Below are positions 1-64,000 of a stretch of DNA of 64,000 bases, in pieces; positions within the stretch are counted from its first letter, which is position 1; each line of letters starts with the position of its first letter. Under the pieces are notes generated by a model. The model did not search any database, was not told where the DNA came from, and worked only from the letters and a program-made list of their open reading frames with translations. The stretch comes from Microcella flavibacter. GTDB lineage: Bacteria > Actinomycetota > Actinomycetes > Actinomycetales > Microbacteriaceae. The DNA is taken from positions 1,302,001 to 1,366,000 of the forward strand of contig NZ_CP051299.1 in the NCBI RefSeq assembly GCF_012530535.1, read 5' to 3'. The translations under genes were made by a program, and so were the position numbers.

Positions 1-633
1 CTTCGAGACGCCGCCGCCCACGACGTGGAGGGCCGGCGAGAAGAGGAACTCCACGTGGGAGTAGAAGCGCTGCAGGCGCTCCGCCCACACGGGGTAGCTC
101 AGCTCCTCGCGCTCGCGCACGGCGTTCGAGGCCCACGTCTCGACGTCGGCGCCGTCGAGCTGCAGGTGGCCGAGCTCGGTGTTCGGGATGAGCACGCCGT
201 CGTGCACGAAGGCGCTGCCGATGCCCGTTCCGAGCGTCGTCACGATGACGAGCCCGCGCCGGTCGCCCGCGGCGCCGTAGCGCGCCTCCGCGAGGCCGGC
301 GGCGTCGGCGTCGTTGACGAAGTGGATGGGGCGGCCGAGCGCCTCCTCGAAGAGCGCGTCGGCGTCGAGGCCGATCCAGGCGTCGGAGACGTTCGCGGCC
401 GACATCGTGCGGCCCTCGAGCACGATCGCGGGGAAGCAGACGCCGACGGGCGCGTCGGCGGGAGCATCCAGCTCGGCCATGATCTCGGCAGCGGTCGCGA
501 TGATCGCGCCCGGCTCCCCGCCCTCGGGGGTGGATCGTTTGACGCGGTCGCTCACGAGCTTGCCGGTCGCGAGGTCGACCACGGCGCCCTTGATGCCGGT
601 GCCGCCGATGTCGATGCCGATGGCGAGCTGCAT
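1..633 (-). CDS. ppgK: Polyphosphate glucokinase, 3' end cut off by the window
   Basis: Phosphorylates glucose using polyphosphate (or ATP) as donor, in the cytoplasm. The first 211 codons are present; the frame runs open off the left edge, so the C-terminus is missing. The protein starts MQLAIGIDIGGTGIKG, the ROK-family phosphate-binding motif with IDIGGT, and continues with FVNDADAAGLAE (the sugar-binding Asn-Asp segment), TTLGTGIGSA and, near the edge, VVGGGVSK. PpgK proteins are about 250 residues, so roughly 40 are missing. The ATG has GAAGGAGAA a few bases upstream. It is followed by map on the same strand, 30 bases away. In other actinobacteria ppgK sits close to sigA; here it is about 22 kb away. 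Confidence 0.92.
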   Translation of the reverse strand, partial: MQLAIGIDIGGTGIKGAVVDLATGKLVSDRVKRSTPEGGEPGAIIATAAEIMAELDAPADAPVGVCFPAIVLEGRTMSAANVSDAWIGLDADALFEEALGRPIHFVNDADAAGLAEARYGAAGDRRGLVIVTTLGTGIGSAFVHDGVLIPNTELGHLQLDGADVETWASNAVREREELSYPVWAERLQRFYSHVEFLFSPALHVVGGGVSK

Positions 634-663
634 GGGTTCTCCTTCTTCAGGCGCGGTCGGATC

Positions 664-1530
664 TCACGGCAGCGTGAGGATCTCGGCTCCGCGCTCGGTG
701 ACGACGAGGGTGTGCTCGAACTGGGCGCTGAGGCTCTTGTCGCGGGTCGTGACCGTCCAGTCGTCGGCCCACAGATCCCACGCGATGTCGCCGAGCGTCA
801 GCATGGGCTCGATGGTGAAGACCATGCCGGGCTCCATGACGGTGCTGAACTCGGGGGCGGCGTCGTAGTGCGGCACGATGAGCCCGCTGTGGAACGCGCG
901 CCCGACGCCGTGCCCGGTGAAATCGCGCACGACCCCGTAGCCGAAGCGGCGCGCGTACGACTCGATCGCGCGCCCGATGACGTTGATCTGCCGGCCGGGC
1001 GCGACGGCCTTGATGCCGCGGGCGAGGGCCTCGCGGGTGCGCTCGACGAGCAGCGCGGCCTCGTCGCTCGCCTCCCCGGCGATGAAGGTCTTGTTGAGGT
1101 CGCCGTGCACGCCGTCACGGTAGGCGGTGATGTCGATGTTGACGATGTCGCCGTCCTCGATGACCGTGTCATCCGGGATGCCGTGGCAGATCACCTCGTT
1201 GATGCTCGTGCAGCACGACTTCGGGAATCCCCGGTAGCCGAGCGTCGAGGGGTAGGCGCGGTGGTCGAGCAGGTACTCGTGGGCGATGCGGTCGAGCGCG
1301 TCGGTCGTCACCCCGGGCCGGATCGCGGCGCCGACCTCCTCCACCGCCTGCGCGGCGATGCGGCCGGAGGCGCGGATCAGCTCGATCGTCTCGGCGTCGT
1401 AGACGTCGCTCAGGCGCTCGGAGGACGGCGCGGGCCTGCCGACGTACTCGGGCCGCTCGATACCGGCGGGCACCGCGCGCTGCGGGGCGGGGCGCCCCGG
1501 GAGGAGGTGGCCGGAGGCATCGCGGGGCAT
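664..1530 (-). CDS. map: Methionine aminopeptidase, type I
   Basis: Removes the initiator methionine from nascent proteins using a two-metal centre. The 288-residue protein has a 40-residue Pro/Arg-rich N-terminal extension typical of the actinobacterial type Ic enzyme. The metal ligands are visible in order: two Asp in [14 protein letters not shown], His in FTGHGVG, Glu in FTIEPML and Glu in QFEHTLVV. I chose the ATG at 1530 because a TAGGAT -10 box lies 7 nt before it, so the mRNA is probably leaderless. The longer in-frame extension upstream would run across this promoter and the divergent small gene at 1609, and is not credible. Confidence 0.95.
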
Positions 1531-1537
1531 AGGGTCG

Positions 1538-1543
1538 ATCCTA
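1538..1543 (-). promoter_or_regulatory. -10 box of map (leaderless)
   Basis: On the minus strand TAGGAT is followed by 7 nt and then the ATG of map, placing the transcription start at or within a base of the start codon. Confidence 0.6.
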
Positions 1544-1608
1544 TCCAGCCGCCGTGCGACCGCCCCGACCGCGGGCCGCGACGGCGCCGCCCCGATCGAG
1601 GAGGACCC

Positions 1609-1788
1609 GTGGCCGAGAGGACCCAGTGGTGGTACAACCACAAGACCGGCGAGGTCGAGGAGGGGCGGCAGTCCCTCGGCGGCGATCGCGACGGGCCCTA
1701 CGGCAGCCGCGAGGAGGCCGCCCGTGCTCCGGAGATCGCGAAGGAGCGCGCGCGCCGCTGGGCCGAGGAGGAGTCGCGGGGCGACTGA
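1609..1788 (+). CDS. Small conserved actinobacterial protein, function unknown
   Basis: A 59-residue protein starting at a GTG preceded by GAGGAG (1599-1604). It begins [19 protein letters not shown] and has a GPYGSREEA segment followed by a basic, Arg/Glu-rich helix. The WWYN-x-KTGxVE-G pattern and the 'GPY-x-(S/T)REEA' block recur in small actinobacterial proteins often labelled SPOR-like or, misleadingly, methionine aminopeptidase because of their position. No enzymatic motif is visible. It is divergent from map, with start codons 78 bp apart, and convergent with panB, ending 10 bases from its 3' end. Confidence 0.75.
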
Positions 1789-1798
1789 CCCCGCCGTC

Positions 1799-2650
1799 TC
1801 ACTCCGCGCGGTCGCGCAGCGCCTGTTCGGCGGTGGTGTCGCTGTAGCTGTGCTGCTCGCCGGGATAGGCGCCCGACTCGACGTCGGCGCGGAACGCGAG
1901 AGCGGCATCCGTCAGCACCTGGCGCAGGTTCGCGTACTGCTTGACGAACTTCGGGATGCGCCCGGTCGAGAGCCCCGCCCAATCCGTCCAGACGAGCAGC
2001 TGGCCGTCGCAGTGCGGGCCGCCGCCGACCGAGATGGTGGGGATGCCCAGCTCGGCCGTCACGCGCTGCGCGGCCTCGGCCGGCACCATCTCGAGCACCA
2101 CCGCGAAGGCGCCGGCCTCCTCGACCGCGCGCGCATCGGCGAGGAGCTGCTCGAGCCCCTCGCCCCGCCCCTGGATCACGTGCCCGCCGAGCCCGTGCTC
2201 GCTCTGCGGGGTGAAGCCGATGTGACCCATGACGGGGATGCCCGCCGAGACGATGCGGCGGATCTGCTCGGCCGAGCGCTGCCCGCCCTCGAGCTTGACG
2301 GCGTGCGCGCCGGTCTCCTTCATGAAGCGGAACGCGGTGTGCAGGGCCTCGTCCGGCCCGGTCTCGTACGAGCCGAAGGGCATGTCGGCGACGACGAGCG
2401 CCCGCGTGACCCCCTGGACGACGCCGCGGGTGAGCGGGATGAGGTCGTCGATGGTGACGGGCAGGGTCGTGTCGTAGCCGAGCACGGTGTTGCCGGCCGA
2501 GTCGCCGACGAGCAGGAAGTCGATGCCCGCCTCGTCGAAGATCTGCGCCGTGAGCACGTCGTAGGAGGTGAGGCCGGTGATCTTGATGCCCTGCTCCTTG
2601 GCCCGCTGGAAGTGCCGGGTGCGGACGCGCTTCATCGCCTGGTCAGCCAT
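1799..2650 (-). CDS. panB: 3-methyl-2-oxobutanoate hydroxymethyltransferase
   Basis: Transfers a hydroxymethyl group from methylene-tetrahydrofolate to 2-oxoisovalerate, making ketopantoate for pantothenate and CoA. The 283-residue length is normal. Family motifs are clear: LTSYD near the N-terminus, [13 protein letters not shown] with the Mg-binding Asp, VKLEGG with the substrate-binding Lys and the metal-binding Glu, [16 protein letters not shown] with the catalytic Glu, and [18 protein letters not shown] -10 box lies 6 nt before the ATG, so the gene is probably leaderless. It lies downstream of nadE on the same strand but behind a terminator hairpin, so it has its own promoter. Confidence 0.96.
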
Positions 2651-2656
2651 GCGGCA

Positions 2657-2662
2657 AGCCTA
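2657..2662 (-). promoter_or_regulatory. -10 box of panB (leaderless)
   Basis: Minus-strand TAGGCT with 6 nt to the ATG. Confidence 0.6.
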
Positions 2663-2673
2663 GACCGCCGCTC

Positions 2674-2741
2674 AGTCGGTCGGGCGGTACGCAGGGCGGC
2701 GGACGAGCCGCCCTGTCCGGTGCCTAGTCGGTCGGGCGGTA
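2674..2741. repeat. 16-bp direct repeat flanking the nadE terminator
   Basis: AGTCGGTCGGGCGGTA occurs at 2674-2689 and again at 2726-2741. The second copy encodes the last nadE codons (YRPTD and stop). The first lies beyond the terminator hairpin and also reads YRPTD-stop in the minus direction, so it looks like a small duplication of the gene's tail. Confidence 0.7.
2692..2715 (-). terminator. Hairpin after nadE
   Basis: CAGGGCGGC (2692-2700) and GCCGCCCTG (2707-2715) form a perfect 9-bp GC stem with a 6-nt loop, 8 bases past the nadE stop. There is no U-tract, as is usual for hairpin terminators in high-GC actinobacteria. Confidence 0.55.
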
Positions 2742-4454
2742 GGTGATCGGCAGCCGCCGATCCCGCCCGAAGGCCATCCCCGAGATCTTCGGCCCGATGG
2801 CGCCCTGGCGGCGCTTCCACTCGGCGCGGTCGACGAGCCCGGTGATGTGCTCGACCAGCTCGCGGTCGAAGCCGAGCCCGACGACGTCGTCCTTGCCGAG
2901 CTTCTGGGTGATGTAGGCCTCGAGCAGGGCATCCAGCACCTCGTACGGGGGCAGCGAGTCCTGGTCGACCTGGCCGGGGCGCAGCTCGGCGCTCGGCGGC
3001 TTCTCGATCGAGGCCGCGGGGATGGGCGGGGTCTCGCCGCGCGCGACCGCGTGCTCGTTGCGCCACCGCGCGAGCTCCCAGACGAGCATCTTCGGAACGT
3101 CCTTGATCGGGGCGAAGCCGCCCACCGAGTCGCCGTAGATCGTCGAGTAGCCGACGGCGAGCTCGGTCTTGTTGCCGGTCGTCAGCACGAGATGCCCGTG
3201 CATGTTCGAGGCCGCCATGAGGATGACGCCGCGCACGCGCGCCTGCAGGTTCTCGGCGGCGACGCCGTCGAGGGCGAGCTGCTGCTCGATCGGGGCGACG
3301 AGCTCGGCGATCGGCTCGACGGAGTAGTGCAGGCCGATGCGCTCGGCCAGGTCGTCGGCGTCGCTGCGGCTGTGGTCGCTCGACCAGCGGCTCGGCATGC
3401 TGACGCCGTGCACGCCGTCGGCACCGATCGCGTCCGCGGCGATCGCCGCGCACACGGCCGAGTCGATGCCGCCGGAGAGCCCGAGCACGACCGAGCGGAA
3501 GCCGTTCTTGCCGACGTAGTCGCGCAGGCCGAGCACGAGCGCGTTCCAGACCTGCTCGCGGTCGTCGGGCAGGGTCGCCACGTCGGCGGCGAGGGCCGGC
3601 TGCTCGCGCGCCGGGGTGCTGATCTCGACGCGGGAGACGGCGGGCGGCAGCGCGCCGTCGGCGGCGGCCTCGGCATCCACGTCGACGACCAGCAGGTGCT
3701 CGTCGAACTGGGGCGCGCGGGCGAGGATCGCGCCCGTGCCGTCGACGACGACGCTGTCGCCGTCGAAGACGAGGTCGTCCTGCCCGCCGACGATGTTGAC
3801 GTAGGCGACGATCGTGTCGGTCTCGGTGGCGCGGCGCGTGACGAGCGGCAGCCGCACCTCGTCCTTGTCGCGCTCGAAGGGGGAGGCGTTGATGACGACG
3901 AGCACGCCCGCATCGGCCTCGAGCACGCGCCCGACCGGGCCGCCGTCGCGCCACAGGTCCTCGCAGACGATGACGGCGACGTCGACCCCGCGCAGCCGCA
4001 GCACGAGCAGCTCGTCGCCGGGGATGAAGACGCGGTACTCGTCGAAGACGGAGTAGTTGGGCAGGTGGTGCTTGGCGTAGCGCGCCACCACGGCACCCTG
4101 GTGCAGCACGCTCGCGCAGTTCTGGGCGATCGCCGTGGGGGCGTTCGAGGCGCCCAGCAGGCGGGGCTCGTGCGGGCCGTCGGGATGCCCGACCACGACC
4201 GCGAGATCGCCGAGCCCCTCCTCCTGCAGCCGGGTGGCGAGCGCGGCGACGGCGGCGCCGGAGGCGGCGAGGAAGGAGGGCCGCGAGGCGAGGTCCTCGA
4301 TGGGGTAGCCGGTGAGCGCCATCTCGCCGAGGGCGAGCAGATCGGCCCCCGCGGCGTGCGCCTCGCGGGCGGCGTCGAGCACCTGCGCGGCGTTGCCGAC
4401 GAGGTCGCCCACGACGGGGTTCGTCTGGGCCAGTGCCAAGCGGAGACGGGGCAT
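2724..4454 (-). CDS. nadE: Glutamine-dependent NAD+ synthetase
   Basis: Last step of NAD synthesis: amidates nicotinate adenine dinucleotide with ATP, using ammonia released from glutamine. The 576 residues comprise an N-terminal nitrilase-type amidase and a C-terminal synthetase. The amidase triad is seen as Glu in LGEMALTGY (about residue 43), Lys in YAKHHLPN (about 126) and Cys in VCEDLW (about 163). The synthetase P-loop is LGLSGGIDSA (about 323-332), followed by SMPSRWSS and TTGNKTELAVGYSTIYGD. The ATG at 4454 is supported by a TAGGCT -10 box 7 nt upstream. The reading frame extends upstream across the divergent glnA2, but that part is only antisense. Confidence 0.96.
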   Translation of the reverse strand: MPRLRLALAQTNPVVGDLVGNAAQVLDAAREAHAAGADLLALGEMALTGYPIEDLASRPSFLAASGAAVAALATRLQEEGLGDLAVVVGHPDGPHEPRLLGASNAPTAIAQNCASVLHQGAVVARYAKHHLPNYSVFDEYRVFIPGDELLVLRLRGVDVAVIVCEDLWRDGGPVGRVLEADAGVLVVINASPFERDKDEVRLPLVTRRATETDTIVAYVNIVGGQDDLVFDGDSVVVDGTGAILARAPQFDEHLLVVDVDAEAAADGALPPAVSRVEISTPAREQPALAADVATLPDDREQVWNALVLGLRDYVGKNGFRSVVLGLSGGIDSAVCAAIAADAIGADGVHGVSMPSRWSSDHSRSDADDLAERIGLHYSVEPIAELVAPIEQQLALDGVAAENLQARVRGVILMAASNMHGHLVLTTGNKTELAVGYSTIYGDSVGGFAPIKDVPKMLVWELARWRNEHAVARGETPPIPAASIEKPPSAELRPGQVDQDSLPPYEVLDALLEAYITQKLGKDDVVGLGFDRELVEHITGLVDRAEWKRRQGAIGPKISGMAFGRDRRLPITYRPTD

Positions 4455-4461
4455 ACCGGGT

Positions 4462-4467
4462 AGCCTA
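4462..4467 (-). promoter_or_regulatory. -10 box of nadE (leaderless)
   Basis: Minus-strand TAGGCT with 7 nt to the ATG of nadE. Confidence 0.6.
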
Positions 4468-4511
4468 ACGCCGGGCCCTGTGGGCCTTTTCCGCGCCGCA
4501 GAGAGGGCAGT

Positions 4512-5849
4512 ATGAGCAAGCAGCAGGACTTCGTTCTCCGCACCATCGAGGAGCGGGGCGTCAAGTTCGTGCGGCTCTGGTTCACCGACGTCGTCGGCAC
4601 CCTCAAGATGGTCGCGATCGCGCCGGCCGAGGTCGAGGGCGCGTTCACCGAGGGCCTCGGCTTCGACGGCTCCTCGATCGAGGGCTTCACCCGCGCCTAC
4701 GAGGCCGACGTGCTCGCGCATCCCGACCCCACGACCTTCCAGATCCTGCCCTGGCGGGGCGAGGTCGACCCGACCGCGCGCATGTTCTGCGACATCACCA
4801 CCCCCGACGGCCAGCCCGCCGCGGCCGACCCGCGCCACGTGCTCAAGCGCGCGCTCGCGAAGGCCGCCGATCGCGGCTTCACCTTCTACACGCACCCCGA
4901 GATCGAGTTCTACCTGCTGAAGAGCAGCAAGTACGGCCCCGAGGGCCCCGAGCCCGTCGACTCGGCCGGCTACTTCGACAACGTGCCCGGCGGCACGGCC
5001 CACGACTTCCGCCGCCGCGCGGTGCGCATGCTCGAAGACCTCGGCATCTCGGTCGAGTTCAGCCACCACGAGGCCGGGCCCGGCCAGAACGAGATCGACC
5101 TGCGCTACGCCGACGCGCTCACCACGGCCGACAACATCATGACCTTCCGCACGGTCGTGAAAGAGGTGGCGATCGAGCAGGGCGTGTACGCGACCTTCAT
5201 GCCGAAGCCGCTCGCGCAGCACCCCGGCTCGGGCATGCACACGCACATGTCGCTCTTCGAGGGCGATACCAACGCCTTCTACGACGCCTCCGGCGAGTAC
5301 CAGCTCTCGCAGATCGGCCGCCAGTTCATCGCGGGCATCCTCACCCACGCCCCCGAGATCACGGCCGTCACGAACCAGTTCGTCAACTCGTACAAGCGCA
5401 TCTGGAGCGGCGACGAGGCCCCCAGCTACGTGACCTGGGGCCACAACAACCGCTCGGCGCTCGTGCGCGTGCCGCTGTACAAGCCCGGCAAGGGCCAGAG
5501 CGCCCGCGTCGAGTACCGCGGCATCGACTCCGCCGCCAACCCCTACCTCGCCTACTCGCTGCTGCTCGCGGCGGGCCTCAAGGGCATCGAGGAGGGCTAC
5601 GAGCTGCCGCCCGAGGCCGAGAACACCGTCTGGACGCTGACGGAGGCGGAGCGCCGCGCCCTCGGCTACAAGGCGCTGCCGGCGAGCCTCGACCGCGCGC
5701 TCACCCTCATGGAGGACAGCGAGCTCGTCGCCGAGACGCTCGGCGAGCAGGTGTTCAACTTCGTGCTGCTCAACAAGCGCCGCGAGTGGCGCGAGTACCG
5801 CGAGCAGGTCACCCCCTACGAGCTCAAGAGCAACCTGGAGATCCTCTAG
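4512..5849 (+). CDS. glnA2: Glutamine synthetase, GlnA2 type
   Basis: Type I glutamine synthetase paralogue, 445 residues, ATP-dependent condensation of glutamate and ammonia or a related gamma-glutamylation. Motifs: DGSSIEGF (N-terminal beta-grasp latch), EIEFYLL with metal-binding Glu, GQNEIDL, GSGMHTHMSL with the ATP-site residues, and NRSALVRVP. Its length and N-terminus (MSKQQDFVLRTIEERGVKFVR) match the GlnA2 group, which lies beside glnE in mycobacteria as it does here. It has a GYELPPE segment resembling the adenylylation region, but GlnA1 is the expected GlnE target. GAGAGGG precedes the ATG. No GlnR-type box is visible upstream. Confidence 0.93.
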   Translation: MSKQQDFVLRTIEERGVKFVRLWFTDVVGTLKMVAIAPAEVEGAFTEGLGFDGSSIEGFTRAYEADVLAHPDPTTFQILPWRGEVDPTARMFCDITTPDGQPAAADPRHVLKRALAKAADRGFTFYTHPEIEFYLLKSSKYGPEGPEPVDSAGYFDNVPGGTAHDFRRRAVRMLEDLGISVEFSHHEAGPGQNEIDLRYADALTTADNIMTFRTVVKEVAIEQGVYATFMPKPLAQHPGSGMHTHMSLFEGDTNAFYDASGEYQLSQIGRQFIAGILTHAPEITAVTNQFVNSYKRIWSGDEAPSYVTWGHNNRSALVRVPLYKPGKGQSARVEYRGIDSAANPYLAYSLLLAAGLKGIEEGYELPPEAENTVWTLTEAERRALGYKALPASLDRALTLMEDSELVAETLGEQVFNFVLLNKRREWREYREQVTPYELKSNLEIL

Positions 5850-5884
5850 GCCGTCGCGGCCCCGCGCCGCCGCCTGCCACCGCC

Positions 5885-8791
5885 ATGACGCGATCGACGC
5901 TGACGCTCACGGAGCTCGCCCGCCTGGGCTTCGCCGAGCTCAGCGACGCCCGCGACGCGCTCGGCGGCTACGAGCGGCACCTGGAGGCCTTCGCGCTCGC
6001 CGCCGACCCCGACCGCGCGCTGCGGCTGCTGCGGCGCCTCGACGAGCAGCATCGGGATGCTCTCGCCGAGGTGCTCGACGACGAGCAGTGGTGCGCCCGC
6101 CTCCTGCGGGTGCTGGGCGCCAGCGAGGGCCTGGCCGACTTCCTGCGCCGGCGCCCGGCCGAGCTGCGCGCCCTCCGGGTGCCCCTGCCGGAGCCGCTCA
6201 CCGCCCAGGGCTACCGCGACGATCTGCGCGCCGCCGTCGCGGCCGCGCCGAGCCCGGAGCAGGGCGTGGTCGCGCTGCGCGTGCGGTACCGGCACCACCT
6301 GCTGCGCCTCGCGGCCTGGGATCTCGAGCATCCCGACCCCCTCACCGCCATGCCCGCCGTGGGTGCCGCCCTCGCGGACCTGGCGGGGGCCGCGCTCGAC
6401 GCCGCCCTCGACGCGGCGCGCGCCGCCTCGCCGCTGCCGGCGGAGGAGCTCGCGGGCGTGCGCCTGTCGATCATCGGCATGGGCAAGGCGGGCGCCCGCG
6501 AGCTCAACTACGTGAGCGACGTCGACGTCATCTACGTCGCCGAGGGCTCGGAGGCGGTGGAGACGCCGCGGGCTGTGGAGATCGCGACGCGGCTGGCGAG
6601 CGCGACGGCCCGCAACATCCAGGAGGCGGGCATCGAGCCGGGCCTCTGGGAGGTCGACGCGAACCTGCGGCCGGAGGGCAAGGACGGCGCCCTCGTGCGC
6701 AGCCTCGACTCGCACAAGGCCTATTACGAGCGCTGGGCGAAGAGCTGGGAGTTCCAGGCCCTGCTGAAGGCGCGCCCGCTCGCGGGCGACGCCGAGCTGG
6801 GGGAGCGCTACCTCGCGACGATCGGCCCGCTGGTCTGGCAGTCCTCGCAGCGCGAGGGCTTCGTGGCCTCGGTGCAGGGCATGCGCGAGCGCGTCACCGC
6901 GAACATCCCCGCCGACGAGGTCGATCAGCAGCTGAAGCTCGGCCCCGGCGGCCTGCGCGACGTCGAGTTCACGATCCAGCTGCTGCAGCTCGTGCACGGG
7001 CACGCCGACGACCGCGTGCGCCAGCCCGACACGCTGGGGGCGCTCGCCGCCCTCGCCGAGCACGGCTACATCGGCCGCGCCGAGGCCGCCGAGTTCTCGG
7101 GCGACTACCGGCTGCTGCGCGTCATCGAGCACCGGCTGCAGCTCGACGGGCTGCGCCGCACGCACCTCATGCCCCGCGATCCCGACAAGCTGCGGGTGAT
7201 CGCCCGCGCGACCGGTGCCCTCGCGACGGCCGACGAGCTCTCGGTGCGCTGGCAGCAGACCCGCGCCGCGGTGCGCAGCCTGCACGAGAAGCTGTTCTAC
7301 CGTCCGCTGCTCTCGGCGGTCGCGGCCCTGCCCGATCAGGATCTCAGCCTCACGAGCGCCCAGGCCGAGGCGCGGCTCGCCGCGATCGGCTTCGTCGATC
7401 CGGCCGGCGCGCTGCGCCACATCGCCGCGCTCTCCGGCGGCGTCTCGCGGAGCGCCGCCATCCAGCGCACGCTCCTCCCCGTCATCCTGCAGTGGCTCTC
7501 CGACGGCGCCGACCCCGACTACGGCCTGCTCGCCTTCCGCCGCCTCAGCGAGGATCTCGGCGAGACCTACTGGTTCCTGCGCATGCTGCGCGACTCCTCC
7601 GGGGCCGCCCAGCGGCTCACGAGCGTGCTCGCCGGCTCGCGGTTCGTCGGCGAGCTGTTCCGCCGCATCCCCGAGGGCGCGGCCTGGCTCGAGAACGAGG
7701 AGGAGCTGCGCCCCCGATCGCTGGATGCCCTGCTCGACGAGGCGCGCGCCACGGTCGCCCGGCACGGCGGCGACGACGCCGCGGCGGCCGGCGCCCTCCG
7801 CACCGCCCGCCGCCGCGAGATCCTCCGCACCGCGCTCGCGGCCATCCTCGACGTCATCACGGTCGACGAGCTCGGCCGGGCGCTCAGCGACATCGCCACG
7901 GCGCTGCTCACGGGGCTGCTCTCGCTCGCGCACCGCTACGGCGACGGCATCGAGTTCGCCGTCATCGCGATGGGGCGGTACGGCGGCGGCGAGCTCGGCT
8001 TCGGCTCGGACCTCGACGTGATGTACGTCTACCGCGACGTCGGTGCGGGCGACCAGGCCCAGCAGCGCGCCGAGCAGGTCGTGCGCGACATCACCCGCCT
8101 CAGCGAGGATCTGCGCCTGCCGCTCGACCTCGATGCGGGGCTGCGCCCCGAGGGCAAGACCGGACCGCTCGTGCGCTCGCTGGACTCGTACCGCGCCTAC
8201 TACGACCGCTGGTCGTTGACGTGGGAGGCGCAGGCCCTGCTGCGCGCCTGCGGCGTCGTGGGGGATGCTCCTCTCATCGAGGCGTTCACCGCCCTCGCCG
8301 ACGAGGTGCGGTACCCGGCGCAGCTCGAGGAGTCGGCCGCGCGCGAGATCCGCCGCATGAAGGCCCGCATCGAGTCGGAGCGGCTGCCCCAGGGCGCCGA
8401 CTCCCGCCGGCACCTCAAGCTCGGCCGCGGCTCGCTCAGCGACGTCGAGTGGTGCGTGCAGCTGCTGCAGCTCGGCCACGCGGCCGAGGTGCCCGCGCTG
8501 CGCACGACCTCGACGCTGCGCGCCCTCGCGGCGCTCGTCGACGCCGGGCTGCTGCCCGCGGACGAGGCCGCGCGCCTGCGCGAGGCGTGGCTCATCGCCT
8601 CGCGCGCCCGCTCGGCCATGACGCTGTGGAGCGCGAAGACCGTCGACGTGCTGCCGACCGAGCGCGGGCAGCTCGACGGCGTCGCGCGGCTGCTGCGGTA
8701 TCCGGCCGGCAGCGCCTCGCAGCTCGAGGAGGACTACCTGCGCACGACGCGGCTCGCCCGGCAGGTGTTCGAGCGCTGCTTCTACGGGTGA
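5885..8791 (+). CDS. glnE: Bifunctional glutamine synthetase adenylyltransferase / deadenylase
   Basis: Adds AMP to, and removes it from, the conserved tyrosine of glutamine synthetase to match its activity to nitrogen supply. At 968 residues it has two nucleotidyltransferase halves. The N-terminal (deadenylase) half carries GMGKAGARELNYVSDVDV (about residues 199-216). The C-terminal (adenylylase) half carries AMGRYGGGELGFGSDLDVMY (about 696-714). Each half has a LRPEGK segment and a downstream helical region (KLGPGGLRDVEF; KLGRGSLSDVEW). I chose the ATG at 5885, 35 bases after the glnA2 stop. The same-strand spacing suggests co-transcription with glnA2. Confidence 0.96.
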   Translation: MTRSTLTLTELARLGFAELSDARDALGGYERHLEAFALAADPDRALRLLRRLDEQHRDALAEVLDDEQWCARLLRVLGASEGLADFLRRRPAELRALRVPLPEPLTAQGYRDDLRAAVAAAPSPEQGVVALRVRYRHHLLRLAAWDLEHPDPLTAMPAVGAALADLAGAALDAALDAARAASPLPAEELAGVRLSIIGMGKAGARELNYVSDVDVIYVAEGSEAVETPRAVEIATRLASATARNIQEAGIEPGLWEVDANLRPEGKDGALVRSLDSHKAYYERWAKSWEFQALLKARPLAGDAELGERYLATIGPLVWQSSQREGFVASVQGMRERVTANIPADEVDQQLKLGPGGLRDVEFTIQLLQLVHGHADDRVRQPDTLGALAALAEHGYIGRAEAAEFSGDYRLLRVIEHRLQLDGLRRTHLMPRDPDKLRVIARATGALATADELSVRWQQTRAAVRSLHEKLFYRPLLSAVAALPDQDLSLTSAQAEARLAAIGFVDPAGALRHIAALSGGVSRSAAIQRTLLPVILQWLSDGADPDYGLLAFRRLSEDLGETYWFLRMLRDSSGAAQRLTSVLAGSRFVGELFRRIPEGAAWLENEEELRPRSLDALLDEARATVARHGGDDAAAAGALRTARRREILRTALAAILDVITVDELGRALSDIATALLTGLLSLAHRYGDGIEFAVIAMGRYGGGELGFGSDLDVMYVYRDVGAGDQAQQRAEQVVRDITRLSEDLRLPLDLDAGLRPEGKTGPLVRSLDSYRAYYDRWSLTWEAQALLRACGVVGDAPLIEAFTALADEVRYPAQLEESAAREIRRMKARIESERLPQGADSRRHLKLGRGSLSDVEWCVQLLQLGHAAEVPALRTTSTLRALAALVDAGLLPADEAARLREAWLIASRARSAMTLWSAKTVDVLPTERGQLDGVARLLRYPAGSASQLEEDYLRTTRLARQVFERCFYG

Positions 8792-8831
8792 CGGCGGCGG
8801 AGCATCCCGCGCATCGATCGCCGGGAACGGC

Positions 8832-8870
8832 GCGAGGGCCGCACCCCGATGGACGGGATGCGGCCCTCGC
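8832..8870. terminator. Bidirectional terminator between glnE and glnA1
   Basis: GCGAGGGCCGCACCCC (8832-8847) and GGGATGCGGCCCTCGC (8855-8870) form a 16-bp stem with one mismatch and a 7-nt loop, in the gap between two convergent genes. Confidence 0.75.
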
Positions 8871-8885
8871 GGGTCGAGCGGTCGA

Positions 8886-10310
8886 TCAGACCGAGTAGTA
8901 CAGCTCGTACTCGATGGGCGTCGGGCGCTGCGCGGCCGCCAGGATCTCCTTCTCGCGCTTGTACGCGATCCAGGTCTCGATGAGGTCCTTGGTGAACACG
9001 CCGCCCTGTAGCAGGAACTCGTGGTCGGCCTCGAGCGCGTCGAGAGCGCCGGAGAGCGTCGCGGGCACCTGGGGGATGCTCTTGGCCTCCTCGGGCGGCA
9101 GCTCGTAGAGGTCCTTGTCGACGGGCTCGTGCGGCTCGATCTTGTTGAGGATGCCGTCGAGGCCCGCCATCATCTGCGCCGCGAAGGCGAGGTACGGGTT
9201 GCCCGAGGCGTCGGGCGCGCGGAACTCGATGCGCTTGGCCTTCGGGTTCGTGCCCGTGATGGGGATGCGGATCGCGGCCGAGCGGTTGCCCGCCGAGTAG
9301 ACGAGGTTGACGGGGGCCTCGAAGCCGGGGATGAGGCGGCGGTACGAGTTCAGCGTCGGGTTCGTGAAGGCGAGCACGGCGGGGGCGTGCTTGAGCAGGC
9401 CGCCGATGTACCAGCGGGCGAGGTCGCTCAGGCCGCCGTAGCCGTTCTCGTCGTAGAACAGCGGGGTGCCGTCGTTCCACAGCGACTGGTGGGTGTGCAT
9501 GCCCGAGCCGTTGTCGCCGAAGAGGGGCTTCGGCATGAACGTGGCGGTCTTGCCCCACTGCTCGGCCGTGTTCTTCACGATGTACTTGAACTTCAGGATG
9601 TCGTCGGCCGCGTGCACCATGGTGTCGAAGCGATAGTTGATCTCGGCCTGGCCGCCGGTGCCGACCTCGTGGTGTGCGCGCTCGAGGATGAGGCCCGCGT
9701 CGATCAGCTTGAGGCTGATGTCGTCACGCAGGTCGGCCTGCTTGTCGACGGGGGAGACGGGGAAGTAGCCGCCCTTGTAGGGGGTCTTGTTGGCGAGGTT
9801 GCCGCCCTCCTCGACGCGACCGGTGTTCCAGGCGCCCTCCTCCGAGTCGACGGAGAAGAAGCTCGCGTTCTGCTTCGTCTCGTAGCGCACGTCGTCGAAG
9901 ATGTAGAACTCCGCCTCGGGGGCGAAGAAGGCGGTGTCGGCGATGCCGGTCGAGGCGAGGTACTTCTCGGCCTTCTTGGCGACCTGGCGCGGGTCGCGGC
10001 TGTAGATCTCGCCGGTGCGCGGGTTGTAGATGTCGAAGACCATGATGAGCGTGCGCTCGACGCGGAAGGGGTCGACGTACGCCGTGGTGACGTCGGGGAT
10101 GAGCTGCATGTCGGACTCGTGGATCGACGCGAAGCCGCGGATCGAGGAGCCGTCGAAGAGCTGTCCGACCGAGAAGAACTCCTCGTCGACCGTCGAGGCG
10201 GGGATGTTGAAGTGCTGCTGCACGCCCGGAAGGTCGGTGAATCGGATGTCGAGGAACTTGACGTCGGTGTCCTTGATGAACTTCAGGACCTCGGAAGAAT
10301 CACTAAACAT
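8886..10310 (-). CDS. glnA: Glutamine synthetase, main adenylylatable type I
   Basis: The principal ammonia-assimilating enzyme, forming a dodecamer. At 474 residues it is full length. Motifs: [18 protein letters not shown] with metal-binding Glu, [22 protein letters not shown] and NRSAAIRIP. The regulatory tyrosine adenylylated by GlnE is Tyr402 in [11 protein letters not shown], a close match to the NLYxLPPEE consensus. The ATG has AGGAGA 11 bases upstream. A four-half-site GlnR-type operator lies about 70-105 bp upstream of the ATG. The gene is convergent with glnE and separated from it by a strong hairpin. Confidence 0.97.
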
Positions 10311-10378
10311 GTGATGGGTCTCCTGGGTGGGTACCGGAAGGATGCGATCGCAACCTCACCCGAGGGTACGCAGAGGCG

Positions 10379-10416
10379 GTTTCCCCTCGGTGTCCCGTTT
10401 GTTTCGGGGATGTTAC
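10379..10416 (-). promoter_or_regulatory. GlnR-type operator upstream of glnA
   Basis: Read on the minus strand: GTAAC, 6 nt, GAAAC, 6 nt, GACAC, 6 nt, GAAAC. The four half-sites start at exact 11-bp steps (plus-strand starts 10379, 10390, 10401, 10412). This matches the consensus for the actinobacterial nitrogen regulator GlnR (gTnAC-n6-GaAAC repeated). It is 69-106 bp upstream of the start codon, a position compatible with activation. Which protein binds in this organism is inferred. Confidence 0.8.
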
Positions 10417-10483
10417 GCCGAATCCCGCTCGACAACGCCGCGACCGGCGGGGCCGTCGACGTCATCGAGCGGGGGCGGGATGC

Positions 10484-11488
10484 TCAGCCGACGGCCTGGG
10501 CGAAGGGCTCGGTCGACACGGCGAGCCCGCGCAGGGCATCCGGGATCGGCCGCCCCTTCGCGGTCATCGACTGCGCCCACAGGCGCCCCGCGCGGTAGCT
10601 GGAGCGCACGAGCGGACCGGCGAGCACGCCGAGGAACCCGATCTCGTCTGCCTCCTCCTTGATCTCGACGAACTCGGCGGGCTTGAGCCAGCGGTCGATG
10701 GGGTGGTGGCGCGGGGTGGGGCGCAGGTACTGGGTGATCGTGATGATGTCGGTGCCCGCGTCGTGCAGGTCGCGCAGGGCCTGCGAGATCTCCTCGCGCG
10801 TCTCGCCCATGCCGAGGATGAGGTTCGACTTGGTGATGAGGCCGAAGGCGCGGGCCTGCGAGATCACGTCGAGCGAGCGCTCGTAGCGGAACGCGGGCCG
10901 GATGCTCTTGAACAGGCGCGGCACGGTCTCCACGTTGTGCGCGAAGACCTCCGGCTGCGACTCGAACACGACCCGCAGCAGCTCGGGGTTGCCCGAGAAG
11001 TCGGTCGCCAGGATCTCGACGCCCGTGCCGGGGTTCGTCTCGTGGATGAGCCGTACGGTCTCGGCGTGCAGCCAGGCGCCCTCGTCGGGCAGGTCGTCGC
11101 GGGCGACGCCCGTCACGGTCGCGTAGCGCAGCTGCATCTCGCGCACGCTCTCGGCGACGCGCCGGGGTTCGTCGCGGTCGTAGTCGGAGGGCTTGCCGGT
11201 GTCGATCTGGCAGAAGTCGCAGCGGCGGGTGCACTGGCTGCCGCCGATGAGGAAGGTGGCCTCGCGGTCCTCCCAGCACTCGTAGATGTTCGGGCAGCCG
11301 GCCTCCTGGCACACGGTGTGCAGGGAGTTCTCGTTCACGAGCGCGCGCAGCTCGGTGTACTCGGGCCCCATCTTCGCGCGGGTCTTGATCCAGTCCGGCT
11401 TCTTCTCGATGGGGGTGGCGGCATTGCGCACCTCGAGGCGCAGCATCTTGCGGCCCTCGACGGGGGCGGTGGGGTGCACGGCGGTCAT
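10484..11488 (-). CDS. lipA: Lipoyl synthase
   Basis: Radical-SAM enzyme that inserts two sulphur atoms into protein-bound octanoyl groups, completing the lipoyl cofactor. At 334 residues it carries both cluster motifs: Cys60-Cys65-Cys71 in [13 protein letters not shown] (auxiliary, sacrificial cluster) and Cys86-Cys90-Cys93 in CTRRCDFC (SAM cluster). The C-terminal RSSYRAG, which ligates the auxiliary cluster through Ser, is present. It overlaps the lipB stop by 4 nt and is translated from the same message. The E2 acceptor gene lies 3.7 kb away. Confidence 0.97.
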
Positions 11489-12156
11489 GAGGGGGCTCCA
11501 GAGAGGGTCGGGGCGGCCGACGGGCGGCCGAGGGGGAGGAGGACGTGCTCGGTGAAGCGCGCGCGCACGAGCGCGGCGGCCTCGGCGGGGTCGACCGTGC
11601 GGCCGAGCTCCCGGGTGATGGAGGTGGCGCCCGCGTCGGCGAGCCCGCAGGCGACGATGGCCGAGTAGGCGTCGAAGCCGTTGCTGCAGTTGAGGCTGAA
11701 GCCGTGCATGGTCACGCCGTGCGCCACGCGGATGCCGATCGCGGCGATCTTGTCGGTGCCGCGCATCCAGACGCCGCTGCGGCCCTCGACGCGGCCCGCG
11801 CCCGCGACGCCGAGATCTTCGAGGACGGCGATGAGCATTCCCTCGAGCGCGCGCACGTAGCGCACGACGTCGACGGGCTCGGGCAGGCGGATGATCGGGT
11901 AGCCGACGAGCTGGCCCGGGCCGTGCCAGGTGATCTTGCCGCCGCGGTCGACGTCGATGACGGGGGTGCCGTCGGTCGGCCGCTCGTGGGGCTCGGTGCG
12001 CTTGCCGGCCGTGTACACGCTCTCGTGCTCGAGCAGCATGACGGTATCGGGCGCCCGGCCCTCGACGACGGCGACGTGCAGAGCACGCTGCTGCTCGAGA
12101 CCCGACAGGTACGGCACGGAGTTGGCGCTTAGCCCCGTGTCGACGAAGTCGATCAC
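11485..12156 (-). CDS. lipB: Octanoyltransferase
   Basis: Moves octanoate from acyl-carrier protein to the lipoyl-domain lysine, the step before LipA. It has 223 residues with [10 protein letters not shown], the catalytic Lys136 in [11 protein letters not shown] and the acyl-accepting Cys170 in AIVACGL. The start is a GTG (VIDFVDTG), chosen because TAGACT lies 7 nt upstream, giving a leaderless message. It is the first gene of the lipBA pair, whose reading frames overlap by 4 nt. Confidence 0.95.
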
Positions 12157-12163
12157 GAGGCCG

Positions 12164-12169
12164 AGTCTA
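12164..12169 (-). promoter_or_regulatory. -10 box of lipBA (leaderless)
   Basis: Minus-strand TAGACT with 7 nt to the GTG of lipB. Confidence 0.6.
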
Positions 12170-12262
12170 CGTCGCGATGCTGGGTGCGCCCGCGCGGCCT
12201 CGGCCCGGCGGGGCGGGGGATGCTCGCCGCGGCCCGCACAGAATGCCGAGGGCGCGCCGCCC

Positions 12263-12268
12263 TACGAT
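12263..12268 (+). promoter_or_regulatory. -10 box of the RDD gene (leaderless)
   Basis: TACGAT with 7 nt to the GTG at 12276. This decides between that GTG and the in-frame GTG at 12270, which would lie upstream of the expected transcription start. Confidence 0.5.
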
Positions 12269-12275
12269 CGTGAGC

Positions 12276-12680
12276 GTGACCACCGCACCCGCCACGCCCC
12301 CCACCTGGCCCGGCAAGCGCCTCGGGCTTCCCGAGTCCGGCCCGCGCTCGATCGCCCGGCTCGGCCGCCGACTCGGCGCGATCGCGATCGACTGGGGCAT
12401 CGCGGTCGTGCTCTCGGTCGTGTTCTTCCAGTACAACCCGGTCGCGATGCAGCTGATCTTCCTCGGGATGCAGATCCTGCTGACGGTCGGCATCAACGCG
12501 AGCGCGGGGCACCTCGTGCTGGGGATGCGGCTGCAGCGCATCGAGGGCGGTCGCCTCGGCGTCGTGAAGCCGATCATCCGCGCCGTGCTGCTGACGCTGC
12601 TCATCCCCGCGATGATCTGGGACCAGGATCAGCGCGGGCTCCACGATCGGGCCGTCGGCACCATCCTGCTGCGCCGCTGA
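12276..12680 (+). CDS. RDD-family membrane protein
   Basis: A 134-residue protein with two or three membrane helices. The RDD domain begins at ARLGRRLGAIAIDWGIAVVL (Arg then Asp-Trp in the first helix) and ends with the family's conserved DQRGLHDRAVGT. The function of RDD proteins is not settled; some act in sodium-coupled transport. The lipA/lipB-RDD-DUF4191-glnA neighbourhood is conserved in mycobacteria too. The start is taken at GTG 12276 from the -10 box; upstream in-frame codons exist but have no Shine-Dalgarno. It is convergent with the DUF4191 gene, which ends 13 bases away. Confidence 0.8.
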   Translation: MTTAPATPPTWPGKRLGLPESGPRSIARLGRRLGAIAIDWGIAVVLSVVFFQYNPVAMQLIFLGMQILLTVGINASAGHLVLGMRLQRIEGGRLGVVKPIIRAVLLTLLIPAMIWDQDQRGLHDRAVGTILLRR

Positions 12681-12692
12681 CCGAAGGCGGGG

Positions 12693-13406
12693 CTAGCGGG
12701 GCTTCGGCGCCCGCGCCTTCGTCGGGTCGATGCCCTTGGGGATCGGCAGCGAACTCGCCTTGCTGAGCGAGTTCAGGCGGTTCGAGACGGCGTAGACCTC
12801 GGCCTTCGAGATCGCCTTCTTGATGCGGGTGATCGACTTCGGCAGCTTCTCCAGGGGCACGCTGTCGGCGTCGGGGCCCACGTGGATGATGTGCACGGGC
12901 ACGTTCGGCACGATGCGCTTCACGTTGCGCTGCTCGTCCTCGAGCATCCGCTTCGTGCGCGACCGCGGCCCCTCGCCGATGAGCACCACCCCGGGCTTGC
13001 CGACGGCGCGGTAGACGGCGTCCTGCGTGCGGGGGCTCACGGCGACGGGCATCTCGCCGGCCTGCCAGGCGCGCCGCAGCGCGCTCTTGAGCACCGCGCC
13101 CACGGCGCCGGGCTGCCCCGAGATCTGCCGGTAGGCGACGCGCTCGGCACGCCGGCCGAGCACGAGGAGGAAGCCGAGGATGCCGCCCATGATGCCGGCG
13201 ATGACGTACAGCACCTGCCCGATGATGTTGCCGCTCGAGACGAACGCGGCCAGCAGGATGCCGGCGACGACGGGGAGGATCGTCCAGAGGAGCATGAGCG
13301 GCAGCGCCGCCTTGTCGTTGCGGCGGGTCATCTGGAAGACCTGCCCCATCTGCTTCATCCGGCCGGGTTCCTTGGCGGGGGAGGAGGGTGCGGAGCTGCG
13401 GGCCAT
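12693..13406 (-). CDS. DUF4191 membrane protein
   Basis: A 237-residue protein with two predicted helices near the N-terminus (about residues 39-82: LMLLWTILPVVAGILLAAF and VLYVIAGIMGGILGFLLVL). A soluble domain follows with PGVVLIGEGPRSRTKRMLE and VPVHIIHVGPDADSVPLE, hallmarks of DUF4191. No catalytic motif is recognisable and the role is unknown. The ATG is chosen because TATCCT lies 6 nt upstream. In mycobacteria the family lies next to lipA and glnA1, as here. Confidence 0.85.
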   Translation of the reverse strand: MARSSAPSSPAKEPGRMKQMGQVFQMTRRNDKAALPLMLLWTILPVVAGILLAAFVSSGNIIGQVLYVIAGIMGGILGFLLVLGRRAERVAYRQISGQPGAVGAVLKSALRRAWQAGEMPVAVSPRTQDAVYRAVGKPGVVLIGEGPRSRTKRMLEDEQRNVKRIVPNVPVHIIHVGPDADSVPLEKLPKSITRIKKAISKAEVYAVSNRLNSLSKASSLPIPKGIDPTKARAPKPR

Positions 13407-13412
13407 GCCCCC

Positions 13413-13418
13413 AGGATA
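13413..13418 (-). promoter_or_regulatory. -10 box of the DUF4191 gene (leaderless)
   Basis: Minus-strand TATCCT with 6 nt to the ATG. Confidence 0.55.
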
Positions 13419-13519
13419 CTGCCCAGCGCCGCTCCTCACCGACGAGGAGTGCGAGCCGTCCGTCCCCACCGGCGCGCGTTCCTCGCGCGTCCGCCCGCGC
13501 AGCGCGGCACCCTGCGCCC

Positions 13520-15244
13520 ATGTCCGACCCCGCGCCGCCCCGCCGCTCCTCCCGCCATCCCGCTCCCTCGCCGCGGTTCCGCCGACGACCCGCCGCGCAG
13601 CCGGCCGCCCCGAGCGCCGGCGGGGCAGGACGGGGGAGCGCGGTCCTGGTCCCCGCGACCACCGCGCCCGCGTCCGTCGGCGGCTACCGCGTCGTGCGCC
13701 GTCTCGGCGGGGGCGCCACCGCGACGGTCCTCCTCGCCCGGGGCGACGAGCGAAGCGTGGCGCTGCGGTGCTATCGCGATGGGGTGCACGACGCGCGAAT
13801 CGATGCCGAGGTCGAGTGCCTGTCGCGCCTGCGCTCGCGCCATCTCGTCGCCCTGCGCGATCTCGCCACGGGGACCGACGGGCGCGTCGTCCCCGTGCTC
13901 GACGCCGTCGTCGGGCCGAGCCTCGACGACCTGCTCGCCGCGCGGAACGGCGCCCTGGACCCGGGCGAGGCCGTCACCGTGCTCGTGCCGCTCGCCGAGC
14001 TGCTGCAGGAGCTGCACGAGGTCGGGGTCGTGGTCGGCCGCTGGAATCCCGCGGGCGTGCGCATCGGCGCCGACGGCGCTCCCGTCCTGACCGCGCTGAG
14101 CGGCCTCGTCGCCGCCCCGCCGCTGCCGCAGCGCTTCCGCCGGCAGGAGCCGGGCATCCTCGCCGATCTCGCGGGGCTGCGATCGCTGGGCGAGCAGGTG
14201 GTCGGGGCGGTCCGATCGGGCCGTCGGGATGCCCTGCTCGACGCGCTCGGGAGCGTCGAGGACCCCCTCGCCCTCGAGCGGGCGCTCTTCGACGCCGCAC
14301 GCCCGGCCCCGCTCGTGCTCGAGCTCGCCGTGCCCGAGCGCGCCGTCGATCGGTCCCCTCGCGCGGTCGGTGCCGGGGGCGACCGCGTCGAGTCGACCGG
14401 CCCGGCGGCCGAGCCTCCGGAGCCGAGCAGCACGAGCGGCCTGCGCGCGACGGTGCTGCGGGTGCTCGACGACCTCGGCCTCCCTCCGGCCCTCATCGAC
14501 CCCCTGCGCGGATCCCCGCGGCCGACGGCGGCGACGCGCCGTCCGGGGCCGCGCCGACGGGCGGCAGCGGCATCCTCCGAGCGGAGCGCGGCGGCGCCCG
14601 GTGGGCGCGACCGGACGTCCCGGCGCTCTGCCACGGCGCGACCCCGGCGGTCCGTCGTGCTCGTCGGTGCCGGAGGCGGACTCGCGCTGCTCGCCGCGAT
14701 CGCGTTGCTGGCTCTCGACGGCGACGACCCCGGCAGCGCCTCGCCGCCCTCCGTGTCACCGTCCTCGTCCTCGACGGTCGAGGCTCCCGCCGGGCCGGAG
14801 GGGGACGCCGACGGTGCGATGAGCGGGGCGTCCGCCTCGGACGACGCCGCTCCGGAGGGCACCTCCTCCCCGGCCGAGGCCGGCGCGGGGAGCGCGAGCG
14901 CGGACTCCGGCGCCGAGCCCCCGCCGGAGGAGTGGATCGGGCTCGTCATCGAGCTCGCCGCGCGCTGGAGCGCCTGCCGTACGGAGGTGCTCGCCGGCGG
15001 CGATCAGGAGCGGTGCGCCTCCGGCGTGGTGCAGCCCGGATCGGCGGCGGCCGAGCAGCTCGCCGCGCCCACCGGCACGGCGGCGGACGGGGTGCTGTCG
15101 CCCGCTCCGAGCGAGGCCGTGGTCGTCGACCGCCTCGGCTCGGCAGCGCTCATCGACCTCATCGACGAGGCGGGGACGCGAACGGCCTCGCTCCTCGTGA
15201 TGAGGAGCGAGGCCGGGTGGCGCATCCGATCGGTGCTCGACTAG
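13520..15244 (+). CDS. Membrane-anchored protein-kinase-like protein, probably a pseudokinase
   Basis: A 574-residue protein. Residues about 55-290 look like a Hanks-type kinase: YRVVRRLGGGATATVLLAR matches the Gly-rich loop. The catalytic residues are absent: the beta-3 VAxK lysine is Arg (VALRCYRD), the HRDxxPxN loop reads GRWNPAGV (about 172) and the DFG position reads TALSG. An Arg/Pro-rich linker, one membrane helix (about 378-400) and a Ser/Ala/Glu-rich exterior region ending in a 120-residue domain follow. The ATG at 13520 is the most plausible start but lacks a clear Shine-Dalgarno, so an upstream start remains possible. Its stop overlaps the sucB stop in a shared CTAG. Confidence 0.75.
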   Translation: MSDPAPPRRSSRHPAPSPRFRRRPAAQPAAPSAGGAGRGSAVLVPATTAPASVGGYRVVRRLGGGATATVLLARGDERSVALRCYRDGVHDARIDAEVECLSRLRSRHLVALRDLATGTDGRVVPVLDAVVGPSLDDLLAARNGALDPGEAVTVLVPLAELLQELHEVGVVVGRWNPAGVRIGADGAPVLTALSGLVAAPPLPQRFRRQEPGILADLAGLRSLGEQVVGAVRSGRRDALLDALGSVEDPLALERALFDAARPAPLVLELAVPERAVDRSPRAVGAGGDRVESTGPAAEPPEPSSTSGLRATVLRVLDDLGLPPALIDPLRGSPRPTAATRRPGPRRRAAAASSERSAAAPGGRDRTSRRSATARPRRSVVLVGAGGGLALLAAIALLALDGDDPGSASPPSVSPSSSSTVEAPAGPEGDADGAMSGASASDDAAPEGTSSPAEAGAGSASADSGAEPPPEEWIGLVIELAARWSACRTEVLAGGDQERCASGVVQPGSAAAEQLAAPTGTAADGVLSPAPSEAVVVDRLGSAALIDLIDEAGTRTASLLVMRSEAGWRIRSVLD

Positions 15245-16893
15245 ATGCCGAGATCCCCGTCGAAGTCGGCCTCCTCGAGGCGGTTCTTGACCGCGGTGAG
15301 GAAGCGGGCGGCGTCGGCGCCGTCGACGATGCGGTGGTCGTACGACAGGGCGAGGAAGACCGTCGAGCGGATCGCGATCGCGTCCGCGCCGTCCACCGTC
15401 ACGACGGCGGGCTTCTTCACGACCACGCCGGTGCCGAGGATGGCGACCTGCGGCAGGAAGACGACCGGGGTGTCGAACAGCGCGCCGCGCGAGCCCGTGT
15501 TGGTCAGCGTGAACGTGCCGCCGGCGAGCTCGTCGGGCTTGAGCTGGTTGTCGCGGGTGCGCGTCGCGAGGTCGGCGATGTCCTTCGCGAGGTCGGCGAT
15601 GCTCTTCTCGCCCGCGTCGCGGACGACGGGGGTGAGCAGGCCGCGCTCGGTGTCCACCGCGATCGAGAGGTTCTCGGTCTCGGGGTACACGATCGAGTCG
15701 CCGTCGACGGTGGCGTTGATGATTGGGAAGGACTTGAGGGCCTCCGTGGCCGCCTTCGCGAAGAAGGGGAGGAAGGAGAGCTTCACGCCGGTCTCGGCGA
15801 GGAACGCGTCCTTGACCGCCACGCGCAGCGCGGCGACCTTCGTGACGTCGACCTCGACCACCGAGGTGAGCTGCGCCGTCGACTGCATCGAGGCGACGGC
15901 GCGCTCGGCGATGACCTTGCGCAGACGCGACATCTTCACCGTGGTGCCGCGCAGCGGGGAGCTCTCGACCTCGGTGCGGGCCGGAGCGGCCGCGGCGGGG
16001 GCGCTCGACGCGCTCTCGGCGGCGGCGATGACGTCCTGACGACGGATCCGTCCGCCGACGCCCGTGCCCGTGAGCGAGGAGAGGTCGACGCCCTTCTCCT
16101 GCGCGAGCTTGCGCACGATCGGGGTGATGTAGCCGGCGTTGCCGCCCGCCGGAGCGTCGGAGTGCGCGGGTGCCGGAGCGGCCGCCGGCTCGGCCGGGGC
16201 GGGGGCCTCGGGCGCCGCAGCCGGCTGTGCGGGAGCACTCGCCGGCGGGGCGGGAGCCGCTGCTGCGGGCGGGGCCGCGGCGGGAGGCGCGGCGGCGGGC
16301 GGGGCCGCAGCCGGGGGCGCCGCTGCCGGCGGAGCAGCGGCGGGGGGTGCGGCCGCGGGGGCGGGCTGCTCGGCCTCGACGGGCTGCTCGGTCGAGGGCT
16401 GCACGGGCGCCGAGGGCTCCGCCGCGGGGGCTTCCGCCGGGGCGGCCGGCTGCTCGGCGGGAGCGGCGGGGGCTTCGGCAGGAGCGGCCGGCTGCTCGGC
16501 GGGCGCGGCGGGGGCCTCGGCAGGAGCGGCCGGCTGCTCGGCGGGCGCGGCAGGGGCCTCGGCGGGCTGCTCGGGCGCGGGCTGCTCCGCCGGGGCCGCC
16601 TCGGCCGCGGGCTCGGCTGCCGCGGGCTCGGCGGGGGCATCCCCACCGCCGGAGGCGCCGTCGCCGATGCGCACCAGGGGGGTGCCCACCTCGACGGTCT
16701 CATCCTCGGCGACGAGGATCTCCTCGATCACGCCCGCGACGGGCGAGGGGATCTCGGTGTCGACCTTGTCGGTCGAGACCTCGAGCAGGGGCTCGTCGAC
16801 CTCGACGCGGTCGCCCACGTTCTTCAGCCAGCGGGTGACCGTGCCCTCGGTGACGCTCTCGCCGAGCGCCGGGAGGTTGACGGATTCGCTCAT
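15241..16893 (-). CDS. sucB: Dihydrolipoamide acyltransferase (E2) of a 2-oxoacid dehydrogenase complex
   Basis: Core E2 subunit that carries acyl groups on lipoyl-lysine and transfers them to CoA. The 550 residues comprise one lipoyl domain (1-78, Lys43 in STDKVDTE), a 170-residue Ala/Pro/Glu linker with tandem repeats, a peripheral-subunit-binding domain (about 252-290, ITPIVRKLAQEKGVDL) and the catalytic domain (about 310-550) with LSYDHRIVDG holding the active-site His (about 517). Many actinobacterial E2 proteins have two or three lipoyl domains; this has one. AAAGGAG precedes the ATG. It follows lpdA on the same strand. The sequence does not settle whether it serves pyruvate or 2-oxoglutarate dehydrogenase, or both. 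Confidence 0.93.
   Translation of the reverse strand: MSESVNLPALGESVTEGTVTRWLKNVGDRVEVDEPLLEVSTDKVDTEIPSPVAGVIEEILVAEDETVEVGTPLVRIGDGASGGGDAPAEPAAAEPAAEAAPAEQPAPEQPAEAPAAPAEQPAAPAEAPAAPAEQPAAPAEAPAAPAEQPAAPAEAPAAEPSAPVQPSTEQPVEAEQPAPAAAPPAAAPPAAAPPAAAPPAAAPPAAAPPAAAAPAPPASAPAQPAAAPEAPAPAEPAAAPAPAHSDAPAGGNAGYITPIVRKLAQEKGVDLSSLTGTGVGGRIRRQDVIAAAESASSAPAAAAPARTEVESSPLRGTTVKMSRLRKVIAERAVASMQSTAQLTSVVEVDVTKVAALRVAVKDAFLAETGVKLSFLPFFAKAATEALKSFPIINATVDGDSIVYPETENLSIAVDTERGLLTPVVRDAGEKSIADLAKDIADLATRTRDNQLKPDELAGGTFTLTNTGSRGALFDTPVVFLPQVAILGTGVVVKKPAVVTVDGADAIAIRSTVFLALSYDHRIVDGADAARFLTAVKNRLEEADFDGDLGI
16258..16570. repeat. Tandem coding repeats in the E2 linker
   Basis: Two repeat families lie inside sucB. 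From about 16258 to 16362 a 15-bp unit encodes AAPPA in about seven copies. From about 16435 to 16565 a 42-bp unit encodes APAEQPAAPAEAPA in about three near-identical copies. Both encode the flexible linker between the lipoyl and E3-binding domains. Confidence 0.85.
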
Positions 16894-16942
16894 CAGTGAT
16901 GCTCCTTTGAAGACCTGTAGTGATTCAGCTTATGGACGCGGC

Positions 16943-18316
16943 TCAGATGCCGTGCAGGGGCTTGCCGGCGAGCGCGAGGAAGGCCTCGCCGAGCGCCTCG
17001 TTCTGGGTGGGGTGCGCGTGGAGCAGCGGAGCGATGTCCTCCGGGTGCGCCTCCCAGTTCACGGCGAGCTGGGCCTCGCCGATGAGCTCGCCCACGCGCG
17101 CACCGATCATGTGCACGCCGACGACGGGGCCGTCGACGACGCGGACGACCTTGATCGATCCGGCGGTCTCGAGGATGTGGCTCTTGCCGTTGCCCGCGAG
17201 GTTGTAGTCGTAGGTCGCGATGGCGTCGGCGCCGTGCTTCTCCTTGGCCTTCGCCTCGCTGAGGCCGACCGAGGCGACCTCGGGCTCGCTGTAGGTGACC
17301 TTGGGGATGTCAACGTCGCTGATGACGACGGGGTTGAGCCCGGCGATCTCCTCGGCGACGAAGATGCCGTGCTGGAAGCCGCGGTGCGCGAGCTGCAGGC
17401 CGGGCACGATGTCGCCGACGGCGTAGACGCCCGGGATGTTCGTGCGCAGTCGCTCATCGGTGAGCACGAAGCCGCGATCCATCGTGACGCCGACCTCCTC
17501 GAAGCCCATGTTCGCGGTCGAGGGGCCGCGGCCCACGGCGACCAGCAGGAGGTCGGCCTCGATCGTCTCGCCGCTCTCGAGGGTGATGACGACGCCGTTC
17601 TCGTTCTGCGTGACGCCCTGGAAGCGCACGCCGAGCTTGAACTCGATGCCGCGCTTGCGGTACGCGCGCTCGAACTGCTTCGAGATCGCCTCGTCCTCAT
17701 TCGGCACGAGGTGGGGGAGCGCCTCGATGATGACGACCTCGGCACCGAAGGAGCGCCAGACGCTGGAGAACTCGACGCCGATGACACCGCCGCCGAGGAC
17801 GGCGACCTTCTTCGGAACGTAGTCGAGCTGGAGCGCCTGCTCGGACGTGATGACCCGGCCGCCGATCTCGAGGCCCGGCAGCGAGCGCGAGTACGAGCCG
17901 GTGGCGAGGATCACGTTCTTACCCGTGATCGTGTGCTCGCCGACCTGCACGGTCGTGGGCGACGTGAGGCGGCCCTCGCCCTCGATGGTCGTGATGCCGC
18001 GCGCCTTGATGAGACCCTGCAGGCCCTTGTACTTGCTGGCCACGATGCCGTCGCGGTACGCGTTCACGGCGGGCACGTCGATGCCTTCGAGAGTGGCCTT
18101 GACGCCGAACCGGGCGGAGTCGCGCGCGGCGTCGGCGATCTCGCCGGCGTGCAGCAGCGCCTTGGTGGGGATGCACCCCACGTGCAGGCAGGTGCCCCCG
18201 ACCTTGCTCTTCTCGATCAGCCCGACGGTCATGCCGAGCTGGCTCGCGCGCAGGGCCGCGGCGTAGCCGCCGCTCCCGGCACCGAGGATGACCAGGTCAA
18301 AGTTCTGTTCCGACAC
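16943..18316 (-). CDS. lpdA: Dihydrolipoyl dehydrogenase (E3)
   Basis: FAD enzyme that re-oxidises the dihydrolipoyl group of E2 and reduces NAD+. It has 457 residues with the FAD motif ILGAGSGGYAAA, the redox disulphide Cys43-Cys48 in GGTCLHVGCIPTK, the NAD-binding VAVLGGGVIGVEF, the second FAD motif GVYAVGDI, and the C-terminal His-Glu pair in HAHPTQNEAL. The GTG start at 18316 has GGGAGA 8-9 bases upstream. A TAGGCT -10 box sits right after the pepA stop, giving this gene its own promoter and a leader of about 85 nt. sucB follows 49 bases downstream. Confidence 0.96.
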   Translation of the reverse strand: MSEQNFDLVILGAGSGGYAAALRASQLGMTVGLIEKSKVGGTCLHVGCIPTKALLHAGEIADAARDSARFGVKATLEGIDVPAVNAYRDGIVASKYKGLQGLIKARGITTIEGEGRLTSPTTVQVGEHTITGKNVILATGSYSRSLPGLEIGGRVITSEQALQLDYVPKKVAVLGGGVIGVEFSSVWRSFGAEVVIIEALPHLVPNEDEAISKQFERAYRKRGIEFKLGVRFQGVTQNENGVVITLESGETIEADLLLVAVGRGPSTANMGFEEVGVTMDRGFVLTDERLRTNIPGVYAVGDIVPGLQLAHRGFQHGIFVAEEIAGLNPVVISDVDIPKVTYSEPEVASVGLSEAKAKEKHGADAIATYDYNLAGNGKSHILETAGSIKVVRVVDGPVVGVHMIGARVGELIGEAQLAVNWEAHPEDIAPLLHAHPTQNEALGEAFLALAGKPLHGI

Positions 18317-18408
18317 CGAGGAGTCTCCCTTGTGGATGCGTGCGGGGCCGACCCATGGGTGGCACGTCGGCCTGGAGAGCGGCACGCGGTTCCGCGCGCC
18401 AGGAAATG

Positions 18409-18414
18409 AGCCTA
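18409..18414 (-). promoter_or_regulatory. -10 box upstream of lpdA-sucB
   Basis: Minus-strand TAGGCT immediately follows the TAG stop of pepA. It would start transcription about 7 nt further on, leaving a leader of about 85 nt before the lpdA GTG. Confidence 0.45.
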
Positions 18415-19917
18415 CTACCGCTGCAGGCCGCTGTCGGCGAGTCCGCGGGCGAGCTCCACGAGCAGCCGCACCGTCACGCCCGACGGGCCCTTGGGGGTGT
18501 GCCCGTACGCCGCGGTGCCGTTGTTGGCCGGTCCGGCGATGTCGAGGTGGGCCCAGGGGATGCGCGGCGCATCCTGGGCGTCCCCTGTGCGTCCGACGAA
18601 CTCCTGCAGGAAGACGCCCGCGATGAGCATCCCCGCGGCGGTGTTGCCCGGCTTCGCGTTGGCGATGTCGGCGATCTCGCTCGAGATGATGGAGCGCAGG
18701 TCGGCCGGCAGCGGCATCGGCCACACGAGCTCGCCCGTCGCCGCGGCGGCCTCCTGGACGCGGCCGACGAGCGCGTCGTCGCCCATGAGGCCCGCGTAGC
18801 GGTCGCCGAGCGCGACCCGCGCCGCGCCCGTGAGCGTCGCCACGTCGACGATGGCGTCGGGGTGCTCCTCGCTCGCGGCGACGAGGCCGTCGGCGAGCAC
18901 GAGGCGGCCCTCGGCGTCGGTGTTGAGCACCTCGACCGTGGTTCCGCCGCGGATGGTCAGCACGTCGTTCGGGCGCATGGCGGTCGAGGAGGGCAGGTTC
19001 TCGGCCAGGCAGAGCCAGGCCGTCACGCGGATGGGCAGCCCGAGTCGCGCGATCGCGAGCGTCACGCCGAGCACGGTGGCGGCGCCGGTCATGTCGTACT
19101 TCATGCCGACCATCGCGGCCGGCGGCTTGAGGGAGAGGCCGCCCGAGTCGAAGGTGATGCCCTTGCCCACGAGGGCGAGGTGCTGCTCGGCGCCCTCCGG
19201 GGCGTAGCGCACCGCCACGAGGCGGGGCGGGCGCGAGGAGCCCTGCCCGACGCCGAGGATGCCGCCGAAGCCGCCCTCCTGCAGCGCCGGCACGTCCCAC
19301 TCCTGGATCTCGACGGGCAGGCCCTCGGCGAGCTCGTGCGCGCGGGCCGCGAAGCTCGCGGGGTAGAGGTCGTTGGGCGGCGTGTTGACGAGGTCGCGCA
19401 CGGCGACGACCGCCTCGGCGACCGCCTCGGCGGTCTCGGCCGCCGCCGCGGCGTCGTCGACCGCCGAGCTCAGCTCGACCCGCGCGAGCGCGGGCTTCTG
19501 CTCGCCCGAGCGGTAGGCCGTGTAGCGGTAGCCGCCGAGGGCGGCGCCCTCGAGCACGGCCTGCACCTGGGCCGCATCGGCCGTCGGCAGCGCGAGGGCG
19601 AGGCGCTCGGCGCCGGCCGCGGCGCGTGCGGCCGAGCCGGCGGCGCTGCGGAGCGAGTCCGCGGTCGGGGAGGAGCCGAGCCCGACGAGGAGCACCGCCG
19701 CGGCGGCGACGCCCTCCGGGGACGGGTGGCGCGCGGTCTCGTCGGCGGCGCCCGTGATGCCCAGTGCGCCGAGCGACGCGGCGAGGGGGGAGAGGCGCGC
19801 GTCCTCCGCTCCGGCGAGGGCGGGGCCCTCGGGCGTCGAGACCACGCCGACGACGAGCAGGTCGGCCTCGAGGTCGGCGGCGGGGGAGGACGTGACGGCG
19901 AGGGAGGGGCAGGTCAT
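18415..19917 (-). CDS. pepA: Leucyl aminopeptidase, M17 family
   Basis: Cytoplasmic two-metal aminopeptidase releasing N-terminal residues from peptides. At 500 residues, the variable N-terminal domain (1-170) is followed by the catalytic domain with VGKGITFDSGGLSLKP (metal-binding Lys and Asp), MKYDMTGAATV and the M17 signature NTDAEGRLVLAD. I chose the ATG at 19917 because a TACGAT -10 box lies 7 nt upstream. It lies upstream of lpdA-sucB on the same strand; this aminopeptidase/E2 neighbourhood is conserved in mycobacteria. Confidence 0.95.
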   Translation of the reverse strand: MTCPSLAVTSSPAADLEADLLVVGVVSTPEGPALAGAEDARLSPLAASLGALGITGAADETARHPSPEGVAAAAVLLVGLGSSPTADSLRSAAGSAARAAAGAERLALALPTADAAQVQAVLEGAALGGYRYTAYRSGEQKPALARVELSSAVDDAAAAAETAEAVAEAVVAVRDLVNTPPNDLYPASFAARAHELAEGLPVEIQEWDVPALQEGGFGGILGVGQGSSRPPRLVAVRYAPEGAEQHLALVGKGITFDSGGLSLKPPAAMVGMKYDMTGAATVLGVTLAIARLGLPIRVTAWLCLAENLPSSTAMRPNDVLTIRGGTTVEVLNTDAEGRLVLADGLVAASEEHPDAIVDVATLTGAARVALGDRYAGLMGDDALVGRVQEAAAATGELVWPMPLPADLRSIISSEIADIANAKPGNTAAGMLIAGVFLQEFVGRTGDAQDAPRIPWAHLDIAGPANNGTAAYGHTPKGPSGVTVRLLVELARGLADSGLQR

Positions 19918-19924
19918 GGGCTCC

Positions 19925-19930
19925 ATCGTA
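19925..19930 (-). promoter_or_regulatory. -10 box of pepA (leaderless)
   Basis: Minus-strand TACGAT with 7 nt to the ATG of pepA. Confidence 0.55.
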
Positions 19931-20031
19931 GAGCGGGGCGGATGAGGCGACGGGCCGTGCGCCGGGCATCCCGCACCGCCTGTTCGCTGTCGGCAGGTGC
20001 GCGCGGCGCGGGACCGGCACCGGGGTCGACC

Positions 20032-20037
20032 TAGCAT
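20032..20037 (+). promoter_or_regulatory. -10 box of the PAC2 gene (leaderless)
   Basis: TAGCAT with 6 nt to the ATG at 20044. Confidence 0.6.
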
Positions 20038-20043
20038 TGAGGC

Positions 20044-20967
20044 ATGCGCGATCCCGACAACCTCTACCGCCTCCTGCCCGGCGACGACGAGGTTCCGCGC
20101 GGTCTTCCGCTCGTCGCGGGCCTCACCGGGTTCTCCGACGCGGGCGGAGCCGTCGCGCAGGTCTCCGAGTACCTGCTCGACGAGCTCGAGCACCGCGACC
20201 TGGCCGTCTTCGACAACGACGAGCTGCTCGACTGGCGCGCCCGCCGGCCGGTGATCGTCTTCGACGAGACGCGCATCACCGAGTTCCGGATGCCCTCCCT
20301 GGCCCTGCGCCTCGCCGAGGACGAGCTCGGCGCACCCTTCCTGCTGCTGACCGGCTACGAGCCCGACTTCCACTGGGAGGCGTTCGTCGCCGCGGTGCGG
20401 TCGCTCATCGACCGCTTCGAGGTCTCGTCGACCACGTGGGTGCACGCGATCCCCATGCCCGTGCCGCACACCCGGCCGATCGGCGTGACGGTGAGCGGCA
20501 GTCGGGAGGACCTCATCGAGGCGCTCTCGGTCTGGCGCCCGCGCACCCAGGCGCCCGGCAACGCGATGCACCTGCTCGAGCACCGGCTGCACGGCAGCGG
20601 GCACCCCGTGACCGGGTTCGTGCTGCTCGTGCCGCACTACCTCGGCGACACCGAGTTCCCCTCCGCGGCCGTCACGGCGCTCGAGAGCCTGACCGCCGCG
20701 ACGGGCCTGCTCTTCCCGACCGACCGGCTGCGCGAGGAGGGCCGGGAGTTCCTCGGCAAGATCGACGATCAGGTCGACGGCAACCCCGAGCTCGCCCGCC
20801 TGGTCGGCACGCTCGAGGAGCGCCACGACTCCTACATGGAGGACAACCCCCTGCGGTCGCCGCTCACGGACGAGGACGGCGAGCTGCCGAGCGCGGACTC
20901 CATCGCCGCGGAGCTCGAGAACTTCCTCGCCGTGCGCCGCGCGACGGACGACGAGCGGGAGCTCTGA
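20044..20967 (+). CDS. PAC2-family protein
   Basis: A 307-residue soluble protein of the PAC2 (proteasome assembly chaperone) superfamily. Signature segments are LVAGLTGFSDAGGAVAQ near the N-terminus, PFLLLTGYEPDFHW, THTRPIGVTVSG-like PHTRPIGVT, and VPHYLGDTEFPSAAV in the second half, followed by an acidic tail. The bacterial role is not established; actinobacterial members occur even where no proteasome is known. The ATG is set by a -10 box 6 nt upstream. The MFS gene follows after 30 bases with its own -10 box. Confidence 0.88.
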   Translation: MRDPDNLYRLLPGDDEVPRGLPLVAGLTGFSDAGGAVAQVSEYLLDELEHRDLAVFDNDELLDWRARRPVIVFDETRITEFRMPSLALRLAEDELGAPFLLLTGYEPDFHWEAFVAAVRSLIDRFEVSSTTWVHAIPMPVPHTRPIGVTVSGSREDLIEALSVWRPRTQAPGNAMHLLEHRLHGSGHPVTGFVLLVPHYLGDTEFPSAAVTALESLTAATGLLFPTDRLREEGREFLGKIDDQVDGNPELARLVGTLEERHDSYMEDNPLRSPLTDEDGELPSADSIAAELENFLAVRRATDDEREL

Positions 20968-20985
20968 GCGCCCGACGCGCGGCCG

Positions 20986-20991
20986 TAGGCT
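20986..20991 (+). promoter_or_regulatory. -10 box of the MFS gene (leaderless)
   Basis: TAGGCT with 6 nt to the GTG at 20998. Confidence 0.6.
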
Positions 20992-20997
20992 GATCCG

Positions 20998-22326
20998 GTG
21001 GATTCCCGTCGGGCCGTCGTCGTGCTCGTCATCGCCGGGGCCGCGTACGTCACGGCGATCCTCCAGCGCACCTCGCTGAGCGTCGCCGGCGTCGTCGCGA
21101 CCGACCGCTTCGCCGTCGACGCGACCGCCCTGTCGTCGCTCGCGGTGCTGCAGCTGCTCGTCTACGCCACGCTGCAGATCCCCGTCGGCGTGCTCGTCGA
21201 CCGGTTCGGCCCGCGGGCGCTCATCGGCATCGGCGCGGTCGTGATGGCGGCGGGGCAGCTCGTGCTGGCGATCGCCCCCGATATCGCGGTCGCGGTGCTC
21301 GGGCGCATCCTCGTCGGCGCCGGCGACGCCATGACCTTCATCTCGGTGCTGCGCCTGCTCGGGCACTGGTTCAGCCCCCGCCGCCTCCCCGTGCTGTCGC
21401 AGTGGGTCGGCACGCTGGGGCAGAGCGGGCAGCTGCTCTCCGCCGTGCCGCTCGGGGCCGTGCTCGCGACCGCGGGGTGGCAGCCGGCCTTCCTCGGCCT
21501 CGCGGCCGTCTCGGTGGTGGTCGCGGCCGCCGTCCTGCTCGGCGTGCGCGACGCGCCTCCCGGGGCGGAGCGCGGGCGCGCGGCCTCGCTCGCGATCGCC
21601 CTCGGCCAGCTGAGGGATGCCCTGCGCCGCCCGGGCACCCGACTCGCGTTCTGGGCCCACGCCGTCAGCGGCTCGCCCGGCACGGTGCTCGTCATGCTGT
21701 GGGGGTTCCCGGCGCTCTCCGTCGGTCTCGGTTACGGACCGACCCTCGCCTCGGCGCTGCTGAGCATCGTGGTGGTGGCCGGAGCTCTCATCGGGCCCGT
21801 CATCGGGCTCCTCTCGGCGCGGTTCCCGTACCGGCGCTCGAGCATCGTGCTCGGCATCGTCGCCGCGATGGGGGCGGCGTGGGCGGTCGTCCTGCTCTGG
21901 CCGGACCGGCCCCCGCTCGCGGTGATCGTCGGCCTGCTCGTCGTGATCGCGGTCGGCGGCCCCGGCTCGCTCATCGGCTTCGATTTCGCGCGCACCTTCA
22001 ACCCCGGCCCGAGCCAGGGCGCGGCATCGGGGTTCGTGAACGTGGGCGGGTTCTCGATCTCGGTCGTGCTGCTGCTGGCGATCGGGCTGGCCCTCGACGC
22101 GCTGAGCCCGGGCGCGGCGCCGGCCGAGCTCTACGCCTGGGAGAACTGGAGGATCGCCTTCGCGATCCAGTTCCCGGTCATCGCCGCGGCGCTCGTGCCG
22201 CTGCTGCTGGCCCGACGGCGCACGCGGCGCCGCCTGCAGGAGGACGAGGGCATCGCGGTCGCGCCCCTGTGGGTCGCGATGGTGCGCCGGCGACGTGCGC
22301 GTCGCTCTCGCAAAGATGTGCGATAA
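20998..22326 (+). CDS. Major facilitator superfamily transporter
   Basis: A 442-residue inner-membrane carrier with about 12 hydrophobic helices in two halves separated by a basic loop (about residues 180-215). The MFS loop 2-3 motif is GVLVDRFGPRALIG, and a related FPYRRS loop lies in the second half. The C-terminus is an Arg-rich cytoplasmic tail. Substrate and direction cannot be assigned; nothing adjacent suggests one. The start is a GTG set by a -10 box 6 nt upstream. An extended -10 element for sigA overlaps its stop codon. Confidence 0.85.
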   Translation: MDSRRAVVVLVIAGAAYVTAILQRTSLSVAGVVATDRFAVDATALSSLAVLQLLVYATLQIPVGVLVDRFGPRALIGIGAVVMAAGQLVLAIAPDIAVAVLGRILVGAGDAMTFISVLRLLGHWFSPRRLPVLSQWVGTLGQSGQLLSAVPLGAVLATAGWQPAFLGLAAVSVVVAAAVLLGVRDAPPGAERGRAASLAIALGQLRDALRRPGTRLAFWAHAVSGSPGTVLVMLWGFPALSVGLGYGPTLASALLSIVVVAGALIGPVIGLLSARFPYRRSSIVLGIVAAMGAAWAVVLLWPDRPPLAVIVGLLVVIAVGGPGSLIGFDFARTFNPGPSQGAASGFVNVGGFSISVVLLLAIGLALDALSPGAAPAELYAWENWRIAFAIQFPVIAAALVPLLLARRRTRRRLQEDEGIAVAPLWVAMVRRRRARRSRKDVR

Positions 22327-22327
22327 T
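22319..22327 (+). promoter_or_regulatory. Possible extended -10 promoter of sigA
   Basis: TGCGATAAT is an extended -10 (TGn plus GATAAT) overlapping the MFS stop codon, about 160 bp before the sigA ATG. A TTGACA hexamer at 22396-22401 has no matching -10 and was not used. No clear -35 partner is visible for the GATAAT element. Confidence 0.4.
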
Positions 22328-22486
22328 TGAGGTTCACGACCCGGTCGGTCGCACCGCCCGCATCGCTCTCCTGCAGAGCGCGCGAGCACCGCGACTTGAC
22401 ATGGGTCGTTGTTCTGCCCGGAGGCGGCGTCTCCCGGCTGCAATGCCCGGCGGCTCCGCCGCGGGATGATCGCGAAAGAGGGTTCC

Positions 22487-23851
<1,365 letters not shown>

Positions 23852-23887
23852 ACCGCCGCACCGCACCCAGCGACAGGAGAGCACCGC

Positions 23888-24601
23888 ATGACCGCCACCC
23901 CCGACGCCGCGACGCCCAACGAGGGCAAGACCCTCGCGGTCGAGATCGACGGCGCCCGCTACTCGCGCATCCCGCTGCGCACCCACGTCGTGACCGCCGA
24001 CGACGACATCGTCGAGGTCGTGACGCGCTACACGGCGGGCCACCTGCAGCCGGGCGACCTGCTGTTCGTGACCGAGAAGATCGTCGCGATCTCGCAGGGG
24101 CGCTCGTTCCCAATGGAGGACATCGAGCCGCGCAAGCTCGCGACCTTCCTGTCGAAGTACGTGACGAAGACCTCGTTCGGCATCGGCCTGGGCATCCCGG
24201 AGACGATGGAGATGGCGCTGCGCGAGTGCGGCACGCCGCGCATCCTGCTCGCGGCCGGCGTCTCGGCCGTCACGAAGGTCTTCGGCCGTACGGGCGACTT
24301 CTACCGCGTGGCCGGGCCCAAGGCTCGAGGGATCGACGGGCCCACGGCCCACACGATCCCGCCGTACAACCACCAGGTCGTGCTCGTGCCCGAGAACCCG
24401 AAGCGGGTGGCGGCGCAGCTGAAGCGGGCGCTGCCGGTGGCGGTCGACGTCGCCGTCGTCGACATCAACGACCTCGGCGGCAACATCCTCGGGTCGACGG
24501 TCTCGGCGGAGCGCGAGCGGCTGCTCGTGCGCATCCTGAAGGACAACCCGCTCGGTCAGGGGCACGAGAGCACGCCGCTCGGCATCGTCCGCCCCGCATG
24601 A
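23888..24601 (+). CDS. CofE-like (F420-0:L-glutamate ligase superfamily) protein
   Basis: A 237-residue protein resembling CofE, which gamma-ligates glutamate to F420-0. The N-terminal segments IPLRTHVVTADDDIVEVV and QPGDLLFVTEKIVAISQGR follow the family pattern (IPLxxxGDDLA; DGDVLVVTSKVVSKAEGR). The GxDxSN metal/nucleotide segment of true F420 ligases appears as TIPPYN, and no cofC, cofD or fbiC gene is nearby. It is therefore probably a gamma-glutamyl- or amino-acid-ligase paralogue with another substrate. AGGAGA precedes the ATG. Its stop overlaps the start of the flippase gene (ATGA), so the two are translationally coupled. Confidence 0.72.
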   Translation: MTATPDAATPNEGKTLAVEIDGARYSRIPLRTHVVTADDDIVEVVTRYTAGHLQPGDLLFVTEKIVAISQGRSFPMEDIEPRKLATFLSKYVTKTSFGIGLGIPETMEMALRECGTPRILLAAGVSAVTKVFGRTGDFYRVAGPKARGIDGPTAHTIPPYNHQVVLVPENPKRVAAQLKRALPVAVDVAVVDINDLGGNILGSTVSAERERLLVRILKDNPLGQGHESTPLGIVRPA

Positions 24602-26190
24602 GCCTGGCGCGCTCCAGCGCCGTCATCGCCGTCGGCACGCTCGCATCGCGGGCGAGCGGGCTGCTGCGCACGATCGTGCTGGTGGCCGCGATCGGCGCGA
24701 TCGGTCAGGCGAGCGACGCCTTCGCCACCGCGAACCAGCTGCCGAACGCCCTGCTCATGGTCATCTCGACCGGCCTGCTCACGGGCGTGATCGTGCCGCA
24801 CGTCGTCGCCGTGAGCGCGCAGCCCGACGGCGGGCGCTCGGTGCTGCCGAAGCTGCTCACGATGGGGGTCGTGCTGCTGCTGGTCGTCACGATCATCGCG
24901 ACGCTGCTGGCACCGGCGCTCGTCTGGCTGTTCGCGGCGAAGTTCACCGCCGAGCAGCAGGCGCTCGCGACGGCGTTCGCCTACTGGTGCATGCCGCAGC
25001 TGTTCTTCTACGGCATGTTCGCGCTCATGGGCGAGACGCTCAACGCTCGGGGCATCTTCGCGCCGTACGCCTGGGCTCCCATCGTCAACAACGTCGTCTC
25101 GATCGCCGGCTTCGTCGTCGTCATCGCCGTGTTCGGCGCCGATCGCACCGACCTCGACCAGTGGAGCCCGGTCGGCATCGCGGCGCTGGCGGGCACCGCG
25201 ACCCTCGGCATCATCGCGCAGACCCTGCTGCTGCTGCTGTTCTGGCGGCGGACGGGCATCCCGCTGCGGTTCGACTTCCACTGGCGCGGCATGGGGCTGC
25301 GCGGGCTCAGCCGCCGCGCGGGCTGGACCTTCGCGACCATGCTCGTGGGGCTCTCCGCCGGCATCCTGCAGCAGCAGCAGATCTCCGACGTCTCCGGCGA
25401 TGACGCCTCGGTGTTCGTCTGGCAGAACGCCTGGCTCGTCTACATGCTGCCCTACTCGCTCATCGTGCTGTCGATCGGAACGCCGTACTTCACGCGCATC
25501 AGCGAGCACGTCGCGGCGGAGCGCCACGAGGAGCTGCGCGCCGACATCGACAGCGCGATCCGCGTGCTCGGCCTCTTCATCGTCGTCGCTGCCGCCGCCG
25601 TGATCGCCGCCGCCGCCCCGGCGGCGCGCATCTTCACGAACAACACGGCCGACGCCCTCGCCTCCGCCCCGGTGCTCATCGCGTTCCTTTTCGCGCTGAC
25701 GCCGATGGCGGTGCTGTTCGTCGTGCAGCGCACCTTCTACGCCTACGGCGACACCCGCACGCCCTTCTGGTTCACCCTCGTGCAGGGCTCGCTCGTCGTC
25801 ATCCTCACCTTCGTCGCGGTGGCGCTCGCGAGCGACGCCACGCTGACCGCCGCCGTGGCCGCGGGGCAGACCGTCGCGGGCATCGTGCAGCTGGCGCTCG
25901 CGGCCGTGCTGCTGCGCCGCCGCATCGGCCCCTTCGGTCTCGGTCGCGCGCTCGGCGCGCTCGCGCGCTTCGCCGTGGCCGCGATCCCGGCGGGCGCGGC
26001 CGGCTGGGGCGCGTACCTGATGAGCGGCGGCCCCGAGGGGTGGATGCTCGCGGACAAGCTGTTCGGAGCGCTCGGCACGCTCGTGATCGGGCTCGTCGCC
26101 GTCGTCGTCTACGTCGCCGTGCTGGCCGCGCTGCGCGCGCCGGAGCTGCGGCTGGGCATCGGTCTGCTGCGCGGCCGCTTCGGCCGCTGA
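24598..26190 (+). CDS. MurJ/MviN-type lipid-linked substrate flippase
   Basis: A 530-residue polytopic membrane protein of the MOP exporter superfamily with about 14 helices. It begins with the MurJ-like amphipathic start RSSAVIAVGTLASRASGLLRTIV and has LPNALLMVISTGLLTGVIVP, NARGIFAPYAWAPIVNN and LVQRTFYAYGDTRTPF-like QRTFYAYGDTRTP, all typical of MurJ. It could flip lipid II, but its coupling to a CofE-like ligase and its position beside ATP-grasp and racemase genes suggest a specialised lipid-linked precursor. Whether the genome has another murJ (near trxB in most actinobacteria) cannot be seen here. It is convergent with the first ATP-grasp gene. Confidence 0.85.
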   Translation: MSLARSSAVIAVGTLASRASGLLRTIVLVAAIGAIGQASDAFATANQLPNALLMVISTGLLTGVIVPHVVAVSAQPDGGRSVLPKLLTMGVVLLLVVTIIATLLAPALVWLFAAKFTAEQQALATAFAYWCMPQLFFYGMFALMGETLNARGIFAPYAWAPIVNNVVSIAGFVVVIAVFGADRTDLDQWSPVGIAALAGTATLGIIAQTLLLLLFWRRTGIPLRFDFHWRGMGLRGLSRRAGWTFATMLVGLSAGILQQQQISDVSGDDASVFVWQNAWLVYMLPYSLIVLSIGTPYFTRISEHVAAERHEELRADIDSAIRVLGLFIVVAAAAVIAAAAPAARIFTNNTADALASAPVLIAFLFALTPMAVLFVVQRTFYAYGDTRTPFWFTLVQGSLVVILTFVAVALASDATLTAAVAAGQTVAGIVQLALAAVLLRRRIGPFGLGRALGALARFAVAAIPAGAAGWGAYLMSGGPEGWMLADKLFGALGTLVIGLVAVVVYVAVLAALRAPELRLGIGLLRGRFGR

Positions 26191-26206
26191 GACGCGGCGG
26201 CGGGTC

Positions 26207-27244
26207 TCAGCGTCGGCGGTCGAGCACGCCGGGACCGACCGCGTCGCGGTAGCGGTCGAGCAGGCCGGTGCGGATGCCCGATGCTGAGGGCTTCATCTGG
26301 AACACGCTCGAGTTGTGGTTCGCCTCGATGAGCGCGGGCCCGTCCGGCGTGATCGCGATGTCCCATCCGACGTAGGGCACGGTCGGGAGCCGGCGGGAGG
26401 CCTCGTCGATCATGGTGAGCACCGCGTCGTACTCCGGCACGGCGAAGCCGGGGATCGCGACACCGGTGACGGGGTGCTCGCGGTAGATGTTCGACTGCTT
26501 ATCGACGCCCGGCCAGAGCGCGACCCCGTGCTCGTCGAGCATGGTGAACATGCCGCCGCCGGCGAAGTTGTCGATGACGCCGCCGTTGCCGATGCGCAGC
26601 ACGGCGGCGATGACGACGAGCTCGCCGTCGGGCTTGCGGTAGGTGATCATGCGCACGGTGTTGACGCTGCCGGGGTAGAGGGCGGCCATCCGCTCGTGCT
26701 GGGGGATGACCTCCTCGATGAGGCTCTGCCCACGGTCGATGATCGACTGCCGCCAGGCGGCCACGTCGACGATGTCCTCGCCCAGCGCGTAGATGCTGAT
26801 GCCCGCGCCGCCCTCGCCGTGCGGGGGCTTCGCCAGTACGCGGGGGTGGCGGGCGAGGAAGGCCTCGACCTCGGGCAGCCCGGCGTCAGCCGCATCGAGC
26901 CATTCGCGGCGGATCATGTCGGCGAAGTCGCGGTAGAAGCGCGGCTTGTCGCCGAGGATCGCGCGCGAGTCCGCGCCGTTGAGTGTCGTGTTGAGGCGGA
27001 ACGCCTTCGGGTGGGTCATCCACGTCGCGCGCTCGGCGGCCGACAGCGAGCGGATGTCCCACACGGCGTAGTCGCGGAACGCCATCTCGTAGCGCACTGA
27101 GCACCAGAGCATGTCGGCGACGATGACCGGCAGCGGGGCCTTCGAGATGCGCTTCGCCTGCCGCGCGCACTCCATGAGGTTGGTGGGGTTGAGGCGCACG
27201 GCCCGTTCGGCGAGGTAGCGGAGACGGAGACCGGATTGGCGCAT
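26207..27244 (-). CDS. Sugar-transfer-associated ATP-grasp ligase (first paralogue)
   Basis: A 345-residue protein of the 'sugar-transfer associated' ATP-grasp family, whose members are predicted carboxylate-amine ligases in surface-polymer loci. Evidence: nucleotide-binding Lys in RVLAKPPHGEGGAGI, SVNTVRMITYR, VIDNFAGGGMF, HPVTGVAIPGF and the metal-binding end YVGWDIAITPDGPALIEANH (Asp, Glu, Asn retained). The N-terminal 100 residues are helical with a basic start. The ATG at 27244 is supported by a TACCGT -10 box 6 nt upstream. It is divergent from its paralogue at 27375, start codons 130 bp apart. The substrate is unknown. Confidence 0.85.
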   Translation of the reverse strand: MRQSGLRLRYLAERAVRLNPTNLMECARQAKRISKAPLPVIVADMLWCSVRYEMAFRDYAVWDIRSLSAAERATWMTHPKAFRLNTTLNGADSRAILGDKPRFYRDFADMIRREWLDAADAGLPEVEAFLARHPRVLAKPPHGEGGAGISIYALGEDIVDVAAWRQSIIDRGQSLIEEVIPQHERMAALYPGSVNTVRMITYRKPDGELVVIAAVLRIGNGGVIDNFAGGGMFTMLDEHGVALWPGVDKQSNIYREHPVTGVAIPGFAVPEYDAVLTMIDEASRRLPTVPYVGWDIAITPDGPALIEANHNSSVFQMKPSASGIRTGLLDRYRDAVGPGVLDRRR

Positions 27245-27250
27245 TCGATC

Positions 27251-27256
27251 ACGGTA
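27251..27256 (-). promoter_or_regulatory. -10 box of the first ATP-grasp gene (leaderless)
   Basis: Minus-strand TACCGT with 6 nt to the ATG. Confidence 0.4.
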
Positions 27257-27295
27257 CACGCTCGCCCGCGGCCGCTCCGGGCGCCCGCGCCGCGA

Positions 27296-27301
27296 TAGTC
27301 T
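27296..27301 (+). promoter_or_regulatory. -10 box of the ATP-grasp/racemase operon
   Basis: TAGTCT at 27296-27301 would start transcription near 27308, about 67 nt before the ATG at 27375, which carries a Shine-Dalgarno (GGGAAGG). It points away from the first ATP-grasp gene's promoter, 40 bp to the left. Confidence 0.45.
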
Positions 27302-27374
27302 GGCTGCTCGCCGTCGGCATCGGGAGCGCATCGTCCCGCGGCCGACGACCCGTGGGAAGGGCGCACGAACCGTC

Positions 27375-28403
27375 ATGGCAATCTCTCTGAAGGCGCGGGC
27401 GCGCTACCTCGCGAACCGGGCCCGATCGTTCCGGCTCGGCCGCGTCTGGGGCTTCGCCACCCAGATCTCGAAGGAGCAGGGCAAGCACCCCGTGCCGGTG
27501 CTCGTCGACATGCTGTACTCCGCCGCGTTCCGCGACACGGCCTACCTCGACTACTACGAGGCCGATTTCGCGCTGCTCACCCGCGCCGAGCGCGCGACCT
27601 TCATGACCTCGCTGCTGCAGCACCACCTCGCGACCGCGCTCAACGACCGCGAGGCCTCGAAGACCTTCGAGAACAAGATCGCCTTCAACACGGCCTTCGC
27701 CGAGTTCCTGCACCGGGAGTGGATCGAGCTCGGCACGGCCGACGCCGAGGCGCTGCGCGCCTTCGCCGAGCGACACCCCGTCATCATCGCGAAGGTGCCG
27801 GTCAGCCGGGAGGGCAAGGGCGTCTTCCGCTACGACACGGCCGAGGTCTCCGACTGGCCGGCGTTCCACGCGGACCTGGTCGAGAAGGGGCAGGTGCTCA
27901 TCGAGCAGCCCATCGTCCAGCATCCCTATCTCGCGAAGTACTGCGCCGGCACGGTCAACACCACGCGCATCACCACCTACTTCGACGGCGAGACGGTGCG
28001 GCCCGTCGTCGTCGCGCAGAAGTTCGGCCGCGGCGCGGTGAGCGACCAGTTCACCTGGGGCGGCTTCTTCACGATGCTCGACGAGCACGGGCGCGCGGTC
28101 GGCCCGGGCCACACCGGGCGGCACAAGAGCCGCTACGAGACCCACCCCGATTCCGGCGAGTCGATCGTCGACTTCCAGCTGCCGCTCTGGGACGAGGCGC
28201 TCGCCATGCTCGACGAGGCGGCGCGGCGCATCCCCGAGGTGCCCTACGTGGGCTGGGACGTCGCCATCGGCCCCGACCGACCGGTGCTGCTCGAGGGCAA
28301 CTGGATCCCCGGCCTCTACGAGACGCGCGTGAGCGCGACCGGCATCCGGCGGGGCACGCGGCCGCTGCACGAGCGGGCCATCCGCGACGCCGGGACGCGG
28401 TGA
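27375..28403 (+). CDS. Sugar-transfer-associated ATP-grasp ligase (second paralogue)
   Basis: A 342-residue paralogue of the ATP-grasp gene at 26207, first in a three-gene operon with two racemase-like genes (stop and next start overlap as GTGA). Matching landmarks: VIIAKVPVSREGKGV (ATP lysine), TVNTTRITTYF, HPDSGESIVDFQLP and YVGWDVAIGPDRPVLLEGNW with the catalytic Asp, Glu and Asn. Differences from the first copy (WTWGG-like FTWGGFFT instead of NFAGGGMF, and a WIPGLYE end instead of HNSSVFQ) suggest a different acceptor. Joint transcription with the racemases suggests a D-amino acid substrate, which is inference. Confidence 0.85.
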   Translation: MAISLKARARYLANRARSFRLGRVWGFATQISKEQGKHPVPVLVDMLYSAAFRDTAYLDYYEADFALLTRAERATFMTSLLQHHLATALNDREASKTFENKIAFNTAFAEFLHREWIELGTADAEALRAFAERHPVIIAKVPVSREGKGVFRYDTAEVSDWPAFHADLVEKGQVLIEQPIVQHPYLAKYCAGTVNTTRITTYFDGETVRPVVVAQKFGRGAVSDQFTWGGFFTMLDEHGRAVGPGHTGRHKSRYETHPDSGESIVDFQLPLWDEALAMLDEAARRIPEVPYVGWDVAIGPDRPVLLEGNWIPGLYETRVSATGIRRGTRPLHERAIRDAGTR

Positions 28404-29098
28404 GCGCACCCGGTGCGGGCGGCCCGCTGACGGCGCCCGTCCTTCGCCTCTCCCGGTCGGCGCTGCGGTCGAACGCGGCCGTCCTCGCCGCGAGCGACCC
28501 CGAGGCGGTCGCCGATCTGCGACGGGATGCCCGGGGCTGCGGCCTCGAGCGCATCGGCCGGGTGCTCGCCGAGGCCGGGCTGCGCCGCGCGGTGCTCGAC
28601 GAGGCCGACGTCGCCGCGGCGCGCGCCCTCGGGCTGGAGCCGGCCGAGCCGCCCGCCGACCTCGACCTCGACCTGCTGCTCGGCCTGTCCGGGTCGGGCG
28701 GGTCGCCGGTCTGCACGCTCGTCTCCTCGGTGGCCTCGACCAAGGCGCTGCGCGCGGGGGAGGGCGTCTCGTACGGCCTCACCCACCGGGCGGCGCACGA
28801 CACCCGCATCGCGCTCGTGCCCGGCGGCTACAGCCACGGCATCGTGCGCGCACTCGGCAACGCCGCCGCGGTGGCGATCGAGGGGCGTCGCCGTCCGATC
28901 GTCGGGCGCGTGGCGATGGACGTCCTGGTCGTCGATCTCGGCGACCTCGACGTCGCCGTCGGCGCACCGGTCGTGCTGCTCGGGGCGGCCGAGCGCGGCG
29001 AGCCCGTGCTCGATGAGTGGGCCGCCATCACCGGCATGACGGGGCCGGAGCTGCTCACCGCGATCGCGCTGCGCTGCGCGCGGGAGGACGTCGCATGA
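28400..29098 (+). CDS. Alanine-racemase-like subunit keeping the C-terminal domain, lacking the PLP lysine
   Basis: A 232-residue protein against about 370 for alanine racemases. Its C-terminal half is a recognisable racemase C-domain: GVSYGLTHRA with Tyr125 (the catalytic-tyrosine motif), ALVPGGYSHGI, IVGRVAMDV and LLGAAERGEP. Its N-terminal part is a shrunken barrel remnant: LRLSRSALRSNAAVLA resembles the usual start, and the PLP-lysine motif VVKADAYGHG appears as DLRRDARGCG, with Lys replaced by Arg41 and Tyr by Arg45. It cannot bind PLP covalently alone. The start is GTG 28400, overlapping the previous stop, and the stop overlaps the next gene's ATG. It probably pairs with that product. 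Confidence 0.8.
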   Translation: MSAPGAGGPLTAPVLRLSRSALRSNAAVLAASDPEAVADLRRDARGCGLERIGRVLAEAGLRRAVLDEADVAAARALGLEPAEPPADLDLDLLLGLSGSGGSPVCTLVSSVASTKALRAGEGVSYGLTHRAAHDTRIALVPGGYSHGIVRALGNAAAVAIEGRRRPIVGRVAMDVLVVDLGDLDVAVGAPVVLLGAAERGEPVLDEWAAITGMTGPELLTAIALRCAREDVA

Positions 29099-30189
29099 GC
29101 GCCCCCGCCGCCTACAGCGCCCCCGCGCTCGTCGTCGACCACACCGCGCTGCGCGACAACCTCGAGGCGGTGCGTGCGCGCGTCGCGCCCGCCGAACTCA
29201 TCCTCGTCGTGAAGGACGACGCCTACGGGCAGGGGCTCGCGCCGGTCGTCCGCACGGCGATCGACGCCGGCGTCACGAGCTTCGGCGTCTCCGACCTCGG
29301 CACCGCGCTCGCGGTGCGGAGGCTGGTGGGGGAGGGACCCCGCATCATCGCCTGGCCGGCGGGAGCATCCCCGTTGCTCGGCGCCGCCGTCGACGCCGCC
29401 ATCGATCTCGGTCTCGGCGACGCCGCGCAGCTCGAGGAGGTGGCCGCGATCGCGGCGGCCCGCGGCGCGACCGCCCGCGTGCACCTCAAGGTCGACACCG
29501 GTCTGCACCGCAACGGCTTCCGCCCCGAGGAGTGGTCGCCCGCCGTCGCCCGCGCGCGCGTGCACGAGGAGGCCGGGGCGATCGTCATCGTCGGCGCCTG
29601 GAGCCATATCGCCGAGGCGAGCGACGCCGAGGACGACGCGGCGCGGGCGCTCTTCGACGCGGCGCTCGAGCAGCTCGCCGTCGCCGGCTGCCGCATCGAG
29701 CTGCGCCACCTGGCGGCGAGCGCGGCGGCCTTCGCCCGCCCGGAGTTCCGCTACGACGCGGTGCGCATCGGGGCCTTCTGCTACGGCGTGCGCTCCGCCG
29801 ACGGTCCGCGGGCGGCCGAGCTCGGCCTGCGCCCGGTGGCGGCGCTGCGGGGTGCGGTCACGGCCGTCGGCGAGGACGAGGTGCTCGTCGGGATCGGATC
29901 GCTCGACGGCGTGCCGTCGACGCTCGCGGGGCGGGTCGAGGTGGGGACGCCCGAGGGCCCGCGCGCGCTCCAGCGGGTCGACGCCGATACCCTCGCGGTG
30001 GCGCGCTGGCCGGGCGCGGCCGTCGGCGATCCGGTGACCGTCTTCGGCCCCGGCGGCCAGGGCGAGCGCTCGGCCACGACGCTGGCCGAGGCGATCGGGA
30101 CGATCGGGGAGGAGATCCTGCTGCGGGTCTCGCCGCGCATCCCGCGCGTGCACCTGCCGGTCGGCATCGACCGGTCGCACCGACCTTAA
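29095..30189 (+). CDS. Alanine-racemase-like subunit keeping the PLP lysine, lacking the C-domain tyrosine
   Basis: A 364-residue PLP-dependent racemase fold. The N-terminal barrel is intact: LILVVKDDAYGQGL with PLP-binding Lys40, VHLKVDTGLHRNGF, GAWSHIAEA and VRIGAFCYGV. The C-domain is degenerate: the segment that should hold GVSYGxTWR is missing, running from LRGAVTAVGEDEV straight to LVGIGSLDGVP, and the MD of GRVxMD reads RVDADT. In known racemases Lys and Tyr come from opposite subunits of a dimer; here each gene of the pair supplies one. It overlaps the preceding gene by ATGA and is followed by a strong terminator. Confidence 0.83.
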   Translation: MSAPAAYSAPALVVDHTALRDNLEAVRARVAPAELILVVKDDAYGQGLAPVVRTAIDAGVTSFGVSDLGTALAVRRLVGEGPRIIAWPAGASPLLGAAVDAAIDLGLGDAAQLEEVAAIAAARGATARVHLKVDTGLHRNGFRPEEWSPAVARARVHEEAGAIVIVGAWSHIAEASDAEDDAARALFDAALEQLAVAGCRIELRHLAASAAAFARPEFRYDAVRIGAFCYGVRSADGPRAAELGLRPVAALRGAVTAVGEDEVLVGIGSLDGVPSTLAGRVEVGTPEGPRALQRVDADTLAVARWPGAAVGDPVTVFGPGGQGERSATTLAEAIGTIGEEILLRVSPRIPRVHLPVGIDRSHRP

Positions 30190-30191
30190 TG

Positions 30192-30222
30192 CCGAGAACC
30201 CGGCACGGGGCCGGGTTCTCGG
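30192..30222. terminator. Terminator between the racemase operon and DUF7455
   Basis: CCGAGAACCCGGC (30192-30204) and GCCGGGTTCTCGG (30210-30222) form a perfect 13-bp stem with a 5-nt loop, starting 3 bases past the racemase stop and facing the convergent DUF7455 gene. Confidence 0.85.
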
Positions 30223-30253
30223 GGTGGATCGTGGGCGCTCAGCACGCCGGAGC

Positions 30254-30469
30254 TCAGTCGTGCAGACGGCTCGACTCGTCGTGCCAGGCGAGGGCCTGAC
30301 CGGAGAGCTTCTCGCGGAACTTCGTGCCGTGGTGCGCGCAGAACAGCAGCTCGCCGGTGGCGAGGGTCACGCGCACGTAGGCCTGGGCGCCGCAGCTGTC
30401 GCAGCGGTCGGCCACCGTGAGGGGCTGGGCGGTGACGATCTCGGGGCTCTCGCTGGTGAGTTGCGTCAT
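30254..30469 (-). CDS. DUF7455 small zinc-ribbon-like protein
   Basis: A 71-residue protein with two Cys/His clusters: CDSCGAQAYV (Cys23, Cys26) and LLFCAHHGTK (Cys44, His46, His47), consistent with a small zinc-binding domain. It ends in a basic and then acidic helix. The family is widespread in actinobacteria, often next to sigA/topoisomerase genes, with no known function. No strong Shine-Dalgarno precedes the ATG. A 7-bp inverted repeat (30495-30513) lies in its leader region. Confidence 0.8.
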   Translation of the reverse strand: MTQLTSESPEIVTAQPLTVADRCDSCGAQAYVRVTLATGELLFCAHHGTKFREKLSGQALAWHDESSRLHD

Positions 30470-30494
30470 GGGGGTTTCCCTCGCTTCCTGGATC

Positions 30495-30513
30495 GTCAGC
30501 AAAACCTGCTGAC
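30495..30513. repeat. Inverted repeat upstream of DUF7455
   Basis: GTCAGCA (30495-30501) and TGCTGAC (30507-30513), perfect 7-bp arms around AAACC. It lies 26 bp before the DUF7455 ATG and could be an operator or a leader hairpin. The rest of the 249-bp gap between DUF7455 and the topoisomerase gene shows only a TAGGCT -10 box at 30640-30645. Confidence 0.5.
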
Positions 30514-30639
30514 CTGTATTCGAACACACCGGCCCTGAGGTTCGGTGCCAATCGACGGGCGTTTTCGCTGACCGCGGAAGGCCCGGCCACAGCGTAGGCG
30601 CGGCCCGCGTGGGGGCGGGGCGCCGGGGTCGCGCGCGAA

Positions 30640-30645
30640 TAGGCT
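30640..30645 (+). promoter_or_regulatory. -10 box of the topoisomerase B-subunit gene
   Basis: TAGGCT at 30640-30645 places the transcription start near 30652, leaving about 67 nt before the GTG at 30719. Confidence 0.45.
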
Positions 30646-30718
30646 GTCGGAGGCCCCGGCGAGGGCCGCAGCATCCCGCATCGACCCGAATCATCACCGA
30701 CGCACCAAGGCGGTTCCC

Positions 30719-32800
30719 GTGGCCCAATCCGATTACAACGCCCACCACCTCTCGGTGCTCGAGGGGCTCGAGGCGGTGCGCAAGCGCCCCGGCATGTACA
30801 TCGGATCGACCGACTCGCGCGGGCTCATGCACTGCCTGTGGGAGATCATCGACAACTCGGTCGATGAGGCGCTCGGCGGGCACGGCTCATCGATCGAGGT
30901 CATCCTGCACGCCGACCAGAGTGTCGAGGTGCGCGACCGCGCCCGCGGCATCCCCGTCGACATCGAGCCCAAGACGGGGCTCTCGGGCGTCGAGGTCGTC
31001 TTCACGAAGCTGCACGCCGGCGGCAAGTTCGGCTCCGGCTCCTACGCGGCCTCCGGCGGACTGCACGGCGTCGGCGCCTCGGTCGTCAACGCCCTCTCCG
31101 AGCGACTCGACGTCGAGGTCGACCGCGCCGGCCGCACCTGGGCGATGTCGTTCCACCGCGGCGAGCCCGGCATCTTCGACGACGGTCCTGAGGGCCCGCG
31201 CCCCGACGCGCCCTTCACGCCCTTCGTCTCGAACAGCGTGCTGCGCGACGTCGGGAAGGTGGCGAAGGCGACCACCGGCACGCGCATCCGGTACTGGGCC
31301 GACCCGCAGATCTTCACCCGCGGGGCCGCCTTCCAGACCGAGGACCTCGTCGGGCGCGCCCGGCAGACCGCCTTCCTGGTGCCGGGCCTGCGCATCTCCA
31401 TCGCCGACGAACGGGGGGATGCGCCGAGCACCGAGACCTTCGAGTACGCGGGCGGCATCAGCGAGTACGCCGAGTACCTCGCCGCCGACGCCCCCCTCAC
31501 CGACACCTGGCGCATCACCGGCACGGGCACCTTCACCGAGACGGTGCCCGTGCTGCAGGCCAACGGGCACATGGTGCCGACCGAGCTCGAGCGCGAGTGC
31601 GTCGTCGACATCGCCCTCCGCTGGGGCACCGGGTACGAGACCGTGCTGAAGAGCTACGTCAACATCATCGCCACGCCGAAGGGCGGCACCCACCAGGCCG
31701 GCTTCGAGCAGGGGCTGCTGAAGCTCCTGCGCGCCGAGGTGGAGAAGAACGCGCGCCGTCTGAAGGCGGGCTCGGACAAGCTGGAGAAGGACGACGTGCT
31801 CGCGGGCCTCACCGCGGTGCTCACCGTGCGCATCCCCGAGCCGCAGTTCGAGGGTCAGACGAAGGAGATCCTCGGCACGCCCGGAGCGCGCTCCATCGTC
31901 GCCGCGGTGCTGACGAGCGCGCTGAAGGAGCGCTTCGCCTCGCCGAAGCGCGACGACAAGGCGCAGACCTCGCTCGTGCTCGACAAGGTCGTCTCCGAGA
32001 TGAAGAGCCGCATCTCGGCCCGCGCCCACAAGGAGACCCAGCGGCGCAAGAACGCCCTCGAGAGCTCGTCCCTGCCGGCCAAGCTCGTCGACTGCCGCTC
32101 GAACGACGTGGAGAACAGCGAGCTGTTCATCGTCGAGGGCGACAGCGCGCTCGGCACCGCGAAGCTCGGGCGCGACAGCGAGTACCAGGCGCTGCTGCCC
32201 ATCCGCGGCAAGATCCTCAACGTGCAGAAGGCCTCGGTGAGCGACATGCTCTCGAACGCCGAGTGCGCCTCGATCATCCAGGTCATCGGCGCCGGCTCGG
32301 GCCGCACCTTCGACCTCGCGCAGGCCCGCTACGGCAAGGTCATCATCATGGCCGACGCCGACGTCGACGGCGCCCACATCCGCACGCTGCTGCTCACCCT
32401 CTTCTTCCGCTACATGCGCCCCATGATCGACGAGGGCCGCGTCTTCGCCGCCGTGCCGCCGCTGCACCGGGTCGTCGTCATGAACCCCGGCTCGAAGCCG
32501 AACGAGACGATCTACACCTACAGCGAGAAGGAGCTGCAGGGCGTGCTCGCCGCCCTGAAGAAGTCGGGCAAGCGGTACCAGGACCCGATCCAGCGCTACA
32601 AGGGCCTCGGCGAGATGGACGCCGACCAGCTCGCCGACACGACGATGAGCCGCCGCCACCGCACCCTGCGCCGCGTCCGCGTCAGCGACGCCGAGATGTC
32701 GTCGAAGGTCTTCGAGCTGCTCATGGGCAACGAGGTCGCGCCCCGCAAGGACTTCATCATCGCCGGGCAGGGCCTCGACCGGGATCGCATCGACGTCTGA
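30719..32800 (+). CDS. parE: Type IIA DNA topoisomerase ATPase subunit (ParE-like)
   Basis: ATPase/Toprim subunit of a type II topoisomerase, 693 residues. The GHKL ATPase has WEIIDNSVDEALGG (catalytic Glu, Mg-binding Asn) and GGLHGVGASVVNALS. The Toprim part has FIVEGDSALG (about residue 472), IMADADVDGAHIRTLLLT and RYKGLGEMDADQL. Gyrase genes in actinobacteria normally lie at the origin with dnaN and recF; this convergent pair beside sigA is the second set, hence topoisomerase IV-like. GTG start. It is convergent with the parC-like gene. Confidence 0.88.
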   Translation: MAQSDYNAHHLSVLEGLEAVRKRPGMYIGSTDSRGLMHCLWEIIDNSVDEALGGHGSSIEVILHADQSVEVRDRARGIPVDIEPKTGLSGVEVVFTKLHAGGKFGSGSYAASGGLHGVGASVVNALSERLDVEVDRAGRTWAMSFHRGEPGIFDDGPEGPRPDAPFTPFVSNSVLRDVGKVAKATTGTRIRYWADPQIFTRGAAFQTEDLVGRARQTAFLVPGLRISIADERGDAPSTETFEYAGGISEYAEYLAADAPLTDTWRITGTGTFTETVPVLQANGHMVPTELERECVVDIALRWGTGYETVLKSYVNIIATPKGGTHQAGFEQGLLKLLRAEVEKNARRLKAGSDKLEKDDVLAGLTAVLTVRIPEPQFEGQTKEILGTPGARSIVAAVLTSALKERFASPKRDDKAQTSLVLDKVVSEMKSRISARAHKETQRRKNALESSSLPAKLVDCRSNDVENSELFIVEGDSALGTAKLGRDSEYQALLPIRGKILNVQKASVSDMLSNAECASIIQVIGAGSGRTFDLAQARYGKVIIMADADVDGAHIRTLLLTLFFRYMRPMIDEGRVFAAVPPLHRVVVMNPGSKPNETIYTYSEKELQGVLAALKKSGKRYQDPIQRYKGLGEMDADQLADTTMSRRHRTLRRVRVSDAEMSSKVFELLMGNEVAPRKDFIIAGQGLDRDRIDV

Positions 32801-32809
32801 GCGCCGAAT

Positions 32810-32840
32810 GGATGCTCCGCTCGCGGTGAGCGGAGCATCC
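32810..32840. terminator. Bidirectional terminator between parE and parC
   Basis: GGATGCTCCGCTC (32810-32822) and GAGCGGAGCATCC (32828-32840), a perfect 13-bp stem with a 5-nt loop between convergent genes. Confidence 0.85.
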
Positions 32841-32853
32841 CGCCTCACCGCCC

Positions 32854-35319
32854 TCAGGCGATCGGCGAGCCGATCGACCCGATCACGGCGTCGAGCGGCG
32901 TGCCCGAGCCGTCGCGGCGGGCGCCGCCCTCGGGCAGCGTTCGCGCGGCGCCGTCGGGCCCGACCGCGAGAGGGACCGCTCCGACCCAGGCGAGCTGCAG
33001 CGCGTCCTCGCCCTTGAGGAACGCGTGGCAGCGTACGCCGCCGGTCGCGCGGCCCTTGCCGGGGAACTCGGAGAAGTCGCTGACCTTGGCGCGGCCGGGA
33101 TCGGTGCCCGCGATGGTCTGGCTCGATCCGGACACCGTGACGACGGTCGCCGCCGTTGGGTCGACGACCGAGAAGTGCACGACGCGCGCACCGGCGCCGA
33201 GCTTGACGCCGGCCATGCCGCCGGCGGGCATCCCCTGGGGGCGCACCTGCTCGGCACCGAAGTGCAGCAGCTGCGCATCCGAGGTGACGAAGACGAGCTC
33301 GCGGTCGTCGGGCGCGGGGGCGGCGCCGACGACCTCGTCGCCGGCCTTCAGGGCGATGACCTCGCCCTCCGGCTTCGGCGGGTAGGCGCCCGGGGTCACC
33401 CGCTTGACGACGCCGTCGCGCGTGCCGATCGCGAGGGGGGCGGGATGCGCGGGGTCGACGATCGCGACGATCGACTCCGTCGCGTCCGTGAGCCCGATGT
33501 AGTCGCGCAGACGCGTGCCGGCCGCCAGCTGCATGGAGTTGGCGGGCACGCCCGGCAGGCCGACGGGCGTGAAGCGCACGAAGCGGCCGCGCGAGGTGAT
33601 CGCGACGAGGTCGCCGCGGGCGGTCGTGTCGACGGCGCTGAGGATGGCGTCGTGCTTGCTGCGCCGGGCGGGCGGGGTGAGCGGGGCATCCTCGCCGAGG
33701 TCGACGCGCACCGCGCGGCCCGTCGTCGACAGGAGCACCCGGCAGGGCGAGTCGGCGATCTCGAGCAGGGGCGCCGCCCCGCGCGATCGCGGCGCCGCGA
33801 TGGATGCGCTGGCCTCGGTGAGCAGCGTGCGGCGAGGGGTCCCGAAGCGCTCGGCGGTGGCCTCGAGCTCGTCGCCCACGACCGCCCGCACCCGCTGCGG
33901 ATCGCCGAGCAGCGTCTCGAGCTCGGCGATCTCGGCGCGCAGCTGATCGCGTTCGGCCTCGAGCTCGATGCGGCTGAAGCGGGTCAGGCGGCGCAGCCGC
34001 AGCTCGAGGATGTAGTCGCTCTGCAGGGTCGACAGGTCGAACACGCTCATGAGCCTCTGCCGCGCCTGGTCGGCGTCGTCGGAGGCGCGGATGACCTGGA
34101 TGACCTCGTCGATGTCGAGGATCGCGACGAGCAGCCCTTCGACGAGGTGCAGGCGCTCGCGCCGGCGGTCGAGGCGGTAGCGGCTGCGGCGCGTGACGAC
34201 GCGGATGCGGTGGTCGACGTAGACCTGCAGCAGCTCCCGCAGGCCGAGGGTCTGCGGCCGGCCGTCGACCAGGGCCACGGCGTTGATCGAGAAGCCGTCC
34301 TCGAGGGGCGTGTACCGGTAGAGCTGCTCGAGCACGGCGTCCGGGCTGAAGCCCGTCTTGATGCCGATCACGAGGCGCAGCCCGTGGGTGCGGTCGGTCA
34401 GGTCGGTGACGTCGCTGATGCCGGCGAGCTTCTTCGACTGCACGCCGTCCTTGATCTTCTCGATCACCTTCTCGGGGCCGACGAGGTACGGCAGCTCGGT
34501 GACGACGATGCCGGTCTTGCGCGCGGTGATGGGCTCGATCGACACCTTGGCCCGCGTCTTGAACGAGCCGCGGCCGGTCGCGTAAGCGTCCTTGATGCCG
34601 TCGAGGCCGATGATCGTGCCGCCGGTCGGCAGGTCGGGGCCGGGCACGTAGGCCATCAGCTCGTCGAGTGAGGCCCCGGGGTTGTCCAGCAGGTGCCGCG
34701 CGGCCCCGACGACCTCGATGAGGTTGTGCGGGGCCATGTTCGTCGCCATGCCGACGGCGATGCCGCTCGCGCCGTTGACGAGCAGGGCGGGGAAGGCTGC
34801 GGGCAGCACCTCGGGCTGCAGCAGCTGGTTGTCGTAGTTGGGCACGAAGTCGACGACGTCCTCGCCGAGGTCGTCGACCATCGCCATCGCGGGCGGGGCC
34901 ATGCGGGCCTCGGTGTAGCGGGCGGCGGCCGGGCCGTCGTCGAGCGAGCCGAAGTTGCCGTGCCCGTCGACGAGCGGCACGCGCAGGGTGAAGTCCTGCG
35001 CGAGGCGCACGAGCGCGTCGTAGATGGCGGTGTCGCCGTGCGGGTGCAGCTTGCCCATGACCTCGCCGACTACGCGCGCCGACTTGACGTGCCCGCGGTC
35101 GGGCCGCAGCCCCATCTCGCTCATCATGTAGAGGATGCGTCGCTGCACGGGCTTGAGGCCGTCGCGCGCATCGGGCAGAGCGCGGGAGTAGATGACCGAG
35201 TACGCGTACTCGAGGAACGAGCCCTGCATCTCGTCGTTCAGATCGACGTCGTCGATGCGTTCGCCGAGGGGCTCGTCGGTGCTGGCAGGGGACGATCGGG
35301 GCGCAGGAGGGGGAGTCAT
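32854..35319 (-). CDS. parC: Type IIA DNA topoisomerase cleavage subunit (ParC-like)
   Basis: DNA breakage-reunion subunit, 821 residues. The catalytic Tyr135 lies in ARYTEARM; the quinolone-resistance region reads [10 protein letters not shown] with Thr97 at the position of E. coli GyrA Ser83. [20 protein letters not shown] and [10 protein letters not shown] follow. The C-terminal beta-propeller lacks an evident GyrA-box (QRRGGxG), which favours ParC-type decatenase over gyrase. Its start codon lies only 12 bp from the divergent phosphodiesterase start, and the two promoters overlap face to face. Confidence 0.88.
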
Positions 35320-35337
35320 AGGATGGCCCCCATGCTA
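35319..35337. promoter_or_regulatory. Overlapping face-to-face promoters of parC and the phosphodiesterase gene
   Basis: Plus strand: TAGGAT (35319-35324) with 7 nt to the ATG at 35332. Minus strand: TAGCAT (plus 35332-35337) with 12 nt to the parC ATG at 35319. Each -10 box overlaps the other gene's start codon, so each promoter's upstream half lies within the other coding region. Confidence 0.55.
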
Positions 35338-36461
35338 CCGGCGAGGGGGGCGCAGACCCCGTCACTGCGGCACGTGCTCGCGGGCGCGTCGGCCTCCCTC
35401 ACGGGCGGGCAGTCGCTGCTCTCCCTGCCTCCCGCGCGCAGCGCCGCCGTGGTGCTCGTCGACGGCCTGGGCTCGGCGCCGCTCGGCGCTCGCGCGGGGC
35501 ATGCGCGGCGGATGCTCGCCGCGGTGCCCAAGAAGGGCGGGAGCATCCACTCGGGCTTCCCTCCACCACCTCGTCGGCGCTCGCGAGCCTCACCACCGGC
35601 CTGCTGCCGGGCGAGCACGGGCTGACGGGCTACAGCGCGGTGGATGCCGCGCACGACCGCGTCGTCACGCTCCTCTCCGACTGGGGCGAGCGCATGGCGC
35701 CGCGCGACTGGCAGCCGAACCCCACCGTCTTCGAGACCGCAGCCGACGACGGCGTCGAGCCGGTCGTCGTCGCGCCGGAGCGGTACCGCTCCACGGGCTT
35801 CACCGAGGCCGTGCTGCGCGGGGCGCGCTATGTCGGGGCCGCGAGCATCGCCGATCGCATCGACGCGGCCCTCGCCGAGCTCGCTGCCCCGGGCCGCCGC
35901 CTGGTCTACGTCTACATCCCCGAGCTCGACTCGGCCGGGCACGCCCACGGCGCCGCCTCCGAGCAGTGGCTGCACCGCTTGGAGGAGCTGGATGCCGCGC
36001 TCGCGCCCGTCGAGCGGCTCCTGCCCGCCGACGCCGGGCTCCTGCTGACCGCCGACCACGGCATGCTCGACGTGCCCGAGCACCGCCGGCTCGTGATCGC
36101 GGCCGACGATCCGGTGTGGGAGGGCGTGCGCCACGTGGCGGGGGAGCCGCGCTGCCTGCAGCTCGCCCTCGAGGACGACGCCGATCCCGCGGCGGTGCTC
36201 GAGCGGTGGCGGGCGGCGGAGGGCGCGCGCGCCTGGGTGGTCACGCGACAGGAGGCGATCGACGCGGGCTGGTTCGGCGCCGTGCGCCCGGAGGTGCTGC
36301 CGCGCATCGGCGACGTGCTCGTCGCGGCGCGCGCCGCGGTCGCGTACTACGACGAGCGGACGGCGACGCCGCGCTCGCTGGCGATGGTCGGGCAGCACGG
36401 ATCGCTGTCGCCGGAGGAGACGCGCATCCCGCTCGCGCGCTGGGGCGCCTACGCCGCCTGA
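35332..36461 (+). pseudogene. Alkaline-phosphatase-superfamily phosphodiesterase / nucleotide pyrophosphatase, frameshifted
   Basis: The first 76 codons (35332-35559) encode AAVVLVDGLGSAPL (metal-binding Asp of the superfamily) and end GSIHSGF. The frame then runs to a stop at 35625. The rest continues in another frame from about 35562, reading PSTTSSALASLTTGLLPGEHGLTGY-like sequence, DRVVTLLSDWGER, YIPELDSAGHAHG (second metal site) and LLTADHGMLDVPEHRR (third), ending at 36461. Restoring one base in the CCC run at 35559-35561 gives an uninterrupted 376-residue protein. It is either a one-base deletion or a sequence error. No other damage is visible. Confidence 0.85.
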
Positions 36462-36492
36462 CCCCCACCGCGCCGAGGCGCAGGGGCGGGGC

Positions 36493-37581
36493 TCAGGCCG
36501 GGTCCTCGTCCGGCCGGGCGCCGAACACGATCTCGTCCCAGCTGGGCATCGCGGCGCGGCCGCGACGGTTCGCGGTGCGGCCCGCATCGGCGCCGTCGAT
36601 GGGCGCGATGGATCGGGGTGCGGGAGCGTCGTCCTCCGGCTCGGCGGCCGCGTCCTCGCCCATGTCCAGCGGGATGTCGATGATGCGGATGCTCCCCGTC
36701 GACGGGTGCGCCGCCCGCGAGGTCTCCCGGTCGTCCTGGGGGGCCGGCTCCCGCTCCCCGCGGCGGCGGCGCAGCGCCTCGAGCAGGTCGGCGGTGTTGG
36801 AGACGTCCGCGGTCTGCTCCTGCTCCGGGGCCGTCCGCACGCCGGTGCGGGCGGGAGCGATCGAGATCGGCGCGGCGGGCGAGGAGGCGGGGGAGGACGG
36901 CGAGCTGATCGCCACCGGCGCGTCGCCGAGGTCGTCGGAGAGCAGGAAGGCGCCGCTGTCGAAGCGGCTGCGGTCGTCGGCGTCGGCCGCGGGCACGGCG
37001 CGCAGGCGGGGGATGAGGGTCGCCGGGGTCTCGCTCTGCTGCGAGAGGGACTGGGCCTCGTGGTTCGCGGGGACGAGCGCCGACTTCTTCGGCTCGAAGG
37101 TCCACCGCGCCTCGCGCTCCGTCTCGCCCTCGAGGAAGGAGACGGTCACGAGCCAGTGCTGCTCGAGCTTGCGGCTCGCCCAGCGCACCTCCGTCGCCGA
37201 GACGTCGTCGAGCCGCGAGTCGATGACCCCGCCGAAGGTGTGGGCGGCGACGCCGGTCTCGGTGTCGGCGGCCACGGCGACGGGGACGCTGCGCGCGGCG
37301 GTGACGACGTACTCGCGCTCGGCGAGCACCGGGCCCTCGAAGCGCTGCACGTACTCGAGGGGCTCACCCGTGCGCTCGACGACCTCGGCGGCCGAGAGGC
37401 CCGAGCGGATGAGCGTCTGCACCTCCCGCGGCGACACCCGGTGGGCCGCCGCGGCGGCCGGCCGGTTCTGCCGCAGAGCGGTGTGGAGCGCCTCGGTGAT
37501 GGGAACGCGGTAGCGCGCTCCGTCAGCGGAGACGACGATCAGGGCGCCGTTCTCGGCTCCGATGGCGGTGAGTTCGTCCAT
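36493..37581 (-). CDS. sepH: Septation protein SepH
   Basis: FtsZ-associated cell-division protein of actinobacteria that promotes Z-ring assembly. The 362 residues include the N-terminal DUF3071 domain (about 1-175) with ITEALHTALRQ, HRVSPREVQTLIRSGLSAAEVVERTGEPLEYVQRFEGPV-type helix-turn-helix (split here as SPREVQTLIRSGLSA and VVERTGEPLEYVQRFE) and EARWTFEPKKSALVPANHEA. A long disordered Ala/Pro/Ser-rich region and an acidic C-terminus with RRGRAAMPSWDEIVFG follow, the latter being the usual conserved tail. GAGAGG precedes the ATG. Confidence 0.9.
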   Translation of the reverse strand: MDELTAIGAENGALIVVSADGARYRVPITEALHTALRQNRPAAAAAHRVSPREVQTLIRSGLSAAEVVERTGEPLEYVQRFEGPVLAEREYVVTAARSVPVAVAADTETGVAAHTFGGVIDSRLDDVSATEVRWASRKLEQHWLVTVSFLEGETEREARWTFEPKKSALVPANHEAQSLSQQSETPATLIPRLRAVPAADADDRSRFDSGAFLLSDDLGDAPVAISSPSSPASSPAAPISIAPARTGVRTAPEQEQTADVSNTADLLEALRRRRGEREPAPQDDRETSRAAHPSTGSIRIIDIPLDMGEDAAAEPEDDAPAPRSIAPIDGADAGRTANRRGRAAMPSWDEIVFGARPDEDPA

Positions 37582-37708
37582 GACGAGACCCTCTCGTTCG
37601 CGGTGGTCGGGCACAGCATCCCACGGCGGGGGGCCGCATCCCGGGAATAGCGCGGGCGTGCCGCGAGTTGGCGCTCGAGCAGGCCCGAGATGAGGGTTCT
37701 GAGAGGGT

Positions 37709-37737
37709 TTGCGTTTCGCAGGGCCTTCCTGCAAACT
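37709..37737 (+). promoter_or_regulatory. Probable promoter of the DUF4193 gene
   Basis: TTGCGT (37709-37714), a 17-bp spacer, CAAACT (37732-37737). The spacer contains the inverted repeat GCAGG-GCCTT-CCTGC. The leader to the ATG at 37823 is about 80 nt. The remainder of the 241-bp gap holds nothing else I recognise. Confidence 0.4.
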
Positions 37738-37822
37738 GTGCCCGCCGACCGCGGCCCTCGACGTCTTCCTGCAGCGTCCTCCCCTCGATCCACCCTCCTG
37801 AGACACCCCCAGAACGGACACC

Positions 37823-38113
37823 ATGGCTACCGATTACGACGCACCCCGCAAGACCGACGAGGACACCGACTCGATCCAGGCCTTGCAGGAGCGCGTGCCC
37901 GACAAGATGTCGGGCGTCGTCGACGCCGAGGACGCCGACAACCCCGGGTTCGAGCTCGGCGGCGCCGACCTCGCCGACCTCGACCTCGACGTCGTCGTGC
38001 TGCCGCCGCAGGCCGACGAGTTCACCTGCGTGAGCTGCTTCCTCGTGAAGCACCGCTCGCAGCTCGACCACGAGGAGAAGCTCGGCGCCGTCTGCCGGGA
38101 GTGCGCCGCCTGA
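37823..38113 (+). CDS. DUF4193 zinc-ribbon-like protein
   Basis: A 96-residue acidic protein: MATDYDAPR start, an Asp/Glu-rich middle (GGADLADLDLDVVVLPP) and a C-terminal Cys-rich part with FTCVSCFLVKHRSQL and VCRECAA, forming a likely zinc ribbon. DUF4193 is nearly universal in actinobacteria and sits beside the sepH/DUF3093/dut group; its role is unknown, though the architecture suggests a transcription-machinery partner. Confidence 0.88.
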   Translation: MATDYDAPRKTDEDTDSIQALQERVPDKMSGVVDAEDADNPGFELGGADLADLDLDVVVLPPQADEFTCVSCFLVKHRSQLDHEEKLGAVCRECAA

Positions 38114-38222
38114 CGCACCATCACGACCTCACGGCCGTCGCCCCTCACCCGGGGCGGCGGCCGTTCACGTTGTGCGGCGCCGTCGCCGGCGGCGGGTCCC
38201 CGCGGGTCGAGCGGCGCGAACC

Positions 38223-38675
38223 TCAGGCCGCCGCGGCCGCGCGCTCGGCGCGCAGCGCGGCCACGAGCTGCTCCGGCCGCCGGGTCGACAGCAGCCAGTA
38301 GGGGGCGGGGTCGTCGGGGTCGAGCACCGCGATGCGCACGACCGGCTCGACCCAGCCGCGCAGCATGAGCCAGGCGCGAGCATCCCCGCCCGGGCCCTTC
38401 TCGTGCCGCGCGTCGTCGCCGCGGGCCACGACCGCCTCGCCGGTGAGGGCGACGGGGATGCTCGCGCGGCCCGCGCGGAGCATCCCGTCGCCCACCGCGA
38501 TCTCGGGGGCCGACGTCAGCAGCAGCGCGGTGCTGCCGGCGGCGAGCACGATCGCGACGACCCCGCCGACGATGAGGTCGATGGGGGAGAAGACGAGCAG
38601 TGTCGCGGGGATGACGAGCGCGATGACGCCGTACATCCAGGCGGAGGGCCACAGTCGCTCGCGATAGCTCGTCAT
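38223..38675 (-). CDS. DUF3093 membrane protein
   Basis: A 150-residue protein starting MTSYRERLWPSAWMYG with two membrane helices (about residues 14-52), followed by a small soluble beta-rich domain (GWVEPVVRIAVLDPDDPAPYWLLSTRRPEQLVAAL). These are DUF3093 hallmarks. The function is unknown. It is divergent from dut, start codons 33 bp apart, as in mycobacteria and most relatives. Confidence 0.88.
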   Translation of the reverse strand: MTSYRERLWPSAWMYGVIALVIPATLLVFSPIDLIVGGVVAIVLAAGSTALLLTSAPEIAVGDGMLRAGRASIPVALTGEAVVARGDDARHEKGPGGDARAWLMLRGWVEPVVRIAVLDPDDPAPYWLLSTRRPEQLVAALRAERAAAAA

Positions 38676-38696
38676 GCCCCCTATTCGACCATGCAC

Positions 38697-38702
38697 TAGC
38701 CT
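38697..38702 (+). promoter_or_regulatory. -10 box of dut (leaderless)
   Basis: TAGCCT with 6 nt to the GTG at 38709. Confidence 0.6.
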
Positions 38703-38708
38703 CGACGC

Positions 38709-39176
38709 GTGCCGAACGACGTCGAGGTGCTCATCCAGGGCGAGCGGGTTCCGCAGTACGCGCACCCCGGCGACGCGGGCGCCGATCTGCTGGCCGCGGA
38801 GGCCGTGGTCATCCCCCCGGGGGAGCGCGCGACGATCGGCACCGGCACCGCCATCGCCCTGCCGGACGGCTGCGTCGCCCTCATCGTGCCCCGCAGCGGT
38901 CTCGCCGCGCGGCACGGCATCACGATCGTCAACAGCCCCGGCACCGTCGACGCCGGCTACCGCGGCGAGATCCGTGTGACGCTGCTCAACACCGACGCCC
39001 GCGAGGCCTTCGAGGTGCGGGTCGGCGACCGCATCGCGCAGATGATCGTGCAGGAGGTGCTGCGCGCCCGGTTCGTGCCCGTCGAGACGCTGCCGGGCAG
39101 CCACCGCGGTGAGCGGGGCTTCGGGTCGACGGGCTACCGTGGAGCACCCGCCTCGATCGAAGGAGCACCCGAGTGA
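38709..39176 (+). CDS. dut: dUTP diphosphatase
   Basis: Hydrolyses dUTP to dUMP, keeping uracil out of DNA and feeding dTMP synthesis. The trimeric dUTPase motifs appear in order over 155 residues: GDAGADLLA, PRSGLAARHGI, GTVDAGYRGEI (catalytic Asp, uridine-binding Tyr), RIAQMIVQ and the C-terminal RGERGFGSTG arm. The GTG start is fixed by a -10 box 6 nt upstream. Its stop overlaps the DUF3710 start by GTGA, making a dut-DUF3710-DUF3159 operon. Confidence 0.97.
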   Translation: MPNDVEVLIQGERVPQYAHPGDAGADLLAAEAVVIPPGERATIGTGTAIALPDGCVALIVPRSGLAARHGITIVNSPGTVDAGYRGEIRVTLLNTDAREAFEVRVGDRIAQMIVQEVLRARFVPVETLPGSHRGERGFGSTGYRGAPASIEGAPE

Positions 39177-39835
39177 CCGACACGAGCCTGACCGACGGTC
39201 CGCTGCCCGACGACGCCAAGTCGGCGCCGGAGGACCGCGAGTCCGCCGGACCGCTCGACGAGAGCGAGGCCAACGCGGTGCGCCCCTACGTCGATCTCGG
39301 CGGGGTGAAGATCGTGCCCCGGCCCGACCTGCAGCTGCGGCTCGAGGTGGAGGAGGGCTCGAAGCGGGTCATCGCCGTCGGCATCGACTACGCCGGCTCG
39401 ACGCTGCAGGTGCAGCCCTTCGCCGCCCCCCGCACGAGCGGGCTCTGGCACGAGGTGCGGGCGCAGATCACCGAGCAGATCAAGAAGCAGGGCGGCGAGA
39501 CCTCCGAGCGCGCGGGCGCTTTCGGCCCCGAGATCATCGCCCGCATCCCCGTCGCCGGCGGCGATGCGGGCGCGATGCGCATCGCCCGCTTCATCGGCGT
39601 CGACGGGCCCCGGTGGTTCCTGCGCGGCGTCGTCGCCGGTCAGGGCGCCGTCGACGCGGCGGCCGCCGAGCAGATCGACGATGTCTTCCGCAGCATCGTG
39701 GTCGTCCGCGGCCAGACGCCGATGCCGCCGCGCGACCTCATCCCGCTCACGGTGCCCGCCGGGGCGACGCAGTCCGCCGCGACGCCCGGTGCCGCGGGCT
39801 CGGCCGCCGCCGCTCCTCCCGCACCCCCCGCATGA
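39173..39835 (+). CDS. DUF3710 protein
   Basis: A 220-residue soluble protein. The core (about residues 35-185) includes PYVDLGGVKIVPRPDLQLRLE, TLQVQPFAAPRTSGLW and RFIGVDGPRWFLRGVVAG, diagnostic of DUF3710. The C-terminal 30 residues are Ala/Pro-rich. The function is unknown. It is translationally coupled to dut on one side (GTGA) and to DUF3159 on the other (ATGA). Confidence 0.9.
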   Translation: MTDTSLTDGPLPDDAKSAPEDRESAGPLDESEANAVRPYVDLGGVKIVPRPDLQLRLEVEEGSKRVIAVGIDYAGSTLQVQPFAAPRTSGLWHEVRAQITEQIKKQGGETSERAGAFGPEIIARIPVAGGDAGAMRIARFIGVDGPRWFLRGVVAGQGAVDAAAAEQIDDVFRSIVVVRGQTPMPPRDLIPLTVPAGATQSAATPGAAGSAAAAPPAPPA

Positions 39836-40596
39836 GCCCGGAGCCGCGCCCCGAGGAGGGCCCGCGCGACGAGGCCCCGCGCCCCGCGAGCGACCCGCGG
39901 ACGGCCGACGGTGCCGCCGACCCCGCTCCCTCGGTGACGGATGCCCTCTCCGAGGCCGCGCGCAAGTCCGCGTTCGCGCGCGTCGCGCCCGGCGAGCGGC
40001 CCACCGCGGCCGACCTCTGGGCCGCCGTGGGCGGCGTGCGCGGGCTCGTTGAGTCGCTGCTGCCCGGGTTCCTCTTCCTCGTGGTCTTCACCATCACGGG
40101 GGAGGTCGCCCCCTCGGTGCTGGTGCCCCTCGGCATGGCCGTGGTGTTCGTGCTCGTGCGAGCCGTCACCCGCACTCCCATCCTTCCCGCGGTGGTGGGA
40201 CTGATCGGCATCGCGATCTCGGCGGGGCTCGCCCTGGCGACCGGCCGCGCCGAGGAGAACTTCCTCCTCGGGCTGATCATCAACGCGGTGTGGCTGACGG
40301 CGCTGCTCGTCAGCCTGGCGGTGCGCCGGCCGCTCATCGGTGTGATCACCGCGCTTCTGACCGGCGACGCCGGGTGGCGTCAGGATCCGGCGAAGCGCTC
40401 GGTGCTGACGGTGACCACCTGGTTGTGGGTGGGGATGTTCTCGCTCCGGCTCGGGGTGCAGGTGCCGCTGTATTTCGGCGAGCAGGCGGGCGCGCTCGCC
40501 GCGACCCGACTGCTCATGGGCGTGCCGCTCTACGCGGCGGTGCTCTGGGTCACCTGGCTCATGGTGCGCTCGGTCTACGCGCGCCGCGCGGCCTGA
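39832..40596 (+). CDS. DUF3159 membrane protein
   Basis: A 254-residue protein with a charged 75-residue N-terminal part (ending AAVGGVRGLVESLLPG, a DUF3159 landmark) and about six helices, including FLFLVVFTITGEVAPSVL and VGLIGIAISAGLAL. RRPLIGVITALLTG and SRLGVQ-like FSLRLGVQVPLY are also typical. The role is unknown. It overlaps the DUF3710 stop by 4 nt and is the last gene of the dut operon. Confidence 0.9.
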   Translation: MSPEPRPEEGPRDEAPRPASDPRTADGAADPAPSVTDALSEAARKSAFARVAPGERPTAADLWAAVGGVRGLVESLLPGFLFLVVFTITGEVAPSVLVPLGMAVVFVLVRAVTRTPILPAVVGLIGIAISAGLALATGRAEENFLLGLIINAVWLTALLVSLAVRRPLIGVITALLTGDAGWRQDPAKRSVLTVTTWLWVGMFSLRLGVQVPLYFGEQAGALAATRLLMGVPLYAAVLWVTWLMVRSVYARRAA

Positions 40597-40633
40597 GAGC
40601 GGACGCGCACCGGCTGCCGGTGCTACCATGAAG

Positions 40634-40651
40634 TATCTCGACATCAAGATA
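40634..40651. promoter_or_regulatory. Imperfect palindrome upstream of aconitase
   Basis: TATCTCGACATCAAGATA: the two 9-base halves agree at 7 of 9 positions. It lies 124-142 bp before the acn GTG, just after a TACCAT -10-like hexamer (40624-40629), where a repressor would block transcription. The AT-rich run here contrasts with the surrounding GC-rich sequence. The regulator is not identifiable from this window. Confidence 0.5.
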
Positions 40652-40719
40652 AATTTCCGGGCTCACCGCTCGCGATGTCGCACCGTCTTGCCCCCCTGGG
40701 GCGAGCGCGCCCCGGCGGC

Positions 40720-40725
40720 TAGGCT
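40720..40725 (+). promoter_or_regulatory. -10 box proximal to aconitase
   Basis: TAGGCT at 40720-40725 gives a start near 40732 and a 43-nt leader containing AAGGAGA (40762-40768). This may be a second promoter, after the one at the palindrome. Confidence 0.4.
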
Positions 40726-40775
40726 GACCGGTGGCCGGTGCGCGGATGCCCGGCAGATCTCAAGGAGACGGCGAC

Positions 40776-43589
<2,814 letters not shown>

Positions 43590-43605
43590 GCATCCCGCAC
43601 CCTGC

Positions 43606-43639
43606 GGAGGGCCCGATCGAGCGATCGATCGGGCCCTCC
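43606..43639 (+). terminator. Terminator after aconitase
   Basis: GGAGGGCCCGATCGA (43606-43620) and TCGATCGGGCCCTCC (43625-43639), a perfect 15-bp stem with a GCGA tetraloop. Confidence 0.85.
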
Positions 43640-43750
43640 GGCGTTCCCGCCGACGGCGCGGCATCAGCGTGCCGTCGCGTTCAGGCCACGCACCGGAAAC
43701 ATCCAGCGAGCAGGCGGCGGGGCACCCGGGATCCGGCAGTCGCTCTGGCG

Positions 43751-43756
43751 TAGAGT
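43751..43756 (+). promoter_or_regulatory. -10 box of dxs (leaderless)
   Basis: TAGAGT with 6 nt to the ATG at 43763. Confidence 0.6.
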
Positions 43757-43762
43757 GCGGGA

Positions 43763-45736
43763 ATGGCACTGCTCGACAGCATCGACGGACCTCGCGATCT
43801 CGATCGCCTCAGCGATGAGGAGATGGTCGAGCTCGCCGCGGAGATCCGCCGCTTCCTGGTCGCCGAGGTCTCCAAGACCGGCGGCCACCTCGGCCCGAAC
43901 CTCGGCGTGGTCGAGACCACGCTCGCGATCCATCGGGTGTTCGACTCGCCCCGGGACGCGATCGTCTGGGACACCGGGCACCAGTCGTACGTGCACAAGC
44001 TGCTCACCGGGCGCAAGGACTTCTCTCGGCTCCGCCAGAAGGGCGGCCTCGCCGGCTACCCGCAGCGATCGGAGAGCCCGCACGACATCGTCGAGAGCTC
44101 TCACGCCTCGAGCTCGCTCAGCTGGGCCGACGGCATCTCGCGCGCCTTCACGATGACGGGCCAGGCCGATCGGCACGTCGTCGCGGTCGTGGGCGACGGG
44201 GCGCTCACCGGCGGCATGACGTGGGAGGCGCTGAACAACATCAGCGACGACAACAGCCGCAACCTCGTCCTCATCGTCAACGACAACGGGCGCTCCTACG
44301 CCCCCACCATCGGCGGCATGGCGCGCTTCCTCTCCGACGTGCGCACGCGGCGCTCGTACCGGCGCTTCCGCAGCTCGACCGAGACCTTCTTCGGGCACCT
44401 CGGCGCCCCCGGCCGCGCGCTCTACCGCGGCGTGCGGGGCGGCCTGCACGGCTTCCTCTCCCGCTTCAGCAACAACGAGGCGCTCTACTCGAACCTCGAC
44501 ATCAAGTACATCGGGCCGGTCGACGGCCACGACCTCCGCGACATGGAGCGCGCGCTGCGGCAGGCCAAGGAGTACGGCGCCCCGGTCATCGTGCACACCA
44601 TCACGCAGAAGGGCCGCGGCTACGAGCCCGCCCTCGCCGACGTCGCCGACCAGTTCCACGCGGTCGGGCAGATCGACCCCGAGACGGGCGAGTCGGTCGA
44701 GACCTCCACCCGCCCCTCGTGGACGAGCGTGTTCTCGGAGGAGCTCGTCGCCCTCGCCGACCGCGACGAGCGCATCGTCGGGATCACCGCGGCCATGCTG
44801 CGACCCACCGGTCTGCACAAGCTCGCGGAGAAGGATCCCGGTCGCGTGCTCGACGTCGGCATCGCCGAGCAGCACGCCGTGACCTCGGCGGCGGGGCTCG
44901 CCTTCGGCGGCATGCACCCCGTCGTCGCCGTCTACGCGACCTTCATCAACCGCGCCTTCGACCAGGTGCTCATGGACGTCGCGCTGCACAAGGCCGGCGT
45001 CACCTTCGTGCTCGACCGCGCGGGCGTGACCGGCCCCGACGGGCCGAGCCACCACGGCATCTGGGATCTCGCGATCCTGCAGGTGGTCCCGGGCATCCGC
45101 CTCGCGGCGCCGCGCGACGCCACCCGCCTCCGCGAGGAGCTCGCCGAGGCCGTCGCGGTGCAGGATGCTCCCACCGTGCTGCGCTTCTCGAAGGGCTCCG
45201 TCGGCACCGAGTTCGACGCCGTCCGGCGCACGTCCGACGGCGTCGACGTGCTCCGCGAGGCGCCGCACAAGGACGTCCTCATCGTCACCGTCGGCCCCAT
45301 GGCGAAGCTCGGGCTCGACGTCGCCGACCGCCTCGCCGCACAGGGGATCGGCGCGACCGTCGTCGACCCCCGATGGGTCGTGCCCGTCCCCGCCAGCATC
45401 ATCGACCTCGCCCGCGACCACCGCATCGTCGTCAGCATCGAGGACGGCATCCGGGTCGGCGGCATCGGTACCCGCATCCGCCAGGATCTGCGGGCGGCGG
45501 GCGTCGACACGGCCGTCGACGAGCTCGGCCTCCCGGACGAGTTCCTCCATCACGCCTCGCGCGACGAGATCCTCGAGGAGGTCGGGCTGACGCCCCAGGC
45601 GATCGCCCGAGACCTCGTCGCCCAGGTGCTCGGGCGCCGCATCCCCGTCGCCCGGCCGCTGCCCCACGACGGATCGGACGAGTTCGACGACGAGTCCGCC
45701 GCGGCCGAGCACGATCGGGACGAGCAGCAGCGCTGA
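43763..45736 (+). CDS. dxs: 1-deoxy-D-xylulose-5-phosphate synthase
   Basis: First enzyme of the MEP isoprenoid pathway, condensing pyruvate and glyceraldehyde-3-phosphate with thiamine diphosphate. The 657 residues include VWDTGHQSYVHKLLTGR (His for TPP chemistry), VVGDGALTGGMTWEALNN (TPP/Mg-binding GDG...N), YIGPVDGHD, and the catalytic Glu in DVGIAEQHAV (about 370), then AGVTGPDGPSHHG. The ATG is fixed by a -10 box 6 nt upstream. It is convergent with fadB across a long terminator. Confidence 0.97.
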   Translation: MALLDSIDGPRDLDRLSDEEMVELAAEIRRFLVAEVSKTGGHLGPNLGVVETTLAIHRVFDSPRDAIVWDTGHQSYVHKLLTGRKDFSRLRQKGGLAGYPQRSESPHDIVESSHASSSLSWADGISRAFTMTGQADRHVVAVVGDGALTGGMTWEALNNISDDNSRNLVLIVNDNGRSYAPTIGGMARFLSDVRTRRSYRRFRSSTETFFGHLGAPGRALYRGVRGGLHGFLSRFSNNEALYSNLDIKYIGPVDGHDLRDMERALRQAKEYGAPVIVHTITQKGRGYEPALADVADQFHAVGQIDPETGESVETSTRPSWTSVFSEELVALADRDERIVGITAAMLRPTGLHKLAEKDPGRVLDVGIAEQHAVTSAAGLAFGGMHPVVAVYATFINRAFDQVLMDVALHKAGVTFVLDRAGVTGPDGPSHHGIWDLAILQVVPGIRLAAPRDATRLREELAEAVAVQDAPTVLRFSKGSVGTEFDAVRRTSDGVDVLREAPHKDVLIVTVGPMAKLGLDVADRLAAQGIGATVVDPRWVVPVPASIIDLARDHRIVVSIEDGIRVGGIGTRIRQDLRAAGVDTAVDELGLPDEFLHHASRDEILEEVGLTPQAIARDLVAQVLGRRIPVARPLPHDGSDEFDDESAAAEHDRDEQQR

Positions 45737-45767
45737 TCGCCGCGACCCCGATGTCGCTCTGAACGGC

Positions 45768-45808
45768 CGACGGCCCCCGCCCCGCGCGAGCGGGGACGGG
45801 GGCCGTCG
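45768..45808. terminator. Bidirectional terminator between dxs and fadB
   Basis: CGACGGCCCCCG (45768-45779) pairs with CGGGGGCCGTCG (45797-45808); the interior adds CCCCGC/GCGGGG. This gives a stem of about 18 bp with one bulge. Confidence 0.85.
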
Positions 45809-45827
45809 AAATGAAGCAGGCGTCCGG

Positions 45828-47987
45828 TCAGCCGACGCCCTGGATGCGCGGGTCGTGGAAGGTCGCCCCGAACACGCGCTCCGACGCCCCGACCCGATCG
45901 AGGAACGGCGTCACACCGCCCATCTGGAAGGGCCAGCCGGCGCCGAGGATCATGCACAGGTCGATGTCCTCGGCCGCGCTCACGACGCCCGAGTCGAGCA
46001 TCCGGTGGATCTCGTCGGCGAGGCCGTCCTCGAGGCGGGCCGTCAGCTCCGCGACCGTCGACGGGCGAGAGCTCTCGGGACGGTGCTTCGCTACGATCTT
46101 CACGGCCTTCTTGTCGATGCCGGTCGGGTTGCCCTTGCCGTCCTTCTCCAGCAGCACGCCGGCCTCGGCCAGCTCGTGCAGCGCCGCCGAGGGGAAGAAC
46201 CGCTCGGGGAAGGCCGCGTGGTGCGTGTCGAGCACGTGCGCGCCGACCTTGAGGCCGACGAGGTCGAGCAGCACGAACGGGTCCATCGGCAGGCCGAAGT
46301 GGCGCTGCGCGGCGACGACGTCCTCGAAGGGGGTGCCGTTCTCGACCGCGTGCATCGCCTCGCCGAGCAGCTTCGCGAGGATCCGGTTCACGACGAAGCC
46401 GGGGGTGTCAGCGGTGATGACCGCGTTCTTCCGCAGCTTCTGCGCCACGCCCATCGCCGTGGCGAGCGTCGCGTCGTCCGTGGCGGGCGCGTTGACGACC
46501 TCGATGAGCGGCATGACGGCGACGGGGTTGAAGAAGTGGAACCCAACGACGCGCTCGGGGTGCTGCAGCGTCGCGCCGATCTGCTTGACCGACAGGGAGG
46601 ACGTGTTCGTGGCGAGCACGGCCTCGGGCGAGACGTGCTGCTCGATCTCGGCGAAGACCTGCTGCTTGATCGACAGCTCCTCGAAGACGGCCTCGATCAC
46701 CCAGTCGCAGTCGGCGAAGTCGGCCTTGTCGACCGTGCCCGAGACGAGCGCGCGCAGGCGGTTCGCCTCGTCGGGGTCGAGACGGCCCTTCTGCTGCAGC
46801 TCGTCGAGCTCGCCGTGGATGTAGGCGAGACCCTTGTCGACGCGCGCCTGATCGAGGTCGGTGATGATCACCGGCACCTGCAGGCGGCGCAGGAAGAGCA
46901 GCGCGAACTGGCTGGCCATGAGTCCGGCGCCGAGCACGCCGACCTTCGTCACGGGCTTCGCGAGCGCCTTGTCCGGGGCGCCGGCCGGGCGCTTCGCCCG
47001 CTTCTGCACCAGATTGAAGGCGTAGATGGATGCTCGGAACTGGTCACCCGAGATGAGCTCGCCGAGCGCCTCGTCCTCGGCGGCGAAACCCTGCGCCTTG
47101 GTGCTGGACTTCGCTGCCTTGAGCAGGTCGAGCGCGACGTACGGGCTCTTCGCGACCGTGCCGATGCGCTTCTCGAGCATCTTCCGGGCGATGCCGATCG
47201 CGGCGTCCCACTTCACGGCGCGCTCGATCTTGCCGGGCTCGTTCGCGCGCTTGACCTTGGTGCGTCCGGCGATGACGCCGTCGGCCCAACGGATCGAGTC
47301 CTCGAGGAAGCTGGCGGAGTCGAACATGGCATCCGCCATCCCGAGCTCGAACGCCTGGGGCGCCTTGAGCATCCGGTTGTTCTTGAGCGGGTTCTCGACC
47401 ACGACCTTGAGGGCGTTCTCGATGCCGATCAGGTTGGGCAGCAGCCAGGCGCCGCCCCAGCCGGGGATGATGCCGAGGAACACCTCGGGCAGTGCGATGC
47501 CGGCCGCGTTGCGGTCGATCGTGCGGTAGTCCGCGTTGAGAGCGACCTCGACGCCGCCGCCGAGCGCGAGCCCGTTGATGAAGACGAAGGAGGGCACGCC
47601 GAGCTCGCCCAGCTTGCCGAGGGCGTAGTGCCCGAGCTGCGCCATGGCGACGCCGGCCTCCCGGCTGGGGATGTCGCCGACCTTCGAGAGGTCGGCGCCC
47701 GCAGCGAGGATGAACGGCTTGCCGGTCACCGCCACGGCGGCGATCTCGCCGCGCGCGGCCCGGGCGGCCTGGTCGTCCATCACCCGCGCGAACTCGAGCA
47801 GCCCCTGGGGGCCGAGCGTGCTGGGGCGCGTGTGGTCGCGGCCGTTGTCGAGCGTGACGAGCGCGAGCACGCCGCCGCTCGGCAGCGGCACGTCGCGCAG
47901 GAAGGAGTGCGTCACGACCTCGTCGTCGCTGAGGGCGAGGAGGCTGTCGAACTGGCCGACGGAGTACTGGCTGATGGCGCTGGCCAT
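45828..47987 (-). CDS. fadB: 3-hydroxyacyl-CoA dehydrogenase / enoyl-CoA hydratase (FadB type)
   Basis: Bifunctional beta-oxidation enzyme, 719 residues. The N-terminal crotonase half (about 1-300) has NGLALGGGVEVALNADYR and ALPEVFLGIIPGWGGA with the catalytic Glu. The C-terminal dehydrogenase half has the NAD motif VGVLGAGLMASQFAL, NTSSLSVKQIG, GFHFFNPVAVMPLIEVV (catalytic His) and DTPGFVVNRIL. The ATG at 47987 lies 2 nt after the fadA stop, with AAGAAG as Shine-Dalgarno inside the end of fadA. It acts with the FadA thiolase encoded immediately upstream. Confidence 0.95.
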   Translation of the reverse strand: MASAISQYSVGQFDSLLALSDDEVVTHSFLRDVPLPSGGVLALVTLDNGRDHTRPSTLGPQGLLEFARVMDDQAARAARGEIAAVAVTGKPFILAAGADLSKVGDIPSREAGVAMAQLGHYALGKLGELGVPSFVFINGLALGGGVEVALNADYRTIDRNAAGIALPEVFLGIIPGWGGAWLLPNLIGIENALKVVVENPLKNNRMLKAPQAFELGMADAMFDSASFLEDSIRWADGVIAGRTKVKRANEPGKIERAVKWDAAIGIARKMLEKRIGTVAKSPYVALDLLKAAKSSTKAQGFAAEDEALGELISGDQFRASIYAFNLVQKRAKRPAGAPDKALAKPVTKVGVLGAGLMASQFALLFLRRLQVPVIITDLDQARVDKGLAYIHGELDELQQKGRLDPDEANRLRALVSGTVDKADFADCDWVIEAVFEELSIKQQVFAEIEQHVSPEAVLATNTSSLSVKQIGATLQHPERVVGFHFFNPVAVMPLIEVVNAPATDDATLATAMGVAQKLRKNAVITADTPGFVVNRILAKLLGEAMHAVENGTPFEDVVAAQRHFGLPMDPFVLLDLVGLKVGAHVLDTHHAAFPERFFPSAALHELAEAGVLLEKDGKGNPTGIDKKAVKIVAKHRPESSRPSTVAELTARLEDGLADEIHRMLDSGVVSAAEDIDLCMILGAGWPFQMGGVTPFLDRVGASERVFGATFHDPRIQGVG

Positions 47988-47989
47988 GG

Positions 47990-49186
47990 TCACTTCTTTC
48001 CCTTGTAGTGCGGGTTCTCCCAGATGACGCTGCCGCCCTGGCCGAGGCCGACGCACATGGCCGTGAGGCCGTAGCGCACGTCGGGGCGCTCCTCGAAGTG
48101 GCGCGCGAGCTGGATCATGAGGCGCACGCCGGAGCTCGCGAGGGGGTGCCCCACGGCGATCGCGCCGCCCCAGGGGTTGACCCGGGGGTCGTCGTCGTCG
48201 ATGCCGAAGTGGTCGAGCAGGCTCAGCACCTGCACGGCGAAGGCCTCGTTGAGCTCGAAGAGCCCGATGTCGTCGATCGTGAGGCCCGCCTTGCGCAGCG
48301 CCTTCTCGGTCGAGGGGATGGGACCGATGCCCATGACCTCCGGGGCGACGCCCGCGAAGGCGAAGCTGACCATGCGCATCTTGACGCCCAGGCCGAGCTC
48401 CTTCGCCGCATCGTTGCTCGCGAGCAGGCTCACGGTGGCGCCGTCGGTGAGGGGCGAGGCGTTGCCCGCCGTCACGCGGCCGTGAGGGCGGAACGGCGTC
48501 TTGAGCGTCGCGAGGCCCTCCATCGTGGTGCCGGGGCGCAGACCCTCGTCCTGCGTCGCGAGTCCGTATCCCTGCTCGCTGCGGAGGGCGACGGGCACGA
48601 GGTCGGGCTGGATCTTGCCCGCCTCGTACGCGGCGGCGACCTTCTGCTGGCTGCGCATGCCGAAGCGGTCGGAGCGCTCCTTGGTGAGCTGGGGGAACCG
48701 GTCGTGCAGGCGCTCGGCGGTCATGCCCATGTTGAGGGCGTCGCCGCTCACGAGCTTCTCGGCCAGGAACCGCGGGTTCGGGTCGGCGTCCAGACCCATC
48801 GGGTGGCGGCCCATGTGCTCGACGCCGCCGGCGATCGCCACGTCGTACGCGCCGAAGGCGATGGCGCCGGCGACGGTGGTGGTCGCGGTCATGGCGCCCG
48901 CGCACATGCGGTCGATCGCGTAGCCGGGCACCGACATCGGCAGGCCCGCGAGGATCGCGGCGGTGCGGCCGAGCGTGAGGCCCTGGTCGCCCTGCTGGGT
49001 GGTCGCAGCGATGGCGACATCGTCGATGCGATCCTTCGGCAGGGAGGGGTTGCGCTCCAGCAGCCCGATCATCGCCTTGACGATCAGATCATCGGCGCGG
49101 GTGCCCCAGTACATCCCCTTCTCGCCCGCACGTCCGAACGGGGTGCGAACCCCGTCCACGAATACGACTTCGGCTCGATCGGCCAC
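47990..49186 (-). CDS. fadA: Acetyl-CoA acyltransferase (thiolase)
   Basis: Final beta-oxidation step, thiolytic cleavage of 3-ketoacyl-CoA. The 398 residues include nucleophile Cys95 in DRMCAGAMT, His in AVGHPLASSG and the second catalytic Cys378 in AMCVGLGQGGS. NEAFAVQVL is also present. The GTG start at 49186 is chosen because GGGAGG lies just upstream; the 44 extra in-frame residues upstream are Arg/Pro-rich and not thiolase-like. First gene of the fadAB operon. Confidence 0.95.
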   Translation of the reverse strand: MADRAEVVFVDGVRTPFGRAGEKGMYWGTRADDLIVKAMIGLLERNPSLPKDRIDDVAIAATTQQGDQGLTLGRTAAILAGLPMSVPGYAIDRMCAGAMTATTTVAGAIAFGAYDVAIAGGVEHMGRHPMGLDADPNPRFLAEKLVSGDALNMGMTAERLHDRFPQLTKERSDRFGMRSQQKVAAAYEAGKIQPDLVPVALRSEQGYGLATQDEGLRPGTTMEGLATLKTPFRPHGRVTAGNASPLTDGATVSLLASNDAAKELGLGVKMRMVSFAFAGVAPEVMGIGPIPSTEKALRKAGLTIDDIGLFELNEAFAVQVLSLLDHFGIDDDDPRVNPWGGAIAVGHPLASSGVRLMIQLARHFEERPDVRYGLTAMCVGLGQGGSVIWENPHYKGKK

Positions 49187-49262
49187 AGTGCCTCCCTCTG
49201 TTCGGACAACGCCCGCCAGCCTAGGAGCCCCCCGGCGCGCGGCCGGGATCGTGTGCTCAACC

Positions 49263-50711
49263 CTACGAAGGGGTCTCGGCGGCCTCGGCGGGCGCTTGGC
49301 CCGCATCGACAAAGGCACGGGCGATCACCTGTGCTGTTGCGTCAATCTGCCACGAGCGCGCTCCGAGAGCGGCGAGGGCCTCGCCGATCGACTCGGCGTC
49401 GACGCGAGCCGGCGGATTCCACGCGAGCCGCCGCAGATGATCGGGTGTCAGCAGGTTCTCGAGCGGGATGTCCCGCTCCTCGCCGACGGCGGCCACGGCG
49501 GGCTTCGCGGCCTTGAGCCGACGGTCGGCCTCGGGGTTGCGATCGGCCCACGAGCGCGGCGGCGGGATGCTCTCCTCACCGGATCGCAGCACGGGCAGAT
49601 CGTCCGTCGTGCGCCCCGCCTCGATGGCGGCCCACCAGCGGTCGAGCTGCGAGCGGCTCGCCCGACCGTGGAAGCCTTGCAGCGCCGCGAGCTCCCGCTT
49701 GCTGCCGACCGCGGAGCGGACGGCGACGATGAGCGAGGCGTCGGGCAGCAGCCGACCGGGGGCACTGTCGATCTCGCGCGCGTAGGCGTCGCGGGCGAGC
49801 CAGAGCTCGCGGGCGACGGCGAGCGCGCGCTGCCCGCGGACGGTGTGCAGGCCGGAGAGGCGGCGCCAGGGCTCGGCCTTCGGCTCGGGCGCGACCTTCG
49901 CGAGCACGGCGGCGAACTCCTCGGCGGCGAGCTCCGCCTTGCCCGCGGCCTCGAGCCGCGCGGCGATGACGTCGCGCACGTCGACGAGCAGCTCGACGTC
50001 GAGCGCGGCGTAGGTGAGCCAGGAGGCCGGCAGCGGGCGCGTCGACCAGTCCGCGGCCGAGTGCTCCTTGGCGAGGTGGAGGCCGAGGGTCTCCTCCACG
50101 ACGGCGCCGAGGCCCACGCGGGGGAGGCCCGCGAGCCGCGCTCCGAGCTCGGTGTCGAAGAGCCTGCGGGGCTCGAGCTCGAGCTCACGGAGGCAGGGGA
50201 GGTCCTGGCTGGCCGCGTGCAGCACCCACTCCTCGTCGCCGATCGCCTGCTGGAGCTCGGAGAAGTCGCCGACGGCGGGGGGATCGAACATGAAGGTGCC
50301 GGAGCCGCGGCGGAAGACCTGGATGAGGTAGGCCCGCTGGGAGTAGCGGAAGCCGCTCGCGCGCTCCGCATCCACCGCCACGGGCCCATGGCCCGCCCGC
50401 AGCGCGTCGACGGCCGCGAGGTAGTCCTCCCGCGTCTCGATGACGACGGGCGCCTGCGCGGGCACCGCGGTCGGCAGCGGCGGGCGCTCGGGCTCGACCG
50501 CGGCGGGCGGCTCGTCCGCGACCGGTGCCGGCACGACGGGGGCCGACGCGGCGGGCTTCGGATCGGTCGCGTCGGGGGTCGGGACGGAGGGCGCCGTCGG
50601 CGTCGAGGGGGGCTCCGAGGGCGCCGCCGCTCCACTCGATGCGCGCCGACCGGGCATGCGGGCACGCACCGACTCGGGCACGGCGAAGGGATCGGGGATG
50701 GAGTCAGGCAC
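49263..50711 (-). CDS. rnd: Ribonuclease D-like 3'-5' exonuclease with HRDC domain
   Basis: A 482-residue DEDD-superfamily exonuclease, probably acting on tRNA or structured RNA 3' ends. After a 90-residue Ala/Pro-rich N-terminus come VAVDAERASGFRYSQ (Asp-x-Glu), HAASQDLPCL, LFDTELGARL (Asp) and YAALDVELL (Tyr and Asp of the DEDDy set). The HRDC domain (about 305-390) includes RALAVARELWLARDAYARE, and a second helical domain follows. It starts at a GTG 8 nt inside the end of the DUF3000 gene. The rnd-DUF3000 pair is conserved in mycobacteria. Confidence 0.93.
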   Translation of the reverse strand: MPDSIPDPFAVPESVRARMPGRRASSGAAAPSEPPSTPTAPSVPTPDATDPKPAASAPVVPAPVADEPPAAVEPERPPLPTAVPAQAPVVIETREDYLAAVDALRAGHGPVAVDAERASGFRYSQRAYLIQVFRRGSGTFMFDPPAVGDFSELQQAIGDEEWVLHAASQDLPCLRELELEPRRLFDTELGARLAGLPRVGLGAVVEETLGLHLAKEHSAADWSTRPLPASWLTYAALDVELLVDVRDVIAARLEAAGKAELAAEEFAAVLAKVAPEPKAEPWRRLSGLHTVRGQRALAVARELWLARDAYAREIDSAPGRLLPDASLIVAVRSAVGSKRELAALQGFHGRASRSQLDRWWAAIEAGRTTDDLPVLRSGEESIPPPRSWADRNPEADRRLKAAKPAVAAVGEERDIPLENLLTPDHLRRLAWNPPARVDAESIGEALAALGARSWQIDATAQVIARAFVDAGQAPAEAAETPS

Positions 50712-51300
50712 GGGGGCTCCGTCGTCGGGGGAGGGCGACGACGCCCTCGGGAGTGGGCGGGTAGCCGGCGACCATGCACAGCAGCTCGGCCCAGCCCTCG
50801 ACGTGCGCGGCGAGATCGTCGTCGAGCGGGGTCCACGAGGCGCGCAGCTCGATCTGCGCCCCGCTGCCCTGCGCGGCGAGCTCGCCGTAACCGGTGGAGA
50901 GGATGCGCGTGGCCGTGCCGCTGGCCGCCGTGTGACCGGCGCCGCGGGCCGCGAGGGCGTCGGTGAGCCACGCCCACGCGACGTCGGCCACGAAGGGATC
51001 GAGGCCGATGTCGTTCTCGAGCGGGGCCTGGACGAGGCAGATGATGCGCGTCGTCCCTCCCCATCCCTCGGGCGCCTCGGGGTCGAACAGCAGGATCAGC
51101 CGGCCGGTGCCGAGATCGGCGTCGTCGGCGTGCCGCGCCGGGTTCACGTCGGCCGCGAGCGCGTGCGCGTAGGGGGCGAGCCCCGTCGGCGCCGGGATCC
51201 TCGAGACGACGAGCTCCTCACGCAGCACCGCGGCGTCGAGCGAGGCGACGAGGGCCGCGAAGACGGCCGCGGGTTCGGTGGCGACGGGGGAGGCGGGCAC
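50704..51300 (-). CDS. DUF3000 protein
   Basis: A 198-residue protein with LREELVVSRIPAPTGLAPYAH-type landmarks (VVSRIPAPTGLAPYAHALAA), GRLILLFDPEAPEGWGGTTR and ELLCMVAGYPPTPEGVVALP. The function is unknown; the family accompanies rnd throughout actinobacteria. It begins at a GTG with TAGTCT 6 nt upstream (leaderless) and overlaps rnd by 8 nt, so the two are co-expressed. Confidence 0.9.
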   Translation of the reverse strand: MPASPVATEPAAVFAALVASLDAAVLREELVVSRIPAPTGLAPYAHALAADVNPARHADDADLGTGRLILLFDPEAPEGWGGTTRIICLVQAPLENDIGLDPFVADVAWAWLTDALAARGAGHTAASGTATRILSTGYGELAAQGSGAQIELRASWTPLDDDLAAHVEGWAELLCMVAGYPPTPEGVVALPRRRSPRA

Positions 51301-51306
51301 GTGTGC

Positions 51307-51329
51307 AGACTAGGAGCAGTTGCTAGGTT
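51307..51329. promoter_or_regulatory. Divergent leaderless promoters of DUF3000 and the hydrolase leader
   Basis: Minus-strand TAGTCT (51307-51312) has 6 nt to the DUF3000 GTG. Plus-strand TAGGTT (51324-51329) has 6 nt to a GTG at 51336 that opens a 15-codon leader. Confidence 0.55.
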
Positions 51330-51335
51330 CGTCGC

Positions 51336-51383
51336 GTGAGACTCGCCGGACCGCCGCGACGCGCGCTGCCGCGCGCCCGATGA
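51336..51383 (+). CDS. Possible 15-residue leader peptide coupled to the hydrolase
   Basis: A GTG 6 nt after a -10 box opens VRLAGPPRRALPRAR and stops at a TGA that overlaps the hydrolase ATG (ATGA, 51380-51383). The hydrolase ATG has no Shine-Dalgarno of its own, so ribosomes finishing the leader would re-initiate there. Alternatively a one-base indel has split the true hydrolase N-terminus. Confidence 0.45.
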   Translation: MRLAGPPRRALPRAR

Positions 51384-52579
51384 GCCCGTCGCCCGGCTCC
51401 CGCGCCGGCATCCTCCTCGGCGCGATCGTGGTCGGCGCAGCCGTCGCCGCGATGTCGGCGACCGCCGCGGTCGCGGTCGGCATGGCGCGTCGCGTCGTCA
51501 CGCCAGCCGTGCGGCGCGAGGAGGACGTCGCGATCCACGGCGTCGACCTGGATGCGCGGTGGATCCGCCTCGGCCGTACGCCCGACACCGCCGTTCCGGG
51601 CCGCTACGGGCTCTGGTTCGCCGGCGGGGCGGGGCACGCGCGCGTCGGGCGCATCCTGACCACCACGCCGACGACCGTCACCCGGGTGCTCGAGAGCGTG
51701 CAGAGCGGTCGCATCCAGGAGGCCCGGCGGGGCCGCTGGGGCGCCTGGTTCCATCTGAACCCGGCCGACCTCGGGCTCGACGCCGAGGAGGTCGCCGTCG
51801 CGACCGAGCTCGGGCCGGCCCCCGCCTGGGTCGTGCACCCGGCGAGCGGGCCCTCGACCGACTGGGTCGTGCAGGTGCACGGCCGGGGCGTCACCCGCGC
51901 AGAGGGGCTGCGCGCACTGCCGGTGTTCCGCCGCGCCGGCTTCTCGAGCCTGCTCATCAGCTACCGCAACGACGGTCTCGCCCCGCCGAGCGCCGACGGC
52001 CGCTACGCCCTCGGGCTCGAGGAGTGGCGCGACCTGGAATCGGCGGTCGCCGAGGCTCTGCGGCGCGGCGCCGCGCGCATCGTCGTCATGGGGTGGTCGA
52101 TGGGCGGGGCCATCACCCTGCAGTTCCTCACCCGATCCCCGCTCGCCCATCACGTCGTCGGCGCCGTGCTCGAGTCGCCCGTCGTCGACTGGCGGACGGT
52201 GCTGCGGTTCCACGCGGCGCTCTCCGGGCTGCCGAGGCCGGTCGGCGAGGTCGCCCTCGGCGTGCTCGGCTCCGCGGGCGCTCGTCCGCTGCTCGGCATC
52301 GGGGCGCCCATCGACCTGGCCGAGCTCGACCTCGTCGCCCGCGCCGACGAGCTGACGGTGCCGCTGCTGCTGCTGCACAGCGACGACGACGGCTACGTGC
52401 CGCCCGGCGCCTCGCTCGCGCTGGCGGCGGCCCGACCCGACATCGTGACGCTCGAGCGGTTCGCCGTCGCCCGGCACACCAAGCTGTGGAACGTCGACCC
52501 CGTGCGCTGGGAGGCGGTCATCGAGCGGTGGCTCCGGGCCCGGGCTCAGGCGGGGACGGCTCGCGACCAGCGCGCGTAG
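51380..52579 (+). CDS. Membrane-anchored alpha/beta hydrolase
   Basis: A 399-residue serine hydrolase. Residues about 9-35 (GILLGAIVVGAAVAAMSATA) form a signal anchor, so the enzyme likely faces the exterior. A 120-residue N-terminal domain precedes the hydrolase fold: VQVHGRG (oxyanion region), VMGWSMGGAIT with the nucleophile Ser (about 240), LHSDDDGYVPP with the acid Asp, and ARHTKLWN with the His. The substrate is unknown. Its last 34 bases overlap the convergent reductase gene. Confidence 0.82.
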   Translation: MSPSPGSRAGILLGAIVVGAAVAAMSATAAVAVGMARRVVTPAVRREEDVAIHGVDLDARWIRLGRTPDTAVPGRYGLWFAGGAGHARVGRILTTTPTTVTRVLESVQSGRIQEARRGRWGAWFHLNPADLGLDAEEVAVATELGPAPAWVVHPASGPSTDWVVQVHGRGVTRAEGLRALPVFRRAGFSSLLISYRNDGLAPPSADGRYALGLEEWRDLESAVAEALRRGAARIVVMGWSMGGAITLQFLTRSPLAHHVVGAVLESPVVDWRTVLRFHAALSGLPRPVGEVALGVLGSAGARPLLGIGAPIDLAELDLVARADELTVPLLLLHSDDDGYVPPGASLALAAARPDIVTLERFAVARHTKLWNVDPVRWEAVIERWLRARAQAGTARDQRA

Positions 52580-53265
52580 GAGAGCCCCTCGGCGTCGACG
52601 AGCAGCTGGGTGCGCTGCCAGGTCGTGAGCGGAGCATCCCCCTCGCCCAGGAGGGGCAGCGCGCGGCCGCCCAGCCGCGGGGCGGTGGTGAGGCACAGCT
52701 CGTCGAGGAGGTCCGCCTCGAGGAGCGAGCGGATGACCGAGGGGCCGCCCTCCGCGACGAGCGAGCGCAGGCCGAGACCGCGCAGCGCATCGACCGCCTC
52801 GCTGATCGAGAAGGAGTGCTCGGCGACGACGACCGCACGGTGAGGGAGGACGCCGAGAGAGGCCGCGACCCGCTCCGCCCCGGCGGCGGTCGTCAGCACG
52901 ACGACCGGGGGCGCGCCCTCGCGCGGCGCGAGACGGTGCCCGTCGAGACGACCGCTCGCCGAGACGATCGCGAGAGGCGCCCTCGACGGCAGACGGTAGC
53001 CCTCGGCGCGCACGGTGCCGGCACCGACGAGCACCGCGTCGGCGCTCTCGCGGATGACGCCGAGGATCATGCGGTCGGTGCGGCTGCTGAGCGAGTCCGA
53101 GAGGCCGTCGCCGCCGGCCGCCCGCCCGTCGATGGTGACGACGAGGTTGCACCGGATGCCCTCCGCGCCCTCCGGCGCGTACCACTCGAGCAGCCGATCC
53201 CGAGCACCCGGCGCCGCGACGTCGAGCTCGTCGCCCGGTGCCGGCAGCAGCCGACGCAGGATCAC
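52546..53265 (-). CDS. Pyrimidine reductase (RibD C-terminal) family protein
   Basis: A 239-residue dihydrofolate-reductase-fold protein of the RibD C-terminal group. Landmarks: RCNLVVTIDGRAAG, DRMILGVIRESADAVLVGAGTVRAEGY (split here as RMILGVIRESADAVLVGAG), LVAEGGPSVIRSLLEADLLDELCLT (EGGPS is the NADPH-binding loop) and TAPRLGG. No deaminase domain is present. It may act in riboflavin synthesis or as an orphan reductase. Its GTG start overlaps the sufE stop, so it is coupled to sufE. Confidence 0.85.
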   Translation of the reverse strand: MILRRLLPAPGDELDVAAPGARDRLLEWYAPEGAEGIRCNLVVTIDGRAAGGDGLSDSLSSRTDRMILGVIRESADAVLVGAGTVRAEGYRLPSRAPLAIVSASGRLDGHRLAPREGAPPVVVLTTAAGAERVAASLGVLPHRAVVVAEHSFSISEAVDALRGLGLRSLVAEGGPSVIRSLLEADLLDELCLTTAPRLGGRALPLLGEGDAPLTTWQRTQLLVDAEGLSYARWSRAVPA

Positions 53266-53696
53266 GCGGCGGTCTTCTCGCGCACCTGGCGCTTGATGCG
53301 GCCGAGCATCCCGGTCATGCCCCGCAAGCGCAGCGGGCTGACGGCGGTGGTGAGCCCGAGATCGAAGGCGAAGTCGTCGGGCACGGCGAGCACGGTCGCC
53401 GCGTCGAGGCCGGAGAGCCCCTGCACGAGGATCGAGGCGAACCCCCGCGTCGTCGGGGATTCGGCCGGCGCGGTCGCGTGGACCGCGACGACGTCGCCCT
53501 TGACGGCGACGAAGAGGAACACCGGCGACTGGCACTCCTCGACGCGCTCGAGCAGCTCGGGGCGGTCCCGGTACTCCTCCGGCAGGTTGGGCAGCTCGTT
53601 CGAGAACTCCAGCAGCAGCTGCAGGCGATCCTTCTCGGTCAGCGCGAGAAAGTCCTCGCGGGTCTCGGCGAGGGCGGGGGGCAGGTCGGCGGTCAC
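53262..53696 (-). CDS. sufE: SufE-type sulphur acceptor
   Basis: A 144-residue SufE-family protein that accepts persulphide sulphur from a SufS-type cysteine desulphurase. The acceptor Cys55 lies in RVEECQSPVFLF (family VxGCQSxVW); the C-terminal GLTTAVSPLRLRGMTGM is also typical. The GTG start has TAGCCT 6 nt upstream. It lies directly downstream of a rhodanese gene, which makes a sulphur-transfer role plausible. Confidence 0.92.
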   Translation of the reverse strand: MTADLPPALAETREDFLALTEKDRLQLLLEFSNELPNLPEEYRDRPELLERVEECQSPVFLFVAVKGDVVAVHATAPAESPTTRGFASILVQGLSGLDAATVLAVPDDFAFDLGLTTAVSPLRLRGMTGMLGRIKRQVREKTAA

Positions 53697-53702
53697 GACT
53701 CG

Positions 53703-53708
53703 AGGCTA
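53703..53708 (-). promoter_or_regulatory. -10 box of sufE inside the sseA stop codon
   Basis: Minus-strand TAGCCT; its TAG is the sseA stop codon. Six nt separate it from the sufE GTG. Confidence 0.5.
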
Positions 53709-54605
53709 TCGAGCGGGCGCGTCGCCGGGCTCGGTGCCGGTGGTGATGGGCACGCGCACGGCGCTGCCCCACTCCGTCCACGAGCCGTCGTAGTTGCGCA
53801 CCTTCTCGACGCCCAGCAGGTGGGTGAGCACGAACCAGGTGTGGCTCGAACGCTCGCCGATGCGGCAGTAGGCGATCACGTCGTCCGCGTCGCCGACGCC
53901 GGCCTCGTCGCGGTAGATGGCGGAGAGCTCGTCGAGCGGGCGGAAGGTGCCGTCCTCGTTCGCGGCGCGGCTCCACGGCACGCTGCGCGCGGTCGGGATG
54001 TGGCCCGCGCGCAGGGCGCCCTCCTCGGGGTACGCGGGCGCGGTCGTCCGCTGACCGCTGTACTCCTCGGGGCTGCGCACGTCGATGAGCGGCTTGCCGA
54101 GGTGGTCGAGCACGTCCTCCTTGAAGGCGCGGATGCTCTCATCGCGCCGCTCGACGACGGGGTAGTCGGTCGGGGTCGGCGTCGGGGCGTCGGTCGTGAT
54201 CGCTCGGCCCTCGGCGACCCAGCGGTCGCGGCCGCCGTCGAGCAGCCGCACGTCCTCGTGCCCGAAGAGCGTGAAGACCCACAGCGCGTACGCGGCCCAC
54301 CAGTTGCTCTTGTCGCCGTAGATCACGACGGTCGAGTCGCGGGCGATGCCCTTCGCGCTCATGAGCGCGGAGAACTGCGCGCCGTCGATGTAGTCGCGCA
54401 TGACGGGGTCGTTGAGCTCGGTGTGCCAGTCGACCTTCACCGCGCCGGGGATGTGCCCCACCTCGTACAGCAGCACGTCCTCGTCGGACTCGACGACGAC
54501 GAGGCCCTCGGCGCCGAGGTGCTGCTCGAGCCACTCGGTCGAGACGAGGCGCTCGGGGTGGGCGTAGTGCTGGAACTTCGCAGTGCTGTCGACGGGGATC
54601 GTCAT
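53706..54605 (-). CDS. sseA: Thiosulfate / 3-mercaptopyruvate sulphurtransferase
   Basis: A 299-residue tandem rhodanese. The N-terminal domain ([20 protein letters not shown]) is inactive: its loop [12 protein letters not shown] has Asp for Cys. The C-terminal domain carries active Cys247 in [13 protein letters not shown], the thiosulfate-type CRxGxR loop. It transfers sulphur from thiosulfate to thiols or cyanide. AGGAGAAG precedes the ATG. The sseA-sufE arrangement is common in actinobacteria. Confidence 0.94.
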
Positions 54606-54767
54606 GGCGCTTCTCCTGGCTCGTCGGCGTCCGGATCGGACGGCGGGGGATCGGGGGCGGGCCCCCGGTTATCCTGGGAGCGACCGCGCCCGACGAATCT
54701 ACGCACTCCGGCTGGGCGCCGACCACGATCCGGCACTGATGCGCCGCACCCGAGGAGCTCGACACCG

Positions 54768-55799
54768 GTGGATTCCGCGACGACCGCACTGCGCCTCATC
54801 GACCGCAATCCCGGGCTCGCCGCCGCCGAGCTGCTGGAGCACCTGGCCCCGCCGCCGCAGTTCGCGGCCGCCAGCCTCGAGAGCTACGTGCCCGACCCCG
54901 CGCATCCCTCGCAGTCGGAGGCGGTCGAGGCGGTGCGGCGGTTCGCCGACGGCGTGCCGGACGCGCCCGCCACGGGGCTCGCCGGACTCTTCCGCCGCAA
55001 GGCCCCGGTGGTGGTCGACAAGCCGGGCATCTACCTCGACGGCGGCTTCGGCGTCGGCAAGACCCACCTGCTCGCCGCACTCTGGCACCGCACCCCGGGC
55101 CGCAAGCACTTCGGCACCTTCATCGAGTACACCGCGCTCGTCGGCGCGCTCGGCTACGCGCAGGCGGTCGCGGCGCTGTCGGGCGCGCGGCTCATCGCGA
55201 TCGACGAGTTCGAGCTCGACGACCCGGGGGACACGATGGTGATGTCGCGCCTGCTCGGTCAGCTGGTGGCGGGCGGAACGCGCATCGCCGCCACCTCGAA
55301 CACCCCGCCGCACGCGCTCGGCGAGGGGCGCTTCGCGGCCCAGGACTTCCTGCGCGAGATCACCGCGCTCGCCGACCGCTTCGACATCCTCCGCATCGAC
55401 GGCGACGACTACCGCAAGCGCGACATCGAGGGGCACGCGGTCACGCTCGACGAGGCCGCCTTCGAGGAGCGGATGCGCGAGGAGACCGCGCGCGGCACCG
55501 CCACCATCGACGACTTCGCCGCGGTGCTGCACCACCTCTCGACCGTGCACCCGAGCCGGTACATCGGTCTCATCGACGGGCTGACGGCGATCGGGCTGCG
55601 CGACGTGACGGTGCTGCGCAACCAGACCGACGCCCTGCGGCTCGTGGCGCTCGTCGACCGGCTCTACGACGCGCAGATCCGCATCGCGACGACCGGCGTG
55701 CCGCTCGACGGCATCTTCACCGACGACATGCTGTCGGGCGGCTACCGCAAGAAGTACCTGCGCGCCGTCTCGCGCATGATCGCGCTCACCACGGCCTGA
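54768..55799 (+). CDS. zapE: ZapE / AFG1-like ATPase
   Basis: A 343-residue AAA-type ATPase linked to cell division in E. coli. Walker A is GGFGVGKTH (about 92-100), Walker B LIAIDEFEL (about 142-150), followed by GTRIAATSNTPPHALG (sensor 1 Asn) and the AFG1 landmark FAAQDFLREI. The GTG start has GAGGAG ten bases upstream; the long upstream frame is antisense to sseA. A TATCCT hexamer at 54670-54675 may be its -10 box. Confidence 0.92.
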   Translation: MDSATTALRLIDRNPGLAAAELLEHLAPPPQFAAASLESYVPDPAHPSQSEAVEAVRRFADGVPDAPATGLAGLFRRKAPVVVDKPGIYLDGGFGVGKTHLLAALWHRTPGRKHFGTFIEYTALVGALGYAQAVAALSGARLIAIDEFELDDPGDTMVMSRLLGQLVAGGTRIAATSNTPPHALGEGRFAAQDFLREITALADRFDILRIDGDDYRKRDIEGHAVTLDEAAFEERMREETARGTATIDDFAAVLHHLSTVHPSRYIGLIDGLTAIGLRDVTVLRNQTDALRLVALVDRLYDAQIRIATTGVPLDGIFTDDMLSGGYRKKYLRAVSRMIALTTA

Positions 55800-55831
55800 A
55801 CGGCGTCCAGGGGATGCTCCCTCGGCACCGG

Positions 55832-55991
55832 TAGACTTCCCAGTCAGGAGCGCCGGGAAGTCTGGTCGGCCCCTCGGCGCGCAGCCGAGCGGATCCGCAC
55901 CGTCGACGGCGGAACCCGTCGGCCACGCCCCAGAGGACCCCATGCTCCCTCCCTGCCCGACGACCGCCCGCCCGGCACCGACGGCGGCGCC
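55832..55991 (+). promoter_or_regulatory. Promoter and long structured leader of the mrp operon, candidate riboswitch
   Basis: TAGACT (55832-55837) is the -10 box, with a start near 55844 and a leader of about 148 nt, unusual in this leaderless-rich window. Visible structure: hairpin CTCGGC-GCGCA-GCCGAG (55873-55889) and self-complementary GCGGATCCGC and CCGTCGACGG. Long-range pairs are GGCC (55868-55871) with GGCC (55921-55924) and CTGG (55862-55865) with CCAG (55930-55933). GGTC (55864-55867) could instead pair with GACC (55936-55939), covering the Shine-Dalgarno GAGGA (55933-55937). Two exclusive pairings around the ribosome site suggest a cation-responsive switch, which is inference. Confidence 0.5.
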
Positions 55992-55995
55992 GTGA
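55942..55995 (+). CDS. Possible 17-residue leader peptide of the mrp operon
   Basis: GAGGA (55933-55937) lies 4 nt before an ATG opening MLPPCPTTARPAPTAAP, whose TGA overlaps the mrpA GTG (GTGA, 55992-55995). The mrpA start has no Shine-Dalgarno of its own, so it is probably translated by coupling to this Pro/Ala-rich leader. The peptide may have no role beyond that. Confidence 0.5.
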   Translation: MLPPCPTTARPAPTAAP

Positions 55996-58874
55996 GCCTT
56001 ATCGTGCTGCTCGGCGGCGCGCTCGCGACGGTCGGCCTCACCATGCTGGCGACCCGTCTCATCGGGCGCGACGCCGGCTGGATCGCCGCGGCCGCGCTGG
56101 CCGCTCTGGCCGTGCTCGTGGGCGTCCAGGCCGCGCCCGTGATCGCGGGAGGCGAGGCGGTGCGCGAGACGATCGCGTGGATGCCCACCCTCGACATCGC
56201 CGTCCGCCTGCGGCTCGACGGGCTCGCCGCGCTGTTCCTCCTCATCGTGCTCGGCATCGGCGCGCTCGTCATGGCCTACTCCGCCCGGTATCTCTCCGAG
56301 CGCTCGGTGCACGCCCACACGGGCTACTTCGCGTGGATGCTCCTCTTCGCGTTCGCGATGACCGGGCTCGTCCTGGCAGATGACCTCGTGCTGCTCTTCG
56401 TCTTCTGGGAGCTCACGACCCTGTGCTCCTTCGCCCTCATCAACCGCTCGGGCCACCGGGCGAGCGCGCCGGCCGTGCGAACGCTGCTCATCACGGCCAC
56501 CGGGGGTCTCGCGCTCCTCTTCGCCGTCGTCCTGATCGTCGTGCGCACGGGCACGACGGTGCTCAGCGACGCGCTGGGCGACGCCGCGTGGCAGACCGAC
56601 GCGGGCTTCACGGCCGGCGTCGCCGTGCTCGTCGCCCTCGCCGCGATGACGAAGTCGGCGCAGTTCCCGTTCCACCTCTGGCTGCCCGACGCGATGGTCG
56701 CACCGACCCCGGTGAGCGCCTACCTGCACGCCGCGGCGATGGTGAAGGCCGGCATCTACCTGCTCATGCTCTTCTCGCCCGCGCTGGCCGGAACCGTCGT
56801 CTGGCAGTCGGTCCTCGTGACGACGGGTCTCATCACGGCGATCATGGGCGCGGTCTTCGCCCTGCGGCGCTTCGATCTGAAGGAGATCATGGCGTACTCG
56901 ACGGTGAGCCAGCTCGGCTTCATCGTCGCGCTCATCGGCGTCGGAACGCCCTCCGCGCTGACCACCGCGGCGCTGTACACGCTCGCGCACGCGCTCTTCA
57001 AGGCATCGCTCTTCATGGTCGTCGGCATCGTCGACCGGCAGGCGGGCACGCGCGACATCCGGCTGCTCCGCGGACTGAGGAGAGCGCTGCCGAGCACCTT
57101 CGTCGCCACGGTGCTCGCCGGGCTGTCGATGGCCGGGGTGTTCCCGCTGCTCGGATTCGTCTCGAAGGAGTACCTGCTCGGCGGCATGCTCGAGCCGGGC
57201 GGGCCGGAATGGCTGGGCGCGCTCCTCGCGACCACGGCCGTGATCGGAGCGACCGCGACCTTCGCGTACACGGGGCGCATCATCCTCGGCGGGTTCACCG
57301 ACTACCGGGGCACCGACCGCATCGACGAGGCCCTCGACACGCACCGGATGCCCCAGATCGTGTCGGAGGCCTCACCGCTGTTCCTCATCCCGGCCGTCGT
57401 CCCCGCGCTCCTCGGCCTGCTCCTCGGCCCGTCGGTCGCGATGCTCCGGCCGTTGACCGGAGCCGCGGGCAGCGCCGCCGCGGGGGAGACCTACGAGGCG
57501 AGCTTCGCGATCTTCAGCGGGTTCACGCCCGAGCTCGCCCTGTCGATCACGATCATCGTGCTCGGGCTCGTCGTGATCGGCCAGCGCCGACGGCTCGACC
57601 GGGTCTTCGAGGCGCGCATCCTGCCGTTCACGGCCATCGACGTCGTCGAGCGGATCCGCACCGGCGCGATCCGCCTCGGCAGGCGGGTCGGCGGTGCGAC
57701 GCGCACGGATGCTCAGCCGCTGCACCTCGGCGTGCCGTGGCTGCTGCTCGCCCTCGTCATCGGCGCCGCGCTCGTGATGTCGCCCGCGGTGGGCGAGGTC
57801 GTCGAGCCGGGGGAGCCGTGGACGGACGCGCTGCTGCTCGGGCTGCTGGTCGTGACGGTGGTCCCGGCGGTGCTCACCCGATCGCGGCTGACCGCGCTCA
57901 TCCTCGTCGGCGGCGCCGGCTTCGTCGTCGCCCTCTGGTTCTTCGCCCTCGGCGCCATCGACGTCGGGCTCACGCAGCTGCTCGTCGAGCTGCTGACGGT
58001 CGTCGCGCTCGTCCTCATCCTCCGGCGCCTGCCGCCGCTCTTCCACCGCGTGGCGCGCAGCCGCCAGCTGGCGAGCGCCGCCCTGGCAGTCGGCGTGGGC
58101 GCGGCCGCGACCGCCGCCACGCTGTTCTTCACCGGTCGGCGAGAGCTGTCCGCGGTGGGACGGTACTTCCTCGACGAGGCCTACGAGGACACCGGCGGCT
58201 CGAACGTCGTCAACACGATCCTCGTGGACTACCGGGCGCTCGACACCCTCGGCGAGCTCACCGTCATCGCCGTGACCGGCATCGTGCTCATGGGCGTCCT
58301 CGCCCGCCGGCCGCTGCTGCCCGAGCGCACACCCGACATCTCCCATTGGTCGAGAACCGCCCTCGCCCGCAGCACTGACAACACGCTGCCCATCCGGGTC
58401 GTCGCCCGCTGGGCCGCGCCCGTGGTCATCCTCCTCTCGCTGTACCTGCTGCTGCGCGGGCACTACGAACCGGGCGGCGGCTTCATCGCCGCGCTCGTCG
58501 GGGGCACCGGATTCGCCCTGGCCTACCTGGGCGCCGCCACCGATCGCCGGGCACCGATCACCTGGCCGTACCGGGGTCTGCTGGCCGCCGGCATCGTCGT
58601 CGGCGTCGCGAGCGGCATCGGCGGCTACCTCGTCGGCTCGTTCCTCAAGCCCGTGCGCTTCGGCATCCCCCTGCCGTGGGGCGGCGAGTACGGCTTCACC
58701 AGCGCGCTGATCTTCGACCTCGGCGTCTACTTCGCCGTCATCGCCATCGTCATCGCCGTGCTCAACGAGCTCGGCGGCGTCACCGAGCGGCGGGGGAGCG
58801 ACGACGTCATCGAGGGCGCCGAGCCCACCGTCGATCCCGCATCCGACCCGAGCCGGAAGGAGGCGGTCTCATGA
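55992..58874 (+). CDS. mrpA: Mrp antiporter subunits A and B fused (MrpAB)
   Basis: The largest subunit of the multi-protein Na+(K+)/H+ antiporter, related to NuoL of complex I. The 960 residues form about 20 helices. The antiporter core has DDLVLLFVFWELTTLCSF (key Glu), AAMTKSAQFPFHLWLPDAM (key Lys and His) and YLHAAAMVKAGIYLLMLF. From about residue 795, LLRGHYEPGGGFIAALVGG and PWGGEYGFTSALIFDLGVY are the MrpB domain, here fused rather than separate. It starts at a GTG coupled to a leader peptide. mrpC, D, E, F and G follow with 4-nt overlaps, giving even translation. Confidence 0.95.
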   Translation: MSLIVLLGGALATVGLTMLATRLIGRDAGWIAAAALAALAVLVGVQAAPVIAGGEAVRETIAWMPTLDIAVRLRLDGLAALFLLIVLGIGALVMAYSARYLSERSVHAHTGYFAWMLLFAFAMTGLVLADDLVLLFVFWELTTLCSFALINRSGHRASAPAVRTLLITATGGLALLFAVVLIVVRTGTTVLSDALGDAAWQTDAGFTAGVAVLVALAAMTKSAQFPFHLWLPDAMVAPTPVSAYLHAAAMVKAGIYLLMLFSPALAGTVVWQSVLVTTGLITAIMGAVFALRRFDLKEIMAYSTVSQLGFIVALIGVGTPSALTTAALYTLAHALFKASLFMVVGIVDRQAGTRDIRLLRGLRRALPSTFVATVLAGLSMAGVFPLLGFVSKEYLLGGMLEPGGPEWLGALLATTAVIGATATFAYTGRIILGGFTDYRGTDRIDEALDTHRMPQIVSEASPLFLIPAVVPALLGLLLGPSVAMLRPLTGAAGSAAAGETYEASFAIFSGFTPELALSITIIVLGLVVIGQRRRLDRVFEARILPFTAIDVVERIRTGAIRLGRRVGGATRTDAQPLHLGVPWLLLALVIGAALVMSPAVGEVVEPGEPWTDALLLGLLVVTVVPAVLTRSRLTALILVGGAGFVVALWFFALGAIDVGLTQLLVELLTVVALVLILRRLPPLFHRVARSRQLASAALAVGVGAAATAATLFFTGRRELSAVGRYFLDEAYEDTGGSNVVNTILVDYRALDTLGELTVIAVTGIVLMGVLARRPLLPERTPDISHWSRTALARSTDNTLPIRVVARWAAPVVILLSLYLLLRGHYEPGGGFIAALVGGTGFALAYLGAATDRRAPITWPYRGLLAAGIVVGVASGIGGYLVGSFLKPVRFGIPLPWGGEYGFTSALIFDLGVYFAVIAIVIAVLNELGGVTERRGSDDVIEGAEPTVDPASDPSRKEAVS

Positions 58875-59218
58875 GTCTCGCCATCAGCATCGGCATCCTC
58901 ACCGCCGCCGGGGTGTTCCTCGTACTGCAGCGCGGCATGATCCGCATCATCCTGGGCTTCGTCCTGCTCACCCATGCCGTCAACCTGCTCATCATCGCGG
59001 CGGGCGGGGTCGGCCGGCGCGAGGCGCCCTTCTTCGGCGGCGACACGAGCAGCGCCGCGGACGCCCTGCCGCAGGCGTTCGTGCTCACGGCCATCGTCAT
59101 CGCCTTCGCGATCACCGTCGTCCTCGCGACCTTCGCCGTGATCGGGCGACGCGATGATGACACCGAGGCGGCCGATGAGTCGTCGCCGGTCGAGAGCGGC
59201 GCGGAGGCAGAGCGATGA
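58871..59218 (+). CDS. mrpC: Mrp antiporter subunit C
   Basis: A 115-residue NuoK-like membrane protein with three helices. QRGMIRIILGFVLLTHAVNLLIIAAG is the MrpC landmark (split: GMIRIILGFVLLTHAVNLL), then DALPQAFVLTAIVIAFA, the family's conserved third-helix start. The C-terminal tail is acidic and cytoplasmic. ATG overlaps the mrpA stop and its own stop overlaps mrpD. Confidence 0.95.
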   Translation: MSLAISIGILTAAGVFLVLQRGMIRIILGFVLLTHAVNLLIIAAGGVGRREAPFFGGDTSSAADALPQAFVLTAIVIAFAITVVLATFAVIGRRDDDTEAADESSPVESGAEAER

Positions 59219-60843
59219 CCGGCGCGCTGCAGAGCCTCCTGCCGATGTTCGTCGGGGCCCCGCTGCTGCTGGGCGGCATCCTGCTAGTCGTGACGCGGCA
59301 CCAACGTCTGCGCCAGGGCATCGGGATGGCGACGCTCCTGATCCTCCTCGGCGGCGCGATCGCGCTGCTGGTGATGACCGCCGACGGCTCCGTGGTCGCC
59401 GAGCAGATCGCCCTCTGGCCCGGCGGGGTGGCGATCCCGTTCATCGCGGACGCCTTCTCGAGCCTGATCCTCACTATCGCGCTCCTCGTGGCCGTCGTGA
59501 GCTACCAGTACCTGGTCGCCAGCCGCGAGGCGCGCGACCCCTCGATCACCTCCTTCGTGCTCGTCCTCATCGGCGGAGTCGCAGGCGCCCTGCTGACCGC
59601 CGATCTGTTCAACCTGTTCGTCTTCATCGAAGTGATGCTGCTGCCGTCCTACGGACTGCTCGTCATCCTCAGTCGCCGCGGCGACATGGCCGGCTCGCGC
59701 CTCTACGTGACGGTGAACCTGCTCGCCTCGACGCTCTTCCTCACCGGGGTCGGACTCATCTACGCCGTGGAGGGCACGGTCAATCTCGGCGAGCTCGCGG
59801 GAGCCGCCGACGACCCCGTCACCGCGATCGCGGCAGCGGTGTGCCTCTCGGCGATCGCCGTGAAGGCCGCGGTGTTCCCCGTGCACGGCTGGCTCGCGCG
59901 CGCGTACCGCTCGGCGTCCCCGGCCGTCGCCGCACTCTTCTCGGGTCTGCACACCAAGGTCGCGGTCTACATCATCTACCGCATCGTCTCGGTCGTCTTC
60001 GAGGGCGACGAGCGGTGGATGTCCGCGATCCTGATCCTCGCGGCGATCACCCTCGTCGTGGGAGCCCTGGCCGGCCTCGGCGAGCGCGAGGTGCGACCCA
60101 TGCTGCTCTTCCAGATGGTGAGCGGGATCGGCTTCATCCTCGTCGGGGTGACGCTCTCCACGCCGCTCGGCCTCACGGCGGGGATCGCCTACATGGTGCA
60201 CCACATGGTCGTCATGGGCTCGTTGCTGCTCGTCGCCAGCGCGATCGAGCAGACGTACGGCACGGGCCGCCTCGATCGTGTCTCCGGGCTGCGGTCGCGC
60301 GAGCCGCTGCTCACCGTCGCGTTCATCATCGCGGCGCTGTCGCTCGCGGGTCTGCCCCCGTTCTCCGGCTTCATCGCGAAGTACGCCCTCGTGCTCGCGA
60401 GTGCCGACGCCGGTCGGGTGCTCGTCGCCGGACTGCTCGTGCTCGTCAGCCTGCTCTCGCTCATGGCGATGATGCGGATCTGGGCGGACGTCTTCAACGG
60501 CAAACGCCACGCCGACGTCGAGCTGCTCGCCGCCGAGTCGCGTCTGCGGCTCGAGCGCGGGCTGTTCGACGACGAGCCGATCGATCGCGCGGCGGTGGCC
60601 GCCGAGGCGGAGGACGCCGTCGAGCGCCTGGCGCCGCCGAAGCGGGCGACCACGACGGAGGAGGATCCGCACGAGCACCGGGGCACACGCATCCCGACCG
60701 CCCTCATCGTGCCCGCCCTCCTCCTCGCCGCGGTCTCGGTCGGCCTCGGGCTCGGCGGCGAGCTGCTGCTCGCGATGTCGGAGCGGGCAGGGGCCGCGCT
60801 GCTCGACACCGCCGGGTACGTCAGGGCGGTGATGGGGCGATGA
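59215..60843 (+). CDS. mrpD: Mrp antiporter subunit D
   Basis: A 542-residue NuoM/N-like proton-channel subunit with about 14 helices. Landmarks: ADLFNLFVFIEVMLLPSYGLL (key Glu), AIAVKAAVFPVHGWLARAY (key Lys, His) and PAVAALFSGLHTKVAVYIIYR (second key Lys). A charged cytoplasmic loop of about 70 residues (about 425-495, EDAVERLAPPKRATTTEEDP) before the last helices is longer than in classic MrpD. Coupled to its neighbours by ATGA overlaps. Confidence 0.95.
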   Translation: MTGALQSLLPMFVGAPLLLGGILLVVTRHQRLRQGIGMATLLILLGGAIALLVMTADGSVVAEQIALWPGGVAIPFIADAFSSLILTIALLVAVVSYQYLVASREARDPSITSFVLVLIGGVAGALLTADLFNLFVFIEVMLLPSYGLLVILSRRGDMAGSRLYVTVNLLASTLFLTGVGLIYAVEGTVNLGELAGAADDPVTAIAAAVCLSAIAVKAAVFPVHGWLARAYRSASPAVAALFSGLHTKVAVYIIYRIVSVVFEGDERWMSAILILAAITLVVGALAGLGEREVRPMLLFQMVSGIGFILVGVTLSTPLGLTAGIAYMVHHMVVMGSLLLVASAIEQTYGTGRLDRVSGLRSREPLLTVAFIIAALSLAGLPPFSGFIAKYALVLASADAGRVLVAGLLVLVSLLSLMAMMRIWADVFNGKRHADVELLAAESRLRLERGLFDDEPIDRAAVAAEAEDAVERLAPPKRATTTEEDPHEHRGTRIPTALIVPALLLAAVSVGLGLGGELLLAMSERAGAALLDTAGYVRAVMGR

Positions 60844-61220
60844 TGAACTCCAGTTGGAGCCTGCCGCTGCGCTGCCTCGCCTTCATCGGGTGGTTCACCG
60901 GTCAGTTCCTCGTGACGAGCCTGCAGGTGAGCGCCCTGATCCTCACGCCCGGGCGCCAGCCGGAGCCGGGCATCGTCCGTTTCGCACTGGCGGAGCTCAG
61001 CGAGGCTGAACTCACCCTGCTCATCGCCCTGGTCACGATCACGCCCGACACTCTGGTCATCGCGGTCGACCGCGAGCGGCACGAGATGTTCGTGCACGGG
61101 ATGTTCGTGGGAGACGATCCCGAGCAGCTGCGGGCCGGACTGCGCACGACCCAGGACCGCTTGATCCGCGGGGTCCGACGGCGACCCGACGCCGCGCCCG
61201 CACGGAAGGACGCCGCATGA
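60840..61220 (+). CDS. mrpE: Mrp antiporter subunit E
   Basis: A 126-residue subunit starting with two Met codons; the first overlaps the mrpD stop. Two N-terminal helices are followed by a soluble part with the MrpE landmarks ALVTITPDTLVIAVDRERHEMFVHG (split: LVTITPDTLVIAVD; MFVHGMFV) and a basic C-terminus. MrpE is unique to Mrp antiporters and has no complex I relative. At 126 residues it is shorter than the 158 of Bacillus. Confidence 0.93.
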   Translation: MMNSSWSLPLRCLAFIGWFTGQFLVTSLQVSALILTPGRQPEPGIVRFALAELSEAELTLLIALVTITPDTLVIAVDRERHEMFVHGMFVGDDPEQLRAGLRTTQDRLIRGVRRRPDAAPARKDAA

Positions 61221-61483
61221 TCCCCGACGCCGTCGCCGCGATCGTCCTCGCCCTCCTGGCGCTGACCATCGTGCTCGCCGTGATCCGCATCGTGCGGGGC
61301 CCGACCGCCGGCGATTCCGCCGCGGCGGGCGACCTGATCTTCTTCGCCTTCATCGGCGTCGTCGCCGTCTTCGGTCTGCAGTTCGCGATCGGCGCGGTGA
61401 TCGACATCATCCTCGTGGCGGCAGTGCTCGGGTTCCTCTCGATCCTCTCGCTCGCGCGACTGCTCCAAGGGGGCAAGCGATGA
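61217..61483 (+). CDS. mrpF: Mrp antiporter subunit F
   Basis: An 88-residue protein with three helices: AAIVLALLALTIVLAVI, a middle helix with AAGDLIFFAFIGVVAVFGL, and DIILVAAVLGFLSILSLARLL, all MrpF landmarks, including RIVRGPTAGDS between the first two. Overlaps both neighbours by 4 nt. Confidence 0.93.
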   Translation: MIPDAVAAIVLALLALTIVLAVIRIVRGPTAGDSAAAGDLIFFAFIGVVAVFGLQFAIGAVIDIILVAAVLGFLSILSLARLLQGGKR

Positions 61484-61881
61484 CCGGCGAGCTCCTCGTG
61501 ACCGTGCTCGGCAGCGCGCTCCTCATCAGCGGGGCGCTCGTCCTCGTCGTCGCGGGCATCGGCCTCATCCGGCTGCCCGACCTCTACACGAGGACCAGCG
61601 CCATCGGGACGGCGGCAGGACTCGGGGTCGCGCTGCTGATCCTCGGCGTCGTGGTGCTCGATTTCAGCATCCTGAATCTCATCAAGGGGCTGCTCGCCAT
61701 CGTGGCGCAGCTGCTGACGAGCGCGATCGGCAGCTTCGCGCTCGCGCGAGCGGGCTACCTCACGGGCAGCGAGCCTGTCGCGACCACCTCGCCCGATGAG
61801 CTCCGCGATTCCGCCTCACGCGCTGATGCCGCGCGCTCCGACGGGACGCCGGACGGGGGAGGACGCAGGGGGACTGCATAG
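61480..61881 (+). CDS. mrpG: Mrp antiporter subunit G
   Basis: A 133-residue last subunit with three helices and the family landmark GIGLIRLPDLYTRTSAIGTAAGLG (split: IRLPDLYTRTSA). The final 40 residues are a charged cytoplasmic tail. It closes the mrpAB-C-D-E-F-G operon; no clear terminator hairpin follows before the amtB control region. Confidence 0.93.
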   Translation: MTGELLVTVLGSALLISGALVLVVAGIGLIRLPDLYTRTSAIGTAAGLGVALLILGVVVLDFSILNLIKGLLAIVAQLLTSAIGSFALARAGYLTGSEPVATTSPDELRDSASRADAARSDGTPDGGGRRGTA

Positions 61882-61929
61882 CCTCCGAGCACCGCTGCGA
61901 AACCCGATGTTTACATCGGGGCGGATCGC

Positions 61930-61967
61930 GTAACACTCGGGAAACACGGCGACACTCCCGCCGAAAC
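61930..61967 (+). promoter_or_regulatory. GlnR-type operator upstream of amtB
   Basis: GTAAC (61930-61934), 6 nt, GAAAC (61941-61945), 6 nt, ACACT (61952-61956), 6 nt, GAAAC (61963-61967): 11-bp steps. Three of four half-sites match the GlnR consensus; the third is imperfect. It lies 103-141 bp before the amtB ATG and closely resembles the operator upstream of glnA. Confidence 0.72.
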
Positions 61968-62002
61968 CTCTCGCACGGACACTGAGGACGCGCCCGACCT
62001 CG

Positions 62003-62032
62003 TCGGGGGATCCACGACCCGCGGATCCCCGA
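62003..62032 (+). other. Hairpin in the amtB leader
   Basis: GGGGATCC (62006-62013) and GGATCCCC (62023-62030) form an 8-bp stem that can be extended by TCG/CGA with a one-base bulge. It lies about 40 bp before the amtB ATG, between the operator and the Shine-Dalgarno. It could modulate or attenuate expression. Confidence 0.4.
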
Positions 62033-62070
62033 GCCGGGCCGTCCTTCCCACGGTACAAGAGAGGTTCGAC

Positions 62071-63336
62071 ATGGATCAGGGCAACACCGCCTTCCTCCTG
62101 TTCGCCGCAGCACTCGTCCTGCTCATGACTCCCGGTCTCGCGTTCTTCTACGGAGGACTCGTCAAGGCCAAGAGCGTGATCAGCATGATGATGCTCAGCT
62201 TCGGAGCGATGGCCCTCATCGGAGTCCTCTGGGTGCTCTACGGCTACGCGATCACGTTCTCCAACGAGGGCGTCGGCGGCTTCGTCGGCGTCGACGGCAT
62301 CCTCGGCATCGACACCGCGGAGATCGGACTCGCGGGCGTGTACGCCGAGGCCGGCGACCCGCAGGGCGGCTTCCCCCTGATCGCCTTCGCCGCCTTCCAG
62401 GCGACGTTCGCCATCATCACCGTGGCGCTCATCTCGGGCGCCATCGCCGACCGCGCGAAGTTCGGCGCCTGGATGGTCTTCGCGGGCCTGTGGGCGACGC
62501 TGGTGTACTTCCCGGTCGCCAGCTGGGTCTTCAACTTCACCCTCGGTGAGGACGGCAGCGTCGTCGACGGCGGCTGGATCGCCTACACGGTCGGCGCGAT
62601 CGACTTCGCCGGCGGCACCGCGGTGCACATCAACGCCGGAGCGGCGGCGCTCGCGCTCGCCCTCGTGCTCGGCAAGCGCATCGGCTTCGCCAAGGGCGCG
62701 CACGTGCCGCACAACCCGCCGTTCGTGCTCCTCGGCGCCGGCCTGCTCTGGTTCGGCTGGTTCGGCTTCAACGCCGGCTCCGAGCTCGCCGCCGACGGCA
62801 TCGCCGCGATCGCCTTCATGAACACGATCGCCGCCCCCGCCGCCGCCATCATCGGCTGGCTCATCATCGAGAAGATCAAGGACGGCAAGGCCACCTCGGT
62901 GGGCGCCGCCTCGGGCGCCGTCGCGGGCCTCGTCGCCATCACCCCGGCCTGCGCCGTGCTGACCCCCTTCTGGGCGATCGTGCTCGGGCTCGTCGCCGGT
63001 GTGCTCTGCGCGCTCGCCGTCGACCTGAAGTTCAAGCTCGGCTTCGACGACTCGCTCGACGTCGTGGGAATCCACCTCGTCGGCGGTCTCATCGGCACGC
63101 TCTACATCGGCCTCCTCGGCGAGGGCGTCGGCCTCTTCTTCGGCTTCGGTGCCGAGCAGCTCGGCAAGCAGGCCATCGCCGCCTTCGCGGTGATGATCTA
63201 CTCCTTCGTGGTCGCCTACATCATCGGCCTCGCGATCGAGAAGACCATGGGCTTCCGCGTCACGCAGGAGGACGAGCTCGCGGGCATCGACCCCGTCGTC
63301 CACGGCGAGGAGGGCTACGTGCTCGAGACCCGCTAA
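62071..63336 (+). CDS. amtB: Ammonium transporter
   Basis: Trimeric inner-membrane channel for ammonium, 421 residues and 11 helices. Landmarks: TPGLAFFYGGLVKAKS in helix 1, DFAGGTAVHINAG with the first pore His186, GWFGFNAGSEL, and DVVGIHLVGG with the second pore His335. The C-terminus is short. AGAGAGG precedes the ATG. It is a separate unit from mrp with its own GlnR-type operator. No glnK or glnD gene follows, unlike in many actinobacteria; an Amt-like protein lies there instead. Confidence 0.97.
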   Translation: MDQGNTAFLLFAAALVLLMTPGLAFFYGGLVKAKSVISMMMLSFGAMALIGVLWVLYGYAITFSNEGVGGFVGVDGILGIDTAEIGLAGVYAEAGDPQGGFPLIAFAAFQATFAIITVALISGAIADRAKFGAWMVFAGLWATLVYFPVASWVFNFTLGEDGSVVDGGWIAYTVGAIDFAGGTAVHINAGAAALALALVLGKRIGFAKGAHVPHNPPFVLLGAGLLWFGWFGFNAGSELAADGIAAIAFMNTIAAPAAAIIGWLIIEKIKDGKATSVGAASGAVAGLVAITPACAVLTPFWAIVLGLVAGVLCALAVDLKFKLGFDDSLDVVGIHLVGGLIGTLYIGLLGEGVGLFFGFGAEQLGKQAIAAFAVMIYSFVVAYIIGLAIEKTMGFRVTQEDELAGIDPVVHGEEGYVLETR

Positions 63337-63355
63337 CGGTCCGAACGCACCACCC

Positions 63356-63395
63356 GGCGGGGCGCTACTCTACCCACAGAGAGCAGCGCCCCGCC
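63356..63395 (+). terminator. Terminator after amtB
   Basis: GGCGGGGCGCT (63356-63366) and AGCGCCCCGCC (63385-63395) form a perfect 11-bp stem. A TACTCT hexamer in the loop could serve as -10 for the next gene. Confidence 0.75.
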
Positions 63396-63429
63396 TTCGT
63401 CTGCCTGCGGCCGAGCACGAGGAGCCCCG

Positions 63430-64000
63430 ATGAGCGATCCGCTCCTGCAGCTGCTCTGCTCCGCTCTCGTCCTCCTCATCCCCCTCGGCGTCGGTCTCGT
63501 CCTGCCCGTCGTCGGCGCCGATCGTGTCGCCGCCGTCGCCTCGGGCGTCGTCGGGGGAGCGGCCCCGCTGCTCTCCGCCGCCGCCGTCGGGCACCTCGCG
63601 GATCCCCCCGCCCGCCTCCTCGATGCCGTCCTCGCCGCCTCGGTGACCGCGGTGGTCGCCCTGCTGGCGATGGCGCGACTCGGCCGCGTCGGGGGCGCCG
63701 TGTTCGCCGCGGGCTACGGGGCGCTCATCGGTCCGGTCGCTCTCGCCGCCGTGCTGGGGGAGTACCCGTCCATCGTCTCCACGGTCTTCGGTGCGATCGA
63801 CTACGCCGGAGTCGTCGCCACCCACGTGGCACCCGCTGCAGCCCTGCTGGTGGTCGCCCTGCTCCCCGCGCGCAGCGCGGTGCCCGACCGCCCTCGCGCC
63901 TCCCCGCGCCGGTCCGCCCTGGGGTCCGCGCTCGTCGCCGTCGGTGCGCTCGGGTGGCTCGTCGGCGTCGAACGGGTCATCGACGAGGCGACGGGGCGGA
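63430..64000 (+). CDS. Degenerate ammonium-transporter-like membrane protein, 3' end cut off by the window
   Basis: An open frame from an ATG preceded by GAGGAG; 190 codons are visible to the edge. The sequence is very hydrophobic (about five helices). GAIDYAGVVATHVAPAAALL (residues 121-140) aligns without gaps to GAIDFAGGTAVHINAGAAAL of the adjacent AmtB, keeping the Asp and pore His (His132) at the same spacing. The earlier helices are not AmtB-like, and the segment starts about 55 residues sooner. It is probably a diverged Amt paralogue, perhaps a regulator or non-transporting partner. The Met start and full length need the flanking sequence. Confidence 0.6.
   Translation, partial: MSDPLLQLLCSALVLLIPLGVGLVLPVVGADRVAAVASGVVGGAAPLLSAAAVGHLADPPARLLDAVLAASVTAVVALLAMARLGRVGGAVFAAGYGALIGPVALAAVLGEYPSIVSTVFGAIDYAGVVATHVAPAAALLVVALLPARSAVPDRPRASPRRSALGSALVAVGALGWLVGVERVIDEATGR

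Follow-up and report, generated by a model that had tools for sequence, protein, structure and literature searches.

In alanine racemase, the active site is a composite one at the subunit interface. Serine palmitoyltransferase (LCB1/LCB2), a PLP enzyme of fold type I, is a paralogous heterodimer in which one subunit has lost the PLP lysine yet contributes to the active site; we know of no case in LCB1/LCB2 where two catalytic bases were lost reciprocally. Enzyme/pseudoenzyme pairs of paralogues also include the trypanosomal dead-paralogue activators and ornithine decarboxylase with its antizyme inhibitor, the decarboxylase belonging to the fold III class. Group B peptidoglycan has been described as family-wide in Microbacteriaceae. 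Among the papers listed by our literature searches, none assigned genes to the making of the D-diamino acid of group B peptidoglycan or to its attachment to D-Glu.

Here we describe two adjacent alanine-racemase-like genes, A and B, in a stretch of 64,000 nucleotides from Microcella flavibacter (the window). We propose that their products probably form an obligate heterodimer, a PLP racemase of fold III with a single composite site, likely for the D-diamino acid of group B peptidoglycan.

Results

Catalytic residues of A and B

The two genes and their active-site positions in the window are as follows.

28400..29098, + strand: gene A ("Tyr subunit"), GTG start, 232 aa; alanine-racemase C-domain with a barrel vestige
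28520..28522, + strand: Arg41 of A, replacing the PLP lysine (Lys39, Geobacillus numbering); motif DLRRDARGCG
28772..28774, + strand: Tyr125 of A, equivalent of Tyr265, the second catalytic base; motif GVSYG; Tyr in 40/40 A
28916..28921, + strand: Met173-Asp174 of A, equivalents of Met312-Asp313; motif VAMD; Met in 40/40, Asp in 35/40 and Asn in 5/40 A
29095..30189, + strand: gene B ("Lys subunit"), ATG start, 364 aa; full PLP barrel and a C-domain without the Tyr265 segment
29212..29214, + strand: Lys40 of B, the PLP lysine (Lys39); motif VVKDDAYGQG; Lys in 42/42 B
30109..30111, + strand: Glu339 of B, acid replacing Tyr354; mapped via Mtb Tyr364 in the alignment

Counts refer to a set of 40 A and 42 B proteins. 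This set leaves out L069, in which A ends at a contig end, and L055 (genome G026), which was considered as an A+B pair and rejected because both genes are full length. L145 and the A proteins of L107 and L108 also lie outside the set, and the B proteins of L107 and L108 are inside.

The original prediction held that A keeps GVSYG with Tyr125 and VAMD, carries Arg41 in place of the lysine and has lost most of the barrel. This pattern was borne out and recurs across the 40 A proteins. The sole Pfam match of A was Ala_racemase_C (PF00842; 114 bits against a cut-off of 25, profile positions 1-125 of 127), and the profile search gave no match to Ala_racemase_N (PF01168). At the position of the PLP lysine, none of the 40 A proteins has Lys and 27 have Arg, with Arg41 invariant in an alignment of 22 A rows. 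The length of the barrel is graded: L056, L061, L066 and L067 (344-389 aa) have a near-full barrel without Lys39, and the remaining A proteins have either a barrel remnant or the C-domain alone (176-182 aa). The presence of every stage of loss among homologues rules out a sequencing or frame error as its cause. The AF2 model of A (pLDDT 86.4) found alanine racemases as its top PDB matches, with large gaps and TM scores by query length of 0.51-0.80.

B matched both domains, Ala_racemase_N at 160.8 bits (cut-off 24.1, profile positions 1-219) and Ala_racemase_C at 34.8 bits (cut-off 25), the latter over profile positions 36-126 of 127 only. Against the NCBIfam equivalog TIGR00492 (cut-off 168 bits), A and B scored 102.9 and 142 bits, respectively, and both fall below. 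As predicted, B of the window retains Lys40 and lacks the SYG segment; the equivalents of Lys39, Tyr43, Arg136, His166 and Arg219 are each kept in 42/42 B proteins, and Tyr265 is found in 0/42. In B of L106, Tyr265 is replaced by substitution and the segment itself is still there. The supposed loss of the MD motif from B stood in part: its place reads VDADTL, where the Met is gone and the aligned Asp is present, as in 32 of the 42 B proteins. Met312 occurs in a single B (L108). Judged from these alignments, reciprocal loss holds for Lys39, Tyr265 and, with that one exception, Met312; it is not perfect, and Asp313 is mostly kept by A and B alike. Residue 354, which we take to be a same-subunit active-site position of alanine racemase, is an acid in all 41 readable B proteins (25 Asp, 16 Glu; one of the 42 ends before it) and varied among A proteins. 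The AF2 model of B has a pLDDT of 91.9 and a TM score of 0.90 to 1vfs.

In the mechanism that we propose, the barrel of B would bind PLP via Lys40, and the C-domain of A would dock on this barrel like the partner-subunit C-domain in alanine racemase, contributing Tyr125 as second base, and the MD-motif Met, to the site of B. The C-domain of B itself, where Tyr265 and Met312 are lost, would face no working barrel. We consider an A-B complex very likely and racemase activity of the pair likely, if slightly less so. B could instead be active alone, by one-base or altered chemistry, with A as a non-catalytic regulatory or stabilising partner. Dead paralogues often serve as regulators, and B has kept all PLP-site residues examined, with Asp313 mostly kept. 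This explanation is improbable, as A keeps the cross-interface Tyr265 and Met312 in 40/40 proteins despite losing most of its barrel, and a catalytic tyrosine is not expected to persist in a purely structural partner.

Pairing of A and B in Microbacteriaceae

In the window, A and B overlap by ATGA, and a 4-base overlap is found in 28 of 39 A+B pairs; as the original prediction suggested, such an overlap might make production of the two proteins stoichiometric. Adjacent A and B occur in at least 44 of 150 Microbacteriaceae genomes (three pairs are incomplete at contig ends), and among the matches listed for these 150 genomes no lone A or lone B was seen in the loci read, as would be anticipated from the strict co-occurrence that had been suggested as a check. 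In three genomes that seemed to have B without A (G030, G104 and G038), A had escaped gene calling and was detected by tblastn. At the level of the order, A-like short genes are present in at least 7 of 198 genomes, and those listed are all Microbacteriaceae.

Large deletions in A and loss of motifs in both genes could also mean that A and B are remnants of decaying racemase duplicates. The dN/dS of A is 0.08-0.30 across 17 close pairs, and A is under purifying selection. This range, together with the recurrence of the pattern in 40 A and 42 B proteins, points to more than chance or a single decaying gene. The invariant motifs, the co-occurrence in at least 44 genomes and the confident predicted folds of both proteins likewise speak against decay, a reading that is hardly credible and already contradicted by selection and conservation.

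Unsplit Alr2 and a second split

An unsplit racemase of full length with an acid at 354, Alr2, was verified in 16 of the 150 genomes, none of which is among the 44 with A+B (hypergeometric P 0.003, ancestry ignored). Neither A+B nor verified Alr2 was found in about 90 of the 150 genomes, of whose racemases only part was read; with group B peptidoglycan described for the whole family, this counts against the role proposed below. In the tree, B groups with Alr2 in a single clade (SH-aLRT 98) from which canonical Alr is separate. In the C-domain tree, the A proteins that belong to the two B subclades fall into two groups, with support of 91 and 90, and the C-domain of Alr2 groups with canonical Alr. 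These groupings fit an Alr2 that is the unsplit ancestor as well as one that arose anew through recombination with the neighbouring Alr.

Canonical Alr coexists with A+B in the window genome and, apart from G077 and G140, in every other A+B genome in which Alr was read. Position 354 of these enzymes is Tyr, or Trp in L159, L263 and L264, and L275 is unreadable. Each of G077 and G140 encodes four Ala_racemase_C domains. Two are complete and lie in partner genes with little barrel sequence; the other two, in barrel genes, start at profile position 29-33. This layout indicates that no intact racemase is present there. A search of both genomes for a D-amino-acid aminotransferase gave none over the NCBIfam cut-off. 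On the sequence evidence, this one genus has split its canonical racemase independently and has two split pairs and no intact one; only this split is clearly separate from the A+B split. In the absence of an intact racemase, a split pair must work in G077 and G140, unless D-Ala has another source. The obligate heterodimer with one working site put forward in the original prediction is supported, at the sequence level, by adjacency, by reciprocal loss and by these two genomes.

Neighbouring genes

The genes next to A+B are peptidoglycan genes, either MurT-GatD or, in the window, a CofE-like ligase, ATP-grasp ligases and MurJ.

27375..28403, + strand: ATP-grasp ligase (ATPgrasp_ST; PF14397, 123 bits), first gene of an apparent operon with A and B
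26207..27244, - strand: second ATP-grasp ligase (ATPgrasp_ST), divergent; PF14397, 141 bits for the longer frame
24598..26190, + strand: MurJ-type lipid II flippase; PF03023, 225 bits
23888..24601, + strand: CofE-like protein (F420-0:gamma-glutamyl ligase family); PF01996, 48.8 bits

The upstream ATP-grasp gene and A overlap by GTGA. The CofE-like protein, which is far under the CofE equivalog cut-off, occupies the place of MurT-GatD in other genomes. Strong CofE-like matches (>250 bits) occur in 21 of the 150 genomes, and in these 21 no MurT match was found at E 1e-15. A MurT/GatD pair adjoins A+B in 24 of 40 loci. When the catalytic Cys position of GatD was read by alignment to S. aureus GatD, Cys was found neither in 25 copies of a first set (Gly 13, Ala 10, Thr 2) nor in 61 copies from named loci (Gly 33, Ala 25, Ser 3).

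Discussion

Substrate of the pair

The original prediction allowed for a new substrate, and both the acid at 354 and the cell-wall neighbours favour this idea. The Asp or Glu at this position of B might serve as partner for the side-chain amine of a diamino-acid substrate, and A+B may make such an acid in its D form (2,4-diaminobutyrate, ornithine or lysine) for the bridge of group B peptidoglycan. Joining it to D-Glu, at the alpha-carboxyl, would then fall to a neighbouring ligase, either MurT with dead GatD or the CofE-like/ATP-grasp set. We hold the chances of a diamino-acid substrate to be about even, and those of a ligase role for the neighbouring genes to be similarly balanced.

Salinibacterium, the sole A+B genus for which a measured wall type was read, has Lys and Orn in its wall. 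Leifsonia and Pseudoclavibacter, also A+B genera, are presumably diaminobutyrate genera. Alr2 is present in genomes of Clavibacter, Subtercola and Herbiconiux, for which diaminobutyrate walls have been reported (PMC9603630, PMC5945732, PMC10011130). The wall of Rhodoluna lacicola contains D-Dab (PMC4156110), and Glaciihabitans is listed with Dab in a table of PMC7033078. The Rhodoluna limnophila and Glaciihabitans MAGs each have a single racemase with Tyr at 354 and neither A+B nor Alr2. Either D-Dab is made another way in some lineages or these MAGs are incomplete; as they stand, they speak against the idea of a diamino-acid substrate.

The same two MAGs would fit the explanation that A+B provides additional alanine (or serine) racemase activity, with a working composite site that takes a small amino acid and backs up Alr. 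The fold and catalytic residues are those of alanine racemase, and G077 and G140 have no candidate alanine racemase other than their independently split canonical pair. We nevertheless consider this explanation rather unlikely, because the A+B genomes read, except those two, already have a canonical Alr with Tyr or Trp at 354, every readable B has an acid there, and the locus adjoins peptidoglycan genes.

Returning to the heterodimer with a diamino-acid substrate, we tentatively suggest, as a possibility somewhat short of even, that in Microbacteriaceae a homodimeric racemase with two active sites became a heterodimer with a single composite one more than once, through reciprocal loss of half-sites, and in one genus from canonical Alr itself. 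In this scenario, A+B and Alr2 would be the PLP-dependent racemase for D-diamino acids that has been missing from group B peptidoglycan synthesis, and their product would go to a ligase, MurT/dead-GatD or CofE/ATP-grasp, by which an amino acid rather than ammonia is joined to D-Glu. Intact Alr2, the substituted intermediate, the long dead-barrel A and the C-domain-only A would form a natural series from a symmetric homodimer to an asymmetric one-site heterodimer, and there would be at least two separate instances of the passage from two sites to one. The A+B pair may provide the cell wall with an unusual D-amino acid, and the locus yields candidates for two steps in the synthesis of group B peptidoglycan, the making of the D-diamino acid and its attachment to D-Glu.

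Comparison with known systems

The proposed substrate is shared with PddB, a 2,4-diaminobutyrate racemase described as PLP-independent, DapF-like and cofactor-free (PMC8225329), unlike A+B. The MurT/GatD lipid II isoglutaminyl synthase is homologous to the ligase pair beside A+B, where GatD lacks the catalytic Cys in all copies examined. A+B has the barrel and C-domain folds and active-site motifs in common with Alr/DadX (fold type III, TIGR00492; PDB 1xfc, 1vfs), and would share its composite interface site. In contrast to Alr, the halves of the site sit on two proteins and no chain has both Lys39 and Tyr265; A and B both score under the TIGR00492 cut-off, and Tyr354 is replaced by an acid in B. 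With LCB1/LCB2, A+B would share the paralogous heterodimer and a subunit without the PLP lysine, on a different fold. In the trypanosomal and ornithine decarboxylase systems, the dead partner activates or titrates the enzyme, whereas A would itself hold one of the catalytic bases.

Reciprocal loss of active-site residues in A and B

Gene A, the proposed Tyr subunit, consists of a racemase C-domain with a barrel vestige, and gene B, the proposed Lys subunit, carries a full PLP barrel. In the window, both follow an ATP-grasp gene in an apparent operon with a 4-base overlap at each of the two junctions.

Features of the window locus
23888-24601: CofE-like protein, upstream of the operon
24598-26190: MurJ flippase, upstream of the operon
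26207-27244: second ATP-grasp gene, divergent, upstream of the operon
27375-28403, + strand: ATP-grasp ligase gene, first in the operon
28400-29098, + strand: gene A, middle gene
29095-30189, + strand: gene B, last gene

The set is flanked by the sigma factor RpoD and by a gyrase-B-type topoisomerase subunit, for which the ParE label rests on context, with its ParC-like partner. In profile searches, A matched only the alanine racemase C-terminal domain family, B gave a full-length match to the barrel family and a C-domain match that began only at position 36 of 127, and both scored under the NCBIfam alanine racemase cut-off. The 2.62 Mb genome has a canonical racemase (Alr) as well.

We scored residues on alignments of 40 A and 42 B proteins that included a canonical racemase, using the numbering of the Geobacillus enzyme and anchoring position 354, Tyr in the canonical enzyme, by alignment with M. 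tuberculosis alanine racemase at its Tyr364. The reciprocal loss of Lys from A and Tyr from B, put forward in the original prediction, was borne out, with Lys39 in 0/40 A (Arg in 27, others in 10, a gap in 3) and Tyr265 in 0/42 B. All B proteins kept Lys39, Tyr43, the KVDTG lysine, Arg136, His166 and Arg219, and all A proteins kept Tyr265 and Met312, followed by Asp (35/40) or Asn (5/40) at position 313. The supposed loss of the MD motif from B applies to Met312, which is gone in 41/42 (the exception being L108), and mostly not to Asp313, which 32/42 retain. At position 354, B has a conserved acid (Asp in 25, Glu in 16, one unreadable) and A has no conserved residue. The Arg in place of the lost lysine lies at 28520-28522 in the window's A, and among the A homologues the ADAYGHG motif around it is often retained, so the leftover strand could serve a structural purpose.

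In alanine racemase, the partner subunit contributes Tyr265 and Met312 to the active site, and Tyr354 is on the same subunit as Lys39. The residue pattern is as would be predicted for one composite site formed by the B barrel and the A C-domain; the Asp313 retained in B falls outside this prediction and may be structural. The literature searched, mostly outside subscription journals, yielded no description of a split or heterodimeric alanine racemase.

Co-occurrence, selection and folds

We searched 150 genomes of the family Microbacteriaceae and read stretches of up to 15 kb around the matches. The expected co-occurrence and adjacency held: A and B are side by side in at least 44/150 genomes, counting the window, and neither gene occurred alone in any locus read. 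Three pairs (L037, L069 and L145) are incomplete at contig ends, and the 4-base A/B overlap is present in 28 of 39 pairs measured. An apparent lack of A in G030, G104 and G038 was rejected, A being present in all three. Among 80 loci from named records scored by tblastn, 45 had A+B (for L235 the A match is weak and overlapping), 29 did not with ParE in view, and 6 ended at a contig edge; the positive loci include Leifsonia, Diaminobutyricibacter tongyongensis, Pseudoclavibacter, and, among others, MAGs of Schumannella, Pontimonas, Rhodoglobus and Salinibacterium. An order-wide sample of 198 genomes, 14 of them from the family, contained A-like short genes in at least 7 genomes, all 7 from the family among the matches listed.

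In pairs of close relatives from Leifsonia and Pseudoclavibacter, dN/dS was 0.08-0.30 for A (17 pairs) and 0.075-0.24 for B (25 closest pairs). Single-chain AlphaFold2 models had pLDDT values of 86.4 (A) and 91.9 (B), and alanine racemases were the best PDB matches for both, with a TM score of 0.90 for B and of 0.51-0.80 by query length, in gappy alignments, for A. The dN/dS values and confident folds indicate function rather than decay.

Stages of the split and a full-length relative

The A proteins range from some with an almost whole barrel in which another residue stands in place of the lysine (L056, L061, L066 and L067; 344-389 aa), through many with a barrel remnant (RADAYGHG or similar), to the C-domain only (L060, L062, L064 and L065; 176-182 aa), and the B of L106 still has the Tyr265 segment in mutated form. 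A full-length relative, Alr2, has Lys39, Tyr265 and the MD motif together with Asp/Glu at 354, and adjoins Alr in 16/150 family genomes. Among the named records, it stands in place of A+B in 2 Clavibacter, 3 Subtercola, 2 Herbiconiux and 2 Planctomonas genomes. The 16 genomes do not overlap with the at least 44 carrying A+B (hypergeometric P 0.003, which ignores shared ancestry and covers only the racemases read in the family).

In a barrel tree of 39 B and 15 Alr2 rows plus canonical racemases, B and Alr2 formed one group separate from the canonical enzymes (SH-aLRT 98). This group contained two subclades, in each of which B and Alr2 were intermixed (16 B + 10 Alr2, support 89; 22 B + 5 Alr2, support 99), and a single B that fell in neither. 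The C-domain tree is compatible with an ancestral as well as a derived Alr2. Alr2 frames of 564-649 aa occur in L248, L252, L253 and L257 (Clavibacter, Subtercola), where no separate TsaE was called, and may be fusions to TsaE. At the Met-Asp motif, the Alr of the second Alr2 group (L110-L115) carries Met-Asn, a change shared with five A proteins. A racemase paralogue with His at 354 (TIEHEI, TIEHEL or TIAHEI) sits apart from the Alr and A+B loci in L148, L150, L153, L155, L157 and L161.

Cell-wall neighbours and the substrate

MurT and GatD homologues adjoin A+B in 24/40 loci. The catalytic Cys of GatD, located from S. aureus GatD, is replaced in 25/25 first-set copies (L043:8915-9631 and 24 others; Gly 13, Ala 10, Thr 2) and in 61/61 named-locus copies among L166-L245 (Gly 33, Ala 25, Ser 3), suggesting that the Cys-less GatD may have been repurposed with MurT for amino acid ligation instead of D-Glu amidation. 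In the window and similar loci, the MurT-GatD place is taken by a CofE-like protein (13/40 loci), mostly accompanied by ATP-grasp genes (10/40 loci); L068 has both CofE-like and MurT. MurT matches were absent from 32 genomes, among them all 21 with a strong CofE-like match; two of the three genomes with weaker CofE-like matches (G053, G123 and G147) have a MurT match. The CofE-like ligase (23888-24601 in the window) is possibly a non-homologous replacement of MurT-GatD. A ligase pair that has given up glutamine as its ammonia source, beside a racemase in which position 354 is an acid, suggests attachment of an amino acid at the alpha-carboxyl of D-Glu, which is the defining linkage of group B peptidoglycan. 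Among the papers listed on group B peptidoglycan, in part the best 20, and the best 20 on MurT/GatD in Microbacteriaceae, none described these genes or a split racemase.

A and B might make a D-diamino acid (2,4-diaminobutyrate (Dab), Orn or Lys) for such a wall. The wall of Subtercola is of type B2gamma and contains diaminobutyrate (PMC5945732), and Herbiconiux has D- and L-diaminobutyrate (PMC10011130). Several observations count against this idea: Rhodoluna lacicola has D-Dab (PMC4156110), but the only racemase of the R. limnophila MAG carries Tyr354; Glaciihabitans is listed with Dab in the table of PMC7033078, but a MAG of the genus has a single Tyr354 racemase without A+B; and about 90/150 family genomes lack both A+B and a verified Alr2. 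Salinibacterium, which has A+B as judged from a MAG, is listed with Lys and Orn, not Dab, which fits a diamino acid, not Dab alone.

A second split in a canonical racemase

The two genomes G077 and G140 belong to one genus, and in both the locus of the canonical racemase, which directly precedes TsaE, is itself split.

Split canonical pairs
L146:5989-7874
L147:6607-8477

The first gene (370 aa) has Lys39 and Tyr354 and lacks the Tyr265 segment; the second (253-258 aa) has VSYG and AMD and lacks the lysine. Each genome has four Ala_racemase_C domains, two complete, both in barrel-poor genes, and two partial, in barrel genes and starting from profile position 29-33, so no intact racemase is present there. 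No D-amino-acid aminotransferase scored over the NCBIfam cut-off in either genome, and weaker class IV relatives exist. A split pair must be active in this genus, unless D-alanine is made another way. The 370-aa protein sits with canonical Alr in the barrel tree, and this split is independent of that which gave A+B.
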